Part shown: positions 1-63,900 of the stretch, one piece after another | Position numbering within the stretch: position 1 is the stretch's first letter | Layout: each line of letters opens with the position of its first letter | The notes under the pieces: generated by a model | The model's input: only the letters and a program-made list of their open reading frames with translations | The model's database searches: none | What the model was told of the DNA's origin: nothing | Made by a program: the position numbers and the translations under genes | Origin: Armatimonadota bacterium | GTDB lineage: Bacteria; Armatimonadota; Fimbriimonadia; Fimbriimonadales; Fimbriimonadaceae | DNA: 63,900 nucleotides | Assembly (NCBI GenBank): GCA_029781035.1 | Contig: JAKOXK010000027.1 | Span: 1 to 63,900, forward strand | Reading direction: 5' to 3'

Positions 1-1029
1 CATATAGGTGAAAACGAAGATGAGTCCCGTGTAGACGCCGACACCGACCCAGCCTTGCCACCGTTTGAAGTCTGGCGAAAAGAACTGCGCCAGCGAGTAG
101 AAGAAGGTGTTGAGTGGAGTGTTGACCGGAAATGCCGAAGCGACTTGGGCTGGCATATACACCAATGCGATCGCGAAGATGATCGGGATGACGCCAGCCA
201 TGTTGACAGAGATCGGCAAGTAGCTCGTCTGTCCGCCCACCGATTTGGTTCCGAAGTTCCGCCGCATGTGCTGGATCGGAATGCGCCTCTGGGCGATTGT
301 GAAGTAGACGATGAACCATGTCACGGCCAAGAACGCGATGACGATCAGGATCGCTTGCCACCACTGGACCAGTTGGTTTACCATGCTGGTCGCGATCACT
401 GAGCCAAGGTTTGGCAATGAGATGACGATGCCAGCAAAGATCAGGAGCGACACACCGTTACCGATGCCCTTCTCGGAGATCTGCTCGCCGAGCCACAGCA
501 GGAACATCGAACCGGTCGTCCAGAAAATGATGACGGCGAACTGGGCGATGCCAGGCAAAGCCGCGATCGGCGCGTATCCAGTACCCATCAAATGGAGCAG
601 GCTGAATCCCTGGAAAAAGCACAGCGCCAGCGTCAGGAGACGCGTGCGTTTGTTCTGTTGCCTTCGAGCGTATTCGCCGCCTTCCTGCAACTCCTTCTTC
701 CACACTGGGTTGGCCAGCGTGACTACCTGGAGAATGATGGAAGCCGTGATGTAGGGGCCGAGACCGAGGGCGAAGACAGACATTCGCCGGAAGGCACCGC
801 CACCGAACGTGTTCATCAAAGCGAAGAAGGGGATCTTCGCCAAGTTGGCGGCTGCATCTTGGGCGTTAATGCCAGGCAAGGGAACAGCCACATGGACGCC
901 TAAGACAAAGACGCCGAACACCATGAGCACGAACTTGATCCGAGACTGCAGGTCAGGATCGGCCCAAGCCAGCCGCAACGTGTCGGCCAGCGACATTCGT
1001 AGGCTGCCGCCACCCCCGCCTAAGGCCAT
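1..1029 (-). CDS. secY: Protein translocase subunit SecY, partial at C-terminus
   Basis: SecY forms the membrane channel of the Sec translocase with SecE and SecG. The reading frame opens at an ATG (1029-1027) just after rplO and stays open to the window edge, giving 343 residues of the usual 420-450; the C-terminus lies outside. The translation shows an amphipathic N-terminus with a glycine run (residues 4-8), and the plug and transmembrane pattern typical of SecY: PLPGIN near residue 45, the FGGGAFRRMS segment, LGLGPYITASII, and later the cytoplasmic loop with AQRRIPIQ and the VGGQTSYLP segment. It is the last visible gene of the spc operon, 3 nt after the rplO stop. Identity is certain from these motifs and from its position. 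Confidence 0.96.
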   Translation of the reverse strand, partial: MALGGGGGSLRMSLADTLRLAWADPDLQSRIKFVLMVFGVFVLGVHVAVPLPGINAQDAAANLAKIPFFALMNTFGGGAFRRMSVFALGLGPYITASIILQVVTLANPVWKKELQEGGEYARRQQNKRTRLLTLALCFFQGFSLLHLMGTGYAPIAALPGIAQFAVIIFWTTGSMFLLWLGEQISEKGIGNGVSLLIFAGIVISLPNLGSVIATSMVNQLVQWWQAILIVIAFLAVTWFIVYFTIAQRRIPIQHMRRNFGTKSVGGQTSYLPISVNMAGVIPIIFAIALVYMPAQVASAFPVNTPLNTFFYSLAQFFSPDFKRWQGWVGVGVYTGLIFVFTYM

Positions 1030-1032
1030 GTC

Positions 1033-1527
1033 TTACTTTTCCCTCGTGGACTTGTCTTTCTTCTTGGGCTGGCCCTTGGCTTCCGTGACGATGGTCACAC
1101 ACTCACCGCCAGCCTTGGCGATCTTGTCGCTCGCAGTCTTGCTGAACTGGTGCGCGTTCACGGTCAGCTTCTTGGAAAGCTCGCCATGACCCAGGACTTT
1201 GACACCGTCCATCGCTCCGTGGATCAGTCCCTTGGCGATCAGCGACTCCGGCGTGACGGCTTCGCCCTTCTCAAAGTGCTTCTCAAGAGCTTCGACGTTG
1301 ACGATCGCGAACTCTTTGTGGTTGATGTTTCTGAAGCCTTTCTTGACCGGCAACCGTCGATGGATCGGCGTTTGGCCCCCTTCGAACCAGGGACTGATCT
1401 GGCGCCTGGCCTTCTGACCCTTGGTACCGCGGGTGGCCGTCTTGCCCATGCCACTCCCGATGCCTCGGGCCACTCGGCGCTTCTTCTTCGTGCTGCCCTT
1501 TGACGGGCGCAGTTCATGGATGTTCAT
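1033..1527 (-). CDS. rplO: 50S ribosomal protein L15
   Basis: L15 is a late-assembly protein of the large ribosomal subunit. The 164-residue product opens with the classic MNIHELRPSKGS and carries the basic glycine-rich N-terminal extension (GIGSGMGKTATRGTKGQKAR), then GFEGGQ-like SPWFEGGQTPIHRRLPVKKGF. The ATG at 1527 overlaps the rpmD stop by one base (TGATG), implying coupled translation. An in-frame GTG one codon upstream is possible, but the ATG has the better-spaced AAGGA. The family's C-terminal KVLGHGELSKKLTV motif is present. The C-terminus ends in a Lys-rich tail (GQPKKKDKS) somewhat longer than in the E. coli protein. Confidence 0.96.
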   Translation of the reverse strand: MNIHELRPSKGSTKKKRRVARGIGSGMGKTATRGTKGQKARRQISPWFEGGQTPIHRRLPVKKGFRNINHKEFAIVNVEALEKHFEKGEAVTPESLIAKGLIHGAMDGVKVLGHGELSKKLTVNAHQFSKTASDKIAKAGGECVTIVTEAKGQPKKKDKSTREK

Positions 1528-1853
1528 CACTCAGATTCCTTTTTCTTGGCAGGCGCCTTTTTGGCGGGAGCTTTGGCGGTGGCCTTCGCTCCGCCCTCGG
1601 CCTTGGCGGGCTTTGTCGCTTGTACGGCTCCAGCGCTCAAGGCCTTCTTGCCTTTGCGTTTTCGGGTCTTGGTCACGCCGTCCACTTCTTCCACCTTCAA
1701 CAGGTGCTTCACGTGATGGACCATTCCCCGGATCACGGGGGTGTCCTCTTGGATGACCGACCGGTTGGTCTTGCGCAGACCGAGCGCGTGCACCGTCGCG
1801 CGGTTGCGCGGCGTCTCGCTGATCGTGCTCTTGGTAAGGGTGATCTTAAGCAT
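1527..1853 (-). CDS. rpmD: 50S ribosomal protein L30 with long Lys/Ala/Pro tail
   Basis: L30 is a small protein of the large subunit. The first about 60 residues are ordinary L30: LKITLTKSTI, then the TVHALGLRKTNRSV motif and a VRGM-type PVIRGMVHHVKHLLKVEE segment. The protein does not stop at the usual 58-60 residues but continues to 108 with a low-complexity tail of Lys, Ala and Pro (for example KATAKAPAKKAPAKKKESE). The ATG has a very strong GAGGAGGAG Shine-Dalgarno and lies inside the rpsE end (8-bp overlap). The tail resembles histone-H1-like basic extensions on ribosomal proteins of other lineages; its role is unknown and RNA contact is inference. Confidence 0.95.
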   Translation of the reverse strand: MLKITLTKSTISETPRNRATVHALGLRKTNRSVIQEDTPVIRGMVHHVKHLLKVEEVDGVTKTRKRKGKKALSAGAVQATKPAKAEGGAKATAKAPAKKAPAKKKESE

Positions 1854-2436
1854 GGAACTCCTCCTCCTTCCTGGCTTTGGCGAGCCACGGCACGAGATGG
1901 TTCACGTCCGCGCCGCGTTTGCTGGCGGCTTCTTCAGGCGCGGCGAGTTCACGAAAAGCCTTGACCGTGGCGTAGGCCACGTTAGTGCCGTTCCGACTAC
2001 CCAGGCACTTGGCGAGCACGTCGTGCACGCCTGCAGCCTCTAAGCACTGGCGGACAGCGCTTCCGGCTTTGACGCCCGTACCGGGAGAAGCCGGCTTGAG
2101 AACGACGGTTGCGGCACCGTACCGCGCCGTCACCTCGTGCGGGATTGTGGCACCGATCATGGGCACGCGGAACATGCTCTTTCTCGCGGCGTCCTCCGCC
2201 TTCTTGATGGCGTCGGGAATACCACGAGCTTTGCCCAGGCCCACACCGACCGACCCTTTGTTGTCGCCGACGACGACGAGGATCGACCACGAAGCGGTCT
2301 TGCCGCCTTTGTGGGTCTTGAAGACTTTGTTCGAGCGGATGACGCGGACGTCCAGCTGCGGCCCTTCGGGCTGCCGACCGTCCCTGGGTTGGTTCGACGG
2401 CTGACGCCGTCCGATGAGTCTTGGTCCTCGTGCCAT
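1846..2436 (-). CDS. rpsE: 30S ribosomal protein S5
   Basis: S5 belongs to the small subunit and is involved in decoding accuracy. The 196-residue product carries the double-stranded-RNA-binding fold near residues 30-90 (RVIRSNKVFKTHKGGKTASW, then VVVGDNKGSVGVGLGKA) and the C-terminal ribosomal fold with the hallmark ASPGTGVKAGSAVRQCLEAAGV and KCLGSRNGTNV. I chose the ATG at 2436, one base after the rplR stop. A longer frame reaches ten codons further upstream but would overlap rplR and add a non-conserved stretch. The C-terminus includes an Ala/Glu-rich segment before the end. Confidence 0.96.
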   Translation of the reverse strand: MARGPRLIGRRQPSNQPRDGRQPEGPQLDVRVIRSNKVFKTHKGGKTASWSILVVVGDNKGSVGVGLGKARGIPDAIKKAEDAARKSMFRVPMIGATIPHEVTARYGAATVVLKPASPGTGVKAGSAVRQCLEAAGVHDVLAKCLGSRNGTNVAYATVKAFRELAAPEEAASKRGADVNHLVPWLAKARKEEEFHA

Positions 2437-2437
2437 G

Positions 2438-2791
2438 TTAGAACTCCAACCCCGCTTCGCGCGCACCGTCGGCCAGACTTGCGATCACTCCGTGGTACCG
2501 GAAACCGCCGCGGTCGAAGACGACCGATCTGATGCCGGCCTTCTGGGCCCGTTCGGCGACCGCTTTGCCGACGAGCTTGGCGCCGTCGGCGTTGTCCGAC
2601 GCTTTGAGGTCCTTCTCTTGGCTGCTCGCGGCGACCAAGGTCGTGCCTTTCACGTCGTCGATGATCTGCGCCGTAATGTGCTTGTTGCTCTTGTACACCG
2701 CGAGCCGGGGTCTCTCCGTGGTGCCCTTGAGCTGCTTGCGGATCCGCTCGTGCCGGACCACCCTCATCACGCTTCTTGACTTCGTTGCCAT
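2438..2791 (-). CDS. rplR: 50S ribosomal protein L18
   Basis: L18 binds 5S rRNA and helps install it in the central protuberance. The 117 residues match the bacterial family in length and order: [27 protein letters not shown] near residues 13-40, the [10 protein letters not shown]-like segment ([12 protein letters not shown]), [13 protein letters not shown], and the terminal [28 protein letters not shown]. It starts two bases after the rplF stop and ends one base before rpsE, so it is part of the continuous spc transcript. Confidence 0.96.
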
Positions 2792-2793
2792 CG

Positions 2794-3348
2794 TTACTTA
2801 CCTGCCCTCTTGCCGGGCCGTAGTTTCACGACCTCGCCCTGGTAGCGGACACCCTTGCCTTTGTAGGGGTCCGGCTTACGCGTCTTGCGGACGTCGGCTG
2901 CGACCTGTCCGACCGCGGCTTTGTCGATGCCCTTGACCGTGATCCTGGTGATACGGCTCTTGTCCTCGGCGCCGATCTCGAAGTCGACACCGTTGGGCGG
3001 GGTCAACTTGATCTGGTGCGAGTAGCCCAGGCTCAACACGAGGGTCTTGCCTTCAAGTGTGGCCCGATAGCCGACACCGTGAATCTCAAGCATCTTGCTG
3101 TGCCCGTTGGTCACGCCTTCGACCATGTTGTTGATCAGTGTCCGAGCCAGCCCGTGTTGGCTGCGGTTAAAGCTGTCGTTGTCAGGCCTTTCGATCTGGA
3201 TGTGGCCGTCTTCCTGCTTGACCGTCAGGCTCGGAGCGATCCGAGATCGCAACTCGCCCTTTGGCCCTTTGACTGTGACCATCCCAGATTCCACGGCGAC
3301 AGTGACGTTGCCGGGCACCTTGATCGGTTTCAATCCAATTCGACTCAT
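2794..3348 (-). CDS. rplF: 50S ribosomal protein L6
   Basis: L6 sits near the factor-binding site of the large subunit. The 184-residue protein begins [15 protein letters not shown], the standard L6 start, and contains two copies of the L6 fold: residues about 10-80 ([10 protein letters not shown]) and 85-175. The second ends in the signature [37 protein letters not shown]. Gaps to rpsH and rplR are 2 nt each. Confidence 0.97.
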
Positions 3349-3350
3349 CT

Positions 3351-3746
3351 CTACCAGACCTCGCAGATCACTTCGCCGCCAATGCGCTTTCTTCGTGCGT
3401 CGCGGTCAGACATGACACCTTGGCTGGTCGTCAGGATCCGGGTCGTCAGGCCACTGCGGACAGGACGGAGCTCGGTCGTGGCCTTGTAGACACGCAGACC
3501 AGGCTTGCTGACGCGACGAATGTTGTGGATGACCGGCTTGCGGCGTTGGTCGTATTTGAGGTGGACCCGAACGCTCGGGAACTTGCCCTCAGTGATGACC
3601 TCGTAACCGGTGATGAAACCCTCCACCTGGAGGATCTTGAGAACTTCGAGTTTGATTTTGCTGACCGGTGCGTCAACGTGCAGCAGATTGGCGTTGAGGC
3701 CGTTCTTGATGCGCGCCAAGAGGTCAGCGATTGGATCGCTGTGCAT
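3351..3746 (-). CDS. rpsH: 30S ribosomal protein S8
   Basis: S8 binds the central domain of 16S rRNA and in E. coli also represses its own operon. The chosen ATG at 3746 gives 131 residues beginning MHSDPIADLLARIKNG, the usual S8 N-terminus. The frame is open further upstream through rpsN, but that extension is the rpsN region in another frame. The C-terminal RNA-binding motif is intact: SKPGLRVYK, then a GLTTRILTTSQGVMSDRDARR segment. It follows rpsN by 7 nt. I could not judge whether an S8 autoregulatory site exists in the leader. Confidence 0.96.
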   Translation of the reverse strand: MHSDPIADLLARIKNGLNANLLHVDAPVSKIKLEVLKILQVEGFITGYEVITEGKFPSVRVHLKYDQRRKPVIHNIRRVSKPGLRVYKATTELRPVRSGLTTRILTTSQGVMSDRDARRKRIGGEVICEVW

Positions 3747-3753
3747 GGGTTCC

Positions 3754-3939
3754 TTACCAACTTGACTTGACGACGCCCGGGAGCAAGCCCTTGTGGGCCA
3801 TCTCTCGGAAGCAGACACGGCAGATGCCAAAGTAACGGATGTACCCGCTGTCGCGGCCGCACTGGCTGCACCGGTTGTAGCCCCTGACTTTGAACTTGGG
3901 CTTACGTTTCTGTTTGACGATAAGGCATGTCTTGGCCAT
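3754..3939 (-). CDS. rpsN: 30S ribosomal protein S14, zinc-binding type
   Basis: This is the short, zinc-ribbon form of S14 (type Z), 61 residues long. It begins [16 protein letters not shown] and carries two Cys pairs, CSQC and CRVC, at about residues 24-27 and 40-43 that would hold one zinc ion; the C+ form is used by bacteria not restricted for zinc. A GGTGGAG Shine-Dalgarno stands before the ATG. It is the first gene of this operon. In the standard spc order rplN-rplX-rplE would precede it, but none is found here, and the next gene upstream is the unrelated divergent gmd. Confidence 0.96.
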
Positions 3940-4328
3940 AGTTTCTCCACCGTTGCCGAACCGGTTTGCTCGTGGAGCACAGGCGGCCTGCCTGTGCCGT
4001 GCGCCGTTTGGGCGTCTCGCTCCGTCCTTCTGAGAAAGGGCGTGTCACGTGCACCTGGCCCGTGGCTAGGTTCTCGTCCGTCAGGCACACTGGCGGACGG
4101 TCGTGAATGATACCCTACTCGGGTGAGCCGATGGGCCAGTCCCACGCACCCTTGAACTCAGGCTCAAGGCCCGTCTGACGGCAAGTCCCATTTTGACGGA
4201 GCAGGGCCGGGATGGTCTCGTTCCGCCTCGGCCAAGACTCCGGGCCACGGACTACTCAGGACTGGACATTCCTGCCGATAATCTAGAGATCAGGGCTGGC
4301 AAGGTAGCCTGATCCAGGCAAGAACGGC
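3940..4328. promoter_or_regulatory. Divergent intergenic region: ribosomal operon leader and gmd promoter region
   Basis: This 389-bp gap separates the divergent rpsN and gmd and must carry both promoters. No convincing gene is present; reading frames here lack recognisable protein content. On the rpsN side there is a perfect 8-bp hairpin (arms 3977-3984 and 3990-3997) about 40 nt upstream of the rpsN ATG, inside the presumed mRNA leader, which could act in regulation. A GATAAT-like hexamer at 4277-4282 is a possible gmd -10, but no good -35 stands at the right distance. Confidence 0.5.
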
Positions 4329-5423
4329 ATGAAGCGCGCACTCATCACCGGTATCACGGGCCAGGACGGGGCCTATCTGGCCGAACTCCTCCTTTGTCGG
4401 GGCTACGAGGTTCACGGCATCAAACGGCGGTCGAGCCTGTTCAACACACAGAGGATCGACCACCTTTTCCACGACGCCCATGAGGCCGGACTGCCGTTCC
4501 ACCTTCACTATGGTGACCTCACCGATACCAGTTCGCTGATTCGGATCATCCAGCAAACCCAGCCGGACGAAATCTACAACTTGGGCGCCCAGAGCCATGT
4601 CAAGGTCAGTTTCGACTCCCCGGAGTACACGGCCGAGACGGACGCGGTGGGGACTCTACGGATTCTCGAAGCGATCCGCATCCTGGGAATGGAGAAGAAA
4701 GTCCGGTTTTATCAAGCTTCGACTTCAGAGCTGTACGGACTCGTGCAGGAGTCGCCCCAGACGGAGAAGACGCCCTTCTACCCCCGGTCACCTTACGCCG
4801 CCGCGAAGCTCTATGCGTACTGGATCACGGTCAACTATCGGGAGGCGTATGGCATTTTCGCCTGCAACGGCATACTCTTCAACCACGAGTCTCCGCTTCG
4901 CGGGGAGACGTTCGTGACCCGGAAAGTCACCCGGGGCGCGGCGCGCATCAAGCTAGGGCTCCAACAGGCGCTCTACATGGGCAATCTCAATTCCCTACGC
5001 GACTGGGGCCATGCGCGCGACTATGCAGAAGGGATGTGGCTCATGCTTCAACAAAACGAGCCAGATGACTATGTACTCGCCACCGGACGCCAATACTCGA
5101 TCCGGCATCTCTGCGAACTTGCCTTTCGAGAGGCTGGCATCGACCTCGAGTGGCGAGGTGAAGGGGAAGCCGAAAAGGGAATCGATCAGGCCACGGGTCG
5201 TGAACTCATCCATATCGATCCCGTCTATTACCGGCCCACTGAGGTTGAGACGTTGTTGGGCGACGCGTCCAAGGCCAAGTCGAAACTCGGTTGGGAACCA
5301 CAAACGACCTTCGAGGAACTCATCCACGAGATGGTCGCGCGGGACATGGAAGAAGCCGAGAAAGAGGCGCTGACCCGGAGAGAGGGATACCAGACGTATG
5401 CCAGCGTTGAAGAAGGGCGATAA
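4329..5423 (+). CDS. gmd: GDP-mannose 4,6-dehydratase
   Basis: Converts GDP-D-mannose to GDP-4-keto-6-deoxy-D-mannose, the first step to GDP-L-fucose and related deoxy sugars for cell-surface glycans. It is a short-chain dehydrogenase-fold protein of 364 residues, normal for the family. The NADP-binding GITGQDG motif is at 8-14, the catalytic Thr in STSELYG near 132 and the YxxxK pair at Tyr156/Lys160. The GMD-typical RRSS (residues 33-36) and the [15 protein letters not shown] segment are present. The last 26 bp overlap fcl, which supplies the next step, so the two are co-translated. Confidence 0.95.
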
Positions 5424-6330
5424 GGTTTACGTGGCCGGACACACCGGCCTTGTCGGTTCTGCGATCTACCGACGGCTGCAACGTGACGGCCTTTATGAAG
5501 TCATCGGCAGAACGATCGACGAGATGGATCTCCAGGATCAAGCCGCCACGCGCCGATTCCTGGAAGCGGAGAAACCGGAGGCTATCGTTTTGGCGGCGGC
5601 CATGGTCGGTGGCATCAAGGCGAACAGCACCCGTCCAGCCGAATTCATCGGAATCAACCTGAACATCCAGCAGTCTGTGATTTGGGGAGCCCATTTGGCT
5701 GAAATCCAAAACTTGCTGTTTCTCGGCTCGAGCTGTATCTATCCCAGGGAGACCTCACAGCCGATCCCGGAAAGCGCGCTTTTGACCGGGCCGCTCGAGC
5801 CGACGAACGCTCCGTACGCCATTGCCAAGATCGCGGGCCTCACGCTGTGCGACTCACTCCGGCGCCAATATGGCCGGAACTACTTCACGGTGATGCCTCC
5901 GAACGCGTACGGCCCGGGCGACAACTTTGATCCAGCTGGCTCCCACGTCATGGCGGCGCTGATTCGTCGTTTCCACGAGCACCTCCCAGACAAGCCCGTC
6001 ACCTGTTGGGGCACGGGGACCCCCCGTCGCGAGTTCCTGCACAGCGACGACATCGCTGAAGCTTGTGTCTTCCTGTTGGAGCGGGAGACTGCTCCATCAA
6101 TGGTGAACGTCGGGACAGGAACGTCGATCAGCATAAGGGAACTGGCTCAGACCGTTCAACGTGTCGTTGGGCACTCCGGCGAGATCGAGTGGGACACTTC
6201 GATGCCTGACGGTTTCCCTGAGAAGACGAACGACGTTTCCCTGTTGTACGAACTCGGTTGGCGGCCCAGAATTGGATTGGAGGAAGGCGTTAGGGCTGCC
6301 TACGAGTGGTTCAAAGCCAACCGGGCTTGA
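5398..6330 (+). CDS. fcl: GDP-L-fucose synthase
   Basis: Epimerises and reduces the Gmd product with NADPH to GDP-L-fucose in the cytoplasm. The 310-residue protein has the family's GHTGLVG nucleotide motif at 14-20, a GSSCIYP segment with the active-site Ser near 111, and Tyr140/Lys144 (YAIAK). The GGIKAN and [13 protein letters not shown] blocks are diagnostic. It starts within the gmd end, so the two enzymes form a two-step operon. Nothing else for fucose transfer lies next to them; the following gene is an unrelated secreted protein. Confidence 0.95.
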
Positions 6331-6448
6331 TACTCGGTGAGAGCGCGCTTAGACCCTGGCTCAATCCGTCGATGTGGTGCCGTTGCGGCTTTCCGCCGGG
6401 TGCATAACGGTCACTCAATCCTCTTCCCGTTGGTAACATTCCTTTCTG

Positions 6449-7942
6449 ATGATTGGGTGCGTCTTGGCCGCGTGTGCGATCGGACAACCGTCTGCGAACC
6501 TGCCTCCCTTGGGCACCAACCTTGCTGGGGTGTCTGATTGGACCACTGAATGGCCCTTTGTGGACGCGATGAAGATCTCGCGCCCTTGGGTCAGTCAAAA
6601 AGAAGGGGCGCCTTGGGGCCAAGGTGGGCCGTTGGAGGTGGACGAGTTGGGCGACGTCAAGAGCTTGAAGCCGGGTCAATACGCCGAGACCGTCATGTTC
6701 TCAAACGGGCACAACCCGAAGGGCGCCTACACGCTCACATGGAAAGGGGTAGGCGAGTTCGACGCTCACCTGGGAAGCAAGCTCGAGATGGAGGCACCTG
6801 GCAAAGCCAAGATCCAGGTCGATGGCGACAAGGGGGTGTTTCTGATGCTCAAGAAGGTCGATCCAGCGGATCCACCCCATGACATTCATCTCTTCATGCC
6901 GGGCTATAACTCCGGAAGCCCAACGTACCACCCCATTTTTCTGCAGCGCATGTCCCTCTACCGGAGCCTCCGGTTCATGGACTGGGGCGCGACGAATGGT
7001 AACCCCCTCAAGCACTGGTCAGACCGGCCGACTGTGCAGCAGCGAACCTATTCGGGGCCGAAAGGCGTGCCTCTTGAGGCCATGATCGACCTTGCGAACA
7101 CGAAGCGGGCTATTCCCTGGTTCTGCGTGCCCCACGAAGCCGACGACGATTACGTGGCTCATATGGCAGAGCTCATCAAGCAGCGGCTCCTGCCAGGGCT
7201 GAGGGTCATCGTCGAGTATTCAAACGAGTGCTGGAACACCGGGTTCGAACAAGCCCGCTGGTGCCAGTCGCGGGGAAAGGAACTCGGTCTTGCCCCGGAC
7301 GACGGTAAGGCCGGTCTTCGCTTCTACTCGCGACGCAGCGTCGAGGTGTTCGCGATCTTTGAGAAGGTCTTCGGTGGAGCGTCGCGCCTGATCCGGGTCC
7401 TCAGTGCCCAGTCGGCGAACCCATCGACGGGCGAAGAGGTTCTGAACTGGGAAGGCGCTTGGAAGCACGCCGACTGCGTGGGAGTGGCGCCTTACTTCGG
7501 CTATGAGTGGGGCACGTCCGGAAAGGCCGAGGCCACCAAAGCCGGCGGACTCACGGGTTTGTTCGATTCCTTGACGCAAGAGATTGACGGACAACTGAAG
7601 AGGAACGTGGACGCTTATGCGTCGATGGCCTCACAGAAGCGACTCGCCCTCGTCGCTTATGAGGGTGGTCAACACTTGGTTGGGATCGGGCCCTTTCAGG
7701 ACGACGCCGATCTCAACTCACTGTTCGATCAAGCGAACAGAAGCGACAAGATGCGCGAGGCGTACCTCCAGAGCCTCAAATCATGGCGGCGGGCGGGCGG
7801 CTCGCTCTTCATGCATTTCACTGACTGTGCCCCCAATTCCAAGTACGGAAGGTGGGGAGCAATCGAGTACCAGGATCAAGACCCCCAGTCATCGGTCAAG
7901 AACGTGGCGCTAGTCCAGTTCGGTCTGTTCCCTGACCGGTAG
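6449..7942 (+). CDS. Secreted protein with glycosidase-like TIM-barrel features
   Basis: The function is not known. The 497-residue product starts MIGCVLAACAIG, a very short hydrophobic leader whose LAAC could be a lipoprotein cleavage site. An in-frame stop just upstream (6434-6436) excludes a longer start. The middle of the protein reads like a (beta/alpha)8 glycosidase-type domain: IDLANTKRAIPWFCVPHEADDDY, then VIVEYSNECWNTGF, where the NE pair resembles the acid/base Glu of clan GH-A enzymes, and later LALVAYEGGQH, a possible nucleophile Glu. I recall similar proteins annotated as cellulose-binding or carbohydrate-related in large soil bacteria. It follows fcl after 118 bp. Glycan activity is inference. 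Confidence 0.6.
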   Translation: MIGCVLAACAIGQPSANLPPLGTNLAGVSDWTTEWPFVDAMKISRPWVSQKEGAPWGQGGPLEVDELGDVKSLKPGQYAETVMFSNGHNPKGAYTLTWKGVGEFDAHLGSKLEMEAPGKAKIQVDGDKGVFLMLKKVDPADPPHDIHLFMPGYNSGSPTYHPIFLQRMSLYRSLRFMDWGATNGNPLKHWSDRPTVQQRTYSGPKGVPLEAMIDLANTKRAIPWFCVPHEADDDYVAHMAELIKQRLLPGLRVIVEYSNECWNTGFEQARWCQSRGKELGLAPDDGKAGLRFYSRRSVEVFAIFEKVFGGASRLIRVLSAQSANPSTGEEVLNWEGAWKHADCVGVAPYFGYEWGTSGKAEATKAGGLTGLFDSLTQEIDGQLKRNVDAYASMASQKRLALVAYEGGQHLVGIGPFQDDADLNSLFDQANRSDKMREAYLQSLKSWRRAGGSLFMHFTDCAPNSKYGRWGAIEYQDQDPQSSVKNVALVQFGLFPDR

Positions 7943-7967
7943 GTCTATACTCGCTCGAAAGGCCCGC

Positions 7968-8555
7968 ATGGACGGTTCCACCCTGCGTCGAGAGTTCGAG
8001 TCCAATCTGGCGCCCGTCGCGGGAGTCGCGTACCGTGTCGCCTACAACTTGACGCGCGACCGAGAGGACGCAGTGGATTTGGTGCAAGACGCGACCGTGC
8101 TTGCTTTTCGCGCCTATGAAGGCTTCCGACGCGGCAGCAACTTCCGAGCCTGGTTCCTGCGGATCCTCACCAACCGTTTCCTCAAGACTCGCTCCCGCAA
8201 GCGCGTCGAGTCGGTGTCGTTGGATGACACGGAGGACGTGTATTTGTTCAAGAAGTCACGGGAGGCCGGATTGTTGGGGAACTCAGAGGATCCAGCTAGG
8301 CTTGTTTTGGATGGACTCGACGTGGAGGCCGTGCAAGAAGCGATGGACCGGCTCCCCGAGGAGTTCAAGATGGCGGCGGTCCTGTACTTTTTGAACGACT
8401 TCAGTTATGAACAGATAGCGGACGTGCTTGAGATCCCGGTTGGCACAGTTCGTTCACGGCTCCACCGAGGTCGCAAGATCCTGCAGAAGGAGCTTTGGGA
8501 TGTTGCGGAAGCTCGAGGGATCGTGAGTCGAGGGGAGGGAAGCACCGATGTCTGA
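7968..8555 (+). CDS. ECF-type RNA polymerase sigma factor
   Basis: A 195-residue extracytoplasmic-function sigma factor. Region 2 spans roughly residues 15-85, with the DAVDLVQDATVLAFRAYEGF helix and FRAWFLRILTNRFL that bind core RNA polymerase and the -10 element. Region 4 spans about 120-175, with the LPEEFKMAAVLYFLNDFSYE helix and the helix-turn-helix IADVLEIPVGTVRSRLHRGR that reads the -35. The gene overlaps the following zinc-finger anti-sigma gene by 8 bp, a common pair in which the anti-sigma factor holds the sigma inactive. Its regulon cannot be told from the window. Confidence 0.93.
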   Translation: MDGSTLRREFESNLAPVAGVAYRVAYNLTRDREDAVDLVQDATVLAFRAYEGFRRGSNFRAWFLRILTNRFLKTRSRKRVESVSLDDTEDVYLFKKSREAGLLGNSEDPARLVLDGLDVEAVQEAMDRLPEEFKMAAVLYFLNDFSYEQIADVLEIPVGTVRSRLHRGRKILQKELWDVAEARGIVSRGEGSTDV

Positions 8556-8790
8556 GCCGTGCGCGTTCGACTGCTACCAAGCGTTCAAGAGGCTAGACGA
8601 CTTTGTAGACCGTGAGCTGACGGGCGAGGAAATGGAGCAGGTCAAGCGGCACCTCGAACTTTGTGAAGCCTGTGCGATCGAGTTCCAGTTCGAGGACGAC
8701 GTTCTCAAGTGCCTGAAGGAAAAGCTCCAGCGCATCGACCTGCCTCCGGATCTGATGCAGCGCCTGAGCTCAGCCTTGGACGAAGCTTGA
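8548..8790 (+). CDS. Putative zinc-finger anti-sigma factor
   Basis: An 80-residue protein with the zf-HC2/ZAS signature: His-x3-Cys-x2-Cys (HLELCEAC, near residues 33-40) preceded by a DDFVDRELTGEE helix. Such proteins bind their cognate ECF sigma factor, and many respond to redox changes through the zinc site. Here the protein is soluble and ends soon after the finger, with no membrane segment, so it resembles RsrA-like cytoplasmic anti-sigma factors. It overlaps the sigma gene by 8 bp and ends 18 bp before the stop of the convergent downstream gene. Confidence 0.88.
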   Translation: MSEPCAFDCYQAFKRLDDFVDRELTGEEMEQVKRHLELCEACAIEFQFEDDVLKCLKEKLQRIDLPPDLMQRLSSALDEA

Positions 8791-8808
8791 GCCCAGACGC
8801 CTTCTACT

Positions 8809-9939
8809 TTAGGGTGTGACGATCCAACCAACTTGGTCGTGCTCGGCGCACCAGACTGAGTTGGCTGCCGGGCCGGTCTGACGGATGCGGTAACGGGCCC
8901 TGACCGTGTTGCCCGTGCCCAGATAGCGGTCTACCGCCCCGGTCGCGTCCAGCTTTCGCGAAGTCAAGGTCGTCGTGATCGTATCCGACCGCGTGTCACC
9001 TGTCGCATAGCCTGAACCAGCAAAGTCGTAGAGGTCGAGGATCTGTTGAAAGACTCCGGAAACAGTCATCCGGCTGTTCGTGTAGAGGGAAATGTATTGA
9101 GGCAAATCGGGCAGAGTACCGAACACTTCGACCGTCACCGGCGCTGCGTTCTGGTTTGGCACGATGAACTTGCAGACACGCAACACGTCGCCGTCCGTGT
9201 CCGCCAGGCTCGTGGTGTTGCCCGTTTCCACTCTGCCGAGAAGGGCGCTAAAACTGTCAGGAGCGACCACGTGTGCGGGAACCTGGCACGCTTGGTGGAC
9301 GCCCGTGATGTCGACTCTGAGCGACTTCACGGTGAACGTGGGTGAAATGATCCAGCCGGATACCTGCTGCGGGATCGCCACGAACGAATTGTTCGAACCC
9401 ACTGGGTCGTCGAACTGCACGTCGCACAAGCGGCCCAACACAGGGTTGACCTCTGGCTCCGTCACGTTGTTGCTCCCTTGTGACAGCATCGTTCCCGTCA
9501 CATGGACGTTGGTCAGCGTCAAGTTGACTTGGATTCCCTGATATGTGCCCTGGATGGTGTACGGCCCCGGCAATATCTGGTCACATGTTTGGCTCATCAG
9601 GTCGTTGCCCTGGTCGCTCCCCGTCATGGTTACGGTGTCAGGCGGCAACAAGGGGTCAAAATCGCTGAGTTTCAGGGTGAAGTCAAGTGTTCCGGGCGAC
9701 TTGGACAGTGCAGTCTCGGGGGTGTTTCCGGGATTGTCGAAGACCTGGTTCCCGAGCAAGAACACATTCATCGTGACCTTCACGTCGCAGTCAGCGTTCC
9801 CGTAGCGGGTGTCCGCTGAGCCCTGAGAGAAAGTAAACGTGTCCGCGCTCCGGAAGCGGTCGATCGGCTGGCCGGCAAACGCTGCAACCGAGCAAATGGC
9901 GAGCAGAAAAGCAGTGGGTCTCCTCAAAAAGCACCTCAA
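8809..9939 (-). CDS. Secreted protein with recurring C-terminal domain
   Basis: The 376-residue product has a clear signal peptide (hydrophobic residues about 10-22, AFA cleavage). Residues about 25-225 are beta-rich and unassigned, with four or more Cys residues that could form disulfides. From about residue 228 to the end it carries a domain also found at the C-termini of the proteins at 49374-51077 and 51838-53325. The common pattern is a GR-x-T/E-x-G start, Asp-rich DxDGD, VCKFIVPNQ, a GTLPD-type turn, a LDLYDF block, VRARYRI, QTGPAA, and a Cys followed by DQVGWxV near the end. The function of the domain is unknown to me. Location is presumably extracytoplasmic. Confidence 0.8.
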   Translation of the reverse strand: MRCFLRRPTAFLLAICSVAAFAGQPIDRFRSADTFTFSQGSADTRYGNADCDVKVTMNVFLLGNQVFDNPGNTPETALSKSPGTLDFTLKLSDFDPLLPPDTVTMTGSDQGNDLMSQTCDQILPGPYTIQGTYQGIQVNLTLTNVHVTGTMLSQGSNNVTEPEVNPVLGRLCDVQFDDPVGSNNSFVAIPQQVSGWIISPTFTVKSLRVDITGVHQACQVPAHVVAPDSFSALLGRVETGNTTSLADTDGDVLRVCKFIVPNQNAAPVTVEVFGTLPDLPQYISLYTNSRMTVSGVFQQILDLYDFAGSGYATGDTRSDTITTTLTSRKLDATGAVDRYLGTGNTVRARYRIRQTGPAANSVWCAEHDQVGWIVTP

Positions 9940-10043
9940 AGTGAAGCAATCCCCATGATATCCGATGAAGGCTGCATTCCGGCATTGGAACGAAGAGGCA
10001 ACGCCGGTCCGGGTAGATTCGTACCAGTCACTACCGACCTTTT

Positions 10044-10895
10044 ATGGCCGAACGACGACTTCGATACCGGTCTCTCTTCATCTCAGACATACATCTGGGA
10101 TCGGCTGGCTGCATGGTGGACGAGTTCACAACGTTTCTCTCGGCTGTGGACTGCGAGTACCTCTACCTTGTTGGGGACATCGTCGACTTGTGGGTCGTCA
10201 TGAAGGCAGGAAAGTGGCGGCAGTCGCATACCGATGCGATCCGAATCATCCTCAACAAGACGAAGGAGGGCAGCAAGGTCTACTACACGCCCGGCAATCA
10301 CGATGCATTCCTCCGTCGTCTCAACGGCTCGGAGTTCGGCAACATCTCGATTGTCCACTCGGTCGAGCACGTCACGGCGGCTGGCAAGAAGCTTCAAGTT
10401 GTCCATGGCGACCTTTTTGACAAGTCGGTCCGCTTTGTGCCTGTCGCCTGGCTCGCAGCCTGGGCCTACGAAGGGCTCACTGTGATGAACAACCGCTGGA
10501 ACGCCAAGCGACTTCTCGGTGGCAAACAGGAGATCGAGTTCAGTGCCGTCTTCAAGAAGCGGCTCAAACGGTTCATCGGTCGCAGGACCGACTTCGAGGA
10601 GATTCTGCTGGAGCAGGCTGTGACTGCAGGATTCGACGGAGTCGTCTGTGGCCACATCCACAAGCCTCAGATCCGCGACGAAGGGGAAGAAGGGCTCTAC
10701 GTGAACACGGGAGACTGGGTCGAACATGGCACAGCCGTCGTCGAACACGATGACGGACGGCTTGAGCTCATGTCGTGGCGTGAGATCCAGAACAGCCTCG
10801 GCCCCAAGTCGCCGTGCCATGAGCCCGAGCGTCCTGTCTTTCGAGTCCAGCAAGGTGGTTTCGCTGAATGCTCGCTCAGTGGTTCGAGGCCCTAG
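10044..10895 (+). CDS. Calcineurin-like metallophosphoesterase, LpxH-like
   Basis: A 283-residue two-metal phosphoesterase. The metal-binding blocks are all visible: SDIHLG (residues 14-19), VGDIVD (43-48), GNHD (about 89-92), HGD (about 125-127) and GHIHKP (about 199-204). The layout matches the UDP-2,3-diacylglucosamine diphosphatase (LpxH) family, which makes lipid X in lipid A synthesis, but relatives of unknown substrate are common. The following genes encode a membrane protein and a glycolipid-type glucosyltransferase, with overlapping reading frames, which supports a role in envelope lipid metabolism. No Shine-Dalgarno is evident before the ATG. Confidence 0.85.
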   Translation: MAERRLRYRSLFISDIHLGSAGCMVDEFTTFLSAVDCEYLYLVGDIVDLWVVMKAGKWRQSHTDAIRIILNKTKEGSKVYYTPGNHDAFLRRLNGSEFGNISIVHSVEHVTAAGKKLQVVHGDLFDKSVRFVPVAWLAAWAYEGLTVMNNRWNAKRLLGGKQEIEFSAVFKKRLKRFIGRRTDFEEILLEQAVTAGFDGVVCGHIHKPQIRDEGEEGLYVNTGDWVEHGTAVVEHDDGRLELMSWREIQNSLGPKSPCHEPERPVFRVQQGGFAECSLSGSRP

Positions 10896-11626
10896 GCGTC
10901 CGGGGTCTCTACCTCATTGTCTCGAGGCTCGTCCGGGAGGATCCACTCCCCTCGACCCGGGGCAGTGTTCCCGATTTGAGTCAGCAAGCGGTTTCTGACA
11001 CACGGAAGGCGTCGCTCTACTTTTCGTCAGCGAACATCGCTCGGATGCTTTGCTATGTGCCCCAAGCCATCGCGTTTGGCCTGTCCGGCTACCGGCCGGG
11101 CCTGGTCACCGTGACGGTCATTGCCGTCATGCATGTTTTGCTCGTGGTTGTCGAGGCCTACAAACGGGCCTTGTGCGATCACTGGATTCTGAAGCTCCCC
11201 GATCGAGAAGGGCACACTCCGCCGCCTCCGCTGACACGCCCCCGGGGACCCTTTCGGCTGCGCACTTTTGAATCGGAACGTTTCTACCGACTGATCGGCA
11301 TGGAGTTCTTCCGCAAGTTCGTCACGTGGGTCATGTCCGTTCTCACCCATGGTCCAGGCGGCAAGCGGATGACTTTCATCTCCAACCCGGGCCGGTCGCA
11401 GGCCGTTGCCTTTGAGCATGCGACGCGCGTCTCGGAAACAGTTCACTGGTGCAGTGCCGCCACCGTTGCTCCGCTCGTTGTGTTTTCCTGGATCGGGGCA
11501 CCACTGGGTGTCGCGGTGTGGTCGACTGTCATCATTTGGGGCGACGTTATGCTCGCTTTGCTTCAACGGTTCCACCGAGTCCGCGTATGGCCGCTCATCC
11601 AAAAGATGTTGGAGCGTGCAGGGTGA
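10868..11626 (+). CDS. Membrane protein in glycolipid operon
   Basis: A 252-residue protein that I do not recognise. It has hydrophobic segments near residues 60-95 (two helices around MLCYVPQAIAFGL and VTVTVIAVMHVLLVVV) and near 195-230 (VAPLVVFSWIGAPLG and VAVWSTVIIWGDVMLALL), with a basic, Pro-rich loop between them. The start overlaps the phosphoesterase end by 28 bp and its stop overlaps the next start by 4 bp (GTGA), so all three are one translational unit. A role with the neighbouring phosphatase and glucosyltransferase in membrane lipid synthesis is inferred from this arrangement only. Confidence 0.75.
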   Translation: MLAQWFEALGVRGLYLIVSRLVREDPLPSTRGSVPDLSQQAVSDTRKASLYFSSANIARMLCYVPQAIAFGLSGYRPGLVTVTVIAVMHVLLVVVEAYKRALCDHWILKLPDREGHTPPPPLTRPRGPFRLRTFESERFYRLIGMEFFRKFVTWVMSVLTHGPGGKRMTFISNPGRSQAVAFEHATRVSETVHWCSAATVAPLVVFSWIGAPLGVAVWSTVIIWGDVMLALLQRFHRVRVWPLIQKMLERAG

Positions 11627-12750
11627 AAGTTCTGCTGCTCTCGGCGAGCACGGGCAACGGGCACATGAGTGCCGCTCGGGCCATCGAGGCTGAGTTTGCC
11701 GTTCGGGGTCATGACGCCAAGACTGTAGACGTCCTCGACCACACGGGGAAGGGTTTTCGAGGTTGGTACCGAGGTGGCTACGAGGTTCTTGTGCGCAGGA
11801 GCCCCAAGATGTGGGGGCACCTCTACAAGTCTTCGGACCGTCCGCTCTTCAACTACGGCTTCCAGACCCTCCTCGACACCGTGTTCGTCGAGCGGATGCA
11901 CAAGTTCCTGACTGCGGAAGAGCCAGACTGGGTGCTCTGCACACACTCGTTGCCTCAGCCCGCCTTGGCCCGGTGGCGCAAACGGCGACCGTTCACGATG
12001 GGCATCGTCGTTACCGACCTCTACCCCCAGCGCATGTGGCTACGGGGCCGGCCAGACTGGTTCTTCGTTCCGGGCGAATGGTCCCAGCAGATCCTGTTTG
12101 AGCGTTACGGGAGGGCACGAGATAGGACGACGGTCAGTGGAATCCCTGTCGACAGGCTCTTTGCGGAACGGCAGGGGCGAGATCTGGCCCGGGGCGCGAT
12201 GAACCTAGACACGGGCCGCCAAACTGTGCTCGTCACAAGCGGCGGCATCGGCGGCGGCCCGATCGCCGACGTCGTCGCCGAACTCTCCGGCCTACCTGCA
12301 CCCATCCAATTCGTTGTCGTATGTGGTCGCAACCAAGAAGCCCAGGCAGCCGCTACCGTTCAAGCCAAGAAGGCCAAGGGCCCCGCGAGGGTGCAGGTCT
12401 TTGGCCACGTCTCGACTCCTGAGATGGCGGCCCTCATGCATGCCAGCGACCTGATCGTGGCCAAACCCGGCGGGATCACGACGTTTGAGGCTCTTGCGGC
12501 TGGCCTGCCCTTTGTCGTCTTCGACCCCTTCCTCATACCTGGTCAGGAAGAGAAGAACGCCGAGTTTCTAGTCGAGCAAGGGATCGGCCTGCGAGCGGGA
12601 GGGGCCGTCGAACTCGCAGTGATGGTGCAAGGCCTGCTCGAGTCCTCGGAGCGACTCGCTTCAATGTCCTCACATGCTCTGAGGAACGCGAAGCCCCATG
12701 CTGCGGCGACGATCGTCGAGGCTGTCGAGCAGTTGGGGCCCATGAGTTAA
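11623..12750 (+). CDS. Processive diacylglycerol beta-glucosyltransferase-like protein (GT28)
   Basis: A 375-residue family-28 glycosyltransferase related to UgtP and plant MGDG synthase, which transfer sugar from a UDP-sugar to diacylglycerol to make membrane glycolipids. The N-terminal acceptor domain opens VKVLLLSASTGNGHMSAARA with the GNGH motif near 11-14. The C-terminal donor domain has TSGGIGGG, HVSTPEMAALMHASDLIVAKPGG and TTFEALAAGLP, the last two being the UDP-sugar-binding signature. I place the start at the GTG at 11623, overlapping the previous stop; a longer frame from 11449 would only re-read the membrane-protein gene. Substrate is inferred from the family. Confidence 0.88.
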   Translation: MKVLLLSASTGNGHMSAARAIEAEFAVRGHDAKTVDVLDHTGKGFRGWYRGGYEVLVRRSPKMWGHLYKSSDRPLFNYGFQTLLDTVFVERMHKFLTAEEPDWVLCTHSLPQPALARWRKRRPFTMGIVVTDLYPQRMWLRGRPDWFFVPGEWSQQILFERYGRARDRTTVSGIPVDRLFAERQGRDLARGAMNLDTGRQTVLVTSGGIGGGPIADVVAELSGLPAPIQFVVVCGRNQEAQAAATVQAKKAKGPARVQVFGHVSTPEMAALMHASDLIVAKPGGITTFEALAAGLPFVVFDPFLIPGQEEKNAEFLVEQGIGLRAGGAVELAVMVQGLLESSERLASMSSHALRNAKPHAAATIVEAVEQLGPMS

Positions 12751-12802
12751 CTTCCCGGTCACGCGGTGGGGGCTGAGGGCCGGTGCCTCGAACCATGGGA
12801 AC

Positions 12803-13588
12803 CTAGTCCGTCACAGGATGCGCATGGTTGGCCGCGATGCGGTGAGACTCGACCTCGAAGAGGTCGCCCATGAGCCGAATCAGAGACGTGTGCACGAACA
12901 GCAACTCGAGGAACGGGACGAGGATCGCGAGGGGGACGTTCTTCGAGACAAGTGGCAGGAACTTGTCAATCAGAGAGAGAGCGAGAGAAGCCATGGGAAC
13001 GAGGAACACGTTGGCCACTGCCCAGCGCTTGAGACCCTGCCATTGAAGCGGCAGAATGTCCCTCCACATGCTGAGGAAATCGTAGAACCACCACTGTCGG
13101 CCACGGTAGAGGGTTCTCGACGACACGCCCCAGATGATCTGGAACCCGAGTGTGCTGAAGAAGTTGCCGACAAGCAGTATCACCATGTACGTGCTGAAGC
13201 CGGGAAAAGGCAGGTGCGCAGCGACCCAGTACTGGAACCCGACACCCACGATCGGGCCAAGCGCGCCAAACGGACCGACCAGAAAGTACGCTGCGAGCAG
13301 GCGGCCTCGAATGGCACGACCCAGGCTTTCCTCGTTGTACTTAAGTACCTCAAGGTCGCGGTTCTTGAGCGCGTGAACGGAGGCTTTGACATCCTCTTGG
13401 ATCTTGTGGAGGTGATAGCGGGGGCGGAGAAACTCGCGCAGGTACTCGCCGAGTCCTTTGTGCTGCGGTACGGGCCTCTTGTCAGTCGACTTGTTGGCTT
13501 CTCCCTTCTCCGGTGGTTCCTTGCGGTCGTCTTTCATCCTCTGCCGAATGCTGTCCACGGGCCTGGTGCCTCCGGTCCCGTCGTGCAC
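12803..13588 (-). CDS. Multi-pass membrane protein, unknown
   Basis: A 261-residue protein with a charged, probably cytoplasmic N-terminus of about 95 residues (Lys/Glu-rich, with a KGLGEYLREFLRPRYHLHKI segment) followed by about four hydrophobic segments: around residues 95-125, 130-155, 190-215 and 220-240. No known motif seen. It is convergent with the glycosyltransferase operon (52 bp between stops) and divergent from the GT39-like gene, so it is probably a single-gene transcript. The real start may be the in-frame Met at about residue 18 (MKDDRK), which would drop the unusual first residues. Confidence 0.7.
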   Translation of the reverse strand: MHDGTGGTRPVDSIRQRMKDDRKEPPEKGEANKSTDKRPVPQHKGLGEYLREFLRPRYHLHKIQEDVKASVHALKNRDLEVLKYNEESLGRAIRGRLLAAYFLVGPFGALGPIVGVGFQYWVAAHLPFPGFSTYMVILLVGNFFSTLGFQIIWGVSSRTLYRGRQWWFYDFLSMWRDILPLQWQGLKRWAVANVFLVPMASLALSLIDKFLPLVSKNVPLAILVPFLELLFVHTSLIRLMGDLFEVESHRIAANHAHPVTD

Positions 13589-13703
13589 TCTGGGCGCAAC
13601 GGGGCGTAAGGATACCTACGGTGTGAGGGTTGGAGCGTTCTAACCTTCCGACAAAGGGCCCTGTTGCGGCATCGTTCTCCGTTCCAGTATCGTTGTTGGG
13701 AAC

Positions 13704-15218
13704 ATGGAGCTGTGGGCGAAGGAGCGCCGAAGGGAGTGGCTGCCGCTGGTCTTGTTGCCGCTGGCCGCGATCCTCTTGCACTTGCTCTGCGTCAACAACT
13801 ACGGTTATTTTAGGGACGAGTTCTACTACTTGGCCTGCGCTCGACGGCTGGATTGGGGCTACGTCGATCACCCTCCGCTCAGCATTGCGCTCCTCCGTCT
13901 GTTCACAATGGCGTTCGGTGAAAGCCTGGTTGCCGTCCGGCTGCCCGTGGTCTTGGGCTCGGGACTGGCTGTTCTTGGCGTGATGCTCACCGCCAAGCGT
14001 CTGGGCGCCCACGGGAATGGGCTGTGGTTGGCCGGACTGTGCCCGCTTCTCTCCGGGATGTATCTGGTGATCTTCAGCTTCACCACGATGAACGCGCTGG
14101 ACATCGTGATGTGGGCGTGGGCGGCGTACCTACTGATCCTCATCCTGGAAAAGGAGACCCTCGTCAAGTGGAGCCTCCTGGGGGTCTTGCTCGGGCTGAT
14201 GTTCTTGAACAAGGCGAGCATGCTGTGGCTGGTCGCCGGACTTTCTGTGGGGTTGCTCGTCTCAGAACACAGAAGGATGTTCAAGGGGCCCGGTCCCTGG
14301 ATCGCGCTGGCCCTATGTTGTGCCCTGGCTGCACCCAACGTGGTCTGGCAGTTCCAGCACGGTTGGCCAACTGTCGAATTCGCCGAAAACGCTCAGCGCG
14401 AGAAGCTGTTGCCAAACCCGCTCTGGGCGTTTCTGGCCCAGCAAGTCATCGTCATGAACATAGCGACGCTTCCAGTGATCGTCGCTGGTGTGGCCTATGG
14501 GTTCCGCCAGGATCAACGCAAGTGGATGCCGCTCTCTGTCGCGTTTCTTGTGGTCTTGGCGATATTGGCTGCGAACAGCAAGAGCCGCGTGCACTATCTG
14601 GCGCCGGCCTACCCACTCGTACTGGCGACGGGCGCAGTGGCCGTCCAAAAGTGGATCGAGGGCCGCAAGTGGAAGCCGGCGCTTGCCTACGGGGCGTTGG
14701 CCGCCTCGAGTCCCCTCTACCTCACTCTTGGCCTGCCATGGCTCGCGCCCAAGGACATGACCTGGCTCATTGAGCAAAGTCCGGTCCAGCCCCCAGTGGA
14801 GGACAAGGGCCCTAAGAGCGTCATGCAGGGCTGGGCTGACATGTTCGGCTGGCCCGAGCTCGCCAAGGCTGTCCGAGCCGCCAAGGAGGGGCTTTCGCCT
14901 GACGACAGGGCCAGATGCGCGGTTGTCACCAGCAACTACGGAGAAGCGGCATCGCTCGAGCACTTCGGGCTCAAGCGAGTGCTGAGTGGGCACAACAATT
15001 ACTGGCTGTGGGGCCCACAGGATTGGGATGGCCGCGTGGCTGTCTTCGTCAACAAGTGGCCGACTGAGATCCAGGACATGTTCGAAAGCTTTGAACAGGT
15101 CGGAACTGTCGACGCGCCCCTGGCGGTACCGGAGCAAAACGGCTCGCCAGTCTGGATCGCCCGAGGGCTCAAAGTGCCCGTTCCCGTCTTCTGGTCAAAG
15201 ATCAAGAAGTATCTTTGA
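13704..15218 (+). CDS. GT39-like (ArnT/PMT) integral membrane glycosyltransferase
   Basis: A 504-residue protein with about ten to twelve hydrophobic helices. It carries the GT-C fold signature of the dolichyl-phosphate-mannose/ArnT family: an early acidic FRDEFYYLACARRLDWGYVDHPPL stretch (around residues 36-60), where the DE pair is the catalytic-base region, and the VAVRLPVVLGSGL helix. Such enzymes use polyprenyl-phosphate sugars to glycosylate lipids or proteins on the outer face of the membrane. The C-terminal about 150 residues are a soluble domain. It precedes the hydroxyproline genes by 8 bp, but a functional link to them is unlikely. Confidence 0.85.
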   Translation: MELWAKERRREWLPLVLLPLAAILLHLLCVNNYGYFRDEFYYLACARRLDWGYVDHPPLSIALLRLFTMAFGESLVAVRLPVVLGSGLAVLGVMLTAKRLGAHGNGLWLAGLCPLLSGMYLVIFSFTTMNALDIVMWAWAAYLLILILEKETLVKWSLLGVLLGLMFLNKASMLWLVAGLSVGLLVSEHRRMFKGPGPWIALALCCALAAPNVVWQFQHGWPTVEFAENAQREKLLPNPLWAFLAQQVIVMNIATLPVIVAGVAYGFRQDQRKWMPLSVAFLVVLAILAANSKSRVHYLAPAYPLVLATGAVAVQKWIEGRKWKPALAYGALAASSPLYLTLGLPWLAPKDMTWLIEQSPVQPPVEDKGPKSVMQGWADMFGWPELAKAVRAAKEGLSPDDRARCAVVTSNYGEAASLEHFGLKRVLSGHNNYWLWGPQDWDGRVAVFVNKWPTEIQDMFESFEQVGTVDAPLAVPEQNGSPVWIARGLKVPVPVFWSKIKKYL

Positions 15219-15226
15219 CCTAGCCC

Positions 15227-16159
15227 ATGGAACTGCACGTCGTTGACTCCCACACCGAGGGTGAACCGACACGGCTGGTCATCGACGGACTTCCCTCACT
15301 TGAAGGAGGAGTGAAGGAGCGGTTGGCCGAGCTGAGAGACGCGTACGACTGGATTCGGCGGACCATCTGCCTCGAGCCGAGAGGCAGCGAGGTCGCCATC
15401 GGGGCCGCACTTTTCCCGCCGAGTGTTGAGGACTGCCTGTACGATGTCGTCTTCATGAACAACACGGGCTATCTGGGCATGTGTGGCCACGGAACGATTG
15501 GCGTCATTGCCACCCTGGCCTGGCTGGGACGGATCCAGCCGGGCGAGCACAAGCTGAACACGGTCGCTGGAATCGTGAAGGCTCGGTTGCACGACGCCCA
15601 TACGGTCAGCTTCGAAAACGTGTTTTCCTATCGACTGGCCAAGGACGTGAGCATCAGCGTCCCAGGGCACGGCGTTGTCACTGGAGACGTCGCCTATGGG
15701 GGCAACTGGTTCTTCCTTGTCAAGTCGCCGCCAACAGAGGTCGTGGCTTCACGAATCCCCGAGCTTGAGGCGTTTACCAGCGCAGTGATGGACGCGCTCT
15801 GGGGTCAGGGCGTCACAGGCAAGGCTGGCGCGAAGATCGACCACATTGAAGTATTCGGTCCGCCGACGGTCACTGGTGCCGACTCCAAGAACTATGTGCT
15901 GTGTCCGGGCAAGCAGCACGACCGTTCGCCTTGCGGCACCGGTACAAGCGCCAAGCTCGCCTGCCTGTTCGCCGATGGGAAGCTAGCGGAGGGGGAAGTC
16001 CTGCGCCAAGAGAGCATCATTGGAAGCCTGTTCGAGGGTTCCGTAAGAGCTGCGGAGGGTGGAGTCTTCCCTACGATCAAAGGTCGGGCCTACGTCACGG
16101 GCGACTGTCGCCTGTTGTGCGACCAGGAAGACCCTTTCCGGCATGGGATCGGCGGGTAG
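15227..16159 (+). CDS. 4-hydroxyproline 2-epimerase / proline racemase family
   Basis: A 310-residue cofactor-independent epimerase. Both catalytic cysteines are present: Cys86 in GMCGHGTIG and Cys236 in RSPCGTGTSAK. This Cys/Cys pair fits racemases and 4-hydroxyproline 2-epimerases and excludes the related trans-3-hydroxyproline dehydratases, which have Thr at one position. The reaction would turn trans-4-hydroxy-L-proline into cis-4-hydroxy-D-proline. The adjacent DHDPS-family gene and convergent aldehyde dehydrogenase are the other known enzymes of this route, which favours the hydroxyproline role over proline racemisation. It starts 8 bp after the GT39-like gene. Confidence 0.88.
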   Translation: MELHVVDSHTEGEPTRLVIDGLPSLEGGVKERLAELRDAYDWIRRTICLEPRGSEVAIGAALFPPSVEDCLYDVVFMNNTGYLGMCGHGTIGVIATLAWLGRIQPGEHKLNTVAGIVKARLHDAHTVSFENVFSYRLAKDVSISVPGHGVVTGDVAYGGNWFFLVKSPPTEVVASRIPELEAFTSAVMDALWGQGVTGKAGAKIDHIEVFGPPTVTGADSKNYVLCPGKQHDRSPCGTGTSAKLACLFADGKLAEGEVLRQESIIGSLFEGSVRAAEGGVFPTIKGRAYVTGDCRLLCDQEDPFRHGIGG

Positions 16160-16162
16160 AAA

Positions 16163-17080
16163 GTGGGCATGGAGATGACTTGGCGTGGCGTGATGCCCGC
16201 CATTACGACCCCCTTCACTGACACGGGATCCGTCGATCATGAGTTCCTCGGACGACACGCGTCCTGGATGATCGAACAGGGGTGCACGGGTCTGGTGGCT
16301 CTGGGTTCATTGGGTGAGGGTGCGACCCTGACGAGCGAGGAAAAACGGGATGTCCTCACGACCTGTGTGTCGGCAGTCGGTTCACGTGTGCCTGTGGTGG
16401 CTGGAATCTCAGCTCTTGGGACAGAAGAGGCCGTCGCCCTATCCCGCGACGCCGAGTCATTGGGGTGTGTTGGCCTCATGGTACTGCCCCCCTATGTCTA
16501 CAAGGGCACATGGGACGAGATGAGGTCTCACTTCTCGGCCGTGATGAACGCGACCGACCTCTCCTGCATGCTGTACAACAATCCCGTCGCCTACGGCACC
16601 GACGTCTACCCTGACCAAGTGGTGGAGTTGGCGGACATGCACAAGAACCTCCATGCCGTCAAGGAGTCCAGCACGGATGTACGCCGGATCTCCGGGATTC
16701 GAGCGCTGACCGGGGACCGGCTCGCGCTCTTCGTAGGTGTGGACGACGCGATCTATGAGGGGATCGCCGTCGGAGCGGTTGGCTGGATCGCTGGACTTGT
16801 GAATGCGTTCCCCAAGGAGTCTGTGGCACTTTATGACCGATGCATGGCAGGCGACTGGGTAGGGGCGTTTGACATCTACCGCTGGTTCCTGCCCTTGCTC
16901 CGGCTCGACACGGTCGCCAAGTTCGTCCAGTTGATCAAACTGGCCCAGCAAGAGGCGGGAATGGGAAGCGAGCGAGTGCGGGCACCGCGCATGGCCCTCG
17001 TCGGACGTGAACGCGAAGACGCCCTTGACGTCATCCGTCATGGAATGAAGCACCGACCAGCTCTCTGCATCAAGGGTTGA
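16163..17080 (+). CDS. DHDPS-family lyase, probably 1-pyrroline-4-hydroxy-2-carboxylate deaminase
   Basis: A 305-residue member of the DapA/N-acetylneuraminate lyase superfamily with the Schiff-base Lys at about 167 (HAVKESS) and the catalytic Tyr at about 138 (LYNNP), both numbered from the GTG. In hydroxyproline catabolism a paralogue of DapA converts 1-pyrroline-4-hydroxy-2-carboxylate to 2-oxoglutarate semialdehyde plus ammonia; the neighbours make that the likely job. Start is ambiguous: GTG 16163, ATG 16169 or ATG 16175. The gene follows the epimerase by 3 bp. Its 3' end overlaps the convergent aldehyde dehydrogenase by 11 bp. Confidence 0.85.
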   Translation: MGMEMTWRGVMPAITTPFTDTGSVDHEFLGRHASWMIEQGCTGLVALGSLGEGATLTSEEKRDVLTTCVSAVGSRVPVVAGISALGTEEAVALSRDAESLGCVGLMVLPPYVYKGTWDEMRSHFSAVMNATDLSCMLYNNPVAYGTDVYPDQVVELADMHKNLHAVKESSTDVRRISGIRALTGDRLALFVGVDDAIYEGIAVGAVGWIAGLVNAFPKESVALYDRCMAGDWVGAFDIYRWFLPLLRLDTVAKFVQLIKLAQQEAGMGSERVRAPRMALVGREREDALDVIRHGMKHRPALCIKG

Positions 17081-18497
17081 TCTGGACCGTCTTCCACTCG
17101 GAGTAGAAGTCTTTTGCGACGGGGCCTTGTTCGCGCGTGCCTGAGCTTGACGCCTTCGTTCCACCAAAAGGTGCATGGGGGTCGACTCCAGTTGTATCGC
17201 CGTTGACTCTCACGAGCCCAGCCTCGATCCTGTCGACGAAGCGCATCGCCGATGAGATGTCTTGCGTGTAGACTGCGGTCGACAGACCAAACCGCGTAGC
17301 GTTTCCAATCTCCACCGCATGGTCAAGGTCTTCCGCTTCTAAGACGGCAAGGACGGGGCCGAACAACTCATCCTGGGCTAGGTCAGAGCCAGGGTCTACG
17401 CGGCCAAACACGGTCGGGGGAACGTAGTAACCTGGGCACGTGGCCCTTGACACGTGCTCGCGCTCGAATGGGGAGTTTTCGAGAGCCCGAGTGAGGCGAT
17501 GCTGGGCTGACTCCTCAATGACGGGTCCGACCGCGGTGGCGGGATCCGACGCAGGACCGACAGGAAGGGATTCGACGGCCTTGACAAGAACTGAAACAAA
17601 CTCGGTGTAGACTGCCTTTTCGACGATGACCCGACTGGTCGCCGTGCACTTCTGCCCTGCGAAACGCATGGCGCCTGCGGCCACCAAGCCTGCAGCCCGC
17701 GGAAGGTCAGCGTCTTTCAGCACAATGGCGGCGTTCTTCCCGCCCATCTCCGTCTGGCACTTGACGTTTCTGGCCGCACTCACCTTTTGGATTATTGTGC
17801 CAACTTCAATTGAGCCCGTGAAGGAGACAGCCTTGACGCCGGGGTCCTCGATCAAAGCGGTTCCGACAGTTTCGCCGTCACCCTGAACGACGTTGAAGGC
17901 CCCGTCCGGCAGACCGATGGAGGTTTCAGCGAGCAGTTGTGCGCACCAAGGTGACTGCTCTGCTGGTTTGAAAACGACCGTGTTGCCCATCGCCAAGGCC
18001 GGTGCTGCCTTCCAGAGTGGTATTGCTAAAGGGAAGTTCCAGGGCGTGATGAGGGTGACCACACCGAGCGGCTGACGGAGCGAGTACTGAAGAGGACCGT
18101 CTGACAAAGCCGGGATAACCTCGCCGACACTTCTGACTGCGTCTCCGGCGAAATAGCGGAGGATCGCGATGCACCGGGAAACCTCTCCCCGAGCCTCGCC
18201 GAGTGGCTTGCCGACCTCACGAGCGATGGCTTGGGAAAGCTCTTCGTGCCGGTCTTGGATTCGGCTGGCCCACTGGTAGAGGGCGTCTGCCCGAGCCGGG
18301 CCGGACATATGCCTCCACGTTGGGAAAGCTTGGGAGGCGGCCTGGACTGCTTTGGCCGCATCCTCCTTGGCCCCTCTTGGGGCGAGGGCGACCACATCGG
18401 CGGGATCGGACGGATTGAGGGATGCGAAGGTGCCCGGCTCCCGGGACTCTACAAAGCTTGAACCAATGAACTGGGCGATTCGGACGGGATCGGACAT
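17070..18497 (-). CDS. Aldehyde dehydrogenase, probably 2-oxoglutarate semialdehyde dehydrogenase
   Basis: A 475-residue NAD(P)-dependent aldehyde dehydrogenase. The catalytic residues are Glu250 (in TEMGGKN) and Cys284 (GQKCTATSR); the PWNFPLAIP and FTGSIEVG nucleotide-binding blocks are intact. The family member that oxidises 2-oxoglutarate semialdehyde to 2-oxoglutarate is the last step of hydroxyproline breakdown, and the gene lies tail-to-tail with the two preceding steps. Succinate-semialdehyde or another aldehyde cannot be excluded. The oxidase/dehydrogenase that links the epimerase and the deaminase is missing from the window. Confidence 0.88.
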   Translation of the reverse strand: MSDPVRIAQFIGSSFVESREPGTFASLNPSDPADVVALAPRGAKEDAAKAVQAASQAFPTWRHMSGPARADALYQWASRIQDRHEELSQAIAREVGKPLGEARGEVSRCIAILRYFAGDAVRSVGEVIPALSDGPLQYSLRQPLGVVTLITPWNFPLAIPLWKAAPALAMGNTVVFKPAEQSPWCAQLLAETSIGLPDGAFNVVQGDGETVGTALIEDPGVKAVSFTGSIEVGTIIQKVSAARNVKCQTEMGGKNAAIVLKDADLPRAAGLVAAGAMRFAGQKCTATSRVIVEKAVYTEFVSVLVKAVESLPVGPASDPATAVGPVIEESAQHRLTRALENSPFEREHVSRATCPGYYVPPTVFGRVDPGSDLAQDELFGPVLAVLEAEDLDHAVEIGNATRFGLSTAVYTQDISSAMRFVDRIEAGLVRVNGDTTGVDPHAPFGGTKASSSGTREQGPVAKDFYSEWKTVQINP

Positions 18498-18650
18498 TCC
18501 GCTCCGAGACTACACCAAGGCCCGGCTGCCGTGGGCCCCCTGGATTCTCGTACGGTCAATGGCCCCTGTATGCGTTCGGTCATAACCATTCCGGTTTTGT
18601 AATGGTAGGCTCCGACCCGTGCTTCTGGCCAGGGGCATGGCGGGTAGGTC

Positions 18651-20159
18651 ATGAAAGGCAAGCTCCCAGAGAACTTCTACAACCCAATATCGATCGTCGG
18701 CATAAGCCTCACGGTGGTCGCATTTGGCCTCATCGTGTTCTTGTTCATCCTCGACCGTTTCTCAAGCCAGTCGAACCCCTACATGGGGTTGATCACGTTC
18801 GTGGCTCTGCCTGCGGTGATCCTCTTCGGATTCGCTTTGGCCTTTTTCGGACTGTGGCGTACGGCGAGAAAGGTCAAGAAAGGGCTGCCTATCAACCGTA
18901 GCCTGCGGGTCGACTTGGCCAATCCCAAGCACCGCACTGCCTTCTTGATGTTCGTCAACGGCGGCCTGTTCTTCGTGGCCATTTCCGCGTTCGGCACGTA
19001 CAAAGCTTACGAGTACACCGAGTCCGTGCAATTCTGCGGCAAGGTCTGCCACAACGTTATGAAGCCTGAGTACACCGCGTACCAGAACTCGCCTCACGCC
19101 CGCGTTCCCTGTACTGGATGCCACATCGGCAATGGCGCGACTTGGTGGGTGAGGTCGAAGATCTCGGGCGCGTACCAGGTGTATTCGGTCCTGTTCAACA
19201 AGTACGACCGGCCGATCCCGACACCCGTAAAGAATCTGCGTCCTGCGAAAGAGACGTGCGAAGAGTGCCACTGGCCGAGCCACTTCTACAGTGAAAAGCT
19301 TGTGGATCACACGTACTATCTGTCCGATGAGGCCAATACGAAGTTCAACATCAGCATGCTCGTCAAGATCGGTGGATCTGATCATGGGGCGATGCAGGGC
19401 ATCCATGCCCACATGTACCTCGACAAGCAGATCAGCTACATTTCAACAGACCGTCAGAGACAGGTCATTCCCTACGTCGAAGCGCGTGGCAAAGATGGCA
19501 AAGTCGAGGTCTACCAAAGCATGGAGTCCCCGCTGACTGACGACCAGAGGAAGACCGGAGAGAAAAGGGTGGTCGATTGTATCGACTGCCACAACCGGCC
19601 CTCCCACCAGTACAAACACCCCGAGTTCAGTGTCAACATGGCGATGACGAACGGGGCCATCGACCCAACGCTCCCTGAGATCAAGATGGAGGCGGTCGAA
19701 GTGCTCGAGAAGCCCTATAAGACCGAGGGAGAGGCGCTGTCAAGCATTCAGTCAGGCGTCCAGAAGTTCTACAAAGAGTCACATCCGGACGTTTTCGAGA
19801 AACGGAGCAAAGATCTCGCTGTGGCGATTGCGCAGATCCAGGCGATCTACTCTCAGAACTACTTCCCTGAAATGAACGTCAGCTGGAAGGCCTACCCGAA
19901 CAACCTAGACCACATGCATTCGGCCGGTTGTTTCCGTTGCCACGACGGAAAGCACGTCAGCAAGTCTGGAAAGGTGATTAGCCGAGACTGTCAGACGTGC
20001 CACACCATCCTCTCGGAAGTGGACACCGAAGGCAAGCGGGAAACTTCATTGACCGGCGTCGAGTTCAAACATCCTGTAGACATCGGCGACGCATGGAAGG
20101 AACAGTTGTGCAAGGACTGTCACGGCAAACAGGAAGAGGAGCCCGCACCAGGTAAGTAG
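18651..20159 (+). CDS. Membrane-anchored heptaheme NapC/NirT-type cytochrome c
   Basis: A 502-residue quinol-oxidising-type cytochrome. Three hydrophobic helices (about 12-34, 45-68 and 97-115) precede the heme domain. Heme sites in order: CGKVCH (129-134, a CX3CH form), CTGCH (154-158), CEECH, CIDCH, CFRCH, CQTCH and CKDCH; seven in all. The first two with the NVMKPEYTAYQNSPHARVPC spacing match NapC/NirT/NrfH proteins that pass electrons from menaquinol to periplasmic acceptors. A strong terminator follows at 20182-20226. The convergent cytochrome/FeS/NrfD operon downstream suggests a shared respiratory function. The terminal acceptor is not encoded here. Confidence 0.9.
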   Translation: MKGKLPENFYNPISIVGISLTVVAFGLIVFLFILDRFSSQSNPYMGLITFVALPAVILFGFALAFFGLWRTARKVKKGLPINRSLRVDLANPKHRTAFLMFVNGGLFFVAISAFGTYKAYEYTESVQFCGKVCHNVMKPEYTAYQNSPHARVPCTGCHIGNGATWWVRSKISGAYQVYSVLFNKYDRPIPTPVKNLRPAKETCEECHWPSHFYSEKLVDHTYYLSDEANTKFNISMLVKIGGSDHGAMQGIHAHMYLDKQISYISTDRQRQVIPYVEARGKDGKVEVYQSMESPLTDDQRKTGEKRVVDCIDCHNRPSHQYKHPEFSVNMAMTNGAIDPTLPEIKMEAVEVLEKPYKTEGEALSSIQSGVQKFYKESHPDVFEKRSKDLAVAIAQIQAIYSQNYFPEMNVSWKAYPNNLDHMHSAGCFRCHDGKHVSKSGKVISRDCQTCHTILSEVDTEGKRETSLTGVEFKHPVDIGDAWKEQLCKDCHGKQEEEPAPGK

Positions 20160-20181
20160 GGTGCCGGTCAAGACCTCCTGT

Positions 20182-20226
20182 CCGCCGCTCGATCCCTTGT
20201 TGGGCTCGAGCGGCGGATTGCTTTTT
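20182..20226 (+). terminator. Rho-independent terminator after the heptaheme cytochrome
   Basis: Perfect 11-bp inverted repeat (arms 20182-20192 and 20206-20216, 13-nt loop) followed within six bases by a run of five T (20222-20226). It starts 22 bp after the cytochrome stop codon and points in the same direction. Confidence 0.85.
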
Positions 20227-20356
20227 GAACCAGGCAGGCAGGAGTATCTGAGATCGCTTCCGCTGTTGACAATGTCTCAGGGAACCCGTTGCTTCTCGGG
20301 CGCGGGCGAGTGGCCAACAAGTCGGGCCCTGGTTCCTTCTGCTGGATCCGAACACA

Positions 20357-20391
20357 CGAAAAAGAAGCAGGGCTCTCGCCATTGAGAGCCC
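20357..20391 (-). terminator. Rho-independent terminator after the nrfD-like gene
   Basis: Inverted repeat with 8-bp arms (20370-20377 and 20384-20391, loop of six). On the minus strand it is followed by a T-rich CTGCTTCTTTTTC. It lies 30 bp past the stop of the NrfD-like gene and would end the cytochrome/FeS/NrfD transcript. The space between the two convergent terminators (20227-20356) shows no gene. Confidence 0.75.
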
Positions 20392-20420
20392 CGCATGGAG
20401 AGGACTTGAACTTATTCGTA

Positions 20421-21632
20421 CTAAACGGGTTGGGGATCTCCCTGACCAGCCTCGGGTTCAGCACCATGGGTGCCCCAAGGCGGGATGATCTTGACCAGCA
20501 CGAAGAGAATGATGATGGGGAGGATCAAGAGGAACAGTGAGGCCAGGATGCCTTCTTGTCCGATCATTTCCAACTTGTACGTGCTCAGCCCACGCAAGCT
20601 CTTTGAGAACAGCTGGCCGCCGATAACGACGTTCCAGCGCATGGCCAAGACTCCGAGCAACACCAGGAAGCCACTGATGGCGTAGAGCTTTGTCCGAACC
20701 GCTTCCGACGCCTTCGAGAGTTGAGTGTAGGCCAGCATGCCGAGAGGGAGAAGGCCCCCCAGGAAGAGCTGAAGACCGAAGATCGTGTAATAGAGATAGC
20801 CGGAGCTAAGAAGCCCCAGAACTTCGACCCATTCACCAGCTTCGTACAACCGGTGAACGATGTCGAGTCCTTCAAGGGTCAAGTCGAAGATCAGAGCGAA
20901 CATCAGGTAACGGCCAACGGCGTCCAGACACCCGATGTCCAAGACCTGCTTTCGGTACTTCGTGGTGATCAGATAGAACAGGAGAACGAGCGAAATGCCC
21001 GAGACGATCGCTGAGAGGAGGAAGATCACCGGCATCAGCACGCTTGACCACCACGGGTTGCTCTTGAGCGACCCGAAGATGAACCCCACATAGCCGTGGA
21101 GCAGCACGGCAGAGGGAATACCGATGATCGTGATGAACCGGCCCGCCTTGTCATCGAACTGGAGCGCCTTTTTCGAGACGTCCTTGAATCCCAAGGTGAG
21201 AGCGGTGTAGAAGCTCTTGACGATGCCTCTTGTCACTTCGGTCTTCTTGACAAGGTCAGCTCGAAAGTCGAACCAGATCTCGAGCAACAGGACGGCCATC
21301 AGGTACCAGAGGTAGACGAAGCCGAAGATCGCCATGGCCGAGCTCAAGTGGGGCGTCATCATGATCTCGATGGCCCTTTCAGGGTGTCCGAGATGGGTGA
21401 CAAGTGGAATCGGGGCGCAGATCAGGAAGGCCAATGCCGTCAGCAGGGCCAGTCGGTAGGTGGGGGCGACTTTCTTCGCGTCAAAGACCCTGACTAACGA
21501 AGCGAGAATGAACGCGCCCGCCACGAGTCCGGTCAGGTACGGGTACAGCACGATCAGGACGCTCCACTGGAGTTCCTTCTCGTTCGGAAAGACGTAGTTG
21601 CTGGACTGAGCGAGGAGTTGGAGGGGGAACAT
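20421..21632 (-). CDS. NrfD/PsrC-family membrane quinol oxidoreductase subunit
   Basis: A 403-residue polytopic protein with eight or more hydrophobic helices. The NrfD family (NrfD, PsrC, ActC) carries the quinone site and works with a four-cluster ferredoxin subunit and a cytochrome. Family features seen are PYLTGLVAGAFILASLVRV in the first helices, PLVTHLGHPERAIEIM, and the PHLSSAMAIFGFVYLWYL block. It follows the FeS gene by 4 bp in a three-gene operon, cytochrome then FeS then NrfD, the same order as NrfBCD. The catalytic reductase subunit is absent here. The C-terminus is a short Pro/Gly-rich tail. Confidence 0.9.
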   Translation of the reverse strand: MFPLQLLAQSSNYVFPNEKELQWSVLIVLYPYLTGLVAGAFILASLVRVFDAKKVAPTYRLALLTALAFLICAPIPLVTHLGHPERAIEIMMTPHLSSAMAIFGFVYLWYLMAVLLLEIWFDFRADLVKKTEVTRGIVKSFYTALTLGFKDVSKKALQFDDKAGRFITIIGIPSAVLLHGYVGFIFGSLKSNPWWSSVLMPVIFLLSAIVSGISLVLLFYLITTKYRKQVLDIGCLDAVGRYLMFALIFDLTLEGLDIVHRLYEAGEWVEVLGLLSSGYLYYTIFGLQLFLGGLLPLGMLAYTQLSKASEAVRTKLYAISGFLVLLGVLAMRWNVVIGGQLFSKSLRGLSTYKLEMIGQEGILASLFLLILPIIILFVLVKIIPPWGTHGAEPEAGQGDPQPV

Positions 21633-21636
21633 TGGG

Positions 21637-22422
21637 TCACACCACCTCCTTCGAGAGTCCCTTGTACTGGACTTTGGCGCCGGTCTTCAGGTGAGGTTTC
21701 ATAACGTTGGTGGCGTTTTCCCGAACGAACTTGGCGACAGGGCTCTCCTTGTCGGAGATGTCTCCGAATATCCGAGCTCCTGTCGGGCACACTTCGACGC
21801 AAGCAGGAACCTGCCCCTTCTTGATGCGATGATAACAGAGGGTGCATTTGTCAGCTGTCCGCTTCTTCTCGTTCCAGAACCGAGATCCGTACGGACAGGC
21901 TTGGATGCAATAGCGACAACCGACACACCAGTCGTAGTCGACCATGACGACTCCGTCGCTTGTTTCGAAGGTTGCTCCGACCGGGCACACCTGCGTGCAC
22001 GGTGAGTCGTCACAATGATTGCAGAGTTTCGGGACGAAGAACGCCCGTGTGACATTCTCGTCGGACACTTCGGGGAAGCCATGGATGCCACCATCTGGCG
22101 ATGAGATGTCGACAGAGCCGTCTTCTTTGATGACGTAGCGCTCGATCCACGTCCGAAAATGCCCTTCTGGCACGTCGTTTTCGACGGAGCAAGCCTGGAC
22201 GCAGGATCCACACCCGATACACTTCTCAATGTCGATGGCCATCGCGTACCAAGGCGATGCCGGGTATCCGGTCGCGGTGCGCTTCGTGGTCTTCTTAGCG
22301 ATCTTGGAAGTGACGTTGCTCCAGGCTGCGTAGCCCCCAGCGCCGACGCCGATCAGGATCACCGATTGCCCGATGGTCTTGAGCAGGTCACTGCGCGTGA
22401 TGAGTTTCTCGTTTTCTTCCAT
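21637..22422 (-). CDS. Four-cluster [4Fe-4S] ferredoxin subunit (NrfC/HybA-like)
   Basis: A 261-residue electron-transfer subunit. Cys motifs for four [4Fe-4S] clusters are visible: CIGCGSCVQAC (about residue 68), CNHCDDSPCTQVCP, CVGCRYCIQACP, and CTLCYHRIKKGQVPACVEVCP with its typical insertion. The N-terminus holds one hydrophobic segment (VILIGVGAGGYAAW, about 21-34) preceded by ITRSDLLK; it lacks the RR pair of a Tat signal, so export route is unclear and it may be an anchor. It follows the tetraheme cytochrome by 4 bp and precedes the NrfD-like gene, an NrfBCD-like quinol module. Confidence 0.92.
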   Translation of the reverse strand: MEENEKLITRSDLLKTIGQSVILIGVGAGGYAAWSNVTSKIAKKTTKRTATGYPASPWYAMAIDIEKCIGCGSCVQACSVENDVPEGHFRTWIERYVIKEDGSVDISSPDGGIHGFPEVSDENVTRAFFVPKLCNHCDDSPCTQVCPVGATFETSDGVVMVDYDWCVGCRYCIQACPYGSRFWNEKKRTADKCTLCYHRIKKGQVPACVEVCPTGARIFGDISDKESPVAKFVRENATNVMKPHLKTGAKVQYKGLSKEVV

Positions 22423-22426
22423 GTGT

Positions 22427-22861
22427 CTACTCGCTGGGGTGGATTTCGTGGCACTCCATGCAACGTTTTCCTGGGTTGTGCTGGTTGGGGTCGATCTGAG
22501 GGAACCAATCAGGCCGTCCTACCAGACGGGCGTGGCACCGCGTGCAGTCGGCTCGGGTCGATGGCACCTTGGGCTTGATGGTCTCGAAGTTCTGCGCATG
22601 GGCCAGGGCAGGCCCGTGACACGTCTCGCACCCGACCCCCTTCTGTACGTGAGGCGTCACTTTGAACTTGTCCTCATGGCACTCGGCACAAGCCTTTCGG
22701 CCCGCATGCGACATCGCTCTCGAAGCGATCATCTGCGGAGCTTGGATGCGGTGGAACCCATCTTCGCCAAACCCCTTGGGCACCGCTTGGCTCCGGACAC
22801 CAAGGAACAAGCAGATCACGACGAGGAACACAATTGCGATTCGAACAACCTGTGGAGCCAT
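22427..22861 (-). CDS. Tetraheme cytochrome c, NrfB-like position
   Basis: A 144-residue protein with an N-terminal hydrophobic signal or anchor (IAIVFLVVICLFLGV, about residues 8-22) and four heme motifs: CAECH, CETCH, CTRCH and CMECH, well spread from about residue 58 to 138. It is the first gene of the minus-strand cytochrome/FeS/NrfD operon, so it should take electrons from the FeS subunit in the periplasm. No enzyme gene follows. It may connect to the heptaheme cytochrome encoded convergently. Confidence 0.9.
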   Translation of the reverse strand: MAPQVVRIAIVFLVVICLFLGVRSQAVPKGFGEDGFHRIQAPQMIASRAMSHAGRKACAECHEDKFKVTPHVQKGVGCETCHGPALAHAQNFETIKPKVPSTRADCTRCHARLVGRPDWFPQIDPNQHNPGKRCMECHEIHPSE

Positions 22862-23041
22862 GCCACCTCCTCGGGGTGGGGTGCGATGTCAAAAAGGAAT
22901 CTTCCGACCCAACCCTAAGCTCAGGGATTGATTGTCACTGGCATTAGGACTCAGGGCCCTGACAGGCGTCATACTTCGGGAAAACGAACCAGAAAGCGGG
23001 GAAACATTGGACGAATCTAATGGAATGACTTGATGCTGGGC

Positions 23042-23081
23042 AAAAAAGAGACGGGCGTGGTGGTCGCACCACGCCCGTCTC
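23042..23081 (-). terminator. Strong terminator hairpin after the LolA-cytochrome gene
   Basis: Perfect 15-bp inverted repeat (arms 23048-23062 and 23067-23081, 4-nt loop). On the minus strand it is followed by six T (23047-23042). It lies 17 bp beyond the stop of the minus-strand gene at 23098-24021 and is the longest perfect hairpin I noticed in the window. Confidence 0.9.
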
Positions 23082-23097
23082 GTATTCGGACCTTGAG

Positions 23098-24021
23098 TCA
23101 GTCGCCTTTGGCGCCGTTCTTGATCCAATCGTATATGGTTTTCTGGTCGGCTTGGCTGAGCGGCGGTCGGTTACGGGGCATTTCAGGATTGGATCCGCTG
23201 ATGACCTCGTAGAGGTCGCTGCTGTCCGGGTCTCCAGCCTTGACGATCCTCTTCGTCAAGTTCGCATACGAAGACAGGTCTACGCCTCCTGACCGGCGGC
23301 CCGAACCGTGGCATGGCATGCAGTTCTTGTCGAAAATGGCCTGCACAGCCGCATACCCGGAGCCGGCATCGTTGGCTTGCTCGACCTTCTTCGCCCCGTC
23401 TGGAGCCGTGAAAGCGAACGTGGTGGCGTCCGGCCCGGACGTGCCGATGGACAGCTTGTCCGACGTTACGAGCCATTCCTTGTCACTTTGTTTGAGGTCG
23501 AAGCCGAAGGCATATCCCGTCTTGTTGTCGATGTAGAACGTGCCAGATCCTGGCTCGGGCTTCTCCCAGCTCGCAATCACCTCCACCACGTCATGGCCCT
23601 TGATCGTGCGGCTCCCGCCTGTCTTGGCGGTGGCGATGTCGTCGTAAGGGCGCTTGGCGAAGAATGTGGTCCATGCCCAAGTCGCCGGGCCCGAGACGTC
23701 TTTGAGCAGGGTCGCATCGTCCGCCGGCGTCACGGTGTAGCTGTTGGAGGCTTTCGTGTAGCGGTACACGTTGGTGCCGTCACAGAGCACGAACCCGTCG
23801 GCATTCTCGATCCTATAGAGGTTGGGTTTGCCAAAACTGAACGTCGCGGTCGACTGGGCACCAGGCAAAGCCTGGATCGTGACGGATCCGGACAGTGTCT
23901 TCGCGTCTTGCAGGAGCTTAGCTTGTTTGCTCAACTGTCCGGGCAACATGCGCTGCGCGGCCACGCACGCCAGAATTCCCACCGACACGACCGGTAGCAG
24001 GATCAAAGTTGAACGACTCAT
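23098..24021 (-). CDS. LolA/DUF2092-like domain fused to a cytochrome c domain
   Basis: A 307-residue secreted protein. After a signal sequence (STLILLPVVSVGILACVA, about residues 4-21) comes a region of about 190 residues that reads like the LolA/DUF2092 beta-sandwich (KTLSGSVTIQALPG, RIENADGFVLCDGTNVYRYT, GTFYIDNKTGYAFGFDL). From about residue 225 a single-heme cytochrome c domain follows: CMPCH, a VKAGDPDSSDLYEVI block, and NPEMP with the likely Met ligand, then a final DWIKNGAK helix, like the small planctomycete-type cytochromes. A longer frame goes past the ATG at 24021 but the extra residues look random. The fusion is uncommon and its function unknown. Confidence 0.82.
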   Translation of the reverse strand: MSRSTLILLPVVSVGILACVAAQRMLPGQLSKQAKLLQDAKTLSGSVTIQALPGAQSTATFSFGKPNLYRIENADGFVLCDGTNVYRYTKASNSYTVTPADDATLLKDVSGPATWAWTTFFAKRPYDDIATAKTGGSRTIKGHDVVEVIASWEKPEPGSGTFYIDNKTGYAFGFDLKQSDKEWLVTSDKLSIGTSGPDATTFAFTAPDGAKKVEQANDAGSGYAAVQAIFDKNCMPCHGSGRRSGGVDLSSYANLTKRIVKAGDPDSSDLYEVISGSNPEMPRNRPPLSQADQKTIYDWIKNGAKGD

Positions 24022-24073
24022 GAGTTTCACGATATTAGACGATTTAGGGTGCAAAGTCCAACACTGTCGGAGT

Positions 24074-24757
24074 CTAGGTCCTGCTCTGACCTCGGTCGAG
24101 GACGGCCACTGCCGCGGCGGCACCGGGTATCTGGTCCAGCGTCCAGGCAGTCAGCCGGAGCGGCGTTCCAGCCGCCACGGAACTGGGAGACCGGGACTCG
24201 TAGATCCGACTGACGTCGTAAGCCTTGAGCGGACACCCCAGCCCGATCCCCGACGCTTTGGAACAAGCTTCCTTGAGGGTCCACATGGCGAAGAACGCTT
24301 GGATCCCGAACTCATGTACGGTGAGCGCTTCTTTGTCCGTGAAGTGGTCGGCCAGCAGCGCGGTGAAATCGAAGTCGTTGACCACTGTCTCAACGTCTAC
24401 TCCGATCGGGTCCGAACTCGAGACCGCGACAAGGACGTCTTCGCCCGACGACGACAGGTTGAACTCAATCGACCCATCGGGTAGGCAGGGCTTTCCGCGC
24501 CCGTCCTGGATCACATCGAGTGAGGCGGGGTCGGTGCCGATTGCTGACGACAACACTCGTCTCAGAAACGCCCGACGAACTATGAACCGCCTCTGCTCAA
24601 GGGCAGACCGATAACACTGGGCCTGAGCCGTCTCGGATGCGCTCAGGACACTCAGGTGGTCGGCCAGGCAGTCCGGGCGGTCGAGGCGTCCGTGCCAGAC
24701 GGTCACGCCGGGCGACTTCCACACCACTCGGGAACCGAAGGCATCGGTCCCTTTCAT
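24074..24757 (-). CDS. 4'-phosphopantetheinyl transferase, Sfp type
   Basis: A 227-residue enzyme that loads the phosphopantetheine arm from CoA onto a carrier protein Ser. The two signatures are GVDVE (119-123; Asp121 and Glu123 bind Mg) and WTLKEACSKASG (159-170; Trp, Lys and Glu). The ATG at 24757 shares one base with the synthetase stop (TGATG), so the two are translationally coupled. A longer frame starting at 24892 would overlap the synthetase and is not favoured. Its obvious substrate is the carrier domain (Ser562) of that synthetase. Confidence 0.92.
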   Translation of the reverse strand: MKGTDAFGSRVVWKSPGVTVWHGRLDRPDCLADHLSVLSASETAQAQCYRSALEQRRFIVRRAFLRRVLSSAIGTDPASLDVIQDGRGKPCLPDGSIEFNLSSSGEDVLVAVSSSDPIGVDVETVVNDFDFTALLADHFTDKEALTVHEFGIQAFFAMWTLKEACSKASGIGLGCPLKAYDVSRIYESRSPSSVAAGTPLRLTAWTLDQIPGAAAAVAVLDRGQSRT

Positions 24758-27700
24758 CAGTTCGAAGGGAGTTCGCCCGCACGAGCCTGGGCAGGCGAAC
24801 CTTCCCAGTAGGTGTGGGCAGGGATCGTCTCTCCCTTCATCACGAGGGACAAGTGACCAACGTGCGCGTCGCTCTTGAGTTCGGATTCGCACAGGATCAC
24901 CGAATAGTTACCGACGGTGCACCGGTCACCAATCCGGATGGGGCCGACCTTCATCACTCGGTCTTCAAACAGGTGTGCCTGCAGGGGGGCGTTCGCATTC
25001 ACGGCGACGTCGGCGCCGATGTGGATCAAGTCGGTCTCGGTCCAGTCTGTCGTGTTGATGAAAGCGCGCCTTCCGACTTTGGCTCCGAGCATTCTCATGA
25101 AGGCCGAGAGGTAGGGAGTCCCGACAAGAGTGCCGATGAACATGGGAACGCCAAAGTCGTGGAGCACTGCTGAGTGCGTCTCCGTCTTCCAGACGAACTG
25201 GCTCCAGAGAGGCTGGACTGTCGGCCGGTAGGTGCCGATCAGGATTGCCTTTGAGCCGCGGCAAAGAAGGGCAGCGACCCCGGCTCCCATTAGGTAGAGC
25301 AACGGGGAGCACAGAACCGCAAGTGAGAATGACGTCTCGTTCCAGATCGTGACAAAGCACTCGATCAACATCGAGGCGATGATCAAGAAGCACAAGCTTG
25401 GCAGAAAGCTTCGGATTCCCTCGTGGAGCAGACGCTCCGCGTAGAGCCGTCTACTGGGAAGGTACGTCCGCTTGACGTCGAACGAATCGACGACCTGCCG
25501 GCTTGGCATCTTGAATGGCGGCGAACCAAGCCACGCCTGCTCGTCCGCGTCACCGATCGTTGAGGTGGGAGGGCAGACCGAGAGTACTCCCAGCAGGAAC
25601 TCATCGGGAACGTGACAAGCTTGGGGCACGACCGAGTCGTTTCCCAAGAAGGAGCGGCGACCGACGGTCGTGCGTTCGAGGGTGATCTGGCCGTTCCGAC
25701 GGACGGGCCTACCGATGCTGACTTCGCTTGCCAAGAAGCTCTCCTCGCCCATTTCGACAAGGTCGTAGGGCATCCGTCTTGGCAAGGCGATCTCACACCG
25801 CGGGCCGCACTTCATCCCAAGGGCGATACACCAAGGCCGGGCGAAGAGTGAATCGTAGACGGGCACAATCACACTTGATTGGAGTTCCAAGTGCTTCTCG
25901 GCAAACCACTTGCGCAGCCAAGTCTTGCCGGGGAACGGATAGGTTCCTGGTTTCAGGCGACCCAGCACCGCCCACTTCACGACAACGGTCTGGACGCAAG
26001 CCATCACCAGAAGGCCGATGGCGAACACCGGTTCCCAAAGATAGAGGATCGGGTCTTCGGCCATGTTGTACAGCAAGAAGGTGACCGTTAGGAACGGTAT
26101 CGAGTCCAACACCATCAGGCCCGCGACACAGGCAGCTTGCACCCAAGCATAAAGGGCCAACCGCCCTGATGCAGGGGTCCGGCCAGGATCATATTCCGGT
26201 ATCAGCCGGTCTTTGGCACGCCGCGCCGGGCTACCCTCCCACTCCTCGCCCTCAGGAACGGTCACCCCTGACCCGACGCAGGTCAAGTCACGGAGCGAGA
26301 CGCCATCGTTGAGCACGGCACCCCCGCAGACGCCAGATCGGACGCCAATTGAGCAACCCTTGCCAACAACGACGGGCCGGATGATGAGTTCCCCCTGAGT
26401 AACTTCGGTCGCGTGGATCCAAGACGAGTTCTCGAAGCTGGTGTCATCACCCACCGTCACCATGTCGGGACAATCCACCTCGAGAGACTCGAAGGTCACG
26501 TTCTTGCCAATTCTGGCCCCGAGCATTCGGAGCACGATCCCGGCGAACGGTGTACCTGTCAGGAATGCCACGGGGACAGTGGCCAGCACATGCTGGACGA
26601 ACCACCAGCGAAGAAACGTGGTGCCCCAGAGCGGATACCGGCCTGGCTTGAATCGCCCGCCAACGATCCACTTGACCGCGATGGCCAGAAACAACATCAG
26701 TGGCACAGAGACGGCGTGCAACACGAAGGCCAGAACTAAGGCCTGAAAGTCAGTCAGCCCCTCATTCGAGTAATAGATCGCGGCGATGACGGGCCCAAGC
26801 CAAAAGACACCCTGGAAGCCAAAGAGAAACAGGATCCCGAGTGCTTGGACAACTTTGGCTTTGCGGTATCGGCCCGCATCGACGGATTTGAACTCGATCG
26901 TTTCGACTTGTGGCTTCTCCCGGCTGTCAAGAACGGCGGAAAAGCTGCGAACTGTCGGGTTCTCGTAAATCTCCACGACCGAGAGGTCGTGGTACCCGTG
27001 GTCAGACCTCAGCACGGAGATGAACTTGGATGCGAGCAGGGAATAGCCGCCCAAGTCACGAAAAAAGTCGTCGCTACACGAGATCTCGGTGTCCGGGAAC
27101 AAGCCCCTCCAGATCCCGAGGATCCAGCCTTCCGTCTCCGTTGAAGGCGGCAGTACATCGCGCTCAACCTTGATGGGCGCTCCATGCATCTCCTGGCAGC
27201 TCCTCCGGTCGACCTTGCCGCTTGCGAGAACCGGGATCCGATCCACTTCCTCGAGTACCTGCGGGATCATATAGGCTGGAAGCACTGCGCGAAGGCCGGC
27301 CAAGTAGTCAGCCACCTCCAAGGGCGCATCCTCCCTCAGGACCATCAGGGCGGCGAGGTGGTCTTCACGTCCGGGTTCGCTTCTGGGAACAACCACCACC
27401 GACTGGATGGCCGGGTGAGCACCCATATGGGCCTCGATCTCGGTCAGTTCGATCCGGTGCCCACGAATCTTGACCTGGGCGTCGATACGCCCGAGCCAAA
27501 CGAGGTTCCCGTCCTCGTCGATGCGGACGCGGTCCCCCGTCCGGTACAAGGTCCAGGGTTCGTTGCCTTCCTTCACAAAGGGGTCGGGCATGAACTTGCC
27601 TAGACTCAGGTCATCGCGACCCCAGTAGCCCCTCGAAACGCCAACCCCCGCGATGGCCAGTTCGCCCTCAGATCCCAAGGGAACAGGGTTAAGTTCTTCG

Positions 27701-28725
27701 TCCAATACGGTGCAGGTGTAACCCGGAAGGGGCCTTCCGATCGTGATGGGCTCTCCGGGCCGGCAGACACTGAACGTCGCACCGACAGTCGCCTCAGTCG
27801 GCCCGTACGTGTTCAGGATTTCGCGGTCCGGCTTCCACCACCTCTCCACCATGGTGGGAGGGCAGTACTCGGCTCCGAACAGGATGCGCCGAATACTGGG
27901 AACATCGTCATCGACCATGGAGAGGAGTGTCGGTGCGCAGGACACCACAGTCACTTGGTGTTCATCAAGGAACTCGCGCAGGTCGGGTCCTGAATGGACG
28001 TGCCTGCTTGAGGCCACCACCAGCGTCGCACCAACTAGGAACGTCGGCCAGACCTCCTCGTGATGCCCGTCCGAAGAGGGTGAGAAGCCTTGAAACACCC
28101 GGTCCTCATGCACGAGACGGATGCAGGTTTGCTGGTTGCCGTGCACGAAGTTGGCCAAGCCCGCGTGCGTAATGGGCACGCCTTTCGGACGCCCCGTCGA
28201 GCCTGACGTGAAGATGATATAGGCCAGCGAGAACGGGTCTAGACCGTCGAGAGGAAGCGGTTCGGTGGCATGCTGCGCGGCCTCCTGCCAGAGAGCTGTC
28301 GAAGGTACCGCAGGCACCATAGGTTCTCCCGCTTGGAGCCAATCGGGCTGGTCCGCCACCAGAAGAGATGGCGAAGAGTCCTCGAGGCACCCGATCACAC
28401 GGTCACGGGGTGATTCGGAATCGAGCGGAACGTAGGCTGCGCCGGACTTCAGGATGCCGATCAGGAGCAGGATAGTCTCCGGGCCCCTCGGAAGAACGAA
28501 TGCGACCCTATCGCCCGGTCCGATTCCCCTTGATCTGAGCGCCGAGGCTACTTGGTTCGTCCTTTCCTCAAGTTCGCGGTACGTCAGGGAAAAGCCCTGA
28601 CCGATGACAGCGAGCTTGTGGGGCGTTCCGGCTGCCCAGTGTTGGAGGGGGCTGAAGACGAATCCAGGGAAACCGCCTTCGAGTTCGGGAGACCCCACAA
28701 TTCCGGTGCGGGGTTCGACGGTCAC
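24757..28725 (-). CDS. Pls/PosA-family single-module non-ribosomal peptide synthetase
   Basis: A 1322-residue membrane synthetase. Order: adenylation domain about 20-515, with A3 (FTSGSTGRPKG, 172-182), A5 (NTYGPTE, 305-311), A7 (YRTGD, 394-398), A8 (GRIDAQVKIRGHRIE, 412-426) and Lys504. A carrier domain (about 530-605) has LGGYS with Ser562. Then come three pairs of hydrophobic helices (about 622-690, 855-920 and 1103-1157), each followed by a beta-helix/hexapeptide-type domain (about 725-840, 960-1075 and 1195-1315). The three domains are mutually similar. No condensation or thioesterase domain is seen. This is the layout of epsilon-poly-L-lysine synthetase (Pls). By eye the specificity code is D-G-E-S-L-G-T-V-G-K, close to a lysine code. 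The product is unproven. Confidence 0.88.
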   Translation of the reverse strand: MTVEPRTGIVGSPELEGGFPGFVFSPLQHWAAGTPHKLAVIGQGFSLTYRELEERTNQVASALRSRGIGPGDRVAFVLPRGPETILLLIGILKSGAAYVPLDSESPRDRVIGCLEDSSPSLLVADQPDWLQAGEPMVPAVPSTALWQEAAQHATEPLPLDGLDPFSLAYIIFTSGSTGRPKGVPITHAGLANFVHGNQQTCIRLVHEDRVFQGFSPSSDGHHEEVWPTFLVGATLVVASSRHVHSGPDLREFLDEHQVTVVSCAPTLLSMVDDDVPSIRRILFGAEYCPPTMVERWWKPDREILNTYGPTEATVGATFSVCRPGEPITIGRPLPGYTCTVLDEELNPVPLGSEGELAIAGVGVSRGYWGRDDLSLGKFMPDPFVKEGNEPWTLYRTGDRVRIDEDGNLVWLGRIDAQVKIRGHRIELTEIEAHMGAHPAIQSVVVVPRSEPGREDHLAALMVLREDAPLEVADYLAGLRAVLPAYMIPQVLEEVDRIPVLASGKVDRRSCQEMHGAPIKVERDVLPPSTETEGWILGIWRGLFPDTEISCSDDFFRDLGGYSLLASKFISVLRSDHGYHDLSVVEIYENPTVRSFSAVLDSREKPQVETIEFKSVDAGRYRKAKVVQALGILFLFGFQGVFWLGPVIAAIYYSNEGLTDFQALVLAFVLHAVSVPLMLFLAIAVKWIVGGRFKPGRYPLWGTTFLRWWFVQHVLATVPVAFLTGTPFAGIVLRMLGARIGKNVTFESLEVDCPDMVTVGDDTSFENSSWIHATEVTQGELIIRPVVVGKGCSIGVRSGVCGGAVLNDGVSLRDLTCVGSGVTVPEGEEWEGSPARRAKDRLIPEYDPGRTPASGRLALYAWVQAACVAGLMVLDSIPFLTVTFLLYNMAEDPILYLWEPVFAIGLLVMACVQTVVVKWAVLGRLKPGTYPFPGKTWLRKWFAEKHLELQSSVIVPVYDSLFARPWCIALGMKCGPRCEIALPRRMPYDLVEMGEESFLASEVSIGRPVRRNGQITLERTTVGRRSFLGNDSVVPQACHVPDEFLLGVLSVCPPTSTIGDADEQAWLGSPPFKMPSRQVVDSFDVKRTYLPSRRLYAERLLHEGIRSFLPSLCFLIIASMLIECFVTIWNETSFSLAVLCSPLLYLMGAGVAALLCRGSKAILIGTYRPTVQPLWSQFVWKTETHSAVLHDFGVPMFIGTLVGTPYLSAFMRMLGAKVGRRAFINTTDWTETDLIHIGADVAVNANAPLQAHLFEDRVMKVGPIRIGDRCTVGNYSVILCESELKSDAHVGHLSLVMKGETIPAHTYWEGSPAQARAGELPSN

Positions 28726-28943
28726 ACTTTCTCCACTTGAGACAAATCGTCCATCGGTTTCGGACTCATAAACGTTGGTTTCTCGCGAAGGTGTTCCGTC
28801 TTGAAGCGAAGACGCTGCACGTCATGTCTGGTTCACAGGTCGTGGGTCGTCTACTCTGGATCACCAAACTTCTCTCAGTGGGCAAATTGTCTCACAGCCT
28901 CAAGCTCGGTCTGGGCCGAAGTTGCCAAGAGCCCTAACGGGAA

Positions 28944-29795
28944 GTGGCGCCCGGTTCAAGGGCGGTACGGTCGTGGGCCACGCGAGTAGACTCGGATCCA
29001 GGAGGTGGAGCGATCAGCCTGCCCGCCCTTCTCAACCGACACCGATCTATCAGGAAGTTCAAAGCTGATCCCGTTGACTCGAAGCTCATCGATCGTGTCT
29101 GTGCGGATGCCGTGGCGGGAGCGTCGTCATCAGGCAACCTCAATAGCGTCTCGATCGTGCTGACTCAGGATCCGGAGAGAAAGTCACGGCTCTACGAGCT
29201 GCACATGGAGCAAGAGATGGTGCTCGAAGCACCGCTGGTGGTCACGTTCTGCGCTGATTGGTTCCGGACGCGCGAATGGCTCCGGCTGCGCCAGGCCAGG
29301 GACAATTTCAACAACCTTGTTGGATATCTGGTGGCCTCGTTCGACGCCATGATCCTCGCCCAAAACGTTTGCTTGGGTTTTGAATCGGAAGGGCTCGGCA
29401 TCTGCTACATGGGCACGACTCTGTACTCGATGCTCGACATCGCTGAGTTCCTTGAACTCCCCGACACCTGCCTTCCTGTCACGGCGATTGTGGTCGGCTA
29501 TCCTGACGAGGACCCCACCAAGAGAGACCGCCTGCCGATGGAGGCGCTCGTCCACCATGAGACTTACCACCGCCCTTCCGTCGCTGAGATCGAAGAGACA
29601 TACCGGCAGCGTGAAGTCAAGGGTTGGGAACGGTATATGGCGATTCCCGAGCTCAAGCGAATGAGTGAGGAGCGCGGCATCACTTCGTTGGCCCAGTTCT
29701 ACACGAGCGAGATCAAATACGATCCGGAAAGCTTCCGTGAGTTCTCCTTGCGCATTGAAGACGCACTCGTGACAAAGCACTTCCTTGAACGCTGA
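28944..29795 (+). CDS. Nitroreductase-family FMN oxidoreductase
   Basis: A protein of up to 283 residues from the nitroreductase superfamily (NfsA-like): the RHRSIRKF motif that binds FMN phosphate, SSGNLNSVSIVLTQDP, an AQNVCLGFESEGLGICYMGT block and VVGYPDEDP. The C-terminal half has an extra helical region ending YTSEIKYDPESFREFSL. The 28944 start is a GTG. The N-terminal 23 residues look unconserved, and a perfect AGGAGG (29000-29005) stands 7 nt before an in-frame ATC (29013), so the true start may be ATC29013. It is divergent from the synthetase gene; a shared role is not evident. Confidence 0.82.
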   Translation: MAPGSRAVRSWATRVDSDPGGGAISLPALLNRHRSIRKFKADPVDSKLIDRVCADAVAGASSSGNLNSVSIVLTQDPERKSRLYELHMEQEMVLEAPLVVTFCADWFRTREWLRLRQARDNFNNLVGYLVASFDAMILAQNVCLGFESEGLGICYMGTTLYSMLDIAEFLELPDTCLPVTAIVVGYPDEDPTKRDRLPMEALVHHETYHRPSVAEIEETYRQREVKGWERYMAIPELKRMSEERGITSLAQFYTSEIKYDPESFREFSLRIEDALVTKHFLER

Positions 29796-29848
29796 TCGTC
29801 CGCCCTCGGCAAAGGACTCGAACCACTTCAGGTAGGTTTTGTCCGATC

Positions 29849-32494
29849 ATGTTCGTCCTGGCCATGGCAGGTGTCGCCTTGCTTTCGCCGTTGGCGCCCG
29901 CCCCTGTCTGCGTAGTTCCGCAAAGCGACTCACTTCAATTGAGCCGTGTTCTGGGCAAGACTCGGCCGCTTGTGTTCTGCGAGCCGTACGACCGGCCGAT
30001 CCGTCGGACCGAACCCTTCCAAACGTCCTGGATCGGTCAGGCTGGCAAGCCGCACCTGTCGGTCAGTGCGCGCCCTGGGCAGTTTCTCACGTTCCAAATT
30101 GCCGTTCTGGCGCGTACGGACATCCGGTCAGTGAAAGTCGTGTTCCGGAGTCTCCGAGGAGAATCGCAGGTTCTGCCTGGCACGCTTGCCCGATGCATCA
30201 GCTTGGGCGGTGTTGATAGCCGAGGCAACCGGTTTGTTAAATCACTGAGCGTGGGACGGGGCAGGCTGCAACCCCTTTGGTGCGGTTGGGACATCCCAAA
30301 AACCGCTCGGGGACGATACCGTGGAACGGCGTCACTCGAATTGTCTCCTGGCGTGAGAGAGCCGATCGCCCTAGACGTCATGGTGGAGGGACCCGTCGAT
30401 GAAGACGGTGGTGCCGACCGACCCGAAGCTTTGACGCGCCTTCGCTGGCTTGACTCGACCGTCGGCGAGCAGGGCGGGGTTACCCCACCCTATGTCCCGG
30501 TGACTGTCCGGGGCCGTACCGTCCATGTCCTGGGAAGAGACCTCGAATTGGGCACCAACGGCCTGCCGAGTTCCATTGTCAGCCACTTCTCGTCCGCAAA
30601 CACACGTATCGTTGGGTCGGGCCAGGAGGTCTTGTCCGGCCCGATCCAGTTCCTCGTCTCAGAACGGGGGCGAGTACAGCCGTTGCGGGCTCAGCTGGCC
30701 AGGATTCGCCACCAGTCTGTCGAGGCCACATGGAAGTCGATCGGGCATGCTGGCGCCTTTCAGGCGGAAGTCACGGGAAAACTGGACTACACGGGTTCGG
30801 GGCAGCTGTCCATCAAGCTTCGGGCCACACGCGATTTGGATCTCACCGACGCCAGGCTGGAGATCCCATTCAGGCCCGAGTCTGCTTTGTACTCGATGGG
30901 GCTCAACCGGCAAGGTGGCCTCCGACCACCGAGTCAGAGTTGGAAGTGGGATGTTTCGCGTCATCAAGACTGCTTCTGGATCGGAAGCCTGAACCGCGGC
31001 CTGATGATCCGTCTCAAAGACGAGAACTACCGCCGCCCCTTGCTCAACATCTACTACGCGTTCAGGCCCCTGCTCATGCCCGACTCATGGGGCAACGGGG
31101 GCAAGGGAGGGGTGACCGTGAACGACGTCAGTGGCACGGTTCTCGCAAGGGCCTATTGCGGCCCGAGAGCGGTCAAAAAGGGGCAAGTCCTCAGTTTCCT
31201 CGTCGACTTCTATGTCACGCCGTTTCGGACGATCGACACAGACAAGCAATGGAGAACCCGGATCGTCCATCCGCATCCGAGCCGGAGTCCGGACCCCATT
31301 GAATCAGCACTCCAAGCCGCCAACGCCGATGTCGGCCCCAACATGATCGACGTTCATCAGGCGACCTACTTCGATCCCTACATAAACTATCCCTACAGCC
31401 CTGACTCCTTCGACGCCCTGGTTGGGCTGTCCAAGAGGGCGCACGCGAAACACGTTCGGCTCAGGGTGTATTACACGACTCGAGAGATCACGCAGAACAT
31501 GCCCGAGCTGTTTGCCTTGCACTCTCTCAACGGCGAGGTCGTCTTCCCAGGGCCTGGAAAGGACGCCAAGACGCTGATCAACCCCAATGGCCCCGATCCC
31601 TGGCTCGTCCAGAACCTCGGTTCGGACTTCATCCCAGCCTGGGTCGATCATGTGGGCGGGAAGTACGCGCAAGACGACATCTCTGTGATCACAGCTCCCG
31701 ACTCGCGGTGGAACAACTTCTATCTCGAAGGCCTGCGATGGATGGTCAAGAAGGCTCAGATCGACGGGGTCTACATCGACGACACGGCGCTCGATGCACG
31801 GAGCTTGCGCCGGGCTCGGCGGATCCTCAGCGCACGGGCAGACCCGTTCATTGATCTCCACAGTTGGAACCACTTCAACCAATACGCGGGATACGCCAAC
31901 AACCTCAACCTCTATATGGAGGTGCTGCCTTATCTGGACAGACTCTGGCTCGGTGAGGGGTTCAGCGCAAACGATGCGCCTTGGGATTACTGGCTTGTCG
32001 AAATGTCTGGCCTCCCGTTCGGCCTGATGAGCGAAATGCTTGACAGTCCGAACGTCTACAGAGGTCTTGTTTTCGGTGAGACAGGGCGCCTGGGTTGGTC
32101 AGGAGATCCTAGACCGGAATGGAAGCTCTTTGACCAAGCGGGACTCCTGGGAACAGAGATGATCCCGTTCGCAAGCCACGATTGCCCCGTTCGTACGAGC
32201 GACAGCCGTGTCTTGGCAACGGTATACCGGGGCAAAGGACGTGCGCTCGTCGCAATCGCCAGTTGGGCCGATCAACCGGTTCATGTGAAACTTTCCATCG
32301 ACTGGAGCCAGTTGGCTCTTGCGCCAGAAAGAGCGAGAGCGTTTGCGCCCGAGATATCCGGACTCCAATCCGCGGGCGACTTCGATGTCCGCCAGACCTT
32401 GGAGATCGCGCCGAAGTCCGGGTACGTGTTCGTTGTGAGAGATTCGGGAGAGCAGAAGTCGACGCCTGTCGGCCACCGAGGAACTGCACCATGA
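29849..32494 (+). CDS. Secreted glycoside-hydrolase-like protein (DUF6067/GH123-like)
   Basis: An 881-residue secreted protein (signal FVLAMAGVALLSPLAPA at the N-terminus). Residues 40-480 look like beta-sandwich modules; residues about 480-800 read as a (beta/alpha)-barrel: the VHQATYFDPYINYPYSPDSF block, KHVRLRVYYTTREITQNMP, then WMVKKAQIDGVYIDDTAL, with an acidic DD pair typical of glycosidase strand ends, and DLHSWNHFNQYAGYANNL. A small beta domain closes the protein. The pattern recalls DUF6067/GH123-like proteins, from memory. It overlaps the next gene by 4 bp (ATGA). Substrate unknown. Confidence 0.6.
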   Translation: MFVLAMAGVALLSPLAPAPVCVVPQSDSLQLSRVLGKTRPLVFCEPYDRPIRRTEPFQTSWIGQAGKPHLSVSARPGQFLTFQIAVLARTDIRSVKVVFRSLRGESQVLPGTLARCISLGGVDSRGNRFVKSLSVGRGRLQPLWCGWDIPKTARGRYRGTASLELSPGVREPIALDVMVEGPVDEDGGADRPEALTRLRWLDSTVGEQGGVTPPYVPVTVRGRTVHVLGRDLELGTNGLPSSIVSHFSSANTRIVGSGQEVLSGPIQFLVSERGRVQPLRAQLARIRHQSVEATWKSIGHAGAFQAEVTGKLDYTGSGQLSIKLRATRDLDLTDARLEIPFRPESALYSMGLNRQGGLRPPSQSWKWDVSRHQDCFWIGSLNRGLMIRLKDENYRRPLLNIYYAFRPLLMPDSWGNGGKGGVTVNDVSGTVLARAYCGPRAVKKGQVLSFLVDFYVTPFRTIDTDKQWRTRIVHPHPSRSPDPIESALQAANADVGPNMIDVHQATYFDPYINYPYSPDSFDALVGLSKRAHAKHVRLRVYYTTREITQNMPELFALHSLNGEVVFPGPGKDAKTLINPNGPDPWLVQNLGSDFIPAWVDHVGGKYAQDDISVITAPDSRWNNFYLEGLRWMVKKAQIDGVYIDDTALDARSLRRARRILSARADPFIDLHSWNHFNQYAGYANNLNLYMEVLPYLDRLWLGEGFSANDAPWDYWLVEMSGLPFGLMSEMLDSPNVYRGLVFGETGRLGWSGDPRPEWKLFDQAGLLGTEMIPFASHDCPVRTSDSRVLATVYRGKGRALVAIASWADQPVHVKLSIDWSQLALAPERARAFAPEISGLQSAGDFDVRQTLEIAPKSGYVFVVRDSGEQKSTPVGHRGTAP

Positions 32495-34149
32495 ATTTGG
32501 TTTTGAGGATCGCATTTTGGATTGCATTCTCCGCATACGGAGTCCTGCTTTCGCCTGCCCAGACCCAGCGCCAGCCGCAACGGAGTTCTGACGGCCTGTC
32601 GGGGTACATCAGCATGACCGTTCCGGCCCCTCCAGACGAGTACGGCTACGGGGTCAGCCTCTACTCCAGTGCCTGGCCTCTCCTTGCACAACCCCTCAGA
32701 GGCTTTCAGATCGGTCTCGCATCGATCTGGATCATTCCTGACAACCGGGACTTCAACGAGCCACTTCTGCCCAAGGGAACGGTCGCCAGAGACAACTGGC
32801 CCGAACGCGGGCCAAGCTACCGCGACGTCTTCGAGACGATCGAAGGGGGACTTGGCTTCTGGGCAAGCACCCGGTATGGCTCGGTCACGGCCAAGTTCAG
32901 AATGAATGGGACCGCGAACGGTTACAACCAGGAAGTCTCATCACCGGGTTGGGGTTTCGGCGAGACGCGGCCACTCCCACCTGAGCAGATGGGGATAGCT
33001 CAGCTGAGCAACAGGCTCTTGGTGCCCCCAGATGGACTGACGTTTGACAAGGGCACTTGCGGCGAGCTATTCGGCTACGCTTGGATGGTCCTTCCATTGG
33101 TCAAAGCCAAAGAACAGACTGCCGGCCTTGCTATTCCTACCGGCAACCAATGCTGGACTCTCTTTCTCAACGCGAAGAACTTCAAGGGCCCGGTTGCCTT
33201 CTACACGCCGGCGACGTGGTCGCGCGTGTCCCGGAACTACCCTCCGGCAGTCGGACGGGGACTCGACACGAAGCGTGGGCTCGTTGCCGGGGGCGCCATC
33301 GAAGTCAACACGGTACCGAGGATGCTGAGTGAGGACAAGCATGGAGCCGTTTTCACGAAGATTCCCGAACTTCAGTTCCCGGCCGACAACAAGGGAAGGA
33401 CGGTCCTCATCCACCGACTTACGCACTATTCAAAGGAGGCTGTCTACCGACAGGTCGAAGCGTGGATGAATGGCGGGCCGGCCGCTTCGAGCCGGTTCGA
33501 CGACCACGGAGCACGGGTCGCACAAGTCAAAGCTCAACCGCTTTCACTTCGTCAAGGCCCCGACCACTCACCGATCCGTGGCTTGGATGACTGGCTCGGA
33601 ACAACGACCGTTGGAACCGACACTTTTGCCCTTCAGTGGAAGCCTTCAGCGCTGACCCCATGGACGTCGACATTCCAGAGGGCCCGGTTCCCACAGTACT
33701 TCAAGCAAGAAGGAAAGGAGTTCATGGCTGTTGCTTCTGGGGCCGTGCCGGACGAGTCGGGGCTTCGTCAAGCGTCGTTTGACCCTAGCAACAAGGGCCA
33801 GGTCTACTCCTCTCCCGAACGAGGAGACTCCGTTTGGTGGCGACCTGGGCCGAAGGCTGGGCCGTACACGGCCAAACTCGCGGACGGAAGCGAGGTCACG
33901 TATTACTGGTACCGATTTGTTGACCAACCGGCGTTACAATCCGCGGACCTGAGTGAAGCAGACAAGGATCGATTACAGGCTGTCGTCGAGAATATCCACA
34001 GAGCGTGGACGATCGACAAGGAGTACTTGCCTCCGCCGACGATGGGGACGATCGCCAAGCTCGACCCAGGTTTGATCGTGAAGCCACCTCGGGGGATGGA
34101 GGTGGGATACGTGCCTGTCGTCACGCGCCAAACAGACGCCAAGAGCTAG
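32491..34149 (+). CDS. Secreted protein of unknown function, coupled to glycosidase-like gene
   Basis: A 552-residue secreted protein with a signal (NLVLRIAFWIAFSAYGVLLSPA). I do not recognise a family. It is rich in aromatic and Gly residues with many predicted beta strands, and contains SLYSSAWPLL, RDNWPERGPSYRDVF and a DSVWWRPGPKAGPYTAKLADGS segment. Its ATG at 32491 overlaps the preceding stop by 4 bp, so the two are co-translated and probably act on the same extracellular substrate. A longer frame begins at 32182 but only re-reads the previous gene. Confidence 0.65.
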   Translation: MNLVLRIAFWIAFSAYGVLLSPAQTQRQPQRSSDGLSGYISMTVPAPPDEYGYGVSLYSSAWPLLAQPLRGFQIGLASIWIIPDNRDFNEPLLPKGTVARDNWPERGPSYRDVFETIEGGLGFWASTRYGSVTAKFRMNGTANGYNQEVSSPGWGFGETRPLPPEQMGIAQLSNRLLVPPDGLTFDKGTCGELFGYAWMVLPLVKAKEQTAGLAIPTGNQCWTLFLNAKNFKGPVAFYTPATWSRVSRNYPPAVGRGLDTKRGLVAGGAIEVNTVPRMLSEDKHGAVFTKIPELQFPADNKGRTVLIHRLTHYSKEAVYRQVEAWMNGGPAASSRFDDHGARVAQVKAQPLSLRQGPDHSPIRGLDDWLGTTTVGTDTFALQWKPSALTPWTSTFQRARFPQYFKQEGKEFMAVASGAVPDESGLRQASFDPSNKGQVYSSPERGDSVWWRPGPKAGPYTAKLADGSEVTYYWYRFVDQPALQSADLSEADKDRLQAVVENIHRAWTIDKEYLPPPTMGTIAKLDPGLIVKPPRGMEVGYVPVVTRQTDAKS

Positions 34150-34281
34150 CACGGGTGACAGAGCGGCGTGGGACGAGGATTCGTGGGATTCGGTAAGGCT
34201 CCGATCGCCGACTCCATGCAGTAGCGGTAGCGGCACGGTCTGTTCCGATCGAACAACAAGGCATTCGAACGCTCGTGTCCG

Positions 34282-36837
34282 TTATCTGGCTCGGCTTAAT
34301 CGGATCGGCCGGTTTCGCACCCACACGGTCAGGTCGAAGTGCACGGGAGAGTTGGCACCAGGAAACTGAATAGTCAGCTTTGCAGAACCTTTCGAGAGGC
34401 TAGAGGGGCAGGGAGGCCTGAGGTCGTCGATCTTTCGCCTGTCCGCGTCCGCGAGGTAGATGTGGTTGGCGCTCGCGATGATGAACTGACCGGCGCGAAC
34501 CATTCGGTTGGTGACGGTCTTGGTTCCGTCCGGGAGACTTAGGGCGACTGAGCCGACCGGTTCCGAGACCCGAAGCGAGAAGTCGAGGGGCTGTGGGCTC
34601 CACCGGTTGGTGAGTCTGACGGCGTTGGGTGCTGTGGCCGCAGTTCCCGACTCGCGAAACTCCGTCACCGGCGTCAGCACAAACGACTTCGGCGCCACTT
34701 GATCCAGGTGGAACTTGATGTCGAGGTCACGGAGCCTCTGCCGCAAACCAGGGGTGAAAACCCCTGCAGCTCGAGCCTCTTCCCAGGCTCGAAAGGCCTT
34801 GAAGATCCGGGCTTTCTCGCCGCTCCTCTCCACGCTCGCTTCGCTGAGGCCGAGCATGTACGTCGCACCCCAACCGATCGACTTCGCCTCGAGGTTCTCG
34901 GCGTCATAGATCGACCAGTCACTGTGATAGTTTTGGATGCCGAAGGTCGGCGGAAAATAGCTGTTCGAGAAACCGTTGCGGATGTCCTTTCCTTCGATCC
35001 CCCACCGGTTCAACACTGGGTCGAACATGTTGTTGCCGCCCCCAACGTTGCAGACGCTCATGTACTCCCACCCACCGGCGAAGACGCACGATCCCATGAC
35101 CCGCGGAGCCTTGCCTCCCGTCAGCCTGGGAAACGTGTCGAAGAACCGCCTGAAGAACCGCCGGACTCCGTAGTAGCCGTGGTTCTGATAGAGCGTGCTT
35201 TCTAGCCCGTCAAAGTCGATGTACTCCATCCCGTTCTGTGCCATAACGGTCGCGTAGTAATCGGCATAGTCGAGCATCCCCGTCATATCGGGAACAAACC
35301 CGTTATAGCAATTCATCTGCAGCTTGGCAAGCTCGTCTCCTTCCGAGTGAGATTGAGCGGATGTGCCGAACTGACCTCGCTTTACGCCCCTCAGCACGAA
35401 CGGAGGCGAGGGCTGGATGCCAGTGTAGGTCAGGAGCTCATTGCCAATCCTCAAGGTGTTCGAGCCGTCCCTCATCGGCCAGGTTCCGTCTTCCGCTAAG
35501 AAGGAGGGATCGGTGACCACAATGTCAGTGTCCGTTGAGGATACGTTGTGGGCGAGCTTGGTTCTGAGCACGGTTTGCAGATGCGGACTCGGAATTGGGC
35601 TGACGTCGGTGCACCGACCTGGCTGCAGGAACAGGCAGAGAGTGTGGAGTCCGTACTTGATGCCGAACTTGGCAAGCTCAGCCGTGTACTCTTTGTAGGT
35701 CAGGCTCTTTCCACCCGAAAACCCCACCCGATTGCCTTGCCAGTGATCGGCAGGATTGGCGTAGTACTCGCCCTGGCCCTCGTCTTGAACGGCCCTCAGT
35801 CCGAGCGCGTTGGCGTATTCGATGAGCTTGTCATGTTGTCCGTACCAGGCGATGTCGGGTTTGAGCCCACCGGGGTCGCGGATCCACCTTCCACCGAACG
35901 TGATGTGAGGAAGCCCCTCTTCTGTTTCAATGTCCTCGATCGTCTTCAACCCGAGTTCATCGGGACAAGCATAAAGCGCGACGGCCGAACCTGTGAAATC
36001 CACGCCGACGGGATCCGAGACTTGGTGTCGGGGTCGCGAGCCTGGAAACCCTGGCAACAAAGAGAACAAGTGAGTGCGCGACTGCCGACGGTCGCGTGAG
36101 TGGCAAGCGAGCGTGGAACCGAACGCCGGCTCGAGAGTGGCTCCAGTGCCCATGGCTTGTTGGAAGAACTCTTCCGGGTGCGAATAGAACGCCACATCAC
36201 TGATCCCGTCGCCTCCGATGTTGAACCTTTGACCCTCCTTGTAAGGCGGTGGGACAGGGTGCTTGATCGGATCAGGTGAGTGGATGATGTATGACATGCC
36301 ATAGCAGTCACCATCGACCGGTGGCCCTGAGATGGTGTTGTCGTCCAGCCCCATCAATCCGATAGCCCAGTCTTTGTCGCGGACAACCCCGATCAAGTCG
36401 CCAATGGTCTGTGACACCGTGGTGTTGATCGGGCCCCACACGATGTCGTCCACCGTTCCTCGGTCCGAGAGAGAAGTGAGCTGGAAGCGGAAGTAACGCT
36501 CTCGGGCGGCGATCTTGACGGTCGCCGTGGCACCGTTGGAGTACCTGAGTTCGACGACGCGGTTTCCCTGGTGAAACGAAGCCGAGAGCGGCGAGAGGAG
36601 TGCGCCCCTGTCGTGGACGCTCAGAAGGGGGGATGGGTGGCCCTGAGGGCTGTACTCCCTTCCGGACAGCCGCGACACAAGTGCCGTCACGAAGCCACGC
36701 CCGTCGATGCGGATCCGCGCGTAACGGGACTGATAGGTTCGAGCCGTCACGATCGTGCTGCTCCAGTCAGCGGCCCCCCGCATCGGTGACGGCAGAGAGC
36801 CGCACACGAACGTACTGAGGGCAAGTGCGGTCAACAT
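34282..36837 (-). CDS. Large secreted TIM-barrel protein, putative glycoside hydrolase
   Basis: An 851-residue protein; signal LTALALSTFVCGSLPS at residues 2-17. The chosen ATG (36837) sits directly before this signal; an open extension of 106 codons upstream runs into the divergent gene's start and is ignored. N-terminal about 300 residues are beta-rich. A barrel-like part follows: AVQDEGQGEYYANP, KFGIKYGLHTLCLFLQPG, and GMEYIDFDGLESTLYQNHGYYG, where the DFDG acids resemble catalytic positions of retaining alpha-glycosidases. A beta domain ends the protein. Family not assigned; glycan hydrolysis is inference from fold-like motifs and neighbours. Confidence 0.6.
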   Translation of the reverse strand: MLTALALSTFVCGSLPSPMRGAADWSSTIVTARTYQSRYARIRIDGRGFVTALVSRLSGREYSPQGHPSPLLSVHDRGALLSPLSASFHQGNRVVELRYSNGATATVKIAARERYFRFQLTSLSDRGTVDDIVWGPINTTVSQTIGDLIGVVRDKDWAIGLMGLDDNTISGPPVDGDCYGMSYIIHSPDPIKHPVPPPYKEGQRFNIGGDGISDVAFYSHPEEFFQQAMGTGATLEPAFGSTLACHSRDRRQSRTHLFSLLPGFPGSRPRHQVSDPVGVDFTGSAVALYACPDELGLKTIEDIETEEGLPHITFGGRWIRDPGGLKPDIAWYGQHDKLIEYANALGLRAVQDEGQGEYYANPADHWQGNRVGFSGGKSLTYKEYTAELAKFGIKYGLHTLCLFLQPGRCTDVSPIPSPHLQTVLRTKLAHNVSSTDTDIVVTDPSFLAEDGTWPMRDGSNTLRIGNELLTYTGIQPSPPFVLRGVKRGQFGTSAQSHSEGDELAKLQMNCYNGFVPDMTGMLDYADYYATVMAQNGMEYIDFDGLESTLYQNHGYYGVRRFFRRFFDTFPRLTGGKAPRVMGSCVFAGGWEYMSVCNVGGGNNMFDPVLNRWGIEGKDIRNGFSNSYFPPTFGIQNYHSDWSIYDAENLEAKSIGWGATYMLGLSEASVERSGEKARIFKAFRAWEEARAAGVFTPGLRQRLRDLDIKFHLDQVAPKSFVLTPVTEFRESGTAATAPNAVRLTNRWSPQPLDFSLRVSEPVGSVALSLPDGTKTVTNRMVRAGQFIIASANHIYLADADRRKIDDLRPPCPSSLSKGSAKLTIQFPGANSPVHFDLTVWVRNRPIRLSRAR

Positions 36838-36920
36838 AGGAGTCTGCCTTAGGTAGTCTTCGAGTGTAGCGGGAAAGTCAGGGAGACCTGGCGCTGGCCC
36901 CGTTGAAGGACACAGGATCG

Positions 36921-39266
36921 ATGGCGGATCACCGCACAGGTAAGTGGGGGAAGGGAGCCGCCAGTATGGCGTTCCTTGTGTTGTTCGGTTCCGCATCGGC
37001 TGCAGACTGGTTGCCGAAGCCTCCCGCGGGCAAAGACCAGGTGCGGTTGCTCGTGTGTCAGTACGAGGGGTCGCGACTGGCGACGTCGCACACTTTCTCA
37101 AATGGAGAGGCGCACACTGGCTCAGGCAAGTGGACGTGCACCCGTCGGGGCTCACGCAAGGCGCTCGACTTCACATTCCGGCTCAAGAGCGGTGTCGAGA
37201 CGAACGCAGGAGTCGCCGTCGCCTTCGACTTCGTGGGCTGGTCGGCCAAGAGCTACGTGCTCGTTCCGGCCGTCGTTTACAACGGGAACCGGCTTCACGC
37301 TTTGGGCGGTGGTTACATGCCGGAGTACCCGCGGTCGATGTACTTCGACCCCAAGCTCCCCGTCACCATGTCGAACAATCCGCGGCTGGCGCTCGAGCCA
37401 GGCAGCGTGTCGCGCATCGAACTCCTGACAGGCAATGCGGCCACGCCTGCCATGGCCTTCTATTCACCTTTGCGCAAGAGGGGCTTTATCCTGCTGTGTG
37501 ACCAAAACACGCGGCTGGGAAACAACGGACTGATCATCGAAGAGAACGCCGCTCAGGACCGTGTCAGTTTCGTCGTGAGCGCGCCCGGTGTGCGGGAACA
37601 GGCCGCAGGCTTCGGCGGTTTCAGTCCGAGCGGGGATCAGGGAGCCACCTGGAAGGCCGGTGACACCCTGAGGATGAGGTTTCGTGTCTACGAGTTCACC
37701 GCGACGGGCATTCCCAGCTTCCTCGAGAAGTTCATGGCAGTCCGCAAAGGGCTCACAGGACCGAACCACCCGCGGGATCTTGTGCCCATGAGCCAAATGG
37801 TCAAGATGATCGTCCCGCGCTTCAAAAAGCGCTGGACGGAAGCGCCGGTGGGAAGCTACTACCTGCCCGAGAACAGCCCCGACTTCCAGTTGGGCTGGGT
37901 CAGTGGCTTTATGCAGACCCCACTGCTCGCCATCGATGATCCCGTCGAGCGCGACCACATGTGCCAGCAACTTGACTTTGTCGTCGGCAAACTGCAGGGC
38001 AAGAGCGGGTTCTTCTTCGGCGGTATCACTGCTGATGGGAGGATCAGGGCCGACCGTAGCTTGGACGGCCGTGTGTTTGCTCTCGTCAGGAAGAACGGTG
38101 ACGCCTTGACGTCCTTCTTCAAGTTATTCGCCATCCTCAAGGCGCAGGGGCATGCGGGCCGTATAAAGGTGTCGTGGGAAACGTCGGCCCGCCGGCTCGC
38201 TCAGGCGTTCGTGGACGTTTGGCACAAAGCAGGCGAGTTTGGCCAATATCTCGATCCGAACACCGGAGAGATCGCCGTCTACAACTCGGACAGCGGGGCC
38301 GTTGTGCCCGCTGGGCTCGTGCTCGCGTCGCAGTACTTCCACGACCCTTCCTACCTGCAAGTCGCGCGGGAGTCTGCCACCAGAATGTATGAGCGGGACG
38401 TCGTCCGACATGGGTTCACGGGCGGCTACTCGGGCGACACCTCCCAAGACCCTGACGCCGACTCCACCTACGCTCTGCTTGACTCGTGCATGACGCTGTA
38501 CGGAGCGACGCGCGAGGCAGCTTGGATCAAGCGGGCACGGGTTTTGGCCAGTCTTGGGGCGACCTGGACGCTCTCGTACGACTATCAGTTTCCTCCGCAG
38601 AGCGACATCGCACGCATCGGTGGGCACATGGCAGGCGCCGTCTGGGCCAGCGCTCAAAACAAGCACGCAGCACCGGGCATCTGCACAGCCTCGGGCGACT
38701 ATCTCTTCAAACTCTTTCGGGCGACCGGAGATGTCCGGTATGCGGAACTTCTCCGCGACATCCAGCACGCGCATACGGAGGCGACCGACATGCCGGGCCA
38801 TCGCACGACCGGAGCGGGATACGGATCGTCGATGGAGCGCATCCAACCGACGGACGGTGAGGGCAAAGGCGCGATCGGCAATTTCATCCACACGCAAAAC
38901 GCATGGACCGAACTCAACGGCCTCATGATGGCGATGGAGACACCAGGAATCTACGTCCGGACGGACACCGGAAGAGTCACCGTCTTCGACCATGTCACCG
39001 CCAAAGCCCTGAGGCACATCAAGAACGGAATCGTCCTCGAAATCACCAACCAGACCCCGTACCTTGCCAAAGTCTCCGTCTTCGCCGAGGGCAAGGCAGG
39101 CGCAACGCAGCCCTTGCCGTACACGGCTTATCTGGATTGGCCCCAAGTCGAGGTTGCGGCGGGCTCCACGGTCCAAGTCGTGATCAACTCAATCGGGAAC
39201 ATCGTCAGTACGACCATCGTCGAGGCACCGCCTGAGAGCGCAGAGTTCGGGTCGATCAGGCCCTGA
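36921..39266 (+). CDS. Secreted protein with helical-barrel-like domain, putative glycan-active
   Basis: A 781-residue secreted protein (signal ending GSASA near residue 27). I use the ATG at 36921, with GGAT a few bases upstream; a TTG six codons earlier is possible. Residues 30-270 look beta-rich; residues 270-650 are helical with repeated aromatic-acidic motifs typical of (alpha/alpha)6 barrels (LGWVSGFMQTPLLAIDDP, GFTGGYSGDTSQDPDADSTYALLD, ASGDYLFKLFRATGDVRYAE). A beta domain closes it. It is divergent from the putative glycosidase at 34282-36837 with an 83-bp gap, so the pair may share control. Family unassigned. Confidence 0.6.
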   Translation: MADHRTGKWGKGAASMAFLVLFGSASAADWLPKPPAGKDQVRLLVCQYEGSRLATSHTFSNGEAHTGSGKWTCTRRGSRKALDFTFRLKSGVETNAGVAVAFDFVGWSAKSYVLVPAVVYNGNRLHALGGGYMPEYPRSMYFDPKLPVTMSNNPRLALEPGSVSRIELLTGNAATPAMAFYSPLRKRGFILLCDQNTRLGNNGLIIEENAAQDRVSFVVSAPGVREQAAGFGGFSPSGDQGATWKAGDTLRMRFRVYEFTATGIPSFLEKFMAVRKGLTGPNHPRDLVPMSQMVKMIVPRFKKRWTEAPVGSYYLPENSPDFQLGWVSGFMQTPLLAIDDPVERDHMCQQLDFVVGKLQGKSGFFFGGITADGRIRADRSLDGRVFALVRKNGDALTSFFKLFAILKAQGHAGRIKVSWETSARRLAQAFVDVWHKAGEFGQYLDPNTGEIAVYNSDSGAVVPAGLVLASQYFHDPSYLQVARESATRMYERDVVRHGFTGGYSGDTSQDPDADSTYALLDSCMTLYGATREAAWIKRARVLASLGATWTLSYDYQFPPQSDIARIGGHMAGAVWASAQNKHAAPGICTASGDYLFKLFRATGDVRYAELLRDIQHAHTEATDMPGHRTTGAGYGSSMERIQPTDGEGKGAIGNFIHTQNAWTELNGLMMAMETPGIYVRTDTGRVTVFDHVTAKALRHIKNGIVLEITNQTPYLAKVSVFAEGKAGATQPLPYTAYLDWPQVEVAAGSTVQVVINSIGNIVSTTIVEAPPESAEFGSIRP

Positions 39267-39295
39267 CCACGAATTTCCGGCTCCGGGCCACTCCG

Positions 39296-40117
39296 TCATC
39301 CCTTGCTCCCTACCCCGATCCACGCCCGAGAGCACAGCACCGTCGGAAGCCGGACGAGCCTCTCGCGCAGGTAGCTCAGCATGGAAGCGCGCTTCGCTTC
39401 CCACACCGTGTCGTCCAGCTGGCTCCTGAGAAGGTTCAAAGGAGCGCTGCCGCTCACCATCGAGTCGAAAAACGTCTCCGCATCGGTGACGGGCCAATCG
39501 CCGTCAAACGGGGTGACACTCACGTCCTTGAACCCGGCGCGCTCCATCTCGTGCCGAAAGTTGTCGGGATCCTCCAGAGTGAGCACTTGAGCACTATCGC
39601 TGCTCGGCTCGGCCGGGAAGGCAACCCGAAGAGCGCCGAACATCATCTGCATCGCTGTCGATTCTGTGACTGGCGCCCATGACGTGATGACCGCGCGTCC
39701 GCCTGGCTTCAGCGTCCGCCCAATCTCCCTGAATCCTCGGTCTCGGTCGGCGAAAAACATGAGGCCGAAGCTCGAGAACGCCCAGTCGAACGTGGCGTCG
39801 TCGAACCCGAGGTCCTGGCCGTCCATCTGATACGTCTTGACGTTCCAGATCCCGCGCCGGGCGATCTGGCTCTTCAGAATCGTGAGCATCGCGGGGGAGA
39901 AGTCGATACTGTGGACTTCCTCCGCCCTGTCGTTGATCAGTAGAGACAGCGTGCCCGATCCGCACGCCACGTCCAGCACCTTCTGGGCTGAGTCGAACCC
40001 GGCCACCTCAAGCGCGGCGCGAGCGTATTGTTCTAGGGCCGGCTGGGCATGGCTGGCGTAACCTGGCGCCACCAGCGACCATGGATAGGGCGTCGACATT
40101 GGATGGGTGTTGTTCAT
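39296..40117 (-). CDS. SAM-dependent class I methyltransferase
   Basis: A 273-residue methyltransferase of the UbiE/Methyltransf_11 kind. Motif I is VLDVACGSGTLSLL, followed by the acidic SIDFSPAML and the FDWAFSSFGLMFFADRDRGF-type motif, then LKPGGRAVITSW. The ATG at 40117 has GAGG upstream; a longer frame exists but the extra 20 residues do not look conserved. The stop lies 29 bp beyond the secreted protein stop on the opposite strand (convergent). The substrate is unknown. Confidence 0.85.
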   Translation of the reverse strand: MNNTHPMSTPYPWSLVAPGYASHAQPALEQYARAALEVAGFDSAQKVLDVACGSGTLSLLINDRAEEVHSIDFSPAMLTILKSQIARRGIWNVKTYQMDGQDLGFDDATFDWAFSSFGLMFFADRDRGFREIGRTLKPGGRAVITSWAPVTESTAMQMMFGALRVAFPAEPSSDSAQVLTLEDPDNFRHEMERAGFKDVSVTPFDGDWPVTDAETFFDSMVSGSAPLNLLRSQLDDTVWEAKRASMLSYLRERLVRLPTVLCSRAWIGVGSKG

Positions 40118-40256
40118 AGCGGGAAGCCTCGGTCTCAGTAAACGGGTCTTGCCGGACAGGCCGTGCTCCGCGGGCAAGAGCCCAGCGCTCGGTGCCAGAG
40201 CCTCCTGCGCCGGGGCAGAGACGGCCTGTCCAGTGGTTTGTCGGTAGCTCCCTTCC

Positions 40257-40655
40257 TTAGGCCGTCGCCGTGGGCCGGGGTGGGCTGAAGGCTATGGTCT
40301 GGCGGGTGATCTTTCCACCTTGGCAGACGAACGTGTCCGTTCCAAACGGAAACGTGTTGAACTGCGATTGGGCATGCCAGGCGATGAACAAGGTGTCGCC
40401 GTGTACACGCAGGGTGTCGATGGTGAAACCTGGCGAATCGCCGCGGTCGATGTTCCCGAACTCGGCCAAAAGCGCACCGAAGACGAGCCGGATGCGGTTC
40501 AAGCCGACGAAGACACCGTCGAGTGTGACGACCACCGACTCCTCAGTGAAGTCATCGAGGACGGCCTCGATGTCTCCCGACGTGAAGGCGGCGAAGTGGC
40601 GATTGAAGACGTCGACGACGCTCTTCTCTTGGGCTGTGTACTGTTCCTGCAACAT
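40257..40655 (-). CDS. SnoaL-like/NTF2-fold protein
   Basis: A 132-residue NTF2-fold protein. The pattern EKSVVDVFNRHFAAFTSGDIEAVLDDF and FTEESVVVTLDGVFVG is typical of SnoaL-like polyketide-cyclase and nuclear-transport-factor relatives, followed by strands with FIAWHAQSQFNTFPFGTDTFVCQGGKI. The ATG at 40655 has AGGAG 8 nt upstream; a GTG three codons earlier is too close to it. It follows the methyltransferase at 40678-41538 by 22 bp. The function is unknown. Confidence 0.78.
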   Translation of the reverse strand: MLQEQYTAQEKSVVDVFNRHFAAFTSGDIEAVLDDFTEESVVVTLDGVFVGLNRIRLVFGALLAEFGNIDRGDSPGFTIDTLRVHGDTLFIAWHAQSQFNTFPFGTDTFVCQGGKITRQTIAFSPPRPTATA

Positions 40656-40677
40656 GTCTTTCACTCCTTGGGGTCGG

Positions 40678-41538
40678 TCACTTCCGCTTGATCACGACTT
40701 CGATGTACTCGCTGGGCACGACCAGCGAACTGCTGCCTCCCACGTTGTGGTCGTTGAGCAGCTTCGTGAGGTCGGCCGTCAATTCCACTTGCCGTTCTGG
40801 GCTCAGCGCTGCGAACGCCTTGTGGACGGGGCCGTAGGTGTCCCGGAACACGGTGATCCAGTGGTCGGCCGAAGCGAAACGGAAGTTGAAGAACCGACGG
40901 TCGCAGCGGATCTCGGAGGCTTCTGGTCCGAAGAGCTCGACGATGTGAGGCTCGCTGCCCCAAAGCAAGGACGATGGGACCCCGGGCACCGGCGGGACGT
41001 AGCTGCCGACCAATCGGAACAGCTCTCCGATGAAGCCCTGCGGCGTCCAGTTGGCGAGACCGATTCGGCCGCCGCTCCTCAGCACCCGGACAAGCTCGTG
41101 GGCCGCCTTCTTGTGCTGCGGGGTGAACATCACGCCGAAAGTCGAGAGCGCGACATCGAAGGATCCGTCAGCGTAGGGCAGTTCCTCCGCGTCGGCCACC
41201 TCGAACCGGACTTCGAGTCCCTCGGCCCTGGCACGTTCGGCGCCCTTGTCGAGCCACTCCTTCACATAGTCCGTTGAGGTGACCTGGGCGAAGCGCCGTG
41301 CCGCAGCCAGCGTCGCGTTTCCATTGCCGGCGGCGACGTCCAAGACGCGTTCTCCAGCACGGAGGTCGACGGCCTCGGCAAGCGTCTCACCCACGATCTG
41401 AATGAGGCGCCCGATCGCGCCATAGTCGCCGCTGGCCCAGGTGGACTGCTGTCGTTGCTTGATCGCCTGGAAGTCGATCGCCTCCGGGCTCGGGTTTGAG
41501 GGCTGTTGGGAATTGCGTTCAAGGTTCAGTGTTCTCAT
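40678..41538 (-). CDS. SAM-dependent methyltransferase, class I
   Basis: A 286-residue methyltransferase with motif I VLDVAAGNGNATLAAARR, TSTDYVKEWLDKG, the ADAEELPYADGSFDVALSTFGVMF block and a LRSGGRIGLANWTPQGF strand. It diverges from an AraC-type regulator gene (172 bp between starts), suggesting the regulator controls this gene and the SnoaL-like gene behind it. It resembles the other methyltransferase at 39296-40117 only in the shared fold. Confidence 0.86.
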   Translation of the reverse strand: MRTLNLERNSQQPSNPSPEAIDFQAIKQRQQSTWASGDYGAIGRLIQIVGETLAEAVDLRAGERVLDVAAGNGNATLAAARRFAQVTSTDYVKEWLDKGAERARAEGLEVRFEVADAEELPYADGSFDVALSTFGVMFTPQHKKAAHELVRVLRSGGRIGLANWTPQGFIGELFRLVGSYVPPVPGVPSSLLWGSEPHIVELFGPEASEIRCDRRFFNFRFASADHWITVFRDTYGPVHKAFAALSPERQVELTADLTKLLNDHNVGGSSSLVVPSEYIEVVIKRK

Positions 41539-41709
41539 CGGGGTCTCCGAATGGCCCGGGTTTCGGGCCAGTGCGGGATCATTGTCCTTGGGCGGGTGGC
41601 GCCGACCTTTGCTCCAGCGTCCGATATACTTGCCCTACCGTCCGAACCGGTTTCGACGGGTTCGTTGCCCATCCATCCCGCCGCCTCACGGGCCTGTCCC
41701 GTCCAGCCC

Positions 41710-42729
41710 ATGAACCGAGACCCACTGTCTGACCTCCTGCGCACCATCCGGATAAGGGGTGCGGTGTTCTACTACGTGAGCTGTCGGGATCAGTGGTCGG
41801 CCGAGGCCTTGCCCGCCAGTGAGATTGCCGAGGCGGTCATGCCCGGCTGCGAACACGTGATGGAGTACCACCTGATCGCCAAAGGAAACGGCTGGGCCGC
41901 GGTGCAGGGCGAACAGCCGCAAAAGCTCGCCGCCGGCGACATTGTCCTCTTCCCCCAGGGCGATCGCCACGTCGTGTCCAGTGCGCCCGGTGTCGAACCG
42001 ATCCGCCAGACCGCCGATTGGGTGTTCTCCAGCCGCAACGACCCCCGACCGATCCCCATCTCCTATCACCACGGCGTCGTCAGCGCAGGAGAGCGATTCC
42101 CCGAGGAAGAAGCCGAAATGATCGCGGTTTGCGGCTTTCTGGGTTGCGACCTGCGCCCGTTCAATCCACTTGCCGCGAGCCTGCCCCGCATGCTGCACCT
42201 GCCCGCTTCGCACCTCGGCGACTGGGTCTCGCGCGTCATCGACCAAGCCGTTTCCGAGTCCAACGAGCCTCGGCCAGGCGGCGACGCCGTGCTGGAGCGG
42301 CTGGGTGAGATGGTCTTCATCGATGCCGTCCGCCGCTATCTCGAAGTCTTGCCCGAAGACGCCATCGGCTGGCTCGCCGCGCTCCGCGATCCCTACGTCG
42401 GCAAGACCCTCGAACTCATGCACAGCCGACCGGACACCGCTTGGACGGTCGATTCGCTCGCCCGCGAGGTCGGCATCTCCCGATCGGTGCTGCACGAGAG
42501 GTTCGTCCAGTTGGTCGACCAACCGCCGATGCAGTACCTTTCCAATTGGCGCATCCAGCTCGGCGCGCAACGGCTCAGGGAGACCAACCAAACGGTGGCA
42601 TCCATTGCGCTCGATGTCGGCTATGAGTCCGAAGCTGCTTTCTCGCGCGCGTTCAGGCGTCTGGTCGGCGCCCCACCGGCGACATGGCGCCGGTCACAAG
42701 CGAACAGTGCTCCAAGACCCAATGCTTGA
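41710..42729 (+). CDS. AraC-family transcriptional regulator with cupin sensor domain
   Basis: A 339-residue regulator. The N-terminal about 200 residues are a cupin-type ligand-sensing domain (CEHVMEYHLIAKGNGWAAV, then AAGDIVLFPQGDRHVVSS). The C-terminal 100 residues hold the two helix-turn-helix motifs of AraC proteins: WTVDSLAREVGISRSVLHERF and VASIALDVGYESEAAFSRAF near the end. I use the ATG at 41710, which begins MNRDPLSDLLRTI, the common start in this subfamily; a 68-codon extension is open but reads as noise. It diverges from the methyltransferase/SnoaL pair. Confidence 0.9.
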   Translation: MNRDPLSDLLRTIRIRGAVFYYVSCRDQWSAEALPASEIAEAVMPGCEHVMEYHLIAKGNGWAAVQGEQPQKLAAGDIVLFPQGDRHVVSSAPGVEPIRQTADWVFSSRNDPRPIPISYHHGVVSAGERFPEEEAEMIAVCGFLGCDLRPFNPLAASLPRMLHLPASHLGDWVSRVIDQAVSESNEPRPGGDAVLERLGEMVFIDAVRRYLEVLPEDAIGWLAALRDPYVGKTLELMHSRPDTAWTVDSLAREVGISRSVLHERFVQLVDQPPMQYLSNWRIQLGAQRLRETNQTVASIALDVGYESEAAFSRAFRRLVGAPPATWRRSQANSAPRPNA

Positions 42730-43198
42730 AGCGCGGCGACAAGGGTGGTACTGATTGACTTCGGAATTAAGCCCGTCTTTGGGTGTCAGGATGGCGGGCG
42801 GCCCCATTCGCTTGGCGCCTGACTAAATCTCATGGTTGAGCAACGATGGGCCCGACGCTGAACTTCGTCCGCGGATGAGTGACGCATGCGGGGGCGCTGT
42901 ACGTGCGGCCGCGGGTGACGCCCCGCAACCCCCAGACCCCGGCCCAGGTGCGCGTCCGCAAGTACCTCACCCGTGCCGGCCAGGCGTTCCGGGAATTGAG
43001 CGAGACCGAGGTGCAAGCCTGGCGGCAGTACGCCGAGAGCCTCGACCGCGCCCTCGGCCCCCTCCGGTCGGGCTTCGCACGCCAAGCCAACTCGCTCTAC
43101 ACAGGCATGGCCGTCAAGATGCTGCAGATCGACCCGGAGGTCGAGCTCCCGACCTTGCCTCCGACGTCCGCCTTCTTGGGCGACGCGGTGGTGGTGTC

Positions 43199-43429
43199 GG
43201 TGGTCGGTGGTCGGGGGACGGTGGTCGGTGACCGAGAGACGGTGGTCGGGGGTCGGGGGACGGTGGTCGGTGGTCGGGAGACGGTGGTCGGTGGTCGGGA
43301 GACGGTGGTCGGAAGTCGGGAGACGGTGGTCGGTGGTCGAGAGACGGTGGTCGGGGGTCGGGGGACGGTGGTCGGTGGTAGGGAGACGGTGGACGGTGGT
43401 AGGGAGACGGTGGACGGGGGGAGGGAGCC
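43199..43429 (+). repeat. Minisatellite, 11 tandem 21-bp units
   Basis: Eleven contiguous units of exactly 21 bp (231 bp), consensus GGTGGTCGGTGGTCGGGAGA plus C, with differences of one to several bases. No unit is lost or gained in phase, so the array keeps all reading frames open: TVVGGRE repeats in the host frame, RWSVVG-type repeats in the next frame and Pro-rich repeats on the minus strand. Units 4 and 5 are identical; the outer units are the most diverged. Each unit is itself built from shorter GGTGGTC or GGTCGG steps. Confidence 0.95.
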
Positions 43430-43461
43430 ACGTTCACAGGATCGTGCATATTCACTGGACG

Positions 43462-43809
43462 ATGAGCGCATTCGAGAATCTAGAGGTCTGGCAGCTGTCG
43501 ATGAACCTGATCGAAGCCGTCTACGAGAAGACCAAGTCCCTTCCCAAGGAGGAGATCTATGGCCTCTCAGGGCAGATCCGGAGGGCGGCCATATCCATCG
43601 CGGCGAACATCGCAGAGGGAAACGGAAGGAACAACCGCAAGGAGTACCTCCAGTTCCTGGGTGTGGCGACGGGCAGCCAGTCCGAACTGGCGACGCTGCT
43701 CATGATCTCGATGAGGATCTATCCGGAGCTCGACCTGACAACCGAACTCGAGGACAACAAGCGCCTCGGAATGATGCTGACTCGGCTCAAACAGGCTCTT
43801 CGCGCTTGA
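43462..43809 (+). CDS. Four-helix bundle protein (S23/IVS family)
   Basis: A 115-residue protein of the four-helix-bundle family (TIGR02436) first known from 23S rRNA intervening sequences; the Avd accessory protein of diversity-generating retroelements has the same fold. It shows the hallmark FENLEVWQLSMNL start, the GLSGQIRRAAISIAANIAEG motif with SIAANIAEGNGR, and EYLQFLGVATGSQSELATLL. The start is the ATG at 43462, just after the 21-bp repeats; an open frame reaches back through the repeats but codes only repeat peptide. No reverse transcriptase, template repeat or variable repeat lies nearby, so it is not a DGR. The function of free-standing members is unknown. Confidence 0.9.
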   Translation: MSAFENLEVWQLSMNLIEAVYEKTKSLPKEEIYGLSGQIRRAAISIAANIAEGNGRNNRKEYLQFLGVATGSQSELATLLMISMRIYPELDLTTELEDNKRLGMMLTRLKQALRA

Positions 43810-44186
43810 CGGTCGGCGGTTCCCCGATCACCGAACACCGGCCACCGACATCCCAGTCCGGCATCGTCTTCACCGCCAATTCACCTAATGGTGAGGACGT
43901 GACGACCGAGCTGCTCCTGCAGCGGGTCGGCTCGGTGCACAGCAGGGGCACGCCGGCACTGATGCGGACGCAGGGTTTCTTCACGTTCACTGAGGGGATG
44001 CTCTCGACGACCGTGCCGGCGCAGCCCGGGTGTTACGCGTGTGCCGTGCGGTTCGTGCGGCCCAGCACGGGTCAGGCGTCGGGATTGGTGGTCGTGGGCA
44101 CGGTCAGGGTCGGTTGACCCGGGTCGCGGCCATGCCCGCATGCAGCTTCGCCGTCGCTTCGCGCCGGGCCACTCGTCTGAAACACG

Positions 44187-45119
44187 ATGGTCCGCCAACT
44201 CGCGCTCAGTGTCCTCGCCGCGTCCCTGCTGGTGCCTGCCCAGGCCCAGACGGGCCGCAGTTTCGACTCCATCGAGGGCCTGGTCGGCACGTCGTCTGCC
44301 GCCTACTTTGGGTACATCACGAGCCTTGTCCCGACGGGCGAGCCTGACCCACAGACCGCCACGCGCCCCGTGCGCGTCCACTTCGAGGTCAGCGAACGGA
44401 TCCGTGGCGCCGTAGTGGACGGCCTCGACTTCGTCATGTCCAGCTCCAGCCGGGAGACAGACCTCGGAACCGCGTGTGCGCACCATATCGAGCTCATGTT
44501 CACCATCGGCACCCAAGGGCCGAACCGGCACTCGCGCACTCTCATTCAGCTGGGTGGCAAAACCGTGCAGGGCCAAGTCTGCTACTTCCGGTATGTCGCC
44601 AAGACGCCGGAGAAGCTCGAACCCGTCCAACTCTCCGGCTCCAGCTATGACGAGGGTCGCATTTTCGACCTCGAACTCAAGGCCGTCCAAGGCCGAGACC
44701 GGATCTTGGCCAAGGCCCGTGCCTACCAACGACGCCACCCGGAACCGACGGCCAGCCTATGGCTGCAGCTCCCCAACCCCTACCTGCGCCAAGTCGGCGA
44801 CCCGAACGCCTATGGCGGGGTACTGCTTCCCGTCTGCGCCGAGACGCGAAAGACCCTCCTGCGTGTGCTTCAGAATCCAGAGATCGTGCTCAAGGGAGTC
44901 GCCGAGAAAGACCGCGCTTGGGAGCGGAGAAGCGTGATCGCGATGGGGCTTCGATCGCTCGAGCCCTTCAAGGACAAGGAGACGATCGCTCTGGTCCGTC
45001 GCTTCGCTGAAAAGGGTGACCCACAGTCTCAGCCCTCTGCCGACACTCCTTCGACGGGTTACAACGTGAAAGACGAGGCGGTCCGCTTGTTGGAAAAGTG
45101 GAAGGTCACCGGCGGCTAG
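44187..45119 (+). CDS. Secreted protein, unknown
   Basis: A 310-residue protein with a standard signal peptide (LALSVLAASLLVPAQAQ, cleavage after AQA near residue 21). I do not recognise a domain. The middle holds a beta-rich part (RPVRVHFEVSERIRGAVVDGLDFVM) and paired Cys residues; the C-terminal 100 residues are helical (ETRKTLLRVLQNPEIVLKGVAEKDRAWERRSVIAMGLRSL) in a manner reminiscent of HEAT-like repeats. Starts 70 bp after the interrupted gene. Confidence 0.65.
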   Translation: MVRQLALSVLAASLLVPAQAQTGRSFDSIEGLVGTSSAAYFGYITSLVPTGEPDPQTATRPVRVHFEVSERIRGAVVDGLDFVMSSSSRETDLGTACAHHIELMFTIGTQGPNRHSRTLIQLGGKTVQGQVCYFRYVAKTPEKLEPVQLSGSSYDEGRIFDLELKAVQGRDRILAKARAYQRRHPEPTASLWLQLPNPYLRQVGDPNAYGGVLLPVCAETRKTLLRVLQNPEIVLKGVAEKDRAWERRSVIAMGLRSLEPFKDKETIALVRRFAEKGDPQSQPSADTPSTGYNVKDEAVRLLEKWKVTGG

Positions 45120-45232
45120 GGCCGACATGGATCTGTCCGAATGTCCCGGGTGTCAACGACTCCCGGTCACTCCGACTACTGAACCCGGTCAAATGTCAGC
45201 TGAAGGCGGAGCCAACACTCCTCTACTTCAGC

Positions 45233-47152
45233 CTAAGGGTTGTACTTCTTCAACCAATCGGTTGCCTCTTTGATAACGTCGAGCCGCTGCTCCCACAGGC
45301 TGGGAAAGTGGCCCGAGCCTGGGTAAGCGACCATGCGGGCGGTCTTGCCGTTGGCCACCAGGGCCTCATAGAACTCGCGGCCTTGGAACGTCGGCACTCT
45401 GACATCCTCCTCGCCGTGCAGGATCAGGATGGGGGTCGTGACTTGGTCGACGAAATCGACGGCCGAGAACTGGCGGAACGCCTCGGGATCCTTGCCCGGC
45501 CAGCGGGCGTCATAGTCGATCTGTTGTATGTCGCTCGTCCAGATGAAGCTGGCCCAGTCGGTGATGCCGGCGCCCTCGACCGCGGCCTTGTACCGGTGGG
45601 TCTGCGTCACGGTCCACGAAGTCATGAAGCCCCCGGCGCTCCAACCCATGATCGCCAGCTTGTCGGGATCCGCCCATCCTTGGGCGATGGCAAAGTCGGT
45701 CGCGCTGTCCACGTCGGAATAAGCCCTGTCACCAAAGTGTTGATAGATCGAGTCCAAGAAGGCGTCGCCATAGCCGGTCGAACCTCGATATTGCGGCTGC
45801 ATCACGACATATCCCATGCCGGCGAGGATCCTCGTCCAGGCGTCGAGGTTGACGGCGTCGTTCCCTTCCGGGCCACCGTGCGGCATCACCAGGTAGGGGT
45901 GCTTCTCGCCCTGACGAAAGCCGGGTGGGAACGTGACGATCCCCTGCAGGGCGGTTCCGTCCTTGGCCTTCCAGTCCACGACCTTGACCGGTCCAAGCTC
46001 GATCTTGGAGACAAGATCGTCTCCCTCTGTCGTGATCCTGCGCAAACCGCCCGAGCCAGGAACAGCCAAGTTGATGACGTGCTCCGCATCGCCGACCGCG
46101 AAGACGAGTTGGCCGTCGGCGTCCGCCGCGTGGGAGAAGACAGGGCCATAGACCTCGCCGTTCGGCCACTTGTGGGCGGTGGTCAAGCGACCGTCTTGCC
46201 ACAAGTCGACTTCGGAGAAGACGCCTCGGTTCACCGACACCCACACGCGGCCCTTGGGGTCGCGCGAGACACCCATCACGCTGCCCTGCAAGTTGGGTGT
46301 CAGGTTGGCTAGCTTTCCGCCAAGGGCAGGGACGCTCCATAGTTCGTCTGGCGTCAAGACCGAGTTCTTGGTGCTGCAGAAGAGGAGCGAGCGTCCATCC
46401 ACCGACCACTCCAAAGAGCTGGCCACGCCATCGATGTCGGCGACGTGTCGGGTGCCTGAGCTGGAACAGACGTCGATCGCGCACTTGACAAAGTGGAACC
46501 CGATCTTTGGAGTCGAGGAGAGGACGGCGATCTCCTTTCCATCCGGAGACCAAGCCGAGCCTCCCACTTGTCGCAGCGATGGGCCCCACCACTGGCCCTG
46601 CGAACCGTCCACGTTGACGACATACAGACTGGACTCTTCAGGCTGGATGACGTGGTGAACTGTCACGGGTTCTTCGGCGCCACGTGGGTTGGCCAGGATC
46701 GCGAACCGATCCCCTTTCGGTGAGAGCGAGGCGGCCCGGACGCCGCCAGGCACAAAGACGACCGAAGTGGGCACTGACCAAGGCTGGAGACCGGTCAGCG
46801 AGAACGTGGCCAGCTGCGGGACGCCGTTCACCGCATACGTGCCGTACAGGCTGCCACCGTCGTTGGTGAAACCGTTGGGCGAAAAGCCGGGTGGGAGGGC
46901 GAGCTTCTTCGTGTCATGCCCCTGTGGGTTGGTCAGCCGCCACTCCACTTGGTCTCGGCCGGTCGCGGCCCCATGGGACACTGTGTAAAGGATCTTTTGG
47001 CCGTTGGCTGAGACCGCGACGGGGTTGGCGCTGGGCATCGCCGCCCAGTCCAAAGGTGTGAACGCGTGCTTCGCCTGTCCCAAGGCGCACGGTGCCACGG
47101 TGACCAGGAACGACAGCGATACCGAGCGGAACGTCATAGCCGAGGATTCCAT
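45233..47152 (-). CDS. Secreted prolyl-oligopeptidase-family (S9) peptidase
   Basis: A 639-residue serine peptidase of the acylaminoacyl-peptidase/DPP-like S9 group. A signal sequence (SLSFLVTVAPCALGQA, about residues 12-26) is followed by a seven-bladed beta-propeller region (about 40-380, with repeated SPDGKEIAVL-type blades). The alpha/beta-hydrolase domain has the triad Ser505 (GWSAGG), Asp583 (GEEDVRVP) and His615 (GSGHFP), and the oxyanion HGGPEG. Start uncertain between ATG 47152 and ATG 47137. Likely degrades peptides in the periplasm or outside the cell. Confidence 0.9.
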   Translation of the reverse strand: MESSAMTFRSVSLSFLVTVAPCALGQAKHAFTPLDWAAMPSANPVAVSANGQKILYTVSHGAATGRDQVEWRLTNPQGHDTKKLALPPGFSPNGFTNDGGSLYGTYAVNGVPQLATFSLTGLQPWSVPTSVVFVPGGVRAASLSPKGDRFAILANPRGAEEPVTVHHVIQPEESSLYVVNVDGSQGQWWGPSLRQVGGSAWSPDGKEIAVLSSTPKIGFHFVKCAIDVCSSSGTRHVADIDGVASSLEWSVDGRSLLFCSTKNSVLTPDELWSVPALGGKLANLTPNLQGSVMGVSRDPKGRVWVSVNRGVFSEVDLWQDGRLTTAHKWPNGEVYGPVFSHAADADGQLVFAVGDAEHVINLAVPGSGGLRRITTEGDDLVSKIELGPVKVVDWKAKDGTALQGIVTFPPGFRQGEKHPYLVMPHGGPEGNDAVNLDAWTRILAGMGYVVMQPQYRGSTGYGDAFLDSIYQHFGDRAYSDVDSATDFAIAQGWADPDKLAIMGWSAGGFMTSWTVTQTHRYKAAVEGAGITDWASFIWTSDIQQIDYDARWPGKDPEAFRQFSAVDFVDQVTTPILILHGEEDVRVPTFQGREFYEALVANGKTARMVAYPGSGHFPSLWEQRLDVIKEATDWLKKYNP

Positions 47153-47438
47153 ATTCCGGGAGCGGATTCAGGCGACAGAACGTGTGGGAACACTGATTGG
47201 ATTTCTGGGCCGCAACGGCAGGGGATGCGTTCCCCGGAACCTGACCTTCGCGTTCACCGTAGTGACCGACATGGATCACCTGGCCCTGGGCGCAGCCACC
47301 ATAGTCTGCGGTGCCCTTGCGCTGTGTGCCGGCGCCTTGACGATCCGCAACGGGCCCGCTCGCGACGACTTGTCAGTGACATCAAGGAGCCGTACCAGCC
47401 TGCGGCGAGGGCATCGGCAGAGCGGCAGCCTCCGTCGC

Positions 47439-49259
47439 CTACTCCTTCGTTTCCAGCCAAACGCCCGTCTCAAGGTCCAGTCGAAAGGCGGAGGGATTAT
47501 CGACCGAGTCCTCCTTACCAAACCGACGCCGGATGAGGGTGCCGCCCCAGACCCGGATGCCGCCTCCATCGAGGGCGGCCTGGTGGCGGTAAAGCCAGCC
47601 TGGCGGTTTTCCTGTGGCCCTGACCGTCTCGATGTGAAAGTCCGATGTGCTCAGGCGGCGCACCGGGGCCGTGTCGCCTCGCTCGCCCCAATAGCCGAGG
47701 CCGCCGATAAGGTAGATCCAGTCGCCGACGAGCGTAGCGGTGTGGAAGTCCGTCGGCGGGAAGACAGTCTCCGGGTAGCCGAAGATGCGCAACGTGCCGT
47801 CGGGCGAGAAAACGAACACGTCGTTGTAAATGCAGAAGTCAGGGTCGTAGGAGTCTTCGTGCTCGCCCCCTACCAGTACCGTTCGCCCGTCGGGCAGCCT
47901 GGTCAGGGACTGGCCAAACCGATGGGCGCACCACACCGGCGTTCCACGGGACCCGCCGGCACGGCAAGCGTGTTGCACGGGGTCGTTGAACCTGTTCCGC
48001 GCACCGTAGGCGGTGATCCCGGCCCGAACCATCGCGACCTTGAAGGGCTCGGTCGTGTCCTCGGGATTCGCCTTGCCCTCGCGCGGGTATCGGGCAGCAA
48101 GGTATTGCTCGCGCGTGACCGCATCCAGGCAGTCGACCCCGCCTGCGCCCAGCCCCAGCAGCGCCCTACGGCTTTCAGGACGCAGCTGCGCCGGTTCGGC
48201 ACCGTGCTCAAGGAGCAGCAGGATTGCCTCTTTGTCCTCGAGTTCATCGAAGATGCTGCCGTACCTTCCGGTCGCGGTAGGGTCGGCACCCAAGTCCAAC
48301 AACGCCCTCATGATCTCGACGGAGCCCTGGGTTGTCGCGACGTGGAGTGCTGTCTCGCCCAAGAAGTTCTTGCTGTCGACGGGGCATCCCTGTTCCACAA
48401 GCCACTGCACTATGGCTACATCTCCCCCCTGGACTGCCAAGCAGAGTGTGGAGTTGGTCTGGTCGCCAGCCTTCGAGAACGCGGCGCCGCAGGACCGCAG
48501 CAGGCGCGCCAGTCCCAGATCGCCTTTCAGCACGGCAACGTCCAACGCAGTGCGTCCCCAGGAATCGCGTGGCGTCAGGTCGGGATCAGTGGCCAGTTCG
48601 CGGGCCACATCGGACGTCGATCCGATCGCCACCGCTTGGATCAGAGGTGTCCACTCGAGCCGGTCCCCGTTCGCACCAGCAGCGAGCAGGACAGCCACGA
48701 CGTCGAACCGCCCGGCCCCTGAAGCGACGTTGACTGGCGTCTCCCCGTATGAGGAGGGAAGGTCGACTGCGAGCCCAAGACCGATTAGATACTGGACCAG
48801 CGCCAGGCGGTCGCCCCCGCTATAGCAGGCGTGAAGGATGGCAGTGTAGCCGTTTGGATCCAAATACGTGAAGTCGGCGCCATGAGCGACGAGGAGCTTG
48901 ATGGTCTCAAGGTCGCCCTGTGTCAGGGCCAGATGGAGCAGTTCCTCGCGATGCTCGTGCTCGCCAAATACCAGTTCTTCCGGAACCTGGAATCCTAGCG
49001 ACTTCAGGAAGTCTTTTCCCATCCGGGGGAACTCTGACAGCAGGCTGCCAATCCGCACGACCTTCTTGAACCCGATGTCGGCACCTGACTCGAGGAGCAC
49101 CTCGACCATACGCGGGTTGGGATCCGTGGATTTGAGGGCGTAGTAGAGGGGCGGGTAGCCGTCCTCGTCTATTTCGCTAGCCGCCCTCCTGTCGGCCTTC
49201 AACAGGGCAGCGAGCGCAGCGGTCTCACCTGCGCGGACGAGTCGGTGCGCGGTACCCAT
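47439..49259 (-). CDS. Ankyrin-repeat and kelch-like fusion protein
   Basis: A 606-residue protein without a signal peptide. Residues 1-370 are ankyrin repeats, about nine units (for example DEDGYPPLYYALKSTD, LLHLALTQGDLETIKLLVAH, GETALHVATTQGSVEIMRAL). Residues about 430-600 look like kelch-type beta-propeller blades: RLPDGRTVLVGGEHED, GDWIYLIGGLGYWG and GGIRVWGGTLI. The combination of an ankyrin solenoid and a kelch propeller points to protein-protein binding, partner unknown. It lies upstream of, and in the same direction as, the S9 peptidase (286 bp apart; no gene in that gap). Confidence 0.82.
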   Translation of the reverse strand: MGTAHRLVRAGETAALAALLKADRRAASEIDEDGYPPLYYALKSTDPNPRMVEVLLESGADIGFKKVVRIGSLLSEFPRMGKDFLKSLGFQVPEELVFGEHEHREELLHLALTQGDLETIKLLVAHGADFTYLDPNGYTAILHACYSGGDRLALVQYLIGLGLAVDLPSSYGETPVNVASGAGRFDVVAVLLAAGANGDRLEWTPLIQAVAIGSTSDVARELATDPDLTPRDSWGRTALDVAVLKGDLGLARLLRSCGAAFSKAGDQTNSTLCLAVQGGDVAIVQWLVEQGCPVDSKNFLGETALHVATTQGSVEIMRALLDLGADPTATGRYGSIFDELEDKEAILLLLEHGAEPAQLRPESRRALLGLGAGGVDCLDAVTREQYLAARYPREGKANPEDTTEPFKVAMVRAGITAYGARNRFNDPVQHACRAGGSRGTPVWCAHRFGQSLTRLPDGRTVLVGGEHEDSYDPDFCIYNDVFVFSPDGTLRIFGYPETVFPPTDFHTATLVGDWIYLIGGLGYWGERGDTAPVRRLSTSDFHIETVRATGKPPGWLYRHQAALDGGGIRVWGGTLIRRRFGKEDSVDNPSAFRLDLETGVWLETKE

Positions 49260-49373
49260 AGCCGTCTTTTTGGATCATAGCAGGGCCCGTGACGCCGTCA
49301 ATTCGAGACCGGGGCGCTGACGGCGTCGCTCGGGCCAAAGGGGCCAGGCAGGATACTCGGCTTGACCGGTCAA

Positions 49374-51077
49374 TCAGTTCGTGTCCGACCGCAGTTCCAG
49401 TTGGTCGATGGCGACACAGAAGACGTTCACGGCGACAGGGCCGGTCTTGCCGACAGCAATGCGTGCGCGGACATGAGTGGTGCCGGGTTCGAAGTACTTG
49501 CCGACGTCAGAGAACGCCACGTCGTACGCCTGCTTGGTCCTTGTGAGCGCGTACTCGCTCGAGGCCGTCCATGCGCCGGACTGCCAGTCCCACAGTTGGA
49601 TCCATTGGGCCAGGCCGGCCGTGTTCGCCCGCTCGAGAAGGTGGATGCGGAGATCGGTCGTTCCGGGGTTGGCATCGCCGATGGGAAAGTCGGTGTCGAA
49701 CTCGACAATGATCGGCCGTACCTGTTGGTTCGGCACGATGAACTTGCAGACGATGTACTCGTCGCCGTCGTCGGCCGTGAGGGAGACCATGTTGCCTGAA
49801 GTCAGGCGGCCGATGCGGACGGTGGCGCTGTCTGGATTGGCGTGGAAGGCCTGCGAGGTTCGCCAGGCAAAGCCATAGTGGTTTTGGTCGGCGTGATCCA
49901 TCACGCCTCCTGCCACACAGAGGCGACAGAGGTCGTCGAGAGCGATGGCCTGGACTGATTCGTCGGTGTCCGGGGTGCCAGTGGTCTCGTTCTCCCACTG
50001 TAGGTTGCCACGGTGGTCGTAGCAGAAGGCCCTCATGTTCTGATTGCCTCCCTGGTTGTCGACGGTGGCCCCGACGATGGCATTGCCGTACTTGTCGATT
50101 TGGAGCCTGAGCTCGTCGTCGTAGATGTTGGCGCCATGGCTCTTGCGCCACAACTCGTTGCCTTGGCCGTCATAGGAGACGATTTCGAGGTTGCCATCAG
50201 CGAGACGGGGCCCTGCCACCCTGACCGTCCCGTGCACTCGGTCGTAGTCGGCCCGCGCATGGTAGCTGTCGAGCGTGTGGGTCGACCAGACAAGCGAGCC
50301 AGCAGAGTCTAGCTTGTACAGATCGCCGTTGTTGCCCGTGACGTAGCACTCACTGGTCTCCGTACCGACGACATCAATGGTCTGTGCGATGGAGTTGGTG
50401 AAAAGCACCTGCGAGGCCAAGACGTTGCCACCGGGGCTCAGCAACGCGAACACGGCGTCAAAGCCCAGCGTGCCGCAGACGGCGATTTTGCCGTTGTCCA
50501 GCAGTTCGATGTCGGCGACGGATGGCCCGCTGATGCCCCAAGTCTCCGTGAACGAGGGCGAATACTTGGCCAAGCGGTCGCTGCCATTAATGGTGCGCAA
50601 GAGCCCTGTGTAGAGGTTGCCGTTGTCATCGATCACAAGATCGGTCACGATACGGTAATCCTGCTGGCTCTGGGGCAGCACCGCATGATCGACTTCGTTG
50701 CCTTGCGCGTCGGTCCGGGCGAAGATGATCTCATTGCGGGGATATGCGTCCCTTGTGCCAGCCATCACGATGGTGCCGTCGGGATCCAGGGCCAGCTTCT
50801 GGGGGCGCTCAACATGGGCACCTGTGTCGTCCGGAAACTCGTACGTCCAGCGCGTGTTGCCTCCCGCCCCCCAGCAGCGCACCAGGCCCTTCTGGCTACC
50901 GCCGTCCAAAACGGTGCCGCAGACGACAAAGCCGCCATCGGGCAGGGCCAGGGCGTCTTCCCAATGGGACGTGCCGTAAAAGGGGTTGGAACTCCGGTTC
51001 GTCCAGAGCGTCACGGCGTCGGCGCTAGCCAGCACTGGGGCCAGGGCCAGGGCGGCAGTCAGAAGTCTTGTGAACAT
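49374..51077 (-). CDS. Secreted beta-propeller protein with the recurring C-terminal domain
   Basis: A 567-residue secreted protein (signal FTRLLTAALALAPVLASADA). ATG 51077 has GAGGG upstream. The N-terminal 400 residues are repeated blades such as DALALPDGGFVVCGT, LALDPDGTIVMAGTR and LVIDDNGNLYTGL, like SBBP or PQQ-type beta-propellers. From about residue 425 comes the domain also present at 8809-9939 and 51838-53325: IGRLTSGN, DDGDEYIVCKFIVPNQ, LWDWQSGAW, VRARIAVGKTGPVAV and a Cys followed by IDQLELRSD. The gene diverges from the DinB/HAF region; its function is unknown. Confidence 0.82.
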   Translation of the reverse strand: MFTRLLTAALALAPVLASADAVTLWTNRSSNPFYGTSHWEDALALPDGGFVVCGTVLDGGSQKGLVRCWGAGGNTRWTYEFPDDTGAHVERPQKLALDPDGTIVMAGTRDAYPRNEIIFARTDAQGNEVDHAVLPQSQQDYRIVTDLVIDDNGNLYTGLLRTINGSDRLAKYSPSFTETWGISGPSVADIELLDNGKIAVCGTLGFDAVFALLSPGGNVLASQVLFTNSIAQTIDVVGTETSECYVTGNNGDLYKLDSAGSLVWSTHTLDSYHARADYDRVHGTVRVAGPRLADGNLEIVSYDGQGNELWRKSHGANIYDDELRLQIDKYGNAIVGATVDNQGGNQNMRAFCYDHRGNLQWENETTGTPDTDESVQAIALDDLCRLCVAGGVMDHADQNHYGFAWRTSQAFHANPDSATVRIGRLTSGNMVSLTADDGDEYIVCKFIVPNQQVRPIIVEFDTDFPIGDANPGTTDLRIHLLERANTAGLAQWIQLWDWQSGAWTASSEYALTRTKQAYDVAFSDVGKYFEPGTTHVRARIAVGKTGPVAVNVFCVAIDQLELRSDTN

Positions 51078-51254
51078 AGAACCCTCGGGAGCGGGGACGG
51101 GGTCCGCCCCTGAGGGTCGATGATGAAAGATTAGGCTCTTCAAATCTAGTTCTGGTACGGGAAACAGGCGGATTTACCAGGGCACGGCGCGTCGTCCCCG
51201 CTGCCCTGGTCGTCGTGCCCGGCCCGCAGGTGGAGGACTGCTCAGGCCACGAGG

Positions 51255-51719
51255 CTAGTGCATGTCGGTGTCACCGTACATGCGCTGGATCTGGTTCACG
51301 GCACCCAAGTGGTAAGTGAAGTTCCAACTTGGGATGCTTGCTGCCTGCAAGACGGTGCCGGGCGCACCCCAGGGCATGGTGACTTCCCGCATCAGGTCGT
51401 CGTCGCTGAGACTGAGCACCTGATCGCAGAAGAGGCGGCAGTTCTCGTTCGCGGCGGCCTCGCACTGTTCGAGAGTGCTCAGCTCTTTGCGGAGTTCCCG
51501 GGCCTTCTGATAGTCGGCAACGCCTTTGGTGCCATGCGGGTCAATGACGCGAAGATAGATGAGAGGGGCGATGGCGCACTCTTGGACTTGGTCAAGGGCG
51601 GTCCGGGCTTCCCCCAGCGGAACCCACTCCAGCTTGTCTTCGGGCATGGAGCGCGCGCTGTGGAAGAGGCCCTTCATCGCTGCCCAAGTGCTGTCGACGA
51701 TGAGTTGTTGAGCAGTCAT
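51255..51719 (-). CDS. DinB-family protein
   Basis: A 154-residue member of the DinB/YfiT helical-bundle superfamily, metal-binding enzymes of mostly unknown function (some are thiol transferases or hydrolases). Features seen: SARSMPEDKLEWVPLGEARTALDQVQE at residues 22-48 and the C-terminal NFTYHLGAVNQIQRMYGD with the last conserved His. A first possible metal His is not clear near residue 47, where Gln-Glu-Cys stands, so the metal site may be altered. Confidence 0.8.
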   Translation of the reverse strand: MTAQQLIVDSTWAAMKGLFHSARSMPEDKLEWVPLGEARTALDQVQECAIAPLIYLRVIDPHGTKGVADYQKARELRKELSTLEQCEAAANENCRLFCDQVLSLSDDDLMREVTMPWGAPGTVLQAASIPSWNFTYHLGAVNQIQRMYGDTDMH

Positions 51720-51837
51720 GCTGTGATGCTACCGTGTCGCTCCAGCCGGGACTGAAACATCACTCTGAGGATGCGCGCCAGCCGTGAGTCCTGGAAGTGA
51801 ACAACGGTTCAGATCGTGGCGTAGGCATCGGAGAGTG

Positions 51838-53325
51838 ATGAAAATGTTTTCTCTGCGACATCTCTTGCTCTTGAGCTCAGCCACTTTGCCCTGCATCTCA
51901 CCGGCTGAGACACACTACCGAGTCATCGACATCGGAGATTTTCCCGGTGGATACGACGCAAGCGCCGCTTGGGCGATCAGCTCAGACGGACGGGTGGCCG
52001 GCTACGGAACGTCCGCCCTCAACCGCGCCCATCAGCTCTACTGGGACCAGAAGACGGGACGCATCGAGATCCCGACCATAGGCGGTGTCCCCGGATTTGG
52101 ATACGCCTATGGTGTCAACTCGTCCGGCCTGGTGGTGGGGGAGAACCTGGCCAACGGACAGCTCAACGCCACGGTATGGGATCCTGTCAACGGCATCCGC
52201 GCGCTTCCTGGTCTGCCAGGGAGCTTTGAGATCGCGCAAGCGTTCGCGGTGAACGACGCTGGACAGGTCGTTGGAGCGAGCCAGACTCCTATCGACTTCC
52301 ATGCTTGCCTGTGGAACACGTTCGCAACGGTGGAAGACCTAGGCGTCCTGCCTGGAGACACACGCAGCATGGCGTATGGAATCGGGCCCGATGGCACTGT
52401 GGTCGGTTTCAGCAAGGCCGTTTCCGAACAAGCATTCCTGTGGCGACCGGGGTCTGGCCTCTATTCCATCGGCCAGTTCCAGCCTGGCTTCGACTGCGAG
52501 GCATGGGGCGTGAACACAATTGGGCAAGTGACCGGTTGCAGCAACGGCCAGCCGCAGCGCGGCTTCATTTGGTCCGAGGCCAATGGGTGGGCGGATCTTG
52601 GTGACGGCCCTCTGGGCGTGACTGTGCAAGCGTATTCGATCAACGCTGTCGGGCAAGTGGTCGGAGACTACAGCGGAAGCCTGGGCACACACGGTTTCGT
52701 CTGGTCACAAGCGACAGGCGTCCTTGACCTGGACGACATGTTGACGCCTGACAGTGTCCAGTGGACGGTCACCGATGCGGCCGCCGTCAACGACAAGGGA
52801 TGGATTGCGGGGACGGCGAAGACGTCTGTGATCACCCGGGGTCACGCGGTGCTGCTGAAGCCAGTCTATGGCGTGGCGCCCTCAGACATGATCGTACGCT
52901 TGGGCCGGCTGACAGCCGGTTCGGTCGCGGACCTGGCCTATGACGACGGCGTCGCCTTGCAGGTCTGCAAATTCCTCGTACCCAGCCAGACGTCGCCAAT
53001 TGTCCGTATCGAGTTCTTGGGCACGTCTCCCGTCAGTGCGGTGACGGCCTTCAAGCTGACGGTGAAGTCGGCCATGGCGACCGCGGGCGCGTTCCGCCAG
53101 GATCTGGCCCTCTTCGACTATGTGTCCGGCACGTACACCGATATGCGGCAGGACGGGCTCGGCACGAACTACCAGACTGTCGATCTTGTTGCGACGCAGC
53201 CTGCGAACATGGTGGGATCCAACCGCGAGGTGAACGCTAGGCTCGAAATCTATCAGACTGGCCCCTCGGCCGCCGGGCGTCCCTGCGCCAACTTCGATCT
53301 TGTGAAGTGGAGCGTCGAGGACTAG
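51838..53325 (+). CDS. HAF-repeat secreted protein with the recurring C-terminal domain
   Basis: A 495-residue secreted protein (signal LRHLLLLSSATLPCISPA). ATG 51838 has GGAG 4 nt upstream; ATG 51844 is an alternative. Residues about 30-345 consist of repeats of the HAF type (Ala-rich turns such as NSSGLVVGENLANGQLNATVW, NDAGQVVGASQTPIDFHACLW and NAVGQVVGDYSGSLGTHGFVW), a beta-propeller-like fold. Residues about 350-495 are the domain shared with 8809-9939 and 49374-51077 (LGRLTAGS, VCKFLVPSQ, LFDYVSGTY, VNARLEIYQTGPSAAGRPC). A hairpin at 53362-53387 follows. Confidence 0.85.
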   Translation: MKMFSLRHLLLLSSATLPCISPAETHYRVIDIGDFPGGYDASAAWAISSDGRVAGYGTSALNRAHQLYWDQKTGRIEIPTIGGVPGFGYAYGVNSSGLVVGENLANGQLNATVWDPVNGIRALPGLPGSFEIAQAFAVNDAGQVVGASQTPIDFHACLWNTFATVEDLGVLPGDTRSMAYGIGPDGTVVGFSKAVSEQAFLWRPGSGLYSIGQFQPGFDCEAWGVNTIGQVTGCSNGQPQRGFIWSEANGWADLGDGPLGVTVQAYSINAVGQVVGDYSGSLGTHGFVWSQATGVLDLDDMLTPDSVQWTVTDAAAVNDKGWIAGTAKTSVITRGHAVLLKPVYGVAPSDMIVRLGRLTAGSVADLAYDDGVALQVCKFLVPSQTSPIVRIEFLGTSPVSAVTAFKLTVKSAMATAGAFRQDLALFDYVSGTYTDMRQDGLGTNYQTVDLVATQPANMVGSNREVNARLEIYQTGPSAAGRPCANFDLVKWSVED

Positions 53326-53361
53326 CAAGCGTTAGTAACAGCAAGCGGGACCGAGTCACAG

Positions 53362-53387
53362 GGGTGCGGACGGAATCGTCCGCACCC
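53362..53387 (+). terminator. Possible terminator after the HAF-repeat gene
   Basis: Perfect 11-bp inverted repeat (53362-53372 and 53377-53387, 4-nt loop), 36 bp after the stop. Only a weak T-rich tail follows, so it may not be a classical Rho-independent terminator. Confidence 0.5.
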
Positions 53388-53532
53388 GCTTCTATGTCGC
53401 AGGGGATGAGTGTCGTCCGTTCCCCTGCTCAATCGGCGGCGGCTCCTGAGGTCGCCGAGGTTGCCGCAGCTTTCAGCCAGCCCGCATCGCCAAGGGCTGT
53501 CTGAGGACTTCGGGTGGCACTAAACTAGTGGC

Positions 53533-56500
53533 ATGTTGGCCCTGCTTGCTGCCCTTGCCTTGGGGTCTTCCTCCACACCCTCTCCGGCAGTCTTCAAGGC
53601 GACTGACCCATCATCCAAACCCTGGGTTTATTGGTACTTCATGGAGGGCAACATGACCCGGGAGGGCCTGAGAGCCGACCTGACGGCGATGAAGAAGGCT
53701 GGGATCGGCGGCGCGATCATGTTGGAGGTCAACATTGGCATCCCGGTCGGGCCCGTGAAGTACATGAGCCGCGAGTGGCTCGGACTCGTTGGCTACGCCA
53801 TCCAGGAGGCAAGGCGGCAAGGGATCGCGATCTCCATGGGAACGGGACCGGGCTGGACGGGCGCGGGCGGCCCGTGGGTGCAGCCCGAAGACTCAATGCA
53901 GAACCTCGTTTCAAGCAGCGTCGAGGTGGATGGGCCGACTCGATTCTCTGGGGAACTGCCCCGTCCCGAACCCCGCGAGCCCTTCTTTGGCATGGGCAGC
54001 ATGATGGACGCCCAAAAAGAGCAATGGAAGTTGTTCTATAGGGACGTGGCGGTCGTGGCCGTACCGACAGACGAGGGCCGCACCCCCCTCAAGGATCTCG
54101 ACGAGAAGGCGCTCTACTACCGAGCCCCCTACTCTGGTGGGTCGGTGCGTTCAACCATCGAACCCGAATCCCGGCCCGGAATCGGTATCGGCCAGGTGAT
54201 CGACCTGACAAACCGGTTCAGCAAGGGCCACTTGGACTGGCAAGCTCCGGCTGGCAAGTGGACTGTCTATCGCTTTGGCAGGGCGCTGACAGGCACGACG
54301 ACACGTCCCGCACCCTACGCTGGATTTGGACTGGAGACTGACAAATTCGAAACGCACGGGATCGACGCGCATCTGCAGCACTTCCTCGGGAGCATCATCG
54401 ATGCGGCCCCGGGCGCCATCGGGGGCGCGAGCGGCCTGACCAATATTCATTTCGACAGTTGGGAGATGAGCTCACAGAACTGGTCTCCCCACTTCCGCGA
54501 GCTCTTCCGCAGCCACCGAGGCTACGATCCCGTGCCGTACCTACCGATCTTGGCGGGCAGGATCGTGAACTCCGTGGAGGTGTCGGAGCGCTTTCTGTGG
54601 GACTTGCGGCAAACGGCACAGGAACTGGTGAACCAGAACCAAGTTGAACGGATCCACCAGTACGGGAAGAGCCACGGCCTCCTGCTTGATGTCGAGCCTT
54701 ACGACATGAACCCGACCTCGGACTTGACGATGGGAGCCATCGCCGACGTGCCCATGGCCGAGTTCTGGTCGAAGGACAGGGGGCCATCGACGGAGTACAG
54801 CGTGGACGAGGCGGTTTCAATTGGACACACCAACGGGCGTAACCTCATCGGCGCCGAGGCGTTCACGGCCGACTCGAGCGACGCTTGGCATCAACATCCC
54901 GGATCGATGAAAGCTCAAACCGACTGGGCCCTGGCGACGGGTATCAACCGGATCGTCTTTCATCGGTACCAGCACCAGCCGGACGTAAACGCCTTCCCCG
55001 GGATGACGATGGGACCCTACGGCGTCTACTGGGAAGCGACCGAGCCCTGGTGGGACATGGTCCCCGCCTATCACGCCTATATCAACCGGTGCCAGTACAT
55101 GCTGAAGCAAGGGACTCCGGTGTCGGACATTCTTTACCTCGTTCCAGAGGGGGCTCCCAACGTCTTTCAGCCACCCGTCGACGCGAGAACGGGTGACCTC
55201 ATGGACCGACGTGAGTACAACTACGACGGCTGTTCCCCGGAAACCTTCATTCAGCGGGCCACGGTCAAGAACGGCTGGATCGCCTTTCCAGACGGGCCGC
55301 AGTACCGGGTGCTCGTGTTGCCGCGCAGTCAAACGATGACGCCGAGGCTCTTGCGCAAGATCCGCCAGATCACGGATCAGGGCGCGACCGTGATCGGCAA
55401 TCTTCCCAAATCTTCGCCGAGCCTCGAGGGTTACCCCCAGTGCGATGAGGAAGTGCGACAGATCGCAGCCTCTCTTCAAGGTAAGTGGATTCCTGACAAG
55501 GAACCGCGGCTGTCATCAGTCGACCTTGAGGGCGCACAGTGGATCTGGGAAGCGGGTGGCGATCCACTCCACGCAGTTCCGGCAGGCACCGAGACGTTTG
55601 AAAAGGAGTTCGACCTTGAGAACGGTGACGTCAGGAAAGCGACGGTTGCGGCGACTGTCGACAACCGGTTCCAGCTCTTGATCAACGGGCGCTCCGTGAT
55701 GGCGGGGACGGACTTCCACCGAGTGCAGTCAGCCGAAGTGTCAGCGGCCCTCCACGCCGGAGTCAATCGGTTGACGATCGTGGCGACGAACGATGGAGAG
55801 GCCCCCAACCCTGCGGGTGCGATTGGCAAACTGGTCGTTCACTTTGCGGACGGTCGTACCAAGACGGTCGTGACCGATGCCTCCTGGACTGGTGCCCAGG
55901 CTCTGGGGGACTGGCGTTCGGGCCCCTGGGGGCTGGGAGAGGGTTCGCTTCCTCGCCAAGAGATCTATCCGTCATACGGGTCCGTCGCGCAGTGGCTGCG
56001 GGGCCGCGTCCCCCCTGAGATTGAGACTGCAGGCGAGCTCAGGTATGGGCACCGCCACCTGGAAAGCGGAGAGCTGTTCTTTGTCGGGAACCGGAGCCAA
56101 AAGACGTTTCAAGGTGAAGTCACGTTCCGCGCGGTCGGCAGTCCCGAATGGTGGAATCCGATGAGCGGAGAGACACGGCCGTTGCCTCAGTTCACCACTC
56201 GTTCGGCGACGACGGTAGTTCCCCTGACGCTGGACGGCAATGGGAGCGGGTTCGTCTTTTTCCGGAAAGGAAAAGCAATGCCGGGCCAAGGCGTCAATTT
56301 CGTCCCCCTTGTGCCAGCTCGGACTTTGGCAGGCAGATGGCACGTGTCGTTCAAGAGCCCGTTGGGTAGTCCGGATCCACTATCGAACGCTGCCCTGTTC
56401 GACTGGTCTGAAAGCGAAGACCCGAAGATACGGTTCTTCTCGGGCCAAGCCCACTACACCACTGAGTTCGACGACGACAGGTTCAGCGCGATCGATCTTG

Positions 56501-56796
56501 GTGCGGTTTTCAACGCGGCGACTGTGCGCATCAACGGCGCTCTTGTCGGCACGGCATGGTGCTCTCCTTTTCGGTTGGCGATCCCTGCCGGGCTCTTGAA
56601 ACCGAAGGGCAACTCGCTCGAAATCACGGTCGCTAACCTTTGGGTGAACCGTTTGATCGGCGACGCAGGCTTGCCTGCGGACCAGCGCGTGGCCCAGACC
56701 ACTTGGAACCCTTACCGGCTCGACACGGCCCTATTGCCTTCGGGCCTGTTGGGGCCCGTCCGGCTTCTACGGAAGGAGCCAATGGGGCGGAGCTAA
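53533..56796 (+). CDS. Secreted GH106-like glycoside hydrolase (alpha-L-rhamnosidase type)
   Basis: A 1087-residue secreted enzyme (short signal LALLAALALGSSSTPS). It carries the large-protein pattern I associate with GH106: PWVYWYFMEGNMTREGLRADL near residue 30, MKKAGIGGAIMLEVNIGIP, then SMGTGPGWTGAGG, HFDSWEMSSQNWSPHF and EAFTADSSDAWHQHPG. Many clustered acids suit the calcium-dependent inverting rhamnosidase barrel. The C-terminal third has carbohydrate-binding-like beta modules (DNRFQLLINGRSVMAG) and a final FSAIDLGAVFNAATVRINGALVGTAW jelly-roll, ending TTWNPYRLDTALLPSGLLGPV. Substrate, presumably a rhamnose-bearing plant or bacterial glycan, is inference. Confidence 0.78.
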   Translation: MLALLAALALGSSSTPSPAVFKATDPSSKPWVYWYFMEGNMTREGLRADLTAMKKAGIGGAIMLEVNIGIPVGPVKYMSREWLGLVGYAIQEARRQGIAISMGTGPGWTGAGGPWVQPEDSMQNLVSSSVEVDGPTRFSGELPRPEPREPFFGMGSMMDAQKEQWKLFYRDVAVVAVPTDEGRTPLKDLDEKALYYRAPYSGGSVRSTIEPESRPGIGIGQVIDLTNRFSKGHLDWQAPAGKWTVYRFGRALTGTTTRPAPYAGFGLETDKFETHGIDAHLQHFLGSIIDAAPGAIGGASGLTNIHFDSWEMSSQNWSPHFRELFRSHRGYDPVPYLPILAGRIVNSVEVSERFLWDLRQTAQELVNQNQVERIHQYGKSHGLLLDVEPYDMNPTSDLTMGAIADVPMAEFWSKDRGPSTEYSVDEAVSIGHTNGRNLIGAEAFTADSSDAWHQHPGSMKAQTDWALATGINRIVFHRYQHQPDVNAFPGMTMGPYGVYWEATEPWWDMVPAYHAYINRCQYMLKQGTPVSDILYLVPEGAPNVFQPPVDARTGDLMDRREYNYDGCSPETFIQRATVKNGWIAFPDGPQYRVLVLPRSQTMTPRLLRKIRQITDQGATVIGNLPKSSPSLEGYPQCDEEVRQIAASLQGKWIPDKEPRLSSVDLEGAQWIWEAGGDPLHAVPAGTETFEKEFDLENGDVRKATVAATVDNRFQLLINGRSVMAGTDFHRVQSAEVSAALHAGVNRLTIVATNDGEAPNPAGAIGKLVVHFADGRTKTVVTDASWTGAQALGDWRSGPWGLGEGSLPRQEIYPSYGSVAQWLRGRVPPEIETAGELRYGHRHLESGELFFVGNRSQKTFQGEVTFRAVGSPEWWNPMSGETRPLPQFTTRSATTVVPLTLDGNGSGFVFFRKGKAMPGQGVNFVPLVPARTLAGRWHVSFKSPLGSPDPLSNAALFDWSESEDPKIRFFSGQAHYTTEFDDDRFSAIDLGAVFNAATVRINGALVGTAWCSPFRLAIPAGLLKPKGNSLEITVANLWVNRLIGDAGLPADQRVAQTTWNPYRLDTALLPSGLLGPVRLLRKEPMGRS

Positions 56797-57376
56797 TGGA
56801 GGGCGAGACGCTTCTTGCCCGCGCGAACAAGGAAACGAGGATTGGCGGCGATGAAGGGCTTAGAACTCACGACCTCTGCAGTGCGGCTTTCGTTCTCTAT
56901 GAGTTTGAAGAGATCAATCTATGTTGCTGAAGCGGGTCATATTGAGTCATGCCGGGTCATCTTGTTCTGAAACCTGGGTAGGAGCCAAGTCCGTCGGGGA
57001 ATCGATTTGCCTGAGCGGGCAGGGAGAGCGCGGGTTGGCACGAAATCGAGGAATGATCTGCATTGCACTATTCGTAGGCGAAGTGAATGTCTGGATCGGG
57101 CGGAATGGGCCAACCACGAGTCGCGACCCTTGCGATCGGGTTCTCGCCGCGGGCCACCCAAAACCTATCGAACAAGCTCTGGGTTCATGGACGCTCGTCA
57201 AGGGCCGTGGCCCGCTGGCGAGGGCAGGGATGGCATGGGACAAGCAGGCGACCGGCCCACAGAGCCGACATGCAGAGCTTTGAATGCTAGAGCGCTAGTC
57301 TGGCACCGCAGCCGGTCGATTGTGCCGCATTCATCGTATTGGATTCTGACTATGGGGGCATTCTAGATCGAGTGTC
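56797..57376. other. Intergenic region, 580 bp, no gene found
   Basis: The stretch between the GH106-like gene and the convergent isocitrate dehydrogenase holds no credible protein gene; the open frames lack recognisable content. On the minus strand around 56848-56915 there is a segment resembling the T-arm and 3' end of a tRNA (ending GCCGCCA), but it cannot be folded into a full tRNA. No hairpin with a T-run is evident. Confidence 0.6.
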
Positions 57377-58864
57377 CTACTGACCCTGACCCAGCGAAAA
57401 CCCGGGTTGTCCGTTGAACAGGCAGAGCGTTTCGGCCTTGATAAAGTCGAGATCGGCTCTGAGTACGTTTGCCATCAGGCCAAGAAGCTCGTCTTTTGAG
57501 ACCTCGTTGGGGGGGTCTGAGATGAAGCGGCAACGCCAGTGATCGGTCAGGAAGGTCTCAGGAAAGCCCTCTGGCCACACTTTGACGCCTCTGTTTGTGA
57601 TCATTTGAAGGTGCAATCCCTCCGTCTGTGCCGCCTGAAGCCGTTGGGCGAGTTCCTGTGTGCCTTCGTCCCACTGAACGAAGACGTCAATGCCCACAAG
57701 TTCCTTTTTCTCCGGTAGGTGTGTGCCGCTCGCATGGATCGGCGGCTGCGCCGCGTTGTTGACGTACGCTGCAGGCTTGAACCTTTGAGGTTCAAGTCCG
57801 AGCCGCTCGCACACCGCGCGGGCAAACTCCTGCGTGCCGACGAGCCTTGTGCTACTGTCCACGTTGAAGATGTCTTGGGTATGGATTCCATCCTCGATGG
57901 TTCTAAGCCAGGCGTTGTGGATGAGGGTTGCAACGTCCGGTTGTCCGACGTGGACCAACATCATGACCGCCGCAAGGAGCAGTCCAGATGGATTGGCCTG
58001 ATCAAGGCCTGCAATGTCAGGAGCGCTCCCATGAATCGCCTCGAACATCGCGCACTCCTCGCCGATGTTGCAGGAAGGCGCCAGACCTACCGAGCCCGCG
58101 ATCTCCGCAGCGACGTCCGAAAGGATGTCTCCATAAAGGTTCGGGGTGACAATGACGTCGAACGCCTCGGGCCCGTTGGCGACACGCGCCATTCCGATGT
58201 CGATGATACGGTGCTCCTTTTCGAGTTCGGGGTACTCAGCCCCGATCTCATCGAATACCTTGTGGAAAAGCCCGTCCGTAAGCTTCATGATGTTGTCTTT
58301 GGTCATGCAAGTGACCTTACGACGACCGTGAGCCCTCGCATATTCGAAGGCATAGCGACAGATCCGCTGGCACCCGGGTCGGGTGATCAGCTTCAGGCAC
58401 TGATACACTTCGTCCGTCTGTCGGTGCTCGATTCCTGCATAGAGGTCTTCCTCGTTCTCCCGAATGACCACGATATCCATATTTGGGTGTGAGGTCTGCA
58501 CGTACGGGGCGTAGGCGACACAGGGACGCACGTTAGCATAGAGCCCGAGCGTCTTGCGGACCGTCACGTTGAGGCTCTTATATCCGCCTCCTTGTGGCGT
58601 GGTTATGGGGGCCTTCAGGAAGACCTTTGCGTTTCGGATCGCTTGCCATGCCTCGGGCGCGATTCCTGAAGTGAAACCTTGCTTGTACACGGATTCGCCG
58701 ACCTCCACTGGCAAGTATTCGAGACGCGCCCCGGACTTCACGAGTACGGTCATCACCGCTTTCATGATCTCGGGCCCGATTCCGTCCCCGAAGGAGACCG
58801 CAACTGGTGTGAGGGTTCCTTTTTCGGTGATTGCAGGTAAAGTGGCGGAGAGATCGCTCTTCAT
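57377..58864 (-). CDS. icd: Isocitrate dehydrogenase, Thermus-type long form
   Basis: A 495-residue decarboxylating dehydrogenase of the isocitrate/isopropylmalate family. Motifs: FGDGIGPEIM (residues 25-34), the KAPITTPQGGGYKSLNV phosphate loop, NVRPCVAY, VVIRENEEDLYAGIEH, and the C-terminal-domain NLYGDILSD with IHGSAPDIAG. The final about 150 residues after the core (from NNAAQPPIHASGTHLP on) correspond to the extra C-terminal domain of the Thermus thermophilus/Rickettsia-type enzyme. The start is ATG 58864; no Shine-Dalgarno precedes it, and a palindrome begins 3 nt upstream. It diverges from a winged-helix regulator gene. Produces 2-oxoglutarate in the citric acid cycle. Confidence 0.9.
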   Translation of the reverse strand: MKSDLSATLPAITEKGTLTPVAVSFGDGIGPEIMKAVMTVLVKSGARLEYLPVEVGESVYKQGFTSGIAPEAWQAIRNAKVFLKAPITTPQGGGYKSLNVTVRKTLGLYANVRPCVAYAPYVQTSHPNMDIVVIRENEEDLYAGIEHRQTDEVYQCLKLITRPGCQRICRYAFEYARAHGRRKVTCMTKDNIMKLTDGLFHKVFDEIGAEYPELEKEHRIIDIGMARVANGPEAFDVIVTPNLYGDILSDVAAEIAGSVGLAPSCNIGEECAMFEAIHGSAPDIAGLDQANPSGLLLAAVMMLVHVGQPDVATLIHNAWLRTIEDGIHTQDIFNVDSSTRLVGTQEFARAVCERLGLEPQRFKPAAYVNNAAQPPIHASGTHLPEKKELVGIDVFVQWDEGTQELAQRLQAAQTEGLHLQMITNRGVKVWPEGFPETFLTDHWRCRFISDPPNEVSKDELLGLMANVLRADLDFIKAETLCLFNGQPGFSLGQGQ

Positions 58865-58867
58865 ATC

Positions 58868-58897
58868 GCGACATATAATACACGATATATTTGTCGC
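58868..58897. promoter_or_regulatory. Palindrome between icd and the winged-helix regulator; putative operator
   Basis: GCGACA at 58868-58873 and its inverse TGTCGC at 58892-58897 frame an AT-rich 18-bp centre containing TATAAT (58874-58879). On the minus strand the reverse, TATTAT, sits about 10 nt before the icd ATG at 58864, so a -10 here would leave an icd leader of almost no length. A dimeric regulator bound here would cover the promoters of both genes; the winged-helix protein encoded next to it is the natural candidate. Confidence 0.5.
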
Positions 58898-58923
58898 ATG
58901 ACAGGCTCCGGCATAAATACCTG

Positions 58924-59247
58924 ATGAAGAAGGACGACGTCACCCCTAAGTGGACGTTTCTGACCAATCACTCCCACGTGCTGGTCTGTATTCAGAATGA
59001 CCCGTTCGCGAGGGCTCGAGACATTGCAGACCTGGTCGGGATCACCGAAAGATCTGTTCAGCGAATACTAACTGAGCTGACGGAGTACGGCGTGCTCAAA
59101 AGGGAGAAGTCCGGTAGGCGCAACCAGTATTCGGTGGACTTCTCGAGGCCCCTTAGACATCCGCTCGAGCAGCACCGCGCAGTTGCTGACCTACTCGCCT
59201 TGTTCGGCGAGAAACCCGAAGCGGGCGGAATTCGCGAACCCAGGTAG
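58924..59247 (+). CDS. Winged-helix transcriptional regulator
   Basis: A 107-residue DNA-binding protein. Residues 12-75 form a winged helix of the MarR/ArsR-like sort: VLVCIQNDPFARARDIADLVGITERSVQRIL (a helix-turn-helix), then TELTEYGVLKREKSGRRNQYSVD as the wing. The rest is short and helical (HRAVADLLALFGEK), possibly for dimerisation. The start ATG 58924 is taken because the 11 residues before it are part of the presumed operator. It diverges from icd; regulation of icd, itself or both is inference. Confidence 0.8.
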   Translation: MKKDDVTPKWTFLTNHSHVLVCIQNDPFARARDIADLVGITERSVQRILTELTEYGVLKREKSGRRNQYSVDFSRPLRHPLEQHRAVADLLALFGEKPEAGGIREPR

Positions 59248-59259
59248 CCAGCTGTCGGA

Positions 59260-59277
59260 GAACCTGAGTTCAGGTTC
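59260..59277. terminator. Small hairpin between convergent genes
   Basis: GAACCTG and CAGGTTC form a perfect inverted repeat (7-bp arms with a 4-nt loop, 8 bp if the inner A-T pair is counted). It lies 13 bp after the winged-helix regulator stop and overlaps the end of the minus-strand relic. It could serve as a bidirectional end signal, though neither side has a T-run. Confidence 0.3.
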
Positions 59278-59655
59278 CTCGCGTGTCGTGGGCCCAGCTG
59301 AGGAGAGCCTGTCGCTGCCACCTTCGGCAGCTCATCTCACCCGGCCAGCCATACTTGCGGATCTGGGCCAGATGGCACTTCATGGCCTGTGTACGCTTGG
59401 TTTGACGTTCAATGTCCAGGGTGCGCCGGCCCATGTGATAACGGCAGTACCATTGGAACCAGCCGCGCGGATCGGCCCGGTAGGTCCAACCCTGATTCCG
59501 CCAGTCAGAGAGCGGCTTGGGGAGTGGACGCCGAAGAAGTTCAGTCGCTGGTCTTGATGAACGGGACAAAGCTTTGCGTTCTCGAACCAATCGGCAGGGA
59601 GCTCCACTCGGTTGTCGGTCATGTACTTGCCGACGAACACGCCTGGTTCGAGCAT
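59270..59655 (-). pseudogene. Frameshifted conserved hypothetical gene
   Basis: Two adjacent minus-strand frames together read as one protein. The first gives MLEPGVFVGKYMTDNRVELP, ADWFENAKLCPVHQDQRLNFFGV. The second continues PKPLSDWRNQGWTYRADPRG, WFQWYCRYHMGRR and ends in a QRQALLSWAHDTR-type C-terminus. I recall this arrangement (a GKYM block, a DWR-x-x-G-W block, a PRGWFQWYCRYY block) from intact conserved hypothetical proteins of soil bacteria. The join falls at a run of four G (59519-59522), where one base is lost or gained. The N-terminus is also short. An isolated sequencing error could make the same pattern. Confidence 0.6.
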
Positions 59656-59750
59656 CTGACAACGATCGCTACCAAGAACGACACGATCGAGACGGCAATC
59701 ACGAATGCTGTCCCGAAGCCAAGCTTCTTTCCCATCCATATGTCTCTCAT
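59619..59750 (-). CDS. Possible small single-helix membrane protein
   Basis: A 43-residue frame starting 2 nt after the tspO stop: MRDIWMGKKLGFG, followed by one strong hydrophobic helix (TAFVIAVSIVSFLVAIVV, residues 14-31) and a short Cys-containing tail. It overlaps the frameshifted relic at its 3' end. The spacing from tspO and the single helix suit a small membrane peptide, but no Shine-Dalgarno is clear and the region is decayed, so this is tentative. Confidence 0.35.
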   Translation of the reverse strand: MRDIWMGKKLGFGTAFVIAVSIVSFLVAIVVRCSNQACSSAST

Positions 59751-59752
59751 GG

Positions 59753-60226
59753 CTAGAGTGCCCCGCGGTTCAGGTTCCAGATGGACCAGTTGAGGGCTGC
59801 AGCAAAGGTGACCCAGGCCAGGTATGGGAGGATCAGCGTCCCCGAGGCGAGATTGGCTTTCCAGAACCCGATCATGGTCGCCAGGATGACGGCCCAGAGG
59901 GTGACGATTGTGACCATCGAGCCGAGTCCGGACTCCCACTTGAAGAATGTCCAACTCCAAAGGGCGTTCAGAACGAGTTGAGCCAGAAAAAGGCCAAGAA
60001 GGGCTCTTGAGTTGGTCACTCCGCTTCGATATATCAGCCACCCTGCGGTCGCAATCATCACATACAGAAGCGTCCATACGGGCCCGAACAAGCTGGCTGG
60101 CGGAGCCCAGGCCGGCTTTGTCAGCCGGCCATAGAACTCCGCGGCGGAGATCGAAGCCGCGCTTCCGATCGCAGCGGCAAGGGCTGTGGCCCCGAACGTC
60201 GAGATCAGACCGCTCACGATGCGCAT
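59753..60226 (-). CDS. tspO: TspO/MBR-family tryptophan-rich sensory protein
   Basis: A 157-residue five-helix membrane protein. The family signatures are present: YGRLTKPAWAPPASLFGPVW TLLY (residues about 32-54), AQLVLNALWSWTFF (about 82-95) and the C-terminal WVTFAAALNWSIWNLN. TspO binds porphyrins and in several bacteria is tied to light, oxygen and stress responses. It follows the NmrA-like gene by 4 bp at the far end of a minus-strand run starting with DUF378 next to a CarH-type regulator. Light-linked control would be fitting but is inference. Confidence 0.93.
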   Translation of the reverse strand: MRIVSGLISTFGATALAAAIGSAASISAAEFYGRLTKPAWAPPASLFGPVWTLLYVMIATAGWLIYRSGVTNSRALLGLFLAQLVLNALWSWTFFKWESGLGSMVTIVTLWAVILATMIGFWKANLASGTLILPYLAWVTFAAALNWSIWNLNRGAL

Positions 60227-60230
60227 GTCC

Positions 60231-61196
60231 TTAGTTGCGGGCGCTGACGGGCAAAGGGATTCTGGAGCCGTGGGCGCTTAGCCAGTTTTCGAAGGATTTC
60301 AGCTCGGGGTTTAGTGTTCGCGATGCATCCACGTTGCGAGGCGCACAGAACTCCGCATTGAAGTCTCGCTTGAACTGAAACATGTTGCCCAGATCGTCGG
60401 CGCCTGGAAAGCCAAGCGCGCGATAGGCTTCAGGAGTGATCGGGTGGAAGCCGATCGGAACTCCCAGAACCCGAGACATCGTGTCGGCCATCTCCTTGCC
60501 AGACAGGTGTCCTCCCGAGATGCCCAAAGTCTGACCAATCGTGGCGGGACCTTCCTTGAAGATCCCGTACGCGCACCTGCCGATATCCTCCGATGCGATG
60601 CCGGGCAGCTTCGCATCGTCCATGGGGAACGCGATGGCCAGTGATCCGTCGGGCCCAGCCTGAGGGCCCATCCCGAAGTGAATGAGGTTGTCCCAATAGA
60701 ACGAAGTAAGCAGAAAGGTCGTCGGCACGCCTAGATCACGAAAGAAGTGATCCGACTCTCCCTTGGCGTCGAAGTGAGGCACCTTGTACTTGCCCATGAG
60801 CGTGGGCATCAGATCGCTCTCAAGCGGCACCCAGCGTCGGGTGTCTTCGAGCGTCGACCAAACGAAGTGTTGGACGCCGGCGCCTTTGGCGGCTTTGGCC
60901 ATATTGCTTGCTTGCTGGAGTTCCTTCTCTGGCGTGAAGTGCTCCCAGTAGTTCGTGACGCCGAAGACGCCATACGCACCCGCGAATACCCGCTTGAGGC
61001 TCTTTGGGTCTTCCATATCGGCCGCAACAACTTCGGCACCTTGAGCGGCGAGTTCGTTGGCTTTCTCGGACTCGGGATTCCGTGTGAGTGCGCGGACAAC
61101 GAACCCTGTGTTCGGATCGGAGAGAATTGCACGAACGAGCCCCCCTCCCTGGGCGCCTGTGGCGCCCACAACGGCGATGATCTTCTTTTCTTCCAT
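60231..61196 (-). CDS. NmrA-family NAD(P)-binding protein
   Basis: A 321-residue atypical short-chain dehydrogenase. The Rossmann motif GATGAQGGG is at residues 11-19, ALTRNPES marks the dinucleotide-ribose region, and FVWSTLED and FWDNLI-type (FYWDNLI) segments match NmrA/HSCARG-like redox sensors. Such proteins sense NADP(H) or act on quinones. The ATG at 61196 gives the typical MEEKKIIAVVGATG start; a longer frame of 15 residues is open. It lies in the presumed light-linked run, 90 bp after the secreted protein gene and 4 bp before tspO. Confidence 0.88.
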   Translation of the reverse strand: MEEKKIIAVVGATGAQGGGLVRAILSDPNTGFVVRALTRNPESEKANELAAQGAEVVAADMEDPKSLKRVFAGAYGVFGVTNYWEHFTPEKELQQASNMAKAAKGAGVQHFVWSTLEDTRRWVPLESDLMPTLMGKYKVPHFDAKGESDHFFRDLGVPTTFLLTSFYWDNLIHFGMGPQAGPDGSLAIAFPMDDAKLPGIASEDIGRCAYGIFKEGPATIGQTLGISGGHLSGKEMADTMSRVLGVPIGFHPITPEAYRALGFPGADDLGNMFQFKRDFNAEFCAPRNVDASRTLNPELKSFENWLSAHGSRIPLPVSARN

Positions 61197-61286
61197 GTTG
61201 CTTGAGTTTTCCAAGGAGCCTATTCCGGAAATGCCGGACATCTATCATGCGCTTGCTTCAGTTGCGCCTCCAACACAGCTGATACG

Positions 61287-61793
61287 TCACTTGAACCTGG
61301 CGGTCGCGGTCAATCGCTCAAAGTGTTTGGACCATTCCTTGTCGGCATTTCGGCTCGGCACGCGAACAGACAATGCTAGCAAGCGGGCGTCCTTGCCACG
61401 GATCAGGATATAGCGCCTGGCCGCGAACCCTGTGTCGTCGAGCACTTCGAACGAGGCGGTCTCAAATCCGCTCGAGGTCTTGCCAAGCCGATAGGGCGTC
61501 GGTTTTCCCTTCTCTTCTCGAAGAATGAAGTAGAGAGAGGTTTGATACAGCTGTTCCCAACTCTGTCGGCCGGGTGGGGCAGTCATGACGCCCAATTCGC
61601 CTTCGGCATCCTTCGGATGGGCCTTCCGCTGGCCCCAAGGCGTTTCCTCGGAAACTTCCCAGCCCGTGGGAACCTCGATGACGTAGGTGGCCGTCTCGAT
61701 GCGCGTGTAACCGTCACCGAGGTTCAAGGATTTCGCGTCCATTGGAAGCTGGGAAAGGGCCACAGCTGCAATGAGAGTCATGATATTGTTCAT
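61287..61793 (-). CDS. Secreted protein, unknown
   Basis: A 168-residue protein with a short signal peptide (MTLIAAVALSQLPMDA). It reads as a single beta-rich domain: TRIETATYVIEVPTGWEVSEE, then TASFEVLDDTGFAARRYILI and LLALSVRVPS. This is the pattern of small PsbP/DUF1795-like lipoprotein domains that describe a protein's own wall-facing strand and helix (from memory, unproven). It lies in the minus-strand run between the fasciclin and NmrA genes. Confidence 0.6.
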   Translation of the reverse strand: MNNIMTLIAAVALSQLPMDAKSLNLGDGYTRIETATYVIEVPTGWEVSEETPWGQRKAHPKDAEGELGVMTAPPGRQSWEQLYQTSLYFILREEKGKPTPYRLGKTSSGFETASFEVLDDTGFAARRYILIRGKDARLLALSVRVPSRNADKEWSKHFERLTATARFK

Positions 61794-61812
61794 CTTTCGT
61801 TTTGTGGATTGA

Positions 61813-61834
61813 GGCCCGGCCGAGCGGCCGGGCC
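61813..61834. terminator. GC-rich hairpin between the fasciclin and secreted-protein genes
   Basis: Perfect 9-bp arms (61813-61821 and 61826-61834) with a 4-nt loop, in the 70-bp gap downstream of the fasciclin gene on the minus strand. No T-run follows, so it may only weaken read-through into the next genes. Confidence 0.4.
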
Positions 61835-61863
61835 GTGGGGTCTCCGCTGGTTTTGCGCTGGAA

Positions 61864-62271
61864 TCAGTTGGGCAGGATGACCGCGTCGATCACGTGAATA
61901 ACGCCGTTATCGCACTTGATGTCTGCGGTAACAACGTTCGCACCGTCGACCTTCACGCCGCCGTTGACGCTAATCGCGACGCTCTGACCTTGAACGGTCT
62001 TGGCGTTCGTGAGCTCTGCAATTTCCGACGCCATGACCTCACCTGCCACAACGTGGTAGGTGAGAACGTTCACAAGCTGACTCTTGGCCTCGGGCTTGAG
62101 AAGTCCCTGAAGCGTGTCCGCGTGTACCTTGGCGAACGCCTCGTCTGTAGGTGCGAACACGGTAAACGGTCCGGAACCGGACAGAGTCTCGGCAAGGCCG
62201 GCCGCCTTGACGGCGGAGACGAGAGTGTTGAAGTTGCCCGCGGCAACAGCAGTTTCAATGATTGTTGGCAT
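61864..62271 (-). CDS. Fasciclin-domain protein, no signal peptide
   Basis: A 135-residue single FAS1 domain: [24 protein letters not shown], then [31 protein letters not shown] and the closing [17 protein letters not shown]1 domains mediate adhesion or act as secreted matrix or stress proteins. Unlike its neighbour it has no signal peptide and may be cytoplasmic or rely on other export. It resembles the adjacent signal-bearing paralogue closely enough to suggest a tandem duplication. Confidence 0.92.
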
Positions 62272-62352
62272 TTTTGTTTCCTGGATGTCCTGCGTTGTCG
62301 TGACCCCGGGGAGCTTAGGCCCTCCGAGGAGGAGAGTGGATGTAGGCGGTGG

Positions 62353-62850
62353 TCATTTGGGCAAGAGCACGGTGTCGATCACGTGGATGACCCCGTTCTT
62401 GCACTCGATGTCCGTCTTGACGACCTTGGCGTTGTTCACCCTGACGCCGCGCTTGTTCTGAACCTTGATGGAATGGCCCTGAAGGGTCGGGACTTCCGTG
62501 CCGTTCTTCAGCTTGAGAACGTCGCTGGCCATGACCTTTCCCGAAACAACGTGGTACTTCAAAATGGCCACGAGCTTGGACTTGTTCTCCGGCTTGAGTA
62601 GCGATTCCAGAGTGCCCTTGGGCAGCTTCCTAAACGCCTCTTCGCTCGGAGCGAAAACCGTGAACGGTCCGCTTTCCTTGAGGGTGTCAACGAGCCCGGC
62701 AGCCTTGAGAGCAGCGACAAGGGTTGGGAATTGCTTGGAGGCGATCGCTGTATCCACGATGTCGGTGGAAGGCAAGGGCTTCGAAGCGGCCAACGACAGG
62801 GCTGCGACGGCCATACCGGCCAGGACTATGCTGAGGTTGATCTTCTTCAT
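62353..62850 (-). CDS. Secreted fasciclin-domain protein
   Basis: A 165-residue FAS1 protein with a signal peptide ([20 protein letters not shown], cleaving near residue 23). The domain has the same landmarks as its downstream neighbour: [55 protein letters not shown] and [14 protein letters not shown]. It is the second gene of the run starting at DUF378. The two paralogues differ chiefly in export. Confidence 0.93.
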
Positions 62851-62888
62851 GTTCAGTGTTCCTTTGGATCCGAATTGACGACGAGGCT

Positions 62889-63107
62889 TCAGTGCGCACG
62901 AATCGACGAGGGAGCGGAAGATGCGCCCACTAGTCGGATCGCTTGCACGATCGCCGAGATTCCGACGAGCACGTACACGGTGTTCGAGAGGGCGCTACCG
63001 GCGCCAAGCAAGGCCGCGACGAGGTCGAACTTGGCTATCCCGACGAGGCCCCAGTTGAGCCCGCCGACGATGACGAGGATTCTGGTGATCAGATCGATCG
63101 CTTTCAT
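62889..63107 (-). CDS. DUF378 family small membrane protein
   Basis: A 72-residue protein with two hydrophobic helices, beginning [20 protein letters not shown]. The sequence [19 protein letters not shown] followed by the [17 protein letters not shown] helix is the DUF378 pattern. The function is unknown. I use the ATG at 63107 (GGAAAG upstream); an extension to 63149 adds 14 residues unlike the family. It is the first gene behind the promoter with the 11-bp repeats, so it should respond most directly to the adjacent B12 regulator. Confidence 0.9.
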
Positions 63108-63153
63108 GGTCTTTCCGTTTCGCCGCACCCCTCCGGGACTGGGCGACAATTGA

Positions 63154-63183
63154 ATGCTACTCGGATTGTCTAGAAATTGTCAA
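63154..63183 (-). promoter_or_regulatory. Promoter of the DUF378-fasciclin run
   Basis: On the minus strand TTGACA (63183-63178) stands 18 bp before TAGCAT (63159-63154), giving a start near 63147 and a leader of about 40 nt to the DUF378 ATG. The -35 is the centre of the three 11-bp repeats. Confidence 0.6.
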
Positions 63184-63198
63184 CTTTTTGTCGAGAAA
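63166..63198 (-). promoter_or_regulatory. Three 11-bp direct repeats, putative CarH/LitR operator
   Basis: Three contiguous 11-bp units (63166-63176, 63177-63187, 63188-63198), each with TTGTC at the same position on the plus strand. On the minus strand they read TTTCTAGACAA, AAAGTTGACAA and TTTCTCGACAA: each has T, two variable bases, then ACAA, as nTnGACAn. From memory, Thermus CarH binds direct repeats spaced 11 bp apart with a consensus near nTnnACAn. The middle unit contains the TTGACA -35 of the minus-strand promoter, so bound protein would block RNA polymerase. Confidence 0.65.
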
Positions 63199-63234
63199 AC
63201 ACCCATTGCTTTCGGTCATAAGTTCGCCGCATCC

Positions 63235-63264
63235 TTGACAACACTGAGACAGAGGGCCTATAAT
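63235..63264 (+). promoter_or_regulatory. Consensus sigma-70 promoter of the MerR/B12 regulator gene
   Basis: TTGACA (63235-63240), 18-bp spacer, TATAAT (63259-63264). Both hexamers match the vegetative consensus exactly. The expected start point (about 63271) coincides with the GTG start codon, so the transcript would be leaderless. CTTGACAA at 63234-63241 also matches the nTnGACAn unit seen in the adjacent operator, with a second, weaker copy (TGAGACAG) 11 bp on, so self-repression is possible. Confidence 0.75.
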
Positions 63265-63270
63265 CCCATC

Positions 63271-63900
63271 GTGAACTCCTGCTATTCGATCCGTGCCGTG
63301 GCCGAAGAGACCGGCCTGTCAGTTCACACCATTCGAGCTTGGGAGCGGCGCTACGGGGTGATCGCCCCTGTACGCACGGGAACCAACCGGCGCGTATACG
63401 ACGAAGGCGACGTCTGCCGGCTCAAACTCCTGCACCTCGCCGTGGAGTCTGGCCACAGCATCGGCATGATCGCCGATCTGCCGACCGAAGAGCTCTATCG
63501 GTTGACTTCAACGGCAGACAGGCAGGAGGGCACAGCCTATGGAGACGCAGATCCCAGCTTTTTGAGCCATGCGATGCGTGCGCTGCAGAGCCTGGATGCC
63601 TCGGCGTTCGAGGCCGTTCTCGTGCGCGCGAGCGTTGTGCTCGGCGTTGATGCCCTCGTAGATGATCTTGTGGTGCCGCTGCTGCGGGAAGTCGGGCGAA
63701 AGTGGGCGGCGGGCGAACTCAGCATTGCCCAAGAGCACTTGGCTTCGGCGCTCTTGCGCACCCATTTGGAGAGGACGAGGCTTTCCATTCGGCCCTCCCT
63801 GGATTCGCCGAAGCTCGTCGCCGCAACTCCGACAGGTCAACACCACGAGATAGGAGCGATGTTGGCTGCCATCGTGGCTGCCCGAATGGACTGGGATGTC
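63271..63900 (+). CDS. CarH/LitR-type MerR regulator with B12-binding photosensor domain, partial
   Basis: The 210 visible residues (C-terminus beyond the window) match the light-sensing B12 regulators. A MerR-type winged helix spans residues about 4-70 (SIRAVAEETGLSVHTIRAWERRYG, then PTEEL). The four-helix light-sensing domain follows (about 95-170), with Trp145 exactly ten residues before Glu155-His156, the W-x9-EH motif that covers the upper face of adenosylcobalamin in CarH. A Rossmann B12 domain begins near 180; Q-x-H-x-x-G at 190-195 supplies the candidate lower cobalt ligand His192. In the dark such proteins bind DNA as tetramers and repress; light breaks the Co-C bond and releases them. 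Start is the GTG at 63271. Confidence 0.85.
   Translation, partial: MNSCYSIRAVAEETGLSVHTIRAWERRYGVIAPVRTGTNRRVYDEGDVCRLKLLHLAVESGHSIGMIADLPTEELYRLTSTADRQEGTAYGDADPSFLSHAMRALQSLDASAFEAVLVRASVVLGVDALVDDLVVPLLREVGRKWAAGELSIAQEHLASALLRTHLERTRLSIRPSLDSPKLVAATPTGQHHEIGAMLAAIVAARMDWDV

Follow-up and report, generated by a model that had tools for sequence, protein, structure and literature searches.

A phylum-restricted Pls/PosA-family synthetase from Armatimonadota with an adjoining phosphopantetheinyl transferase and a probable cationic isopeptide product

The Pls/PosA-family enzymes characterised so far belong to actinomycetes, Acinetobacter and some fungi, and the products of the family include food preservatives and antimicrobial candidates. 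In PosA of A. baumannii, a delta-poly-ornithine synthetase, the pocket residues Asp217 and Glu221 are essential and Thr304 supports binding (PMC10522769). The residue at pocket position 2 is thought to set the chain length of the monomer, with Phe for Dap/Dab, Met for Orn and Ala for Lys, and Gly occupies this position in an epsilon-poly-beta-lysine synthetase with the code DGESISVVNK (PMC10522769).

The window analysed here is a 63,900-nucleotide stretch of DNA from a bacterium of Armatimonadota, a little-studied phylum (contig JAKOXK010000027.1). It encodes a synthetase that is a new, phylum-restricted branch of this known family, together with a phosphopantetheinyl transferase (PPTase).

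Gene pair, domain architecture and neighbourhood

The NRPS-like synthetase gene (24757-28725, reverse strand) encodes 1322 residues and was identified with TIGR02353, Pfam and two AlphaFold2 models. It starts with GTG, preceded a few bases upstream by GGAG, and its stop codon shares one base with the ATG of the 227-residue 4'-phosphopantetheinyl transferase (24074-24757, reverse strand; identified by PF01648, motifs and the junction). The junction reads TGATG, and both gene positions and the one-base overlap reported in a first-pass annotation of the locus are confirmed.

TIGR02353 matches residues 625-1312 over its full profile length (1-695) at 556.6 bits, against a cut-off of 423.1 (NCBIfam). 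Pfam detects AMP-binding (1e-80), AMP-binding_C, PP-binding and weak hexapeptide repeats in the synthetase, and no condensation or thioesterase domain. The adenylation domain covers residues ~20-515 (27181-28668, reverse strand), as placed by MAFFT alignment to PosA, HMMER alignment to PDB entries 8g95/8g97 and 7wew, and AlphaFold2, and is followed by a carrier (PCP) domain at residues ~535-598 (26932-27123, reverse strand; PF00550 at 534-598). The terminal polymerisation region defined by TIGR02353 (24790-26853, reverse strand) was delimited from domain coordinates, hydropathy, the model and a fold search.

Structure prediction gives a consistent picture of these parts. The adenylation domain model has a pLDDT of 91.6 and matches PosA (8g95-8g98) with Z ~49-50 over ~385 residues, while the model of residues 528-1322, built from 51 sequences, reaches a pLDDT of 92.9 and a pTM of 0.92. 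AlphaFold2 predicts three helix pairs (residues ~617-654/659-689, 853-888/892-921 and 1092-1130/1133-1162), and after each comes a run of short repeated strands of the kind seen in left-handed beta-helices; the model and hydropathy concur on six transmembrane helices arranged as three pairs. Hexapeptide acyltransferases and gamma carbonic anhydrases are the best solved-structure matches of this model, and the fold search matched no solved structure covering the whole terminal region. The published model of PosA agrees with this helix-pair/beta-helix layout (PMC10522769). The order read from the DNA at first pass, adenylation, carrier, then three helix pairs each with a beta-helix, thus holds by TIGR02353, Pfam and the AlphaFold2 structure model. 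The synthetase firmly belongs to the Pls/PosA family with the architecture A-T-C1-C2-C3; its profile scores, together with 52-63% identity to six proteins of other Armatimonadota genomes, exclude a chance match.

The sequence elements expected of a working enzyme are intact. Core motifs A3, A5, A7, A8 and A10 are all present, and the phosphopantetheine serine, Ser562 in LGGYSLLA, is invariant among 113 aligned proteins. Conservation across the same 113 proteins also singles out the stretch Q1249-x-H1251-x-x-E1254-D1255-R1256-x-x-K1259 in the third beta-helix unit (24946-24981, reverse strand), in which His1251 is invariant and its neighbours are at least 95% conserved. This conservation and the acyltransferase fold make the 1249-1259 stretch a candidate condensation site.

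The PPTase scores 38.1 bits against PF01648 (ACPS), above the cut-off of 25, and its motifs IGVDVE and WTLKEACSKA contain the IGVD and W-x-x-KEA signatures. The window genome holds two other PF01648 matches, both in shorter frames (151 and 164 residues), so the 227-residue enzyme is probably dedicated to the adjoining synthetase. Six of the clade members described below have readable downstream DNA. In four of them (the window, G012, G133 and G143) a PPTase is adjacent to the synthetase, and in G103 and G104 it is not; G087 was left out of this count because its contig ends. Across the wider family, about 30 of 113 homologue loci have a PPTase next or close to the synthetase, and these range from alphaproteobacteria to archaea and include Sphingomonas, Rhizobium, Bacteroidales and Planctomycetota. 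The coupling is therefore a recurrent family trait, and its reading as a special feature of this locus was rejected.

A third gene on the same strand (23098-24021) begins 52 bases past the PPTase and encodes a c-type cytochrome domain (PSCyt1) preceded by a larger N-terminal part; no counterpart adjoins the synthetase in other clade members. On its 3' side, a consensus scan alone marks a strong terminator-like hairpin of 15 pairs followed by six T (23048-23081, reverse strand), which is the likely transcript end. Upstream, a nitroreductase-family gene (28944-29795, forward strand) diverges from the synthetase, and a copy with 74% identity is found upstream of the G143 synthetase (locus L057), where it has the opposite orientation. 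It is followed in the window by a gene for a large protein (29849-32494, forward strand) that matches the GH123 N-terminal domain family over almost its full length at 786 bits. Further away, adjoining proline racemase family, DHDPS family and aldehyde dehydrogenase genes (15227-18497) look like a set for hydroxyproline breakdown, and the genes at 18651-22861, for a NapC/NirT-NrfH-like multihaem cytochrome, NrfD, a TtrB/DsrO-like iron-sulphur protein and cytochrome c7, are a respiratory electron-transfer module. Three genes found 3' of the synthetase in loci L052/L053 also occur in L057 and do not adjoin the window gene. The PPTase is the sole neighbour that recurs within the clade.

The adenylation pocket and its clade

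Alignment with MAFFT places the ten code residues of the window protein, Asp219, Gly220, Glu223, Ser262, Leu282, Gly284, Thr306, Val314, Gly315 and Lys504 (DGESLGTVGK), on Asp217, Met218, Glu221, His260, Asn280, Gly282, Thr304, Val312, Ser313 and Lys502 of A. baumannii PosA (DMEHNGTVSK). HMMER alignments to 8g95/8g97 (PosA) and to 7wew (S. albulus Pls) span the first nine of these positions and agree at every one, and all ten pocket positions picked by eye in the first-pass annotation proved right. S. albulus Pls reads DAESIGTVV in 7wew, with Lys at position 10 taken from L040, a closely related Streptomyces Pls, in the alignment.

Asp-1, Glu-3, Thr-7 and Lys-10 of the window protein coincide with PosA Asp217, Glu221, Thr304 and Lys502, and Asp-1, Glu-3 and Lys-10 support a pocket suited to a basic side chain. 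The code is identical to Pls DAESIGTVVK at 7 of 10 positions, and up to 7 of 10 are also shared with some Dap/Dab-type codes, so that counting letters of the ten-position code barely discriminates between substrates. Over 34 wider pocket positions, Pls types have a mean identity of 20.5 (at most 23/34), followed by Dap/Dab (19.6), DL (18.2), PosA-like (17.6) and the DSECYGGVTK type (14.4). The Ala-2 reported for lysine-polymerising members is absent, and Gly takes its place in the window protein and in all clade members; it likewise replaces the Met-2 of PosA. With Gly at both positions 2 and 9, where Pls has Ala and Val, the pocket is probably roomier than that of Pls. The description of this code as lysine-like therefore stands for the basic side chain and the 7/10 match to Pls, but not for lysine itself, given Gly-2 and the equal match to some Dap/Dab codes. 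The lysine code cited in support of it, D-A-E-S-I-G-S-V, is a real lysine signature but belongs to bacitracin synthetase BacB-M1 (PMC3207962), whereas Pls reads DAESIGTVV.

The same ten letters occur in six more Armatimonadota genomes, in the proteins that are 51-62% identical to the window protein, and are absent from the other aligned homologues, which come from many phyla. The most distinctive feature is one that the ten-letter code misses: the stretch S-D-G-H-H-E-E at residues 218-224 (28054-28074, reverse strand), located by alignment and a DNA pattern scan. It is invariant within the clade, replaces the F (or Y)-D-x-S (or A)-hydrophobic-E of other aligned homologues, and is absent from all of these, including every one retrieved from other phyla. 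Of 291 Armatimonadota genomes, seven contain the corresponding DNA pattern, and these are the seven that carry the window-type synthetase. A literature text search for DGESLG and SDGHHEE, which excluded the Supplementary Table 2 codes of PMC10522769, returned nothing relevant.

Pls/PosA-family matches are present in 24 of the 291 Armatimonadota genomes, and the window genome has one such gene. Other synthetase types in the phylum carry the codes DAESIGTVIK and DSECYGGVTK; the latter appears in eleven Armatimonadota proteins (L060-L071) and coexists with the window type in G103 and G104. A Bdellovibrionales adenylation domain with the code DSECYGGVTK activated arginine and none of four known diamino acids (PMC10522769).

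The window clade has a support of 100 in every tree. In the adenylation-domain tree it is separate from the Pls-type group, and in the C-terminal trees it is again a separate clade, with deeper joins that shift with model and sampling. One C-terminal tree places it with PosA-like and DL groups, and a mixture model with fewer rows places it outside both; the grouping with PosA was accordingly not used. None of the three congeneric genomes searched has the gene, and the window protein clusters in the C-terminal trees with members from another family of Armatimonadota, which together suggest transfer inside the phylum or repeated loss.

Monomer identity and proposed mechanism

By analogy with characterised relatives, the product class is probably a cationic isopeptide, as had been expected from the DNA at first pass, an expectation that the present results support. 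On balance, we favour the reading that the synthetase and PPTase make a cationic isopeptide homopolymer whose monomer is most likely L-lysine. Monomer identity is the weakest step of this explanation: L-lysine is plausibly placed first, with ornithine and a larger diamino acid next. The 34-position signatures nearest to the window are those of Pls types, by a slight lead, which counts for lysine. Additionally, DGEDHGTV is the code of a predicted L-Lys module in P. syringae pyoverdine synthesis that agrees with the structure inferred by MS/MS (PMC3207962), and PMC12283262 gives DGEDHGTVVK as a Lys signature. Against lysine, positions 2 and 9 are Gly where Pls has Ala and Val, the Orn signature DGEDHGTVTK differs from that Lys signature by one letter (PMC12283262), the adenylation domain branches on its own, away from the Pls-type group, and S-D-G-H-H-E-E is found in this clade only. 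Arginine was lowered as a candidate, since the pattern of Arg domains, Asp-4 and Ala-7 (PMC12283262), does not fit the window code.

A larger or modified diamino acid, new to this polymer family, is a genuine if clearly minor possibility, with Gly-2, Gly-9 and S-D-G-H-H-E-E giving it space. To the same limited degree, the clade marked by DGESLGTVGK and S-D-G-H-H-E-E may select a family-new monomer, larger than lysine or differently substituted, and make a new isopeptide polymer. Two pocket residues are reduced to Gly, F-D-x-S is replaced in every clade member, and the pocket letters are fixed although the proteins have diverged so far from the window protein; moreover, the DSECYGGVTK relative, with Ser-2, took arginine and rejected the known diamino acids (PMC10522769). 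However, Gly-2 together with G-T-V at positions 6-8 is also seen in Lys and Orn signatures of the ordinary kind, both His of the motif, judged by PheA geometry, probably point away from the pocket on the far side of the helix, and nothing adjoining the window synthetase was recognised as a gene for an unusual diamino acid.

An L-ornithine monomer, which would make the enzyme a delta-poly-ornithine synthetase like PosA, is unlikely. It draws on the single C-terminal tree that joins the clade to the PosA-like and DL groups (support 98) and on DGEDHGTVTK as an Orn signature (PMC12283262), but the PosA-like grouping is gone under the mixture model with fewer rows. The Met-2 of PosA, absent here, limits substrate length, and its M218A variant leaves Orn activation about unchanged and raises Lys activation about tenfold (PMC10522769). 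PosA Ser313, which binds the delta-amine, is also replaced by Gly in the window protein.

Epsilon-poly-beta-lysine, the product of the Streptoalloteichus enzyme DGESISVVNK, is a very improbable alternative. Both codes share D-G-E-S at positions 1-4, including Gly-2 (PMC10522769), but positions 6, 7 and 9 are G/T/G in the window against S/V/N. The first-pass annotation took Asp-1 to indicate an alpha-amino acid, which is unsafe, because the poly-beta-lysine code also starts with Asp (PMC10522769). The better argument against beta-lysine is genomic: lysine-2,3-aminomutase (TIGR00238) has no match in the window genome (96% complete) or its six sisters, while control genomes are positive, and beta-lysine was rejected as the leading reading on the strength of these seven genomes. 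It is hardly credible that the synthetase is a remnant or no longer polymerises, for although its distribution is patchy and the congeners searched lack it, its full-length frame, retained core motifs and polymerisation-region residues, tight PPTase coupling and long-term conservation in the clade argue otherwise.

With L-lysine as the preferred monomer, a mechanism can be proposed in which enzymatic activity and the isopeptide linkage, like the condensation site, are modelled on characterised relatives. The PPTase would attach phosphopantetheine to Ser562 of the carrier, and the adenylation domain would adenylate the diamino acid, most likely L-lysine, and load it onto the carrier. In the pocket, the alpha-amine of the bound diamino acid would be held by Asp219 and its side-chain amine by Glu223. 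The membrane-anchored triple beta-helix region would then couple monomers repeatedly, side-chain amine to carboxylate, and the outcome would be an isopeptide oligomer at the membrane. The Armatimonadota branch, with its fixed pocket and its own PPTase, lends itself to heterologous expression as a compact target of two genes, and would put the proposed position-2 rule for chain length (Phe, Met, Ala, then Gly) to the test.

Comparison with known systems

The epsilon-poly-beta-lysine synthetase of Streptoalloteichus hindustanus resembles the window protein in Gly-2 and in the D-G-E-S start of its code (PMC10522769). The remainder of the code is I-S-V-V-N-K, against L-G-T-V-G-K in the window, so that the whole codes are identical at 6 of 10 positions, and a lysine-2,3-aminomutase gene adjoins the S. 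hindustanus enzyme whereas none was found in the window genome. The Armatimonadota DSECYGGVTK paralogues share phylum and family with the window protein, yet they are 28-33% identical to it and have another pocket and a more distant terminal region.

S. albulus Pls (7wew) shares the family, the domain order and the triple transmembrane/beta-helix terminal region, as well as Asp-1, Glu-3, Ser-4, Gly-6, Thr-7, Val-8 and Lys-10 of the pocket. It differs in Ala-2, Ile-5 and Val-9, which are Gly, Leu and Gly in the window protein, and in the motif F-D-A-S-C-E-E, which corresponds to S-D-G-H-H-E-E. Identity between the window protein and Streptomyces Pls L040 is 32%, and in the L040 locus the gene that comes after pls encodes a metallopeptidase and no PPTase, in contrast to the window. 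PosA of A. baumannii (8g95-8g98) is likewise similar in family, architecture and the Asp/Glu/Thr/Lys of its pocket, but its code is DMEHNGTVSK rather than DGESLGTVGK and overall identity is 34%. Unlike posA, which forms a single-gene operon (PMC10522769), the window synthetase is coupled to a PPTase gene.
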